This document shows, piece by piece, positions 1-32,889 of a stretch of DNA of 32,889 nucleotides (its first letter is position 1; the number at the start of each line of letters is the position of its first letter). Where the stretch lies: positions 1-32,889 of the forward strand of contig JASHOP010000072.1 in assembly GCA_030041075.1 (NCBI GenBank). The letters are read 5' to 3'. The stretch is from Thermoplasmata archaeon. GTDB lineage: Archaea > Thermoplasmatota > Thermoplasmata > Lutacidiplasmatales > UBA184. The position numbers and the translations under genes were made by a program. The notes beneath the pieces are model-generated. The model saw only the letters and a program-made list of their open reading frames with translations. It was not told where the DNA came from and did no database searches.

Positions 1-2
1 AC

Positions 3-194
3 GACCTGACCTACCGACAAATCCGTCGAGGGACGTTCCGCAGCGAGCGGGAGTTGATCGCCATGCTGAAGCTCTACATCGAGCGGTACAACGAGGTCCC
101 TCGCCCGTTCCAGTGGCGGGCGACCGCCGACGAGATCCTCGTCAAGGTTACCCGGAACCGGATAAGCTTAGGTCTGGCTGGTACGGCACACTAG
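3..194 (+). mobile_element. IS630-family transposase, C-terminal fragment (truncated by window start), running to the right end of the IS at about 191
   Basis: Frame from nt 3: DLTYRQIRRGTFRSERELIAMLKLYIERYNEVPRPFQWRATADEILVKVTRNRISLGLAGTAH*. The 'IERYNE.PRPFQW.ATADEIL' block is typical of IS630 C-termini. The right-end sequence matches the inverted left end at 32696. Confidence 0.85.
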
Positions 195-601
195 GCCCGG
201 GGGGCTCTCGAGACGTCGCGCGTCCGGGGGTCGTGGGTTCCGCGCTCGGGGGCCTCCCGGGTCACCGGCAGCTCCGTCCAAGGGAGCTCGGACCGACGAG
301 TCGCGCGGCAGCTACCGATGAGCCGCAGGGCGGGCGGGACCGGCGACGCGGGGCGGACCGGGCAAGGTCGGCCCCATGCGAGGGCGCTCGCACCGTGGTG
401 CCCCGTCGTCGGACGCCCTGCCGGACCGGTGGTCGGCAGCGCGTCGGAGGCGACGGGGCGGCGGATCCGAACCGATCGCCGAGGAGGTCAACGATCCGCG
501 CGGGGACTCCGGCGCGGCGCAGCGATCCCCCGCAAGTTATCTTCCCTCCCCCGATCCCCCGTTGCCGGCCGGCTCCGGGGCTGGCATCCTCGGCATCACC
601 T

Positions 602-1426
602 ATGAGCCTCGCTCGCGTGCCGCATGGGAGCCTCTTCTACGAGCGGTCGGAGACCCCCGGGGACCCGGCAGCCCTCGTGCACGGTTCGTGGACCGACCAT
701 CATGGCTGGGATCTCGTGGTGCCCGGGCTCGCACGGAGTCTCGACATCCTCGTGTACGATCGACGAGGCCATGGGCTGAGCTCGGGGGAACCTAGGAGCC
801 ACCCGGTGCTCGACGACGTCGGCGACCTTGCCGATCTTCTCGAGGCGACGGACGTCCACCCGGTCCACCTGGTCGCGGATGCGTACGGCGGGACGGTCGC
901 CCTGCGGTTGGCGATCGAGCGCCCGGAGCTCGTGCGCAGCCTCGCGCTCAACGAACCGACCTGCCTCGGCCTCCTCGACGATCCCGACGGCGGTTCCGAG
1001 GCCCCGCGGGTCGCGCGCGCGATCCGGACGCTGGCCGCGCGCGCCGGCGGCGACGGGTCTGGCTGGGCGACCGGGATCGTCGGGTTGCTCTCCGGGGCGG
1101 GCTCCGAGGGGCGCCGGCTCTCCCCGGCCGTTCGCTCCCGCGTCCTCGAAGACCATGGGAGCGGGCTCGCCGAGTTCGACGACCCGGACTCCGCCCGAGT
1201 CGACCTCGAGGCGGTCCGAGGCATCGAGATACCCGTGCTCCTCACCGTCGGCGAGGCGAGCGCGCCGTTCCTTCACCGCATCAGCGAGCGCCTGGCGCGC
1301 ACGCTGCCGAACGCCTCCCTCGTCACGTTGCCCGGGGCCGGTCCGTTCCCCCAGCTCACCCATCCGGACCTTCTCGTCGGGGTGCTGGGATCGTTCCTGC
1401 TCGAGCGGAACGTGCCGACGACCTGA
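602..1426 (+). CDS. alpha/beta hydrolase
   Basis: ATG at 602, in frame with the 113..1426 ORF. MSLARVPHGSLFYERSE...LVHGSWTDHHGW...VYDRRGHGLSS...LVADAYGGTVALRLA...; oxyanion HG and YDRRGHG motifs. The ORF portion upstream of 602 is low-complexity and unlikely to be coding. Confidence 0.8.
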   Translation: MSLARVPHGSLFYERSETPGDPAALVHGSWTDHHGWDLVVPGLARSLDILVYDRRGHGLSSGEPRSHPVLDDVGDLADLLEATDVHPVHLVADAYGGTVALRLAIERPELVRSLALNEPTCLGLLDDPDGGSEAPRVARAIRTLAARAGGDGSGWATGIVGLLSGAGSEGRRLSPAVRSRVLEDHGSGLAEFDDPDSARVDLEAVRGIEIPVLLTVGEASAPFLHRISERLARTLPNASLVTLPGAGPFPQLTHPDLLVGVLGSFLLERNVPTT

Positions 1427-1445
1427 TCCCCGCGCGTTCCCGGGG

Positions 1446-1808
1446 TCACGGTCCCGGCGGGCGGGGCCGGGCGGGCGGTCCGCCGAGAGCGAAGGTCCGG
1501 ATCGCCGCGAGGTCGCGGGCATCCAGGCCGTAACCCGATCGGCCGTCGCGTCGGAGCCCCGGACGGCCGTCCCGGAAGACGATGACCGTCGGGACCACCC
1601 GGATCCGGAACCGGTCCCAGAGCGGGCCGTCCTCATCGGTGAGGTCGGCGACGAGCACGGAGAGGCCGTCGCGCGACGCGAGCCGAGCGAGCTCCGGCTC
1701 GAACGCGCGGCAGAACGGGCACCACCCGGCGAGGAACGCGACGACCCACGTTCCTCGGCGAGAGAGCTGGGTCCCATCGAATGCCTGGTCGTCGATCCGC
1801 TCGGTCAA
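1446..1808 (-). CDS. thioredoxin-like protein (WCPFC active site)
   Basis: ...RRGTWVVAFLAGWCPFCRAFEPELARLASRDGLSVLVADLTDEDGPLWDRFRIRVVPTVIVFRDGRPG...; Trx fold with CPFC and cis-Pro (VVPT). TTG start at 1808 chosen because a TATA-like element (1837-1844) lies at leaderless distance; the track ORF extends to 1940. Confidence 0.75.
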   Translation of the reverse strand: MTERIDDQAFDGTQLSRRGTWVVAFLAGWCPFCRAFEPELARLASRDGLSVLVADLTDEDGPLWDRFRIRVVPTVIVFRDGRPGLRRDGRSGYGLDARDLAAIRTFALGGPPARPRPPGP

Positions 1809-2049
1809 ACTGGCCGGCGCCCGGAGGCGTTGCCGGAGATTACTCCTGCGGGACCACACCCGCCGGCCGAACGACCACGGCTCCCCACCCGGATCGAGGA
1901 CCGTACCGAGCGCGCCTACCGGGCGCGGGACCCCGGGCACGGGGCTCCCGACGGTGGCGCCGCGGGCCGGCGCTGGGGTCCGAACGTCGGCTCGGTCGGG
2001 GGAGCGACATCATGAACTCGGGCACGCTGCGTCGCCGCCGGCGTTCGCG

Positions 2050-3132
2050 ATGTCGTTCCGAGTCCCCCTCGAGTCGCGCTCCGATACGATCTTCCCGCAT
2101 CCCCTGAAGGGCCGGATCGAGACGCACCGGTTCACGAGCCGGGTCCTCGAGGGCAACCCCTGGGGCGACCCCGTCGAGCGCGAGCTGCCCGTCTACCTGC
2201 CCCCGTCCGGCACTACGGATGGCCGTCCCCTGCTCGTCCTTCTCTCCGGCTACGCGGGGGCGGGGTGGTACCATGTGCAGCGACCCCGCTACATGACCGA
2301 CTCGATCGTCGGCCGGCTCGACCGGATGATCCGGTCCGGGCACGCCGCGGAGGCGGTCCTCGTCGCGCCGGATTGCCTCACCACCCTGGGGGGCAGCCAG
2401 TACCTCAACTCCTCGGCGACGGGACGGTACGAGGATTACGTCGTGCGCGAGGTGGTCCCGTTCGTCCGCGAGCGCTACGGCACCGGACCGTGCGCCGTGA
2501 TGGGCACCTCGAGCGGCGGATACGGGGCTCTTTCGCTCGCCCTGCGTCACCCGGACCTGTTCGTCGCGGCGGCCTCGAACGCCGGCGACGCCCTGTTCGA
2601 GTACTGCTACCCGCCCGAGTTTCCCGTGGCGTACCGGGCGATCCGCGCGGCCGGGGGTCCCGAGCCGCTGCTGCGCCGGATCTTCTCGTCGCCGATCAGC
2701 GGCTGGGGGCCGAGCGCACCGCTCGCGAAGACCCTGAGCGTCCTGGCCTACGCGTCGTGCTACTCGCCCCGGGACGACGAGCCGGGACGCTTCGACCTGC
2801 CGTTCGACCTCGACACCGGGTCCGTTCGGGCAGAGGTATGGAAGCGGTGGCTGGCGCTCGACCCCGTCCGCATGGTCGTGACCGAGCCGTACCGGGCGGC
2901 CGCCCGACGCCTCCGCTACCTGTACGTGGACGGGGGGCTCCGGGACGAGTACGCCCTCGACGTGGCCGCTCGCGCGTTCGCGTCGCGGGCGCGCGAGGTG
3001 GGGGCGCGGATCGACCTCGAGGAGTACGACGGGGTCCACGCCGACGGCGGGCCCCGGTACGACGTCCTGGTCCCCCGCCTCCTGGACGCGCTCGGCTTCC
3101 GGCCGACCCGACCCTCTTCGACAAGCGTCTAG
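2050..3132 (+). CDS. putative esterase (esterase D / enterochelin-esterase-like alpha/beta hydrolase)
   Basis: MSFRVPLESRSDTIFPHPLKGRIETHRFTSRVLEGNPWGDPVERELPVYLPP...LVLLSGYAG...VMGTSSGGYGALSLALRHPDLF...; nucleophile elbow GTSSGG. Confidence 0.8.
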   Translation: MSFRVPLESRSDTIFPHPLKGRIETHRFTSRVLEGNPWGDPVERELPVYLPPSGTTDGRPLLVLLSGYAGAGWYHVQRPRYMTDSIVGRLDRMIRSGHAAEAVLVAPDCLTTLGGSQYLNSSATGRYEDYVVREVVPFVRERYGTGPCAVMGTSSGGYGALSLALRHPDLFVAAASNAGDALFEYCYPPEFPVAYRAIRAAGGPEPLLRRIFSSPISGWGPSAPLAKTLSVLAYASCYSPRDDEPGRFDLPFDLDTGSVRAEVWKRWLALDPVRMVVTEPYRAAARRLRYLYVDGGLRDEYALDVAARAFASRAREVGARIDLEEYDGVHADGGPRYDVLVPRLLDALGFRPTRPSSTSV

Positions 3133-3135
3133 TAG

Positions 3136-3330
3136 GTGCTTCCCGTCGCCCGGCGCGGGCTCCCGGAGGGACCGCGATCGGTGATCGAGGACGGCAAGCT
3201 GGTCTGCGACGGCTGCCACGCGGTGATCAGCCGCATCACCCGGGTGCCGGCCGAGGGCTGGCCCCGGCTGCGCAACCTGTGCCCGGCGTGCTTCAAGGAG
3301 CTGTGGAGCCGGTCGATCCCGCCGGCGTGA
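3136..3330 (+). CDS. small zinc-ribbon protein (two CxxC pairs)
   Basis: ...VIEDGKLVCDGCHAVISRITRVPAEGWPRLRNLCPACFKELW...; CxxC...CxxC. Starts 4 nt after the esterase stop; a GTG at 3181 is an alternative start. Confidence 0.6.
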   Translation: MLPVARRGLPEGPRSVIEDGKLVCDGCHAVISRITRVPAEGWPRLRNLCPACFKELWSRSIPPA

Positions 3331-3907
3331 CCGGCGGCGACCGGCGCGCGACCGACTCGGGAGCGTCCGGCCCCTCGAACGGCGCGAGCGCCTCGACGGC
3401 CTCGTCCTCGAACCACGCGAGCACGATGAAGTACCACGTCAGCAGCACCAGGACGAGCGCCTCGGCGGCGTCCACGTCGGTCTCGACCAGCACGGCCCCG
3501 GCGGCGAGCTTGCGGCCTTCCGGAACCGGCTCCACGTGCAGGACCTCGCGGCCCGGGCCCGTCGTGAGGCTCCAGGCGGGCAGGAGCAGCCCTGCCCGCC
3601 GGAGCCGGTACGAGCCCCCTCCGGTGACCTCGAGGAGGTGGTGCCGAAGATGCGGGGTCAGGTGGGCGAGCTCCGCCGTCGCGTCCTTCGGCCGGACCGT
3701 CAGCCGCGGCGAGAGGAACCCCGTCCGCTTGAACGTCCAGGTTCCTTGGGCCGACTCGGCGATCGCGAGCGAGCCGCGGCGGACCGCCCAGCGCAGGGTC
3801 GCCACGGCCGTCGGGCCGGACGAGAGCGTGAACGCGAGCGGCTCGTCCGAGGATCGCAGCCACCGAAGCGCGCTGCGGTCGACCGACGCGAGCGGGGCCA
3901 GCGCCAT
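3293..3907 (-). CDS. hypothetical protein with C-terminal transmembrane helix
   Basis: MALAPLASVDRSALRWLRSSDEPLAFTLSSG...GREVLHVEPVPEGRKLAAGAVLVETDVDAAEALVLVLLTWYFIVLAWFED...; start chosen at the internal ATG (3907). The track start at 3985 adds a low-complexity leader. Confidence 0.65.
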   Translation of the reverse strand: MALAPLASVDRSALRWLRSSDEPLAFTLSSGPTAVATLRWAVRRGSLAIAESAQGTWTFKRTGFLSPRLTVRPKDATAELAHLTPHLRHHLLEVTGGGSYRLRRAGLLLPAWSLTTGPGREVLHVEPVPEGRKLAAGAVLVETDVDAAEALVLVLLTWYFIVLAWFEDEAVEALAPFEGPDAPESVARRSPPVTPAGSTGSTAP

Positions 3908-3989
3908 CGCCGCGGCACCGGGCGGTGCGTTCTTAACGGCGCCCCCCGCGTTCTGACCCGGGGCCGTCGGCACCGTGGCCGGCATCCCG

Positions 3990-4355
3990 CTACCGACCGG
4001 CGAGCAGGTAGACGACGCCCGAGATCAGGATCAGGACCGCCGCGAGGATCCCCAGGACGCCGCTCCCGAACCCGAGGGCGAGCCAGCCGACGAGCGCGAG
4101 CACGATCAGGATCACCCCGGTGACGATCGTCCGCTCGTCGCGCCGAATCCGGCCGGCGGCGGCGAAGAAGCCGACGATCAGGCCCACGATGACGAAGATC
4201 ACGGCCTGGTCGAACGAGCCGTACGCCCGCACGCCGTGGCCGACCGCGAGGTACACCACGCCGCTCAGGAGATCGAGGATCCCCTGGACGATCAGCAGGA
4301 CGGCGCCGAGCAGGCCGAACAGCGAAGCGACGCGATGGTCGGACGTCGTGCTCAT
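3990..4355 (-). CDS. small integral membrane protein (about 4 TM)
   Basis: MSTTSDHRVASLFGLLGAVLLIVQGILDLLSGVVYLAVGHGV...; hydrophobic segments alternating with charged loops. Confidence 0.7.
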   Translation of the reverse strand: MSTTSDHRVASLFGLLGAVLLIVQGILDLLSGVVYLAVGHGVRAYGSFDQAVIFVIVGLIVGFFAAAGRIRRDERTIVTGVILIVLALVGWLALGFGSGVLGILAAVLILISGVVYLLAGR

Positions 4356-4455
4356 GGGACGGTACCGTGCCGGGGTGCCGAGGGTCGGGAAAGCGATTGC
4401 GGGGGGGGCCCGGGGCCCCCCAAGCTCTTTCGGGCCGGGACGATGCGCCGGCCCG

Positions 4456-5157
4456 ATGCCCGGCGAGAAGGGCTCGGCCGCCGCCCGCCGCGAGTTCGAT
4501 CGGGAGGCGGCGGGGTACGACCGGAGGGCCCGCGCGTCGATGCCGGGCTACTCCGAGCTCCACCGGACCCTCGTCCGGGGGATCCCGTACGTCGCGACGC
4601 GGTCGTTCCGGGTCCTCGAGCTCGGCGTCGGCACCGGCGCGCTTTCGTCTCGTATCCTGTCGGAGTTCCCGCACGCCCGGTTGGTGGGGATCGACCTGTC
4701 GCCGCGCATGATCGCCCGGGCCCGCCGGCGGCTCAGGCGGTTCGGCCGGCGCGCCGAGCTCCGGGCCGGCCGGCTCGAGGACTCGTGGGACGGCGAGTTC
4801 GACGTGGTCGTCTCCGCGCTCGCGATCCACCACCTGGCCGACCCGGGGAAGTGGCGACTGTTCCGCCGCGTCCACCGCTCGCTGACCCGGGGCGGGTACT
4901 TCGGCGACGGAGACGACCATCTCCCCGAGGACCCCGTCTTCGACATCCAGTACGCCCGGATCGCCTCGGGGGAACCGACCTCGACCGGACATCGTCGCCC
5001 GTGGCGGAGCCCGCAGGAGGTCTGGCACGAGCACGAGCGCTTCGACCATCCGTGCCCGCTGAGCGCCGAGACGGCCGCCCTCGTGCGGGCAGGGTTCCCG
5101 CACGTCGGCGTTCCGTGGCAGTTCTTCGGACAAGCGGTCGTCTGGGCGTTCAAATGA
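4456..5157 (+). CDS. class I SAM-dependent methyltransferase
   Basis: ATG at 4456 within the 4120..5157 ORF: REFDREAAGYDRRARASMPGYSEL...FRVLELGVGTGALSSRIL...LVGIDLSPRMIARARRRL...FDVVVSALAIHHLADPGKWRLFRRVHRSLTRGGYFGDGD. Confidence 0.85.
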   Translation: MPGEKGSAAARREFDREAAGYDRRARASMPGYSELHRTLVRGIPYVATRSFRVLELGVGTGALSSRILSEFPHARLVGIDLSPRMIARARRRLRRFGRRAELRAGRLEDSWDGEFDVVVSALAIHHLADPGKWRLFRRVHRSLTRGGYFGDGDDHLPEDPVFDIQYARIASGEPTSTGHRRPWRSPQEVWHEHERFDHPCPLSAETAALVRAGFPHVGVPWQFFGQAVVWAFK

Positions 5158-5203
5158 GCCCCGGCCGGATTGGAGCCCGGCCGGCGGCCCGCTGAGGGGG
5201 GCG

Positions 5204-5452
5204 ATGCTTCGGGAGACGACGTTCGCGGTCGGGGGCGGCCTGACGATCGGGCTCGGCGTCGCGCTCCTGGCGGGCCTCTACGCGGCCGGCGCCGGCCTCG
5301 TCTACTTCGAGGCCTGGCTCGCCGGGGGGATCGCGATCGGGCTCGGAGCGTTCTTCGTCCACGTCGGGCGGGACGAGGGCCGGGTCCGCCGGGAGGAGCT
5401 TCGCGCCCTCGATCCGGGGGCGGACCCGCCGCTCCCGCCTCCCTCGCGATGA
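5204..5452 (+). CDS. small two-TM membrane protein
   Basis: MLRETTFAVGGGLTIGLGVALLAGLYAAGAGLVYFEAWLAGGIAIGLGAFFVHVGRDEGR... Confidence 0.5.
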   Translation: MLRETTFAVGGGLTIGLGVALLAGLYAAGAGLVYFEAWLAGGIAIGLGAFFVHVGRDEGRVRREELRALDPGADPPLPPPSR

Positions 5453-5505
5453 CGCCGCGGGCCCGCGGCAAAGTTTTTCTTCGGGGCCGTGCGTCCGAAG
5501 GTCGT

Positions 5506-5615
5506 GGCCGGGATGGGGTAGCTTGGTTATCCTGGGGGACTGTGGATCCCTCGACCCGGGTTCAAATCGACGGGGGGAGCACCCCCTCGTCGGGAGAGTC
5601 TCGGTCCCGGCCCCA
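5506..5615 (+). tRNA. tRNA-His (anticodon GTG at 5542-5544), CCA encoded, interrupted by a ~32-nt intron in the T-arm (about 5568-5599, +/-1 nt)
   Basis: 7-bp acceptor GCCGGGA(5507-5513)/TCCCGGC(5605-5611), G-1 at 5506 and discriminator C73 at 5612 (His identity), CCA 5613-5615. Anticodon arm GGGGA-CTGTGGA-TCCCT. T-stem CCGGG(5556-5560)/CTCGG(5600-5604) with TTCAAAT. The insert contains a strong hairpin CGACGGGGGG..CCCCCTCGTCG. Confidence 0.85.
5568..5599 (+). other. putative tRNA intron (32 nt) within the T-loop/T-stem 3' side
   Basis: Removing these 32 nt restores a complete T-arm and acceptor stem. Boundaries are ambiguous by 1 nt on each side because TC is repeated at both junctions. Confidence 0.75.
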
Positions 5616-5618
5616 TCG

Positions 5619-6485
5619 TTACCGGGTTGAGGGGCGACGCGCGCGACCGGTCCGGCGCGGCTCCGGGCGCCGCGCAAGGCGCTCGAGGACCTCGGGAAGC
5701 TCGCCGAGGCGGTAGTCGGCCCACGCCGCCCCCCACCGCTTGAGGTCGTTGGGGGTCAGCGCCCAGCCGCTGAACCGGCTCGCCCGACCGATCGGAACGA
5801 CCCCCGGGGCGTCGCGCGCCGCCTCCATGTCGAACCGGGAGTCCCCGACGAGGAACATCCGGGCGCCCGGGTAGCGTCGACGATACTCCGCGAGGTGCTC
5901 CCGCTTCGTCCCGTCGGCGGAGCCGAGGACGTCCTCGAACCAGTAGCGCAGGCCCTCCCGCTCGAGGATCAGCTCCGCCATCTCGGTCTCCGCGCCGGTC
6001 GTCACCGAAAGCGTCCATCGGTCCGCGGCCAGCCGCTTGAGGAGCTTCGGGACGTCGGGGAACGGTTCCGCCCGGGCGTACGCCTCGGCGACCTTCCGTT
6101 GATGGAACGACCGGGCGGTCGCGGCCCGCAGGGCGGCGGGGGCGTCGGGGTAGAGCTGGGCGAGCTGGGCTTCGAACGGCATGCCGGTCGTCGCGAGATA
6201 GTGGATGCGGGCCTCGTCGGCCGCCGTCCCGAACGCGCCGTGCATGACGTCCGCCGCGACGGCGCTGATCAGGGCGAGGTCGTCGAGGATCGTCCCGTCG
6301 AGGTCGAACAGCACCACGCCCCGCGCCACGGTCCGCGGTGGCGGAGCCTCCCGGCGCGCCACGACCGGCCGGCTCAGCTCGGCGAACGAGCTGGTCGCCC
6401 GGACGACCGGCAGCGGGACCAGTACCGGGGGTCCGCCGGGACCGGTGGACGGGCCCGAGCTGCCGGGCCCGGTGGCGCGGTGCAT
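5619..6485 (-). CDS. HAD-superfamily hydrolase
   Basis: VVLFDLDGTILDDLALISAVAADVMHGAFG...LSVTTGAETEMAELILEREGL..WFEDVLGSADGTKREHLAEYRRRYPGARMFLVGDSRFDMEAARDA; HAD motifs I-IV. Start at 6485 supported by a TATA-like element (TTAAAT, 6507-6513) 26 nt upstream; track start is 6509. Confidence 0.8.
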   Translation of the reverse strand: MHRATGPGSSGPSTGPGGPPVLVPLPVVRATSSFAELSRPVVARREAPPPRTVARGVVLFDLDGTILDDLALISAVAADVMHGAFGTAADEARIHYLATTGMPFEAQLAQLYPDAPAALRAATARSFHQRKVAEAYARAEPFPDVPKLLKRLAADRWTLSVTTGAETEMAELILEREGLRYWFEDVLGSADGTKREHLAEYRRRYPGARMFLVGDSRFDMEAARDAPGVVPIGRASRFSGWALTPNDLKRWGAAWADYRLGELPEVLERLARRPEPRRTGRARRPSTR

Positions 6486-6572
6486 CCGGGGGCCGAGCCC
6501 TTCCCCCATTTAAGCCCCCGCGCCTCGCCGGGTCCGGGGGCGTCCTACCGATTCCCCCGGGGCAGGGCGGCG

Positions 6573-7961
6573 ATGGTCCATCCGAGCCGGGCGATCCGGG
6601 GCAGCGCGAGCCGCCTCCTCGCCGGCCGCCGGATCCTGGTCGGGGTCTCGGGGTCGATCGCCGCGGTCGAGGTTCCGAAGATCGTCCGGGAGCTGATCCG
6701 TCATGGCGCCGAGGTCCGCGCTGTGATGTCGTCCGAGGCTACGCGGATCGTCTCTCCCGAGGCGATCGAGTTCGCGACGGGGCACCCCGCCGTCGTTCAG
6801 CTATCGGGCGGGGTCGAGCACGTCGCCCTCCTCGGACCGGGGGAGGGCCAGGCCGACCTGTACCTGGTCGCGCCGGCGACGGCGAACACGATCGCGAAGA
6901 TCGCGCACGGTATCGACGACACCCCCGTGACCTCCTGCGCCTCCGTCGCGCTCGGGGCCGCCGTACCGATCCTCCTCGCTCCCGCGATGCACTCGATGAT
7001 GGGCCAGAACCCCGCGGTCGTCGAGAGCGTCGGGAAGCTGCGGGCATGGGGCGCCACGATCGTCTTCGGCCCCACGGCGGAAGGGGAGGCGAAGATCGCC
7101 TCGCCCGAGGAGATCGCGGCCGCGGTCCTTCATCGTCTCGCCCCCGGTCCGTGGCAAGGGGCGCGCGTCACCGTCGTCGGGGGCGCTTCCCGCGAACCGA
7201 TCGACGCCGTCCGATCCGTGACGAACCAGAGCTCGGGGGCGACCGCCGTGGCCCTCGCGGTGCAGGCGTACTATCGGGGGGCCGAAGTCGAGCTGTGGGC
7301 CGGCGCCCTCGAGGTGCCGGTGCCGAGCTGGATTCCCGTCCGCCGCTGGGGCGCGGTCGCCGACCTGTTGACCCTCGCGCGCGGGCGGCGCGCGGAGCTC
7401 GAGCGCTCGGCGGCCGTCCTCGTGCCGGCGGCGCTGTCCGACTTCGTCCTGACGCCGCGCGCCGGGAAGATCGCATCCCGCGGCACGCCCCGGCTCGCGC
7501 TCACGCTGGTTCGCGCGCCGAGGGTCCTGCCGGAGCTCCGTCGCCTCGCGCCCGCGCCGACCCGTCTGGTCGCGTTCAAGCTCCTCGCGGGCGCGGGACC
7601 CGAGGCGCTGGAGCGCGCGGGGCGGGAGCTGGCCGACGAGACCGGGGCGGACTGGGTCGTCGCGAACGACGTCGGGACCGTCGGGTCGGCGGAGGCGAAC
7701 GTCCTGGTCCTCCCGCGGGGCGAGGCCCGGCGCTGGATCCGGGGTCCGAAAGGCGAGGTCGCGGGCAAGATCCTGGACGACCTGGGCCGGGAACTCGCGA
7801 ACCTCCGACCGGTCCCCACGCGCCCCGGTCCCCGGGGGGCCCGGGGCCGGTCCGCGCGACCTAGGCCGGTTCGCGGCGGGCGTCCCCTACGGTCCGCCGG
7901 GCCGGCTTCGCCGCGGACGCCATCGAAGCCGGCCCGCAGGCCGGGCCGTAGCTCTGCATAG
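6573..7961 (+). CDS. coaBC: bifunctional phosphopantothenoylcysteine decarboxylase / phosphopantothenate--cysteine ligase
   Basis: ILVGVSGSIAAVEVPKIVRELIRHGAEVRAVMSSEATRIVSPEAIEFATG...YLVAPATANTIAKIAHGIDDTPVTSCA...PAMHSMM...VTVVGGASREPIDAVRSVTNQSSGATAVALA...LVAFKLLAG...WVVANDVG. Confidence 0.92.
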   Translation: MVHPSRAIRGSASRLLAGRRILVGVSGSIAAVEVPKIVRELIRHGAEVRAVMSSEATRIVSPEAIEFATGHPAVVQLSGGVEHVALLGPGEGQADLYLVAPATANTIAKIAHGIDDTPVTSCASVALGAAVPILLAPAMHSMMGQNPAVVESVGKLRAWGATIVFGPTAEGEAKIASPEEIAAAVLHRLAPGPWQGARVTVVGGASREPIDAVRSVTNQSSGATAVALAVQAYYRGAEVELWAGALEVPVPSWIPVRRWGAVADLLTLARGRRAELERSAAVLVPAALSDFVLTPRAGKIASRGTPRLALTLVRAPRVLPELRRLAPAPTRLVAFKLLAGAGPEALERAGRELADETGADWVVANDVGTVGSAEANVLVLPRGEARRWIRGPKGEVAGKILDDLGRELANLRPVPTRPGPRGARGRSARPRPVRGGRPLRSAGPASPRTPSKPARRPGRSSA

Positions 7962-8230
7962 TCGAGACTCCTCGCGACACGCGCCGGTCGGCGCGGGGCG
8001 GACCCGGCGCCCGGCGAAGCGGAGCCTAGGTCCGATCGCAACCGAGAACGCCCGAACGGCCGGGTACGCGGGACCGCCGGAACGTTCCGCGATCCACTCG
8101 ACGACCGAGGGCCGGCGGCCCGCCGGGTCGCGCTGCTCCCGTCCCCACGTCCCCGGGTTCCCGCTCGGTGCCCAAGGCTCGGCGCCGGCGTCGGGGCCGC
8201 CAAGCTCGACCCTGCGGGGCGCCCCCGAGA

Positions 8231-8241
8231 AGAATTAATTA
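8231..8241 (+). promoter_or_regulatory. TATA-like (box A) element upstream of the PstS-like gene
   Basis: AGAATTAATTA in an otherwise GC-rich intergenic region, about 45 nt before the ATG at 8286. Confidence 0.45.
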
Positions 8242-8285
8242 GGGGCGCTCGCGCGTACTATTCGCCGGGGGGCCGGACCGGCGAG

Positions 8286-9623
8286 ATGACGGGGAACGTG
8301 CCGGCCGGTAACGACGCGACCGAGGCGGCGTCTCGCGATGCGTTCGCGGAGCAGGCTGCCGCGACGGGGTTGGTGCTGCCGCGCCGGGCGCGGGTGAACC
8401 CATGGCTCGCGATCGGATTCTCGGTGATCGTGATCGGCGGCTCGATCGGCGTCGGGGAGATCACCAACTGGGCGATCGGGCCCCGGGACCCGTACGGGTC
8501 CCCGTCGATCTTCACCGCCCACGACTGCGTCGGGGTCCCGCCGTCGCTCGCCACCTACCTGACGGGGGCGGTCAGCCAGGACGCCGACCCCGACCTGATC
8601 GCCTCGCTGGCGGCCCTCGGGGTCGACTTTTCGAACTGGAGCGGGGGATGCGTCCACGTCGACCCGACGACGAGCCTGGGCGACGGCTACGTTCCCGAAC
8701 TCTCCGAACGCGCGGTGGACTTCGCCGCGACGAGCGCCGTTCCCAACGTCACGGACCGCTCCGATCTCGGTTCGACGGTCGATCTCATGCCGCAGTCCGT
8801 CGTTCCCGTGGCCGTCGTCTACGACCTCCCCGGCCTGCCGAGCGGACTGCACCTCAACGGTTCGGTGCTGGCCGAAATGTACGATGGCACGATCTCGTCC
8901 TGGAATGATCCCGCGGTGGTCGCGCTCAACCCGGGCGTCAATTTCTCGGGAGCGCCCCCGCTCACGGTGTACTATCGCTCGGACGCGGCCGATACCAACC
9001 TTCCGTTCACCGCGTTCCTCGCGCAGTCCAGCGCGAGCTGGAATGCGTCGATCGGCGAGGGGAGCCAGGTCGCGTGGCCGGCGGGGGTGGCCGCCGGGAG
9101 CGCCGCGGCGATGTCGGCGGACATCGCCGCCACGCCGGGGGCTCTGGGCTACGTCGACGTGAACGGCTCGTCGCCGGTCAACGCCAGCGAGGCGATGCTC
9201 GAGAATCCGGCCGGGTCGTTCGTCCCTCCCACCCCTGCCAACGCCAGCGCCGCCGCGGCGGCCCTCGCCGGTTCCTCCGCGATGAAGAACCGTGACTGGG
9301 GCGCGGTTTCGCTGATCGACGCCCCCGGCTCGGCGAGCTATCCGATCTCGTATCTCTCGTACGTGGCGTTGTACCAGGACCTCGGCTATGCGTACTCGGG
9401 GACGATCAGCCAGACCAACGCCACGTGGCTCGTGACGTTCTTCTGGTGGCTCGCCGCGGACGCCCAGAACTACACGGGGGCTCTCGGTCTCGGATCGCTC
9501 CCGTCCGGTCTCGTGACGCTCGACGAGGAGCAGCTCGAGAACGTCACGTACGACGGGCTGTCGCTGCTGGAGGGAGCGGAGGGTTCCGAGACCGACGAGA
9601 CGGGAGAGACCGGCGAGTTCTAG
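8286..9623 (+). CDS. membrane-anchored PstS-like periplasmic-binding-fold protein
   Basis: N-terminal uncleaved TM (WLAIGFSVIVIGGSIGVGEI), then ...VPVAVVYDLPGLPSGLHLNGSVLAEMYDGTISSWNDPAVVALNPGVNFSGAPPLTVYYRSDAADTNLPFTAFLAQ...GALGYVDVN; layout of the PstS family. Confidence 0.75.
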   Translation: MTGNVPAGNDATEAASRDAFAEQAAATGLVLPRRARVNPWLAIGFSVIVIGGSIGVGEITNWAIGPRDPYGSPSIFTAHDCVGVPPSLATYLTGAVSQDADPDLIASLAALGVDFSNWSGGCVHVDPTTSLGDGYVPELSERAVDFAATSAVPNVTDRSDLGSTVDLMPQSVVPVAVVYDLPGLPSGLHLNGSVLAEMYDGTISSWNDPAVVALNPGVNFSGAPPLTVYYRSDAADTNLPFTAFLAQSSASWNASIGEGSQVAWPAGVAAGSAAAMSADIAATPGALGYVDVNGSSPVNASEAMLENPAGSFVPPTPANASAAAAALAGSSAMKNRDWGAVSLIDAPGSASYPISYLSYVALYQDLGYAYSGTISQTNATWLVTFFWWLAADAQNYTGALGLGSLPSGLVTLDEEQLENVTYDGLSLLEGAEGSETDETGETGEF

Positions 9624-9649
9624 CCTCGGTCCGCGCGGATTTCGTAAAG

Positions 9650-9660
9650 AATTATATAGC
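9650..9660 (+). promoter_or_regulatory. TATA box upstream of the membrane polyferredoxin gene
   Basis: AATTATATAGC, the most AT-rich stretch between 8286 and 11841; about 75 nt before the ATG at 9730. Confidence 0.55.
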
Positions 9661-9729
9661 GTGCCCCCGCCTAATAATCGACGGCGGCGAACGGTCTACG
9701 TTCGACGCCGCGTACGAAGGGCGTGTCGG

Positions 9730-11841
9730 ATGATCATGGACACCGATATCCTCGCGACCCTCACCGGCGCCCTCGTGGTGGCCGCAATCTCCCTGGCGCT
9801 CCGCCCGGCCGTGCAACGCCGCCCGGGGTGGGACCCGCGTCTCGGCGTTCTTGCCCTCGGGGCGCTCTGGGTCGGGCTCGCGGGCGTCGTCCTCTCGGTC
9901 GCCGGGCCTTCTGTCCCGACGCTTCTGTTGGTCGCCGGCTCCTCGGCCGTGCTCGCGGGTTGCGCGCTGGCGGCACGTAGCCGCACCGCCCCGCGGGCAC
10001 CGGAACGTGCGGACGCCCCCTCGGCCCACGGCCCGGCCGCGGGTCGGTGGACCCTCGGCCTGCTCGCTCTCGCGGCCGGGGCGGACGTGCTCTTCGGGGT
10101 GGTTCTCCGCCTGGTCGGGGCCGCCCCGGCGGCGCCCGGCCTACCGCCGGAGTCGGCCGCGGTCGTCGGCGTCGTTCTCGCCCCGGCGTTCCTCGGGGTC
10201 GCGGGCGCGGAGGTGGTCGCCTGGGCCCTGCTGGCGCGCGGCCGGTTCGACTACCGCCTGCGGCTGATGCTCGTCTCGCAGGCCGGTCTCTTGATGCTGT
10301 CGCCGACGCTGCTCGCGATCCACGGTTGGACCGTCGGTTCGGCGCTCGCGGGCAGCGCGCTCGCGATCGCGATGTTCGTCGTCGCGCTCCAATACCTGTA
10401 CCGCACGAAGCAGCTGTCCGGCTCGGTCTCCCACTACCTGGTCGCCTGGACCGCCGGCGCGATCCTGATCGCCGCCGGATGGTTTCTCCTCGACTTCGAC
10501 GGATCGGCGGTGGTCCTCGGAGTCGCCGTCGTTTTCCAGCTGGGGCTGGCGATGTTCGCGGCGGTCGTCGCACCGCCGGAGAACGCGGGGGAGCGGCACG
10601 CGTGGCTCCTCCGGCCGTTCTGGGTGTTCCTGTTCCTCGTGCTCACGTTCCTCACGGAGTTCTTCCTCGGCGCGCTCCTCGATCTCGAGATCGCCGGTCG
10701 CGGGTTCGTCGAGTACATCCCGTTCGTCCGGCCCTCGGGGTCGTCCGGCGCGGTCGCCAACGCGCTCGTGTACAACGGGCTCTGGTTCGCCGCGGCGATC
10801 CTCGCGTCGGCCTGGTTCCTGGTCGCCCTCGGCTTCACCATGGGACCGCTGGTCGCCCTCAAGATCCGCGAGACGAGGGAGCGGCCGCAGAAGTACCGCC
10901 TCGGGCTGACGATCGCCGTCTACGCCATCGCCGCGGTGTACATCCCGAGTTTCGCCTCGTCCACCCCGCTGATGAACATCCCGGCCCTCGCCAGCCTCCC
11001 CGTGATCGGATGGGGATTCGGCCTCCGCGCCGGCGGACCGTTCGAGGCGGGGATATCGCTCGCCGTGCTCATGATGTACCTCGGCGTCGGGGTGCTCACC
11101 GTACTTTTCGGCCGCAAGGCGCTCTGCTCGGTGATGTGCGGCGCAGCGCTGATGTACCAGGGGACCGCCATCCACGAGATGCGGCAGTTCAACCAGACGT
11201 CGAAGGTCGGCCGCTACTTCCTGGGGAGCCAGCTGTCGACGGCGTACGTCGTGATGTCCGGCGTCGCCGTCGTCTCCCTGTTCGCGGTCTCGCTGCTCGC
11301 GCTGCTCCGCCTCCTGCCGGCGGTCCAGGTCGCCAACGGCGAGTTCGACACGTCCGCGCTCCCCCTGCCGATCGAGCTGTACTTCGGCGGGCTCTGGTTC
11401 GTGATGTTCGTGTCGACCCCGTACGTCGGCACGTACAACTGCGCCACCACCGGCTTCTGCCACTGGGGGACGCTCAGCCTCCCGTTCGCGAAGGTGGGGC
11501 TGTTCAAGCTCAAGGTCAAGGACCGGAAGGTCTGCCAGGAGTGCACGACGTTCGACTGCGCCAAGGCGTGCCCGGTCGGTCTGGTCGACATGCCCCTCTA
11601 CTTCCGCACGACCGGGGAGTACCGCAGTACGAAGTGCTGCGGCGTCGGCGATTGCGTCGGGGCGTGCCCGTACGGGAACATGTACCACCAGGACGTGCGG
11701 CTCTGGCTCCGCCGCCGGCTCGGCCGCTCGGAGCCGTCGGCGCCCGCCGGGGCCCGGGGCGGCGTACCGCTGCCGATGGTCCGCTCGACCGGCGCCGACG
11801 GCGGAACTCCCCGGCCCGCCGGGGCGACGCTGCCGCCATGA
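9730..11841 (+). CDS. polytopic membrane 4Fe-4S protein (NapH/CcoG-like polyferredoxin)
   Basis: ATGATCATGGAC start; many TM helices; CSVMCGAALMYQG, YNCATTGFCHWG, then CQECTTFDCAKACPVGLVDMP and KCCGVGDCVGACPYGNMYHQD (two Fe-S motifs). Confidence 0.8.
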   Translation: MIMDTDILATLTGALVVAAISLALRPAVQRRPGWDPRLGVLALGALWVGLAGVVLSVAGPSVPTLLLVAGSSAVLAGCALAARSRTAPRAPERADAPSAHGPAAGRWTLGLLALAAGADVLFGVVLRLVGAAPAAPGLPPESAAVVGVVLAPAFLGVAGAEVVAWALLARGRFDYRLRLMLVSQAGLLMLSPTLLAIHGWTVGSALAGSALAIAMFVVALQYLYRTKQLSGSVSHYLVAWTAGAILIAAGWFLLDFDGSAVVLGVAVVFQLGLAMFAAVVAPPENAGERHAWLLRPFWVFLFLVLTFLTEFFLGALLDLEIAGRGFVEYIPFVRPSGSSGAVANALVYNGLWFAAAILASAWFLVALGFTMGPLVALKIRETRERPQKYRLGLTIAVYAIAAVYIPSFASSTPLMNIPALASLPVIGWGFGLRAGGPFEAGISLAVLMMYLGVGVLTVLFGRKALCSVMCGAALMYQGTAIHEMRQFNQTSKVGRYFLGSQLSTAYVVMSGVAVVSLFAVSLLALLRLLPAVQVANGEFDTSALPLPIELYFGGLWFVMFVSTPYVGTYNCATTGFCHWGTLSLPFAKVGLFKLKVKDRKVCQECTTFDCAKACPVGLVDMPLYFRTTGEYRSTKCCGVGDCVGACPYGNMYHQDVRLWLRRRLGRSEPSAPAGARGGVPLPMVRSTGADGGTPRPAGATLPP

Positions 11842-11889
11842 GGACCCGGGTGTCGCCTCCGAACGTCCGAGCGCGTCGCGGGTCAGCGT

Positions 11890-11910
11890 CCCCGTGCCGG
11901 AGGCACGGGG
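11890..11910 (+). repeat. perfect inverted repeat (9-bp stem, 3-nt loop)
   Basis: CCCCGTGCC-GGA-GGCACGGGG, between the polyferredoxin and the next gene on the same strand. Confidence 0.6.
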
Positions 11911-11929
11911 GGAGGAGCGGCTGATCGCC

Positions 11930-12424
11930 ATGCCGACCGGCGTGCGTCCTCACCTGCCGCTGGGCGTGATCCTGCTGGCCGTGGGCTGCGCCGCCCTGCT
12001 CCTCAGCCTGACGGCGGTCCTCTACTGGTTCCCCCAGGACTCGTCGGTCTCGGTCCCGAGCTCGGGTCCCGTCTACAGCGGATCGCTCGTCGAGGTCGAG
12101 AGCTACGAGCTCATGACCGCGTACTGGACGAACAACACGACGGACACGGACTACCTCGCGTCGCCCGAGTGCCCGCCCACGACCTGTCCGTTCTACGTGA
12201 CGCCCGGCGGGGTCACGACGATCCAGATGACCCTCGAGGACAACGACACGATCTCCCATCAGGTCCTCAGCGTGGTGTTCGACTCGCCGTTCACCACGGT
12301 GGCGACGACCCCGACCCTCCCCGTGACCCTGGCCCCGAACGATCCCACGGTGTTCGATGTGGAGGTCCAGGTGCCCACGGTCGCGGCGATCTACACGGCG
12401 ACCGGAACGATCAACACCACCTGA
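11930..12424 (+). CDS. membrane-anchored secreted beta-sandwich (cupredoxin-like?) protein
   Basis: MPTGVRPHLPLGVILLAVGCAALLLSLTAVLYWFPQ... anchor, then a beta-rich domain ...YVTPGGVTTIQMTLEDNDTISHQVLSVVFDSPF...; no complete His-Cys-His-Met copper site visible. Confidence 0.6.
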   Translation: MPTGVRPHLPLGVILLAVGCAALLLSLTAVLYWFPQDSSVSVPSSGPVYSGSLVEVESYELMTAYWTNNTTDTDYLASPECPPTTCPFYVTPGGVTTIQMTLEDNDTISHQVLSVVFDSPFTTVATTPTLPVTLAPNDPTVFDVEVQVPTVAAIYTATGTINTT

Positions 12425-12600
12425 CCCCGAGCGGGTCGCGGCGGACCGGCCGTGGGGTTGGCGAGGACGACCTCGCCCCCATCCCGGCGCGGGAGGTCGG
12501 ATAGCCGGGGGCCCCCGGGGGCGAGGAGCCACGGACCGGTAGGGTCGTCCCGTCCCGCCGCCGTTAAGAGACTCGCCCTTTTCGCGCGGCGGGGTCAGCG

Positions 12601-13734
12601 ATGGTCAAGCTCGCCGAGTGGCGGGGGAAGGAGCTGTTCCGAAAGTACGGGGTCCCGGTTCCAACGGGCCGGGTCGTACGATCGGCGGAGGAGGGCGAAC
12701 GGGCCGCGGCGTCGGGTTCGGTCCCGCTCCCGTGCGTCGTCAAGGCCCAGGTGCTCGCCGGCGGCCGGGGCAAGGGCGGGGCCGTCCGGTTCGCGAACTC
12801 GCCGTCGGAGGTCCACGCCGCCACCGCCGCGATCCTGGGGCTCGAGTTCAAGGGGGAGAAGGTCCGGGAGGTCCTCCTCGAGGGAAAGGTCGCGATCGGC
12901 CGGGAGCTCTACCTCGCGATCGCCCTCGACCGGAGCCTGCGGAGCCCGGTCCTGATGGCGAGCGCGGAGGGCGGGGTCGAGATCGAGACGGTCGCCGACG
13001 GCGCCGTCGACCGCCAGCCGATCGACCCGTTCCCCGGCATCACCGGCTTCGAGCGTCGACGTGCCGCGAGGACCCTCGGACTGTCCGGCGGCCTCGCGAA
13101 CGAGCTCGACCCGATCCTGCGGGCGCTCTGGGCCCTGTTCCAGGCGGAGGACGCGGAGCTCGTGGAGATCAACCCGCTCGCGGTCGTGGGGGACCATCTC
13201 CTCGCCCTTGACTCGAAGGTGATCATCGAGGACGACGCGGGGTTCCGGCACCCCGAGTACGCGGAGATCCGCGACGACCGGACCCCCCTCGAGGAGATCG
13301 CGCGCGAGAAGGAGATCGCGTTCGTCCAGCTCGACGGCAACATCGGCGTGATCGCGAACGGGGCGGGTCTCACGATGGCCACCCTCGACGTGCTGATGGA
13401 GCTCGGCGGGAAGCCGGGCGTCTTCCTCGACCTGGGCGGCACGGACGACCCGAAGAAGGTCACGGAGGCGTTCCTGCTCATGGCCGAGGCCCGCCCGAAC
13501 GCCGTCTTCCTCAACATCTTCGGCGGGGTCACCCGGTGCGACACCGTCGCGACCGGCCTCGTCGCCGCGATGCGCCAGGTGCCCGAGGCGAACCGGTTCC
13601 CGCTGGTCGCCCGGATCCGCGGGAACAACGAGAAGGAGGGGATCGAGATCCTGCGTGCGGCCGGGGTCACGTCGGTCCCGGACCTCCGGGCTTCGGCGGA
13701 GGCGGTCGTGGCCGCGGCGGGAGGGGGGCGATGA
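12601..13734 (+). CDS. sucC: succinate--CoA ligase (ADP/GDP-forming) subunit beta
   Basis: [26 protein letters not shown]...[20 protein letters not shown]...[37 protein letters not shown]...[34 protein letters not shown]...[15 protein letters not shown]. Confidence 0.95.
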
Positions 13735-14615
13735 GCGTGCTCGTCGACGCGTCGACGCGCGTCGTGGTCCAGGGGATCACCGGCCATCAGGGGACGGTCC
13801 ACACCGCCCAGATGCGGGCGTTCGGGACCCACGTCGTCGCCGGCGTGACCCCCGGCAAGGCCGGGTCCACGGTCGAAGGGGTCCCCGTGTTCGACGCCGT
13901 GCGCGACGCGGTCGAGAGGACCGGGGCGAACGCCTCCTGCATCTTCGTCCCGGCCCCGTTCGCGAAGGACGCCCTCCTCGAGGCGGTCGACGCCGGGATC
14001 CGGCTCTGCGTGATCGTGACCGAGCACATCCCGTTCCACGACATGCTCGTGATGTACCGGTATGCCCGCGCGAACGGGGCCCGCATCATCGGGCCGAACT
14101 GCCCGGGGATCGCCGCCCCGGGGAAGGCGAAGGTCGGGATCATCCCGAACGTCGTCTTCCGCCCGGGCCGCGTGGGCGTGATCTCGCGGAGCGGGACGCT
14201 GACGTACGAGATCGTCAACGGGATCAAGGAGCACGGTCTCGGCCAGTCGACGTGCATCGGGCTCGGCGGGGACCCGGTGGTCGGGACTTCGTTCGTGGAC
14301 GCCCTCCCGTTCTTCGAGGCCGACCCCGAGACCGACCTCCTCGTGCTCGTGGGCGAGATCGGCGGGACGGCCGAGGAGGATGCCGCGGAGTACATCCAGC
14401 ATCACTTCTCGAAGCCGGTCGTCGCCTACATCGCCGGCCGGGCCGCGCCCCCGGGCAAGCGGATGGGCCACGCGGGGGCGATCATCGCCCGGGGTCGGGG
14501 CACGGCGGCGACGAAGGTCGCCGCGCTCGACAGGGCCGGGGCGCGCGTCGCGCGGTTCCCGTACGAGGTGCCCCAGATGGTCGCGGAGATCGTCGCCGCC
14601 CGGGCGCCCCGATGA
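13731..14615 (+). CDS. sucD: succinate--CoA ligase subunit alpha
   Basis: [57 protein letters not shown]...[44 protein letters not shown]...[25 protein letters not shown] overlap with sucC. Confidence 0.95.
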
Positions 14616-14833
14616 CGCCCGGGGGCGTGCGGCCCGCGGAGGAGCCGCCCGAGCCGTGCCTCGTCGTGCGGTGCGGGGCTCCCTCCGTCCGCCGCCTCAC
14701 GCTCGCCGAGGCGAGGAAGGCGTTCCCCGATCTTCCCGAGCGGGGACGGCGCGCCCCGCTCTGCCGCGAGCACTATCGCGCGTGGAAGAAGTCCACCCGC
14801 GCGGCGCGCAAGCTCGACCGCCTCGCCCGGTGA
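14612..14833 (+). CDS. small Cys/His-containing (putative Zn-finger) protein, translationally coupled to sucD
   Basis: [77 protein letters not shown] overlap with the sucD stop; 'C..HYR.WKK' resembles small Zn-finger proteins. Confidence 0.65.
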
Positions 14834-14871
14834 CCGCCGTCCCGTCGGGTTCGGGTCCCGACCGCGACGGG

Positions 14872-14887
14872 CCCCCGGTCCCGGGGG
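14872..14887. terminator. GC hairpin between convergent genes (possible terminator or mRNA 3' structure)
   Basis: CCCCCGG-TC-CCGGGGG between the stops at 14833 (+) and 14889 (-). No T-tract, so the role is uncertain. Confidence 0.3.
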
Positions 14888-14888
14888 A

Positions 14889-14996
14889 TCACTGCTTGCG
14901 CATCTTCTGGGCCCGCATGCGGCGGCGCATCCGCTTCTTGCGCCACTTCCACCGCATGTGGCCCCGCTTCTTCCAGACTCGCGAGGAGCGTTTCAT
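14889..14996 (-). CDS. rpl41e: ribosomal protein eL41-like (35 aa), absent from the supplied ORF track
   Basis: Reverse complement: [35 protein letters not shown]. The core '[22 protein letters not shown]' closely matches the L41 pattern [25 protein letters not shown]. AT-rich promoter-like element TAATAAAC just upstream (about 15033-15041). Confidence 0.8.
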   Translation of the reverse strand: [35 protein letters not shown]

Positions 14997-15141
14997 CCCG
15001 TCACGGACCGACCGGGCGCGCCTACGGAGTCCCGTTTATTAGGGTTGCCGGCGGCGCGCGCTCGGCCGGGTCCGGGCGACCGGCTCCGCCGCCGGGCCGG
15101 CGGAAGCGGCCGGGCCGGCCCCCGTCGACGGGGAGGTCGGG

Positions 15142-15777
15142 TCACGTGCGCGCCAGGTCCGCAAAGATCCGCCGGACCACCGGAGGCGAGGCCGGTACGG
15201 GAGTCGCGGGGTCGATCCAGGCGAAGTCGATCGCTTCGGCGCTCGCGCGGGGACCGTTGCGGTCGAGCGGGCGGGCCCGATAGCAGACCGTGATCCAGTG
15301 CAGCCGGACCCCGGCCTCGTCGGTGAAGTCCTCGTAGACCCCCAAGAGGTCGCCGACCTCCACCTCCAGTCCGAGCTCCTCCCCCACCTCCCGAGCGGCC
15401 GCGTCCCGGAGCGTCTCTTCCGGCTGGACGTACCCCTGAGGAAGCACCCAGGACCCGCGGTACGGCTCCCCCTCTTCCCGCATCACGAGGACCCGGTGGT
15501 CCGACTGGACCGCCGCGGCCACGAGCACGCGGACCTGCGAGTCCCGTGCGTCCCCCCGGGCGACGGCGGCTCGCGAGTAGCCCGGCGTTCGACCCCGCGC
15601 CGAGGCGCGGGAGCTTCCCCGGCCCGCCGGGTCGGGGTTTGCGGGCGGGCTCCCGCCGGGCGACGCGAGCGGGAGGCGTCCGGAACCCGCTCCCCGGTCG
15701 ACGGCGGGGCCGTGGCGGCCATGTGGGTCTCCGTTCACCGTTCCGCTCCGTCCGCGACCCCCGAGCGTTCGCTGCAT
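15142..15777 (-). CDS. Nudix hydrolase
   Basis: VRVLVAAAVQSDHRVLVMREEGEPYRGSWVLPQGYVQPEETLRDAAAREVGEELGLEVEVGDLLGVYEDF; Nudix box GX5EX7REVXEEXG. The start is uncertain: the N-terminal ~75 aa are low-complexity, but ATG 15777 sits 26 nt downstream of a TATA-like element (about 15798-15806). Confidence 0.8.
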   Translation of the reverse strand: MQRTLGGRGRSGTVNGDPHGRHGPAVDRGAGSGRLPLASPGGSPPANPDPAGRGSSRASARGRTPGYSRAAVARGDARDSQVRVLVAAAVQSDHRVLVMREEGEPYRGSWVLPQGYVQPEETLRDAAAREVGEELGLEVEVGDLLGVYEDFTDEAGVRLHWITVCYRARPLDRNGPRASAEAIDFAWIDPATPVPASPPVVRRIFADLART

Positions 15778-15905
15778 CCGGCGGGCCAAACGGTGAGGTA
15801 TTCTAAGATTCGCCCACCCCCGGGATACCCTCCGCCCGGGCGGGGCTCCCCGGGGGACGCGACCGGACGGCGCCGACGGGGGCCCGGGCGCGCCGGAGGA
15901 GGGAA

Positions 15906-17240
15906 ATGCCTCGACCGATACCGGTGGGGGTGGAGTCTCCTCTTCGGGAGGCCGATCCCCAGGGTCCCGCGTCCCCCGGCGCCGCCTCCATCCCGAGGCG
16001 CCGCCGGATCGCGCCGGACGTCTGGTCGATCTCCGTCACCAGCCTGTTCTCCGACTGGTCGTACGAGATGGTCCTCCCGATCCTGCCGTTCTTCCTGACA
16101 TTCTCCTTGGGCGCCTCGCCCCTGATCGTGGGGTTCGTCGACGGGGCCGCGCAGTTCGCCCAGAGCGGGGTCCAGTCGCTCGCCGGGATCGGCCGATGGG
16201 CCGAAGGACGCCAGCGGAAGGTGCGCGGCGCGTTCGGATACCTCGCGACGACCGTCGGACACGGGCTCCTCACGCTCGCCGTCGCCTGGCCCCAGGTTCT
16301 CGTCCTCCGCATCGCGGCGTGGCTCGGTCGGGGGTCGAGGCAGCCGATCAAGAAGGCGATCGTCTCGAACGCCACCGCGGCGCCGGACCAGGGCGCGGCG
16401 TTCGGGATCGAGCAGGCGATGGATTCTCTCGGCGCCGTGCTCGGCACCGCGACGGCGGTCGCGGTGCTCCTCTGGAGCGGGATCGACGGCTTCCGATCGA
16501 TCTTCGCCCTCAGCGTGGTCCCGGGCGTCGCGGCGATCGCGGTGCTCCTGGTATGGGTCCGCGACCGCGCCGCCCAGGATCCCTCCGGCGACTCCCGGCG
16601 TGGCTCCGCCCCGACGTGGAGGGATCTGCCGCGCGAGTTCCGCCTCTTCCTCGTCGCCGAGGCGGTGTTCGGCGTCGGCTCGTTCAGCATCCTGCTCGCC
16701 CTCCTCCGCGTCGGGGAGACGCTCGTCCCGGCGGACGGCGGATCGGTCGTCGACGCGGTGGTCGCGTCCCTCCTGCTCTACCTGCTCTACAACCTCCTGT
16801 TCGCCGGGCTGTCGTACCCCGGCGGCCGCTGGGTCGACCGCGCGCCCGGGCTCCTCCCGATCGCGATCTCGTTCGCCCTGTTCGCGGGGGTCGACGCGGC
16901 GTTGATCGCCGGCCACGGCCTGGGGGCCGGGGTCGTCGCGTTCTCCGTCGCCGGCGTCCAGGCCGGCCTGCAGGGCGTGGCGGAGTCAGCGTGGGTCGGC
17001 CGCCGGGTGGCGCGGGAGTCGGCCGGCGCCGCGTTCGGCTGGCTCGGCACGGTCCAGGGGATGGCGATCCTCGCCGGGTCGCTCCTGGCCGGGGCGCTGT
17101 GGACGTATCGCTCCGCGACGCTCGCCTTCGAGGTCTCGGCCGTCCTCTCGCTCGCGGGCGCGGGACTTCTCCTGCCCGTGTATCTCCTGGTCCGGGCGGC
17201 TCCCCGCCGGCCCCTGCCCGGGGTGTCCGGCCCCGGGTGA
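15906..17240 (+). CDS. major facilitator superfamily transporter
   Basis: IAPDVWSISVTSLFSDWSYEMVLPILPFFLTFSLGASPLIVGFVDGAAQFAQSGVQSLAGIGRWAEGRQRKVRGAFGYLATTVGHGLLTLA...; about 12 TM, G-x-x-x-D/RxxR-type loop after TM2. Confidence 0.85.
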   Translation: MPRPIPVGVESPLREADPQGPASPGAASIPRRRRIAPDVWSISVTSLFSDWSYEMVLPILPFFLTFSLGASPLIVGFVDGAAQFAQSGVQSLAGIGRWAEGRQRKVRGAFGYLATTVGHGLLTLAVAWPQVLVLRIAAWLGRGSRQPIKKAIVSNATAAPDQGAAFGIEQAMDSLGAVLGTATAVAVLLWSGIDGFRSIFALSVVPGVAAIAVLLVWVRDRAAQDPSGDSRRGSAPTWRDLPREFRLFLVAEAVFGVGSFSILLALLRVGETLVPADGGSVVDAVVASLLLYLLYNLLFAGLSYPGGRWVDRAPGLLPIAISFALFAGVDAALIAGHGLGAGVVAFSVAGVQAGLQGVAESAWVGRRVARESAGAAFGWLGTVQGMAILAGSLLAGALWTYRSATLAFEVSAVLSLAGAGLLLPVYLLVRAAPRRPLPGVSGPG

Positions 17241-17319
17241 GCCACCCCGCGGGACCCGGCGGGGAGGTGGACGCGTGGTCCGGGGCGGTACGGCCGGACC
17301 CGGGCGGAGGCCGCGCGCC

Positions 17320-18843
17320 CTATCCGGGGGCGGGCACCGGAGGACGGCCGGCCGCCGCCGACTCGAAGATCTCGCGGTAGAGGTCGACCCCGAAGCTGGT
17401 CGGTAGCGGAGCTCCCTCGAGGAGACGGAACGACCGTCGTCCGTCGGGGAGCCGCTCGGCCCGCAGGAAGAGGGCGTCCCGGCCGCCCGCCCGGAACCAA
17501 CCGCTCGCGAAGTCAAACAGGAACGTCACGAACACGACGGTCACGTCCGACTCGAGAAGGGCGCGGACGGTCTGCCGGGCGATCTCGGAACCCTCGCGCT
17601 CGTTCGTCGAGGCGAACGACTCGTTCAGGAGGAGCAACGCTCCCGGCCGGGCGTGCTCCAGGAGGGCGCTCAAGCGGGCCAGCTCCTCGTCGAGCTTCCC
17701 CCGATCGGCGGTCGCCTCCTCCTCGCGCTTGAAGTGGGTGAGGATCGCCGCGAACGCCGGCCCGGAGTACTCCGACGCCCCGACGCAGAGCCCGCACTGC
17801 GCCATCAGCTGGGCGAGCCCGACGGCTCGGAGGAACGTCGACTTCCCGCCCTGGTTCGCCCCGGTGATGAGGACGAGCCTCCGGTCGGCGGCGTCGAGGT
17901 CGTTCGGGACGGGAGGGCGACCGAGCCGGAGCGCGAGGCCGACGTCGTAGAGGGCGCGCGCCGACCACGCGCGGGGCTCGCCTTGGATCCGGGGGGTGGA
18001 GACCGGGACGCCGACCGCCGCGAGCCGGTCGTGGAGGTTGAGCGCCCCGACGTAGAAGCCGAGCTCGGTGCGCATCGCCCGGAAGAACCGCAGCATGTGG
18101 TCGACCGACCGCCCCAAGGCGATCGCCGACGGCGTCAGCCCGCGGTCGATCAGCTCCCCCACGATCCGGTGGCCGGACTCGTCCCGGTCGGCCACCAGGA
18201 TCGTGTGGGTCCCGCGACGCGACCGGATCATGCGCCGCAGCCAGGATTCCCGGTCGGTCGCGGGCGCCCGCAGCGTGAAGGCGGCACCCTTGCCCCCGGG
18301 GCCGATCTCGGCGCTCAGGAGGATCCCCTCGCGCGAGCTCAGCCGCTCGAGGTGGGCCTCGGCCGCGGCGAAGAACGCCTCGTCGAGCTCCCGGCGCATC
18401 GTCGCGATCAGCCGGCTCCAGCCTTCGGACCGGACCTCGCCGGCCCGGGAGTCGATCAGCTTCCGGAGGCGGCGGAGGGCGTCGAGGAACGCCCGGAGGA
18501 CCTGGAGGGACCGGTGCAGTACGGTCGCCGCCGATCGGGACGAGAACTCCCAGACCTGGCGCTCCTCCTCCAGCGCCTCGACCGCGACCGCGTACAGCTC
18601 CCGGACCAGCGCCGGCCGCTGCCGGCAGTCGTCGAGCACCCGCTGGCGGTAGACGATCGTCGCCGGATCGGGGGCGCCCGCGAGGAGCGCCGCGCGCGCC
18701 ACGTCGCGCAGGAACGAGTCCCCCGCGCCCATCGCGTCGACGACCGCGTCGAGCCCGAGGTCCCGCGCGGTCGTCTTCCCGGGCTCCCCGAGCTCGGCCG
18801 GCACGACGAAGTCCCGGTCCGGGTGCATCAGGCCGATCCTCAT
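17320..18843 (-). CDS. MutS-like ATPase, paralog B (domain V ATPase; no N-terminal mismatch-recognition domain visible)
   Basis: MRIGLMHPDRDFVVPAELGEPGK...TIVYRQRVLDDCRQRP...LVLITGANQGGKSTFLRAVGLAQLMAQCGLCVGASEYSG...ALLLLNESFASTNEREGSEIARQTVRALLESDVTVVFVTFLFDFA. The longer track ORF (to 19935) is read-through over the upstream gene. Confidence 0.82.
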   Translation of the reverse strand: MRIGLMHPDRDFVVPAELGEPGKTTARDLGLDAVVDAMGAGDSFLRDVARAALLAGAPDPATIVYRQRVLDDCRQRPALVRELYAVAVEALEEERQVWEFSSRSAATVLHRSLQVLRAFLDALRRLRKLIDSRAGEVRSEGWSRLIATMRRELDEAFFAAAEAHLERLSSREGILLSAEIGPGGKGAAFTLRAPATDRESWLRRMIRSRRGTHTILVADRDESGHRIVGELIDRGLTPSAIALGRSVDHMLRFFRAMRTELGFYVGALNLHDRLAAVGVPVSTPRIQGEPRAWSARALYDVGLALRLGRPPVPNDLDAADRRLVLITGANQGGKSTFLRAVGLAQLMAQCGLCVGASEYSGPAFAAILTHFKREEEATADRGKLDEELARLSALLEHARPGALLLLNESFASTNEREGSEIARQTVRALLESDVTVVFVTFLFDFASGWFRAGGRDALFLRAERLPDGRRSFRLLEGAPLPTSFGVDLYREIFESAAAGRPPVPAPG

Positions 18844-20429
18844 CGGTGGAGCCGCTCCCGCAGCGTCGCGTAGGTCAGTCCGTACTTCGCGGCGATCGCG
18901 ACCGCGTACGCCCGCCCGTCCGCCGGCGCCCGCACGAGGCGGAACGTCCGCACCGTGGGATCGTCCGGGGCGACCGTGCTCACGACGCTGACCGTGCCCG
19001 GGTTCAGGGCCGACAGCTCGTCCGCGAACGTCACGTAGACCGCAAGCATATCGCGCCGCACGATCTCCTCGAGGATCCGCTGGCCGACGAAGAGCGCGTC
19101 GGCGAGGGAGGTCGTCGAGAAGCTCTCGTTCACGACCAGGACGCTGGACGAGGTCGCCCGGGCCAGCACGTCGCGGATCCGGACCAGCTCGTCCTGGAGC
19201 TTCCCCCTCAGATTCTCCGGATGCTCCTCGCGCTCGAACTGGGTGAACACCCGGTCGCACAGGAACAGGCGGGCCGCCCGAGCCGGGACGGGCAGCCCGA
19301 GCCGGGCGAGATAGTGCACCTGCCCGAACGCCCGCCCGAACGTCGTCTTGCCCCCGTGGTTCGGCCCGGTCACGACCAGCACCCGTTCCGGGCCGGCGAG
19401 CCGGAAGTCGTTCGCGACGACGGCCGTGCCCTTCGGCCCGAGGCGGTGCGCGAGCGCGAGATCGTACGCCCCCTGCGCGACGGTGGTTCGCTCCGGGCCG
19501 CCGACCGCGGGGTAGCAGAAGCCGAGCCCGGCCTGGCGGAGCGAGGCGATGGAATCCAGGTAGCCGGCGAAGAACTGGACCTCGCGCTCGAACCGGAGGA
19601 TCGTCGGGTCGAAGAACGACTCCGGGCGCGCGTCGAAGCCCCGCAGCCGAGCGAACAGATCGGGGTAGAGCTCGACGACGCGGTCGAAGATCGCCTCCTC
19701 GATGTGGTTCATCTCGGGGGTCTCGTGCGCCGGGAACCGGTAGCTCTTGTCCCCCGCCTCGCGGAACCGGGCGAACGTCCCCTCGACCTCGCGGCTGTAG
19801 TCGGCCTCGTCCGCGTAGCGTCCGACGGTGATCCTCGGACCCCGGAACCGCAGCGTGTAGCGGACGCGGCCGAGCTCCCCCTCGAGCGCTCGGGCCTCCG
19901 CCAGGACCGCGCGGAACCGGTCCGCCCCGGCGCACGCCCGCGCATGGTCCCGGAGTCCCTGGAGGCCCCGGGAGCGGACCGGCAGGCTCTCGAGGTCGGC
20001 CCCCAGGGCTTCGACCGCGGCGCCGTACTCGACCACGGACGCGAGCGACCAGGCCAGCTTCTGGTAGAGGTAGTGCATCCGCCCGGCCCGGTCGTGGTCG
20101 GCGTGGGCGGCCGTCATCCGCCGGGCGAACGCGTCGACGGCCGCGCGGATCGCCGGCTCCTCGAGGTCCTGGGCAACCGCCTGCCGGTAGACGATCTCGG
20201 CCGCGACCGAGACCGGCTCGGAGAAGAACGGCTTCAGGTCGTACGCCTCGCGGCCCGCGACCGCGGCCGCCACGATCTGGTCGAGGTGGAGGTCGGTGAA
20301 GATCGCGTCCGCCTCCTCGTGCGACGGCGGCGGGGCCGTGCCCTCGGCGAGGATGCTCCGGAACGGAGGGACCACGGCGATCACCTCGACCGGGCGTCGT
20401 GGCCGCTCACGCTGCCGCGCGACGCCCAC
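18840..20429 (-). CDS. MutS-like ATPase, paralog A
   Basis: ...EADAIFTDLHLDQIVAAAVAGREAYDLKPFFSEPV...AEIVYRQAVAQDLEEPA...VLVVTGPNHGGKTTFGRAFGQVHYLARLGLPVPARAARLFLCDRVFTQFEREE...SSVLVVNESFSTTSLADALFVGQRILEEIVRRDMLAVYVTFADELSAL. 4-nt ATGA overlap with paralog B. Start uncertain. Confidence 0.82.
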   Translation of the reverse strand: MGVARQRERPRRPVEVIAVVPPFRSILAEGTAPPPSHEEADAIFTDLHLDQIVAAAVAGREAYDLKPFFSEPVSVAAEIVYRQAVAQDLEEPAIRAAVDAFARRMTAAHADHDRAGRMHYLYQKLAWSLASVVEYGAAVEALGADLESLPVRSRGLQGLRDHARACAGADRFRAVLAEARALEGELGRVRYTLRFRGPRITVGRYADEADYSREVEGTFARFREAGDKSYRFPAHETPEMNHIEEAIFDRVVELYPDLFARLRGFDARPESFFDPTILRFEREVQFFAGYLDSIASLRQAGLGFCYPAVGGPERTTVAQGAYDLALAHRLGPKGTAVVANDFRLAGPERVLVVTGPNHGGKTTFGRAFGQVHYLARLGLPVPARAARLFLCDRVFTQFEREEHPENLRGKLQDELVRIRDVLARATSSSVLVVNESFSTTSLADALFVGQRILEEIVRRDMLAVYVTFADELSALNPGTVSVVSTVAPDDPTVRTFRLVRAPADGRAYAVAIAAKYGLTYATLRERLHR

Positions 20430-20684
20430 CGGCCCGGGGTGCGGCCCCTGACGGGGATTCCCGGCTCGGGCCTTCGGTCCCTCTCGGCCGGAGCGTTCGG
20501 GCTCGCACGGCCGAACGGTGAGCTCCGCGACCCGGTATCCGATCGGGATCGTCTCATCCTCGCGGCCGGGGTCCGGGCGGCCGCCGTCGACCGAGGCGGC
20601 CTCCAGACCGCGGCGATCGGCGGCCGGGACCGTTCGAATCCGAGTCTCGCTTCCACGACCCCGACCCCCGCGTGGTGTACCGGC

Positions 20685-22436
20685 TCAGCCGGCGACCTCC
20701 GCTGCCTCGGATCCCGCGCCGAGTCCCGCGACGCGCGTCCGAAGCCGGTCCATCTCGCCCCGCCACCGCTCGGCCGACTCCCGACCGGCCCGGTGCGATG
20801 CGCGGCCGGCAGCGACCGCCTCCTCGATGAGGCGCACGTTCGCTTCCAGGCCCGCTCCCATCCCTTCGTGGATCGCCCGCCAGGACCGCGCGACCCGTTC
20901 CGCGAGGTCGCTGCGGATCCGGCCGGTCTGGGCCTCGAACTCGTCGCCGACCGTCTCGGCGACACGGGCGCGCAACCGGCGACGTAGGAGGCTGGGCGGC
21001 AGCAGGAGGACGGTCTGACCCACGAACGTCCCTTCGTAGAGTCCTTCGATGCGAGCCGAGCTCCCGCGCGAGTCGACCAGGGCCGGTTCGACGGAGAGCC
21101 GGGGCACGTCGATCCCGAACTCCCGGGCGACGTTCTCCGCCAGCGCCGCGGTCCAGCGGGCCATCCGCTCCTCGAACGTCCGGCTGACCCGGGCGAGCTC
21201 CGCGACGACCTCGTCGGTGACGTGCCCGCGGATGCGGGCGACGGCCGGAGCCACGAGGCTGCGGAACTCGGACTCGTACGCCCTCACGAATCCCCCACCG
21301 GTCCGGCCGGAAAGGGTCTCGAGACGCGCGCGCAGCGCGGCGACGACCGCGGGGATCTCCGCCTGGCGCAGGACGGCGAGCCGGGGGGGAAGCCGCTCGA
21401 CGAGGGCGTCGACGGCCTCGCCGAGCCACGCCCGGGTCGCCTGGAACTCCGAACGGACCTCGGCCACGCCGCGATCGACCCCGGCCAGGCGCCGGTCCCG
21501 TTCCTCGTCCGAGAGAAGCGACGACCGCACCGCGAGGGCGAGCAGGTCGTGGAGCTTGTCCGCGAAACGCCGGGTCCGGGCTCGGGCGACCTCCTGGACC
21601 GCCTGCGCCCGGCCCGGTCCCAGGACCTCGCGGAGCGCCTCCCAGAGCGCGTGGAGCGGATCGCCGGTCTCCGGGCGCGCGGCCGTGCCGGGGCCGCTCC
21701 GGGCATGGCGCGTGGAGATCGGGAAGATCCGGACCGCGTCGAACCCGCAGCGCTCGCGCAGGACCCGGTCGAGGTAGCCCAGGAGCTCCGCGCGCTCGGA
21801 GGAGCTGACGAGGTCGACCTTGTTGAGGACGAAGAAGAACTTCGCGGCGTACTCCGAGACCTCGGCCAGGAACGCGACCTCGTCCGACGTGATCGGGGGG
21901 TCCGGCGAGAGGACGAAGATCGCCGCGTCGACCCGGGGCAGGAGCGCCCGCGCGGCCTCGGTGTTCGCCTCGTGCGCCGACCCGATCCCGGGGCTGTCGA
22001 CGAACGTCACCCCGTCGGCCCAGTCCGGCAGAGGGGCCGCGACCTCGACCCGGAGGATCCGGCGACGGTTGGACGGGTTCTTCTGCTCGGAGACGTACTC
22101 CTCCACGGCGTCCCCCGGAACGACGTGGACGGTGCCGTCCGACTCCGTCACGCGCACCGCGACGGGACCCCGCACCAGGTAGGTCGCGACCGCCGTCGTC
22201 GGCAGGATCCCGGTCGGGAAGGCGGGGCGACCCGCGAGGGCGTTCAGGAGCGACGACTTCCCGCGCTTGAACTGACCGAGGACGGCGACCGTCAGCTCGC
22301 CCCGGGCGAGCGCCCGCGAGGTGGCCGCGATCTCAGCGGCGAGCTCGATTTGCCCGGCCGACCGGGCGATGCGTTCCAGGGTCGCGAGACCGGACTCGTC
22401 GGGGCCCGCTGCAGACTCGCTCGGTGGTGGCGACAC
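20685..22436 (-). CDS. dynamin-like GTPase
   Basis: LTVAVLGQFKRGKSSLLNALAGRPAFPTGILPTTAVATYLVRG (P-loop and G2 TT)...VTFVDSPGIGS (G3)...FFFVLNKVDLVSSSE (G4); long helical C-terminal part with a hydrophobic segment (FVGQTVLLLPPSLLRRRL). GTG start. Confidence 0.82.
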   Translation of the reverse strand: MSPPPSESAAGPDESGLATLERIARSAGQIELAAEIAATSRALARGELTVAVLGQFKRGKSSLLNALAGRPAFPTGILPTTAVATYLVRGPVAVRVTESDGTVHVVPGDAVEEYVSEQKNPSNRRRILRVEVAAPLPDWADGVTFVDSPGIGSAHEANTEAARALLPRVDAAIFVLSPDPPITSDEVAFLAEVSEYAAKFFFVLNKVDLVSSSERAELLGYLDRVLRERCGFDAVRIFPISTRHARSGPGTAARPETGDPLHALWEALREVLGPGRAQAVQEVARARTRRFADKLHDLLALAVRSSLLSDEERDRRLAGVDRGVAEVRSEFQATRAWLGEAVDALVERLPPRLAVLRQAEIPAVVAALRARLETLSGRTGGGFVRAYESEFRSLVAPAVARIRGHVTDEVVAELARVSRTFEERMARWTAALAENVAREFGIDVPRLSVEPALVDSRGSSARIEGLYEGTFVGQTVLLLPPSLLRRRLRARVAETVGDEFEAQTGRIRSDLAERVARSWRAIHEGMGAGLEANVRLIEEAVAAGRASHRAGRESAERWRGEMDRLRTRVAGLGAGSEAAEVAG

Positions 22437-22566
22437 GGGGTCTTACCGTAGGAGCCATCATCCGCCGCGCGGAACTTCCGGCGGGCCCCATCGCCGACCG
22501 GACACCGGGGTGGGCATAGATACGGTTTGCGCGAGCTCGGAGCGACGGCCGTCCGGTGTGGCTTCC

Positions 22567-22574
22567 GTTAACTA
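22567..22574 (+). promoter_or_regulatory. TATA-like element at leaderless spacing for the gene at 22597
   Basis: GTTAACTA centred about 26 nt upstream of the GTG at 22597. Confidence 0.5.
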
Positions 22575-22596
22575 GCGAGGGCGGCTCGCATCCGAC

Positions 22597-23010
22597 GTGC
22601 TGACCGTCGCGGACCTCGAGGTGAGCGTGCTCGAGTTCCGGCAGCGGTCGTTCCAGTTCGATCGTCTGGCGGAGCTCGACGGCGGGCCGTACGCTGTATT
22701 CTCCCGCACCGAGACCGAGAACGAGCGCCAGCTCCGCCCGCGCCTCGTGCGCCTCACGGTCGTCGCGCCGCTCGCCTGGGTCGCCCTCGACCCGGAGGCG
22801 GACGTGCTCCGGGTCGGCGAGCCGCGGTCGCGGGCCGCCCTCCCCGGGGCGACCCCGGTCGAGGTCGCGGCGGAGCCGTCCGAGTTCGAGGAGGACGGGC
22901 GACCATGGCAGCGCGCGCCGGCGGGGGGCACGGGGTTCGTCTACGTCCCCGCAGAGCGCGCGAAGTCGCTGCTGGCGCCTGAGGCACGGGCGACGCTCGG
23001 CCTCGCGTAG
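22597..23010 (+). CDS. conserved hypothetical protein (small beta-rich)
   Basis: MLTVADLEVSVLEFRQRSFQFDRLAELDGGPYAVFSRTETENERQLRPRLVRLTVVAPLAWVALDPEADVLRVGEPRS...; GTG start with a well-placed TATA-like element. Confidence 0.6.
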   Translation: MLTVADLEVSVLEFRQRSFQFDRLAELDGGPYAVFSRTETENERQLRPRLVRLTVVAPLAWVALDPEADVLRVGEPRSRAALPGATPVEVAAEPSEFEEDGRPWQRAPAGGTGFVYVPAERAKSLLAPEARATLGLA

Positions 23011-23016
23011 CGGCGG

Positions 23017-23760
23017 TTACGGCTTCGGGCGCAGCGCCCGCTCGACGAGCGCCGCGATCAGCGCGCCGACGATCGGGGCGACCCAAAACAGCCAGTCCTG
23101 CGAGATCGCCCACCGGTCGGCGGGGAAGTACGCCGAGAGGAGCGCCGGTGCGAAGCTTCGCGCCGGGTTGACCGACGTGCCGTCGATCGGAAGGCTGACG
23201 AGGTGGATCATCGCGAGCGTGAGGCCGATGCCGACCGGCGCGAGGTTCTTGGTCGAGCCTTCAGCACGTGTCGCGAACAGGACCGCTTGCAGGAACAGGA
23301 ACGTCAGGACCACTTCGAGGAGGAACACCGAGCCGACCGCCACCGTGTAGGGCGAACCGTCCCCCGAGTACCCCTCGGACGCCAGCGCCGCGTGGCTCCC
23401 GGTGACGGAGCCCCAGAGCGTGCCGGACCCGTGGGCGACGGCGGCGATTGCGGCGACGGCGACCAGGGCGCCCGCGACCTGGGCGAGCACGTACGGGACC
23501 ACGTCACGCGTCGGCAGCCGTCCCGACGCCCACGCCCCGACCGTGATCGCCGGGTTGAAATGACCGCCCGAGACCTCACCGAGGGCGTACAGGAGGCCGA
23601 TCAGCCCCCAACCTATCGACAGGGCGATGATCAGGACCCGGGCCGTCGGGTCGACGCCGGGGATGTTCAGCGTGAACATGGCGGCGCCCGTGACCGCGAT
23701 GAGCAGTCCGAACGTCCCGAGAAACTCCGCGAGATACCGCTGCGAGTCGGTCCAGTGCAC
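23017..23760 (-). CDS. aqpZ: aquaporin, AqpZ-like (MIP family)
   Basis: [21 protein letters not shown]...[41 protein letters not shown]...[36 protein letters not shown]...[18 protein letters not shown]; both NPA motifs. Confidence 0.9.
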   Translation of the reverse strand: [247 protein letters not shown]

Positions 23761-23782
23761 CGCCGAAGTGGGCGGTCTTTCG

Positions 23783-23790
23783 CTTAATAA
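23783..23790 (-). promoter_or_regulatory. TATA-like element for the aquaporin gene
   Basis: Minus-strand CTTATTAA centred about 26 nt upstream of the ATG at 23760. Confidence 0.5.
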
Positions 23791-23871
23791 GGCCTGCGGT
23801 CGCGAGGCAGCTCGGGCCCCGTCCCGGGGGGCGTCCGCGGGATGCGCCGATCCGGGGGAATCCCGCCGACG

Positions 23872-25011
23872 CTACCCGATCCCCATCGACGCGAGCTTCT
23901 CGGGGAGGTAGCGGTCGGTGACGTAGTTTAGGCCGTACTTGGCGAGCGACTGCTGCTCCGCCTTCTTCCCGTTGCGGAGCATCAGCTCGATCTCGGCGCG
24001 CCACTCGGCGGTCGCGAACCGCGGGTCGGTCAGCTCGGTCTGGAGCGCGCGCACGTCCTGCTCCGAGAGCTTGTCGGACGGGAGGTCGTAGTTCTCGATA
24101 TCGGAGGCGGTCACGCCGAGGAACTCCGCGGCGGGGGTCGCGAGGTAGCTCGACAGGTGGGCGGTCTTGATCGCGCCGTAGGCGACGCTCGCGAAGATCC
24201 GGAACGACCACGGGTCGCCGTCCGTGAAGACGACCACCGGGAGCTTGAGCTCGTCGGAGATCCTCCGCAGGAACCGCCGCGTCGAGCGCGCCGGCTGGCC
24301 CTTCAAGTGGACGAGGAGTGCGTCGTGCTTCTCGTCGAACCCGTTCTCCGCGAGCCGGTCGACCATCCCCCCGCACTCGATCGCGATCACGAACTTCGCG
24401 TTCGTCCCGACGAACTCGATCTTCTCCTTCTCGACGTTGAACGGGAGCGCGTAGCCTCCGTCCCCGACGTCGTCCCGGCAGTTGAACCGCTTGACGAGCC
24501 CCTTGCGGTTCTTCTCCTTGAGCGTGAGGTCGCCGATCACGGACGCCCCGTTCTCCTCGGGGTGGAGGCGGAAATCCTCCCGCAGGCGCTCGCACATCAC
24601 CTCCAAATCCTCGATGAGGAGGTTCGACTCGTCCTCGCTGTGGAACTTCGCGTCGTCCCACCCCTCGCTGATGTAGTAGAGCTCGCGCAGGGTGGATGTC
24701 TTCTGGTCCGCGGCCATCTCGTTGATGAAGTCGACGACGCAGAACGTCCGCAGGAGCATCAGCGCCCCGTCGAGCTTGCGGGCGCTGCGCGTCCCCATCG
24801 CTTTCCCGAGCCTCCAGACGCCGTCGCGCGACTGGAACGCGAGGTTCTGCTTCGTCCTCAGCGGGAGGCGCATCCGGGGGATCTCGCCCCGGCGGAGCTG
24901 GTCGTAGATCTGCCGGGCGAGGTCGACGGTCGGGGTGAGCGCGTCGGCGCGGACCGGGGCCGCGGGCTCGTCAGTCCTCTTCGCGGACGCCCCCGCTCGC
25001 TTCGGCGGCAT
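23872..25011 (-). CDS. top6A: DNA topoisomerase VI subunit A (Spo11-like)
   Basis: [17 protein letters not shown]...[45 protein letters not shown]...[81 protein letters not shown]; catalytic LREL(Y)Y, TOPRIM E and DGDPW. Confidence 0.96.
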
Positions 25012-26992
25012 CGTAGTCCACCTCCTCCTCGGTCGCGCCGGACGTCGCGCTCTCCTGAGCGGCGACCTCGGCGGCCTCGACGATCGTGCGGGGAAGCCGG
25101 ACCTCCCAGTCGCCCGGGAGCGGGTCGGCGCCCAGGAGGTGCGCCTCGTCGATCCCGGCGACGTACCAGTCGAAGTCGTTGGCCTCGACCTCGGATTTCG
25201 GCGGGAACGAGGCGGTGAGGGTCGTCCGCGCGTTCGGAAGGAGCTTCGGCAACGTCCACCACGCCCGTCCCAGCGCCGGCTCCGTCCCGTCGGGGGCGGG
25301 GTCGAACCGCGCCGCGGCGAGGAGCTCGGGCGGGACCTCCGCGAACAGCTCGAGGACCCGGGGGCGCGGCGTAAAATTCGTGATCTCGACGGGGACCCGG
25401 ATCCCGTCGGGGCCGGGGTTCACGCGAGTCTCGACGTTCACGACGTCCATGATCCGGGTGATCACCGGGGTCAGGTCGGGGACCGGCTTCGCGACCATGC
25501 GGCTCGCCCGCTCCGCGAGCTTCGGGAGGATCCGCTGGATGATCGCGAACTTGTCGCTCGCGAACTCCCGACGGCCCTTGCGCGAGAGGTGGGTCCTCAG
25601 GTGCCGGGCGGCCGCCTGGAGCGCGAGCGTCAGCTCCTTGTCGATCTCGGGATCCTCGGCGATCGCCTCCTTCGCCTCGCTCGTGAACGGGACCTTCGTG
25701 GAGGCGACGTGGACGAGGAGAAGCGCCGGCCCGCTCGGGATCCCCGTGCCGCCCTTCTGGTCGAGGCCGTAACGCCGCCAGTCGACGCTCGCGATCGCGT
25801 TCGTGATCGCGCACGCCCCCTGCTGGAAGAGGAGGGGGACGCGGTTGGCGAACCGGAGGATCTGGACGGGCTGGTCGGACGGGAGCCCGCCGCCGTAGAC
25901 GAGCCCGACCTCGACCATGAACGGGAAGCCGCCCCGGACCTTCGGCGGCCGGCTCACGGGCGGGGCGAAGAACTCCGGCCGCAGCTCCCCGAGGACGTTG
26001 CGGAGCCCCCGCTTGATCAGGAGGGCCCCGATCGGGGAGAGGCAGTCCGAGGACGGGCTGACGAGCGGAGCCTCGTGGAGGGCGGTCAGGAGCCGCTCCT
26101 GGGCCTCGCCCTGGACCGACGCCGGCTTCGCGCCGGCCGCGAGTCCCGTCCGCTCGAGGAGCTCCTTGGCCGCGCGCGCGCTGACCCCCTGGAGGTCCTT
26201 CGCGAGGAACTCCCCGAGCGTCGGGCGCCGGCTTGCCTTGAGGAGCGAGCCGAGCTCGCCCAGCTCGAGGCCGTACGGGTGCGGGAGCGTCTCCTTCGCC
26301 GGCGGCGGAAGGTCGGTCGTCGCCCGCTCGAACGTGACCCGGGTCCCGTCCGGCTCGACCAGCACGATCCGGGCGTGCGGGTTGACGATCGCGGTCCCCC
26401 GGAGGTACTCGAACGGGGACTGGCGCCCCCGGAGGTACCGTGCCTTGAGCTCGATCTCGACTCGCGTGCCGTGCGGGCGGTCCCAGAGGACGACGTCTTC
26501 CGAGTCGACGCGCGGCTGGTTGCGTTGCGTGTCGAGGAAGATGTCGAGGACGTGGGCGGTGTCCTCCTCCTCGACCTTGGAGGTGATCCGCGTCGGGCGG
26601 GCGGTCGTCAGGTTGGCGTACAGGACCGCGGCGGAGATCCCGATCCCCTGCTGGCCGCGGGCCTGCCGGTGGGAGTAGAACCTCGATCCGTAGAGGAGCT
26701 TCCCGAAGACGTTCGGGATCTCCCGGCGGAGGATCCCGGGCCCGTTGTCGGAGACGGCGACCCGGAAGCGGTCGTCCTTCCGCTTCTCGATCTCGACCGT
26801 GAGCTCGGGGAGGATCGACGCCTCCTCCGCGGCATCGAGACCGTTGTCGACCGCCTCCTTCACCGTCGTGAGGAGGGCCCGCTGGAGGTTGTCGAACCCC
26901 AGGATCTGGCGGTTCCGCTCGAAGAACTCCGCGACCGATATCTCGCGCTGCTTCGCGGCGAGCTGCTGGGCGATCGTCGGGCGAGGAGGCAC
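24971..26992 (-). CDS. top6B: DNA topoisomerase VI subunit B
   Basis: IAQQLAAKQREISVAEFFERNRQILGFDNLQRALLTTVKEAVDNGLDAAEEASILPELTVEI...VAVSDNGPGILRREIPNVFGKLLYGSRFYSHRQARGQQGIGISAAVLYANLTT; GHKL ATPase. GTG start; 41-nt overlap with top6A. Confidence 0.96.
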   Translation of the reverse strand: MPPRPTIAQQLAAKQREISVAEFFERNRQILGFDNLQRALLTTVKEAVDNGLDAAEEASILPELTVEIEKRKDDRFRVAVSDNGPGILRREIPNVFGKLLYGSRFYSHRQARGQQGIGISAAVLYANLTTARPTRITSKVEEEDTAHVLDIFLDTQRNQPRVDSEDVVLWDRPHGTRVEIELKARYLRGRQSPFEYLRGTAIVNPHARIVLVEPDGTRVTFERATTDLPPPAKETLPHPYGLELGELGSLLKASRRPTLGEFLAKDLQGVSARAAKELLERTGLAAGAKPASVQGEAQERLLTALHEAPLVSPSSDCLSPIGALLIKRGLRNVLGELRPEFFAPPVSRPPKVRGGFPFMVEVGLVYGGGLPSDQPVQILRFANRVPLLFQQGACAITNAIASVDWRRYGLDQKGGTGIPSGPALLLVHVASTKVPFTSEAKEAIAEDPEIDKELTLALQAAARHLRTHLSRKGRREFASDKFAIIQRILPKLAERASRMVAKPVPDLTPVITRIMDVVNVETRVNPGPDGIRVPVEITNFTPRPRVLELFAEVPPELLAAARFDPAPDGTEPALGRAWWTLPKLLPNARTTLTASFPPKSEVEANDFDWYVAGIDEAHLLGADPLPGDWEVRLPRTIVEAAEVAAQESATSGATEEEVDYDAAEASGGVREED

Positions 26993-27017
26993 CGGTCCCG
27001 AACGGTCCGGGGGCCGC

Positions 27018-27025
27018 TATAATGG
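27018..27025 (-). promoter_or_regulatory. TATA-like element for the top6BA operon
   Basis: Minus-strand CCATTATA about 26 nt upstream of the GTG at 26992. Confidence 0.5.
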
Positions 27026-27047
27026 CCTCGTTCGAGTCGAACGCCGC

Positions 27048-27869
27048 TCACGGCGGACGAGGCGTCCGCCCGGCGGCCCGGATCGCGGCATCGCGCAGGA
27101 CCGGGCGGAACGGGCGCCAGCGGGCCGACGCCCCCGGGTCCACGTCCACCCCGTAGAGCCGCTCCTCGTCCCCCGCGCCCGACCACGCGATCGTCTCGAG
27201 CGGGAGCGGCTCGCCCCGGGCGTCCCACGCCCCGGTTCCTCCGCCGAAGACGAATCCGTCCTCGACGCCGACCCGGTTGACGTAGACCACCGGGAACGCG
27301 TTCTCGATCGCCCGGGCCGGAAGGAGCTTCTCGAACAGCCGGCGGCTCGTGACCGGGGAGGCCGAGATGATGACGAGCAGTTCGGCTCCGTCGAGCGCGA
27401 GGTCGCGCGAGACCTCGGGAAAGAACGCATCGTAGCAGATCTCGAGCCCGATCCGGTGCCCGCCGGCCCCCACGGTGCGGCTCGCGTCGGAGGGTGTGTA
27501 CGCGAGGCCCTCCTCGAACGGGCCGAAGTTGGGAAGGTAGCGCTTGCTCTGGCTCGACGCCGGGCCGTCCGGAGGGACGAGGAGGGCAACGTTCTCCACC
27601 TCGCCCCGTCGCCCCTCGAGAGCGACCGGGGCGCCGACGACGATCGTCGTCGTCGCGCTTCGGGCGATCCGGCGGAGGCTCTCGAACGAGCGATCCCCCG
27701 GACGCAACGAGAGCGCGTGCACGCGGTCGCCGAGACCGTACCCCGACAGGAACAGCTCCGGGAAGATCGCGAGGTCGCTCCGCGCCGCCCGGACGGCGGC
27801 ATCGAGCCGCTCGAGGTTGCGGTCGATGTCGCCCCGCACGGGCGCGAGCTGGCCGAGGAGCAACCGCAT
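27048..27869 (-). CDS. carbon-nitrogen hydrolase (nitrilase superfamily amidohydrolase)
   Basis: MRLLLGQLAPVRGDIDRNLERLDAAVRAARSDLAIFPELFLSGYGLGD...SQSKRYLPNFGPFEEG...IGLEICYDAFFPEVSRDLALDGAELLVIISASP...ARAIENAFPVVYVNRVG; Glu-Lys-Cys triad context. Confidence 0.9.
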   Translation of the reverse strand: MRLLLGQLAPVRGDIDRNLERLDAAVRAARSDLAIFPELFLSGYGLGDRVHALSLRPGDRSFESLRRIARSATTTIVVGAPVALEGRRGEVENVALLVPPDGPASSQSKRYLPNFGPFEEGLAYTPSDASRTVGAGGHRIGLEICYDAFFPEVSRDLALDGAELLVIISASPVTSRRLFEKLLPARAIENAFPVVYVNRVGVEDGFVFGGGTGAWDARGEPLPLETIAWSGAGDEERLYGVDVDPGASARWRPFRPVLRDAAIRAAGRTPRPP

Positions 27870-28339
27870 CAGTAGAAGTAACGACGGACGGCGAGCAGAT
27901 AGACGAGCAGGACGACGAAGATCAGGAACAGGACGGTGATCGACCCGGTGAAGAACAGGTAGGCGGTCGTGGCGAACACCAGGACCACGGTCGTCCAGAG
28001 CGCCCACGTCTCCTGGTTCCAGAGCGCGGTCGCGATCGACAGGAGCGCCGCCCCGAGCACGACCAGGATGAACGCACCGAGGAGGTCGATCGACTGGAAG
28101 ATCTCGATGGACGGGGGGAACAGGTTCCCGAAGTAGGAGTCGAGGATGAACAGGAGGCCCGCGAGCAGCATCACGAGGGCGAAGATCGCGATGACCACGG
28201 AAACGACCGCGACGCCGACCGGGAGCCGGGGGCGGACCGGCGTCGGCTCCCACGGCGGCGGGAGCCGGTCGAACTCGACCGATCCGGGCGCGGCCGGCCC
28301 GGCGTAGGCGGCGGCCGACGCGGTCGCGGTCGTGCTCAT
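27869..28339 (-). CDS. polytopic membrane protein (4 TM)
   Basis: MSTTATASAAAYAGPAAPGSVEFDRLPPPWEPTPVRPRLPVGVAVVSVVIAIFALVMLLAGLLFILDSYFGNLFPP...; TGATG overlap with the nitrilase start. Confidence 0.75.
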   Translation of the reverse strand: MSTTATASAAAYAGPAAPGSVEFDRLPPPWEPTPVRPRLPVGVAVVSVVIAIFALVMLLAGLLFILDSYFGNLFPPSIEIFQSIDLLGAFILVVLGAALLSIATALWNQETWALWTTVVLVFATTAYLFFTGSITVLFLIFVVLLVYLLAVRRYFY

Positions 28340-28595
28340 GGCCCTCGTCCGCTGCCCCCGAGCCGGCCGGCGGGCCATCTACCTTTCGCTGGAGCGGAAC
28401 GCGACCGGAGCGGGAGGTGCCGACCCCCGTCGCCCGTGGTTCGTGCCCAGGGCGTGACGGCCGCGGTCGGGTCCGCGGGAGCATCGACCCGAATCCGCAT
28501 CGCCGGCGGGGCGACCGCTCCGCCCGGCTCGCCCGCGAAGCTATTTGAGGGTCGGCCTGCTGGCCCACCCCGCGCCGCCACTGCGGGAGTAACTC

Positions 28596-31500
28596 GTGTC
28601 GATGGAATCCACGGACGGAACGTCAGGCCCCTCGCCCACTCCGCCACGGCCCAAGCCCCGCCTTTCGCCGGGGGCTGTGGGGGGCATCGTGGCGGTCGTG
28701 CTTGCCGTCATCGTCGTCCTCTCGCTGATGTTCGCCGGGCTGATCCCGGGAATCCACCCGTTCAAGACGTCCTCGAGTCCCTCCACGCCAACCTACGACG
28801 TGAACTTCACCGAATCCGGCCTCCCCTCGGCGACGTCCTGGTCGGTGACGTTGGACGGAGCGACAACGCCCTCGACCGCCTCGACGATCTCCTTCAGCGA
28901 GCCCAACGGGGTCTACGCGTACACCGTCGGTACCGTGACGGGCTACGAGAGTCGACCCGTGAGCGGGTCGGTGACCGTCTCCGGAGTCGCCCAGGTGATC
29001 GCCGTGGCGTTCGAGCCCACCCTCGAGAGCACGCTGAGCTCCAGCGCGTCGACGACCCAAGTAGGAGCGGCGGTCGTTCTCACGATCGGCCTTTCCGGAG
29101 GGTTCTCTCCGGAAACGTGGACCCTTACGGAGAACGGTTCCTCGGCGAACCTTTCGGGCGTGACCTCGGACCACTACACTTTCGCTCCTGCGCACCCCGG
29201 TAGCTACACGTTCTACCTCAATGCGACGGACGGGGTGGACGCCACCGCCCGCGCGTCGACCACGGTGACCGTCCGTCCCGCGCTCGAGGCGGAGCTGAGC
29301 GCGAGCCCGCCGACGACCCAGGTGGGAGGGACCTCGACGCTGACCCTTGCGTTCTCCGGCGGGGTCGCCCCGGTCGCCTGGACGCTTGCCGAGAACGGCT
29401 CGTCGGCCAATCTGACCGGCGCGAGCGGCGGGCACTTCACCTTCCGCCCCGCGGAGGCGGCCACCTACACGTTCTACCTCAACGCCACGGACCACGCCGG
29501 AAGCGTGTCGGACGTCACCGCGACGGTCACGGTAGAGCCGGCGCTTGTCGCGACCCTTTCCGCGAGCCCGACGTCGGTGCCGGTGGGTAAGACCTCGACC
29601 GTCACACTCGGATTCTCGGGCGGGGTGAGCCCGATCTCGTGGACCCTTACCGAGAACGGTTCGGCCGCGAACCTCTCCGGAGCGTCGAACGGGCAGTACC
29701 TGTTCGGCCCGGTCGCTGCCGGGACGTACACGTTCTACCTCAACGCGACCGACGCCGTGGGCAGCGTCGCGAATGCCACGACGGAGGTCTCCGTGACGCC
29801 GGGACTGCTCTCCACGCTCAGCGCGAGCCTGGCCACGACGCAGATGGGCGTGAACTCGACGCTGACGGTCGGCTTCGTCGGCGGCGTGCCGCCTTCGTTC
29901 TGGACGCTCGAGGTGAACGGATCGGTCGCCAACCTGACGGCCGTGGGCGACCAGTACACGTTCGTTCCGCCGGCCCCGGGAACCTACACATTCTACCTTA
30001 ACGCGACGGACGCGGGGGGGAACTGGTCCAACGTCACGACGACCGTGACGGTGGTGCCGGCGCTCGCGGTGACGCTCTCCCCGAGCTCGACGTTGATCTC
30101 CACCTCGAAGACCTTGACGCTCACGCTCGGGTTCTCGGGCGGCGTACTCCCGGTGCAGTGGACGTTGGAAGAGAACGGATCGAGCGCGAACCTCTCAGGA
30201 GTCGAGCTCGACGCCTACGTCTTTGCTCCCACCGGGGCCGGTACCTACACGTTCTACCTGAACGCGACCGATACAGTCGGCAGCGTCAGTCAGACGAACA
30301 CGACCGTCAAGGTCGTGCCGGGGCTCCGGGCCAGCCTGACCGCGAACCCGGCTCTCACCGAGGTCGGGGAACCGTCGACGTTGACGATCGCGTTCCTGGG
30401 CCCGGTCCGCGCCGCCGCCTGGACGCTCGAGGAGAACGGCTCGTCCTCGAACCTTTCGGGGGTGACGGACGACCAGTATACCTTCGTTCCCACGGGCCCG
30501 GGGACGTACACGTTCTATCTCAACGCGACCGACGCGGGCGGGAACACGTCCAACGCCACCGCGACCGTGACGGTCGAACCGCCGCTTGGGGCCACGCTCA
30601 CGGCAAGCCCGTCGTCGACCACGATCGGGACCCCCTCGACCCTGACGCTCGGATTCTCGGGAGGAGTGGCGCCGATCGCCTGGACGCTCGAGGAGAACGG
30701 CTCGAACGCGAACCTCTCGGGCGTCTCGGACGCGCGGTATCTCTTCCTCCCGACCGCCCCGGGGACGTACACGTTCTATCTCAACGCCACGGACTACGTC
30801 GGCAGCATCGCGAGCGCCACGGCCACCGTCTCGGTCTCCGCGAGCGTCCCGTACGCCGTCACGTTCACCGAAACCGGGCTCTCGACGGCGACGCCGTGGA
30901 CGGTGACGCTCGGGGGCGTCTCCGACACGTCGACCGGCAGCTCGCTCTCGATCGATCTGCCGAACGGGAGCTACGACTTCACCGCCGGGGCGTCCGGCTA
31001 CACCGGGTCGCCCGGGTTCGGCCCGCTCATCGTGGCGGGGAGCCCGGTCGGGCAGTCAGTGCGCTTCACCCGGGCGGTCTCCGTCGGGGACTACACTCTC
31101 TCGTTCACCCAAACGGGGTTGAACAACTCTACCGCGTGGGCCCTCGAGGTCACGGAGAATCTCTCCGGGACCCTCTACGGCGCGGCCCAGGGCGGCGAGG
31201 GAAGCACGATCGAGTTCGCCGTCCCCAACGGCACCTACGCGTGGGTCGCCGAGAACGAGACCAACTACACCGTCGTCCCCGGCGGCGGGAGCATCACGAT
31301 CGACGGCCACGACGAGGCCCAGTCGATCGTCTACGAGCCGAGTTACGACGTGAACTTCACGGCCACCGGCCTACCCTACGGAACGATCTGGAGCGTGGAG
31401 ATCGGAGGCATGATGCAGAACCTGAGCTCCTACGACAACGCGTCGTTCGCCCTGCCCAACGGGACGTACAACTTCCGCGCGAACTCGACCGGCTTTTCCG

Positions 31501-32696
31501 CGGACCCGGATTCGGGAAAGATCACGGTGAACGGCCAGTCCGTCAACGAGACGATTGTGTTCACGCAGGGGTACACGTACTCCGTGAGCTTCTCGGAGAC
31601 CGGTCTCGCGTTCGGCGACTTCTGGACGGTCTACCTGGACGGGCAGGTGCAGTTCGGTCTCGCGGGGATCTCGGGCGATATCACGTTCGCCGAGGCGAAC
31701 GGGACCTACGGCTTCACGGCGTACCCGGCCGACGGGTACATCGTGTCGCCGGCGTTCGGTCCGGTCGTCGTTGCGGGAGCCGCCGTCTCGCTGACGCTCA
31801 CGTTCTCCGTCCCGACGACGTTCCCGGTGACGTTCACGGAGTCGGGCCTGCCCGCGGGAACCTACTGGTACGTGAATCTCAACGACTCGGAAGAGTATTC
31901 CGATACGACGACGGTCGAGTTCAACGAGACGAACGGCGTCTACAACTTCGCGATCGGCGCGGAAGTGGAGGCGTACTCGATCAGCCCGGCCGCCGGGTCG
32001 ATCGCGGTCTCGGGGGGCGCCGCCGGTCAGGCCGTGACGTTCACCCAGGAAGCGACGTATCCCCTCACCGTCTCGGAGACCGGCCTCCCGAGCAACGCAC
32101 CGTGGGAACTGGAGGTCGGGGGGCTCGACGGAGGCGGGAGCTTCTTCAACGAGTCGACGGGCACGACCGCGGTCGTAGAGGTCCCCGACGGCTACTATTC
32201 GTTCGAAGTCGACGCTATCGCGAGCCCGGGCTACGTCGGGTCGCCGTCGTTCGGGAGCGTGGAGGTCGCCGGCCAGGGCGTCATCACGTCGGTGACGTTC
32301 GTCTACGCTCCGTCGGACCATCTCGTGACGTTCCTGCTGCTGAACGACTTCGGCGGGGTCCTGAGCGAGGAGCTCGGGGCCGTGCCGAACGGATCGGCCT
32401 GGACGGTGACGATCGACGGGGTCACCCAGACCACGATCGGGGAGGCGGTCACCTTCCTCGTGCCGAACGGCACCTACGCGTATTCGATCACGCCTCCCGT
32501 GGGGTACACCTCCTGGCCCAGCTCGGGCGTCGTCACGGTCAACTCCACGGCGTCCAGCCCCAGTTTCCTCGGGGCGGCCTACATCGAGCTCGACTTCCAC
32601 GCCTCGAGCGGCGGCGTCCCGATCTCCGGACTCGCCTCGGACGCGGCTCCCTGGCTTACCGCCCTGCGGGTCTCCCCGGCCCAGTTCTGGCGCTAG
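28596..32696 (+). CDS. giant N-terminally anchored surface protein with two repeat families
   Basis: GTG start; TM anchor GAVGGIVAVVLAVIVVLSLMFAGLIPGI; one 'DVNFTESGLPSATSWSVTLDG' module, seven ~87-aa PKD/Ig-like repeats, then about seven 'V.FTETGLP.GT.W.V...NGTY.F' modules; dense N-X-S/T sequons. Confidence 0.88.
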   Translation: MSMESTDGTSGPSPTPPRPKPRLSPGAVGGIVAVVLAVIVVLSLMFAGLIPGIHPFKTSSSPSTPTYDVNFTESGLPSATSWSVTLDGATTPSTASTISFSEPNGVYAYTVGTVTGYESRPVSGSVTVSGVAQVIAVAFEPTLESTLSSSASTTQVGAAVVLTIGLSGGFSPETWTLTENGSSANLSGVTSDHYTFAPAHPGSYTFYLNATDGVDATARASTTVTVRPALEAELSASPPTTQVGGTSTLTLAFSGGVAPVAWTLAENGSSANLTGASGGHFTFRPAEAATYTFYLNATDHAGSVSDVTATVTVEPALVATLSASPTSVPVGKTSTVTLGFSGGVSPISWTLTENGSAANLSGASNGQYLFGPVAAGTYTFYLNATDAVGSVANATTEVSVTPGLLSTLSASLATTQMGVNSTLTVGFVGGVPPSFWTLEVNGSVANLTAVGDQYTFVPPAPGTYTFYLNATDAGGNWSNVTTTVTVVPALAVTLSPSSTLISTSKTLTLTLGFSGGVLPVQWTLEENGSSANLSGVELDAYVFAPTGAGTYTFYLNATDTVGSVSQTNTTVKVVPGLRASLTANPALTEVGEPSTLTIAFLGPVRAAAWTLEENGSSSNLSGVTDDQYTFVPTGPGTYTFYLNATDAGGNTSNATATVTVEPPLGATLTASPSSTTIGTPSTLTLGFSGGVAPIAWTLEENGSNANLSGVSDARYLFLPTAPGTYTFYLNATDYVGSIASATATVSVSASVPYAVTFTETGLSTATPWTVTLGGVSDTSTGSSLSIDLPNGSYDFTAGASGYTGSPGFGPLIVAGSPVGQSVRFTRAVSVGDYTLSFTQTGLNNSTAWALEVTENLSGTLYGAAQGGEGSTIEFAVPNGTYAWVAENETNYTVVPGGGSITIDGHDEAQSIVYEPSYDVNFTATGLPYGTIWSVEIGGMMQNLSSYDNASFALPNGTYNFRANSTGFSADPDSGKITVNGQSVNETIVFTQGYTYSVSFSETGLAFGDFWTVYLDGQVQFGLAGISGDITFAEANGTYGFTAYPADGYIVSPAFGPVVVAGAAVSLTLTFSVPTTFPVTFTESGLPAGTYWYVNLNDSEEYSDTTTVEFNETNGVYNFAIGAEVEAYSISPAAGSIAVSGGAAGQAVTFTQEATYPLTVSETGLPSNAPWELEVGGLDGGGSFFNESTGTTAVVEVPDGYYSFEVDAIASPGYVGSPSFGSVEVAGQGVITSVTFVYAPSDHLVTFLLLNDFGGVLSEELGAVPNGSAWTVTIDGVTQTTIGEAVTFLVPNGTYAYSITPPVGYTSWPSSGVVTVNSTASSPSFLGAAYIELDFHASSGGVPISGLASDAAPWLTALRVSPAQFWR
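29022..30845 (+). repeat. seven tandem in-frame repeats of 261 nt (the fourth is 258 nt)
   Basis: Repeat starts at 29022, 29283, 29544, 29805, 30063, 30324 and 30585. Shared core WTLEENGSSANLSGV...YTF.P..PGTYTFYLNATD..GS...T.TV.P. Confidence 0.9.
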
Positions 32697-32889
32697 TGTC
32701 CCGTCCGACGAATGGGTGAGCTTATAGCCGGGGACCCGTTCCGTTCCTTGTGCGGGTCGCCCCGGTCATCTCTCTCGCGTCGGAGGAGCGCCGTCAGCTC
32801 GAGTCCTGGGCCCGGGGCCGGTCCACTCCCTTTCGCATCGTGCTGCGAGCCAAGATCGTCCTCCGCGCCGCCGATGGGCTCCAAGACAA
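32696..32889 (+). mobile_element. IS630-family element, left end plus transposase N-terminal fragment (GTG at 32750, truncated by window end)
   Basis: VRVAPVISLASEERRQLESWARGRSTPFRIVLRAKIVLRAADGLQD...; typical IS630 N-terminal HTH (L..EER..LE.WAR.R.TP.R.VLRA.IVL.AA.G). TATA-like CTTATAG at about 32721. Left end GTGTCCCGT...AGCTTAT pairs with the inverted right end at 191. Confidence 0.85.

Follow-up and report, generated by a model that had tools for sequence, protein, structure and literature searches.

A tRNA-His gene with a putative bulge-helix-bulge intron at T-loop position 59/60, an intron type found in about ten tRNA genes of Candidatus Lutacidiplasmatales

The window, meaning the whole 32,889-nucleotide stretch of Thermoplasmata DNA that was analysed, contains a tRNA-His(GTG) gene at 5506–5612, the T-loop of which was found by direct reading and comparison to be split by a 32-nt intron. 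All parts of the gene lie on the + strand. The 5′ exon (5506–5566) comprises G-1 (5506), the 5′ side of the acceptor stem, the D arm (5516–5533), the anticodon stem (5535–5539/5547–5551) closing the loop CTGTGGA with the anticodon GTG at 5542–5544, the 5′ side of the T stem and the bases T54 to A59. The intron, TCGACGGGGGGAGCACCCCCTCGTCGGGAGAG, occupies 5567–5598 at position 59/60, and is followed by a 3′ exon (5599–5612) made up of T60, the 3′ sides of the T stem (5556–5560/5600–5604) and of the acceptor stem (5507–5513/5605–5611), and C73 at 5612. All four stems are intact, and the acceptor stem is paired at 7 of 7 positions. ARAGORN called a tRNA-His(gtg) once the 32 nt were excised, whereas the unspliced gene yielded no tRNA with either ARAGORN or Rfam cmscan. 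The identity proposed in the initial annotation on the basis of G-1, GTG, C73 and a perfect 7-bp acceptor is therefore borne out by direct reading and by ARAGORN on the spliced gene. The same annotation also described an encoded CCA; these letters are indeed present at 5613–5615 (+) after C73, but are not a conserved part of the gene. Because the corresponding triplet varies among relatives (CTA, CTC, CTG and others), the CCA is probably incidental. A permuted or split tRNA-His was also considered and is ruled out, both exons being contiguous and in order.

The tRNA-His gene sits between a + strand open reading frame ending near 5451 and a − strand HAD-hydrolase-like open reading frame (5619–6509). 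Elsewhere in the window, positions 28596–32696 encode a large protein of surface type, in which repeats resembling ESGLPxGTxWxVxxxG are numerous, and adjacent genes resembling topoisomerase VI subunits A and B lie at 23872–26992 (−), supporting an archaeal source. The host setting is that of an acid-soil archaeon.

The 5′ half of tRNA-His was searched for in 106 genomes of the order. Every one of the 81 tRNA-His genes read from the family of the window (Ca. Lutacidiplasmatales, Thermoplasmatota) contained the intron, 28–33 nt in length, and the exons were nearly invariant across the family. These 81 genomes are independent metagenome-assembled genomes (MAGs), one of them rated 100% complete. 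The family was placed in Ca. Lutacidiplasmatales through UBA184 and the AcS/SubAcS MAGs (PMC9287336), in a paper that identified tRNAs by tRNAscan-SE and in the text of which the word "intron" is absent. In a second collection, 71 of 80 named loci, from Thermoplasmata MAGs with a few filed as "bacterium", carried the intron; the nine loci free of it belonged to eight Methanoregula/Methanoregulaceae MAGs and one "Euryarchaeota archaeon" MAG. The T-loop intron was likewise absent from nine tRNA-His genes of other Thermoplasmata families, which have a contiguous TTCAAAT and near-identical exons. Relatives and outgroups together fix the intron at 59/60 and not at 37/38. Two sister-family genes among these nine (family f3; L329, L330) have a canonical 37/38 intron of about 20 nt, and another sister-family tRNA-His (L328) has an apparently canonical and longer 37/38 intron of about 30 nt instead of a T-loop intron.

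Since T5567 is identical to T5599, the DNA alone permits two cut positions. Among 83 distinct homologous introns, the base equivalent to 5599 (T60) is invariably T, whereas the base equivalent to 5567 is variable (G 46, T 16, C 14, A 7; not T in 67 of 83), which places the predicted intron at 5567–5598 (AAA^T...G^T) and not at 5568–5599. The length and non-canonical T-arm position given in the initial annotation are retained, but its boundary at about 60/61 moves 1 nt upstream to 59/60. In the register obtained by comparison, which differs from that of minimum free energy (MFE) folding, the junction can be drawn as a bulge-helix-bulge (BHB) of 3 nt, 4 bp and 3 nt. The central helix would pair U54, U55, C56 and A57 on the exon side (5561–5564, +) with GGAG on the intron side (5593–5596, +), namely U54–G5596, U55–A5595, C56–G5594 and A57·G5593, and is flanked by a 5′ bulge AA^U (5565–5567, +) and a 3′ bulge AG^U (5597–5599, +). 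BHB geometry and the comparative boundary predict EndA cuts after 5566 and 5598, respectively. The remainder of the intron would form a hairpin, h′ (5568–5592, +; 5568–5577 with 5583–5592), as indicated by covariation across relatives. A perfect 4-bp/3-nt motif had not been seen in the initial annotation; a 3-4-3 motif is drawable after all, but the fourth pair in the window is indeed imperfect, being an A·G mismatch.

The pairing proposed for the central helix is recurrent. Positions 54, 55 and 56 are paired in 82, 83 and 83 of 83 His introns, respectively, and position 57 is found as A–U in 48, A·G in 33 and A·A in 2. Among 36 introns from many tRNAs, G57 stands opposite C in 10 of 10 cases and A57 opposite G, U or, once, A, and this exon–intron covariation supports the BHB register. 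In the h′ hairpin, changes on both sides were observed at 8 of 9 modelled pairs, and 660 pairs were formed, compared with 544 ± 8 when the arms were shuffled. The covariation score of the whole structure was 0.360, against 0.134 for shuffled and 0.076–0.128 for slid alignments; none of 500 shuffles attained any of the covariation measures, the shuffle control being one that ignores the relatedness of the sequences and the slid control one that retains it. The first h′ pair is missing in approximately 29% of His introns, so that many of the motifs are imperfect. Folding of the precursor, a check suggested in the initial annotation, did not yield the BHB register: for the T-arm of the window, single-sequence MFE folding favoured another register in which UUC pairs with GAG at 5596–5598, and the BHB register was likewise not returned for two further T-loop introns folded alone. 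Because of this, the predicted register rests on comparison and not on energy folding.

A covariance model built from the T-loop intron, home-made and with rough E-values, detected ten introns at 59/60 in the genome of the window (E<1e-3), all of them within tRNA genes: His-GTG, Glu-CTC, Asn-GTT, Ser-GCT, Arg-TCT, Ser-CGA, Asp-GTC, Ala-GGC, Gln-CTG and Leu-TAG. Ala-GGC (L261, ending at a contig edge) and Leu-TAG (L263) were identified by eye, their spliced forms being uncalled by ARAGORN. No intron-free copy of the ten anticodons was found among the RF00005 matches in this genome. The initial annotation, correct as to the T-arm intron of tRNA-His, had not noticed this recurrence in about ten tRNA genes. 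Nine of the ten tRNAs keep the intron also in two relatives from two genera (G042 and G023; Leu-TAG of G042 is an unconfirmed hand reading). All 56 family genomes of at least 85% completeness had 4–9 model matches at E≤1e-4, whereas elsewhere in the class 17 of 227 genomes had 1–3 each at E≤1e-4, these counts being lower bounds obtained with stricter filters than in the genome of the window. The family-wide matches and the nine tRNAs sharing the intron across relatives indicate that the spread to many tRNAs would be older than the diversification of the family. With ARAGORN and Rfam RF00005, most of these genes are missed or garbled, and the tRNA sets of such MAGs may therefore look incomplete.

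Several other tRNA genes deserve mention. The tRNA-Leu(TAG) gene (L263; G000:C24:18127–18174) has an unusual, short D-arm; the gene may have decayed or may contain some further anomaly. In the same genome, tRNA-Arg(GCG) (L025; region of G000:C98:4481–4548) has an apparent D-loop intron of approximately 34 nt, a second non-canonical position, for which the intron parse given by ARAGORN itself is implausible. tRNA-Leu(TAA) (L022; G000:C88:7805–7913) contains a canonical 24-nt intron at 37/38; no other canonical intron was seen in this genome. In a genome of another Thermoplasmata family (G225, family f17; L303, L307, L310 and L313), a few T-loop introns occur, but in other tRNAs (Met, Lys and Ser according to ARAGORN).

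The genome of the window contains one RtcB gene (E=2.9e-170) and one EndA gene, which encodes 354 amino acids with two PF01974 repeats in a single open reading frame and is homologous to the A. fulgidus (AFU 1R0V) and M. jannaschii (METJA 1A79) enzymes. EndA was found in 96 of 106 genomes of the order, nearly always with two PF01974 matches (three in 1 of 96), and its second repeat keeps the Tyr/His/Lys triad in a 23-member alignment (KYGxHF, HAxYL, VRK). These features identify a predicted α2-type enzyme, that is, a single polypeptide with two endonuclease repeats; among the PF01974 matches in the genomes of the order, no separate β subunit of the crenarchaeal (αβ)2 enzyme was found. The question of EndA family raised in the initial annotation is answered by this one fused α2-type gene, which is not of the heteromeric crenarchaeal type. 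No CSL/ASL insertion with its Lys was found ahead of the catalytic repeat core, where the protein aligns ungapped with M. jannaschii 1A79; the position of this loop was taken from PMC12397907 and from the start of the 3P1Z and 4FZ2 matches. The EndAs of sister families (L088, L089) appear to have the same architecture. Gain of a CSL/ASL-type loop as the driver was rejected, there being no insertion at that place and the sister-family enzymes appearing alike in architecture. According to two reviews, α2 and α4 enzymes are held to canonical BHB motifs or positions (PMC4033280, PMC4090602), and one of them names Korarchaeum as the only α2 archaeon with non-canonical tRNA introns (PMC4033280). A further review notes that, in full-length pre-tRNA, the A. 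fulgidus α2 enzyme is also able to cleave a BHL motif located at 37/38 (PMC6379350). Minimal BHB substrates are cleaved at 30 °C by the α2 enzyme of Ferroplasma, another member of the Thermoplasmatota (PMC8707768). On the simplest reading, the introns are unusual in position alone and have a near-canonical motif, so that no special enzyme is needed.

The reading proposed here, to which we assign a probability of about 95%, is that the window contains a tRNA-His gene with an archaeal BHB intron at 59/60, spliced by EndA and RtcB and belonging to an old, family-wide set. Excision restores the tRNA, a 3-4-3 motif can be drawn, and the genes of both enzymes are present, as for an EndA-spliced BHB intron. 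The anatomy, conservation and covariation of the intron and the enzyme gene content are direct observations, and the cutting and joining steps, as well as their timing within tRNA maturation, would follow established EndA and RtcB biochemistry. In the precursor, the BHB would consist of the T stem (h), a central helix of U54-U55-C56-R57 paired with the 3′ end of the intron, and the intron hairpin (h′). A homodimeric α2-type EndA would cut each 3-nt bulge between its second and third bases, at A5566^U5567 and G5598^U5599, and RtcB would ligate A59 to U60, restoring the normal T-loop TTCAAAT. An ordinary EndA/RtcB mechanism is suggested by the presence of RtcB and of a single two-repeat α2-type EndA free of a CSL/ASL insertion. 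Splicing probably precedes the elbow-dependent maturation steps, since the intron must be removed before the D-loop and the T-loop can form the elbow. Before Ca. Lutacidiplasmatales diversified, the set of introns would have become inserted at one T-loop position in about ten tRNA genes, where it would have been kept since.

Could the 32 nt instead be retained, in a tRNA-His that works unspliced with an enlarged T-loop? The stability of the intron hairpin would suit such a molecule, but a seven-base T-loop is required for contact between the D-loop and the T-loop, and the insert disrupts it. Moreover, the stem sequence varies freely while the pairing and the bulge-adjacent bases are kept, as recognition by EndA requires, and the genes for EndA and RtcB are at hand. 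Retention, which the initial annotation had named as an objection, is very improbable also in view of the nine outgroup tRNA-His genes with the normal contiguous loop. Slightly less credible still is that this copy is a pseudogene or assembly artefact and that an ordinary tRNA-His gene lies in another part of the genome. In favour of this stands the fragmented state of the assembly, which is 89% complete; however, a search for the intact second tRNA-His(GTG) envisaged in the initial annotation found none in this assembly, where the 5′ half had one match at ≤2 mismatches and no GTG tRNA was present among the RF00005 matches, and in G042, a relative rated 100% complete, the single 5′-half match is the intron-bearing copy. 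The intact acceptor, D, anticodon and T stems, the near-invariance of the exons and the occurrence of the intron in 81 independently assembled family genomes argue in the same direction.

Of greater weight, and still improbable, is the view that the T-loop introns are active mobile elements spreading between tRNA genes, as proposed for the Thermoproteales, and not old fixed introns. The ten introns are indeed all inserted at one position and have a 3′ motif in common. However, the mean alignment score is higher when one tRNA's introns are compared across genomes (0.29) than when introns of different tRNAs are compared, be it within a single genome (0.13) or between genomes (0.14), and nine tRNAs have the intron in all three family genomes compared. 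On these two grounds the spread appears old and not recent, with an ancient burst remaining compatible with the data.

What is unexpected about the proposed old set of EndA-spliced introns? As far as the open-access literature goes, and an earlier report being possible, what surprises is that a single type of T-loop intron recurs across a whole lineage beside an enzyme class that reviews confine to the canonical position. By the accepted rule, non-canonical tRNA introns are tied to heteromeric or loop-bearing EndAs, whereas a large Thermoplasmatota family has them throughout with a single EndA lacking the loop insertion, its sister-family EndA looking alike in architecture. Non-canonical position and non-canonical motif, two ideas often merged, are hence separable, and the system offers a direct test of whether the spread of introns needs a change of enzyme. 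As U54-U55-C56-R57 is nearly universal in tRNAs, any T-loop could contribute the exon strand of the central helix, a possible reason for the recurrence at 59/60. More speculatively, T-loop splicing would belong to the regular maturation of one fixed group of some ten tRNAs across the family, carried out by an α2 EndA free of an accessory loop, with 59/60 as a general landing site owing to the universal TTCR exon half, with splicing gating elbow formation, and with such tRNAs as possible intermediates towards 59/60-permuted tRNAs; this broader picture is tentative and, taken whole, rather doubtful.

Among known systems, the Thermoproteales (Pyrobaculum, Thermofilum) and other Crenarchaeota and Thaumarchaeota similarly carry, in many of their tRNA genes, short BHB introns at positions other than 37/38, but with a heterotetrameric (αβ)2 EndA, a CSL loop in Crenarchaeota and scattered positions (PMC3218864, PMC8450103); here, 59/60 predominates beside a single α2-type EndA that lacks the CSL insertion. 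The Atabeyarchaeia and Freyarchaeia (Asgard) are also described, in the part of the source consulted, as having numerous tRNA introns, often at non-canonical positions, although they are an unrelated lineage with an intron in 92–95% of tRNA genes (PMC11291895). The Euryarchaeota with canonical 37/38 BHB introns share the enzyme class (α4 or α2 EndA) and the 3-4-3 motif (PMC4090602), and differ in having one anticodon-loop intron in <10% of genes, against the T-loop of about ten tRNAs here. The permuted tRNAs of Thermofilum pendens and Cyanidioschyzon merolae have the same 59/60 junction with a BHB at the T-loop (PMC3218864), whereas the exons of the tRNA genes described here stand in normal order, with no permutation.
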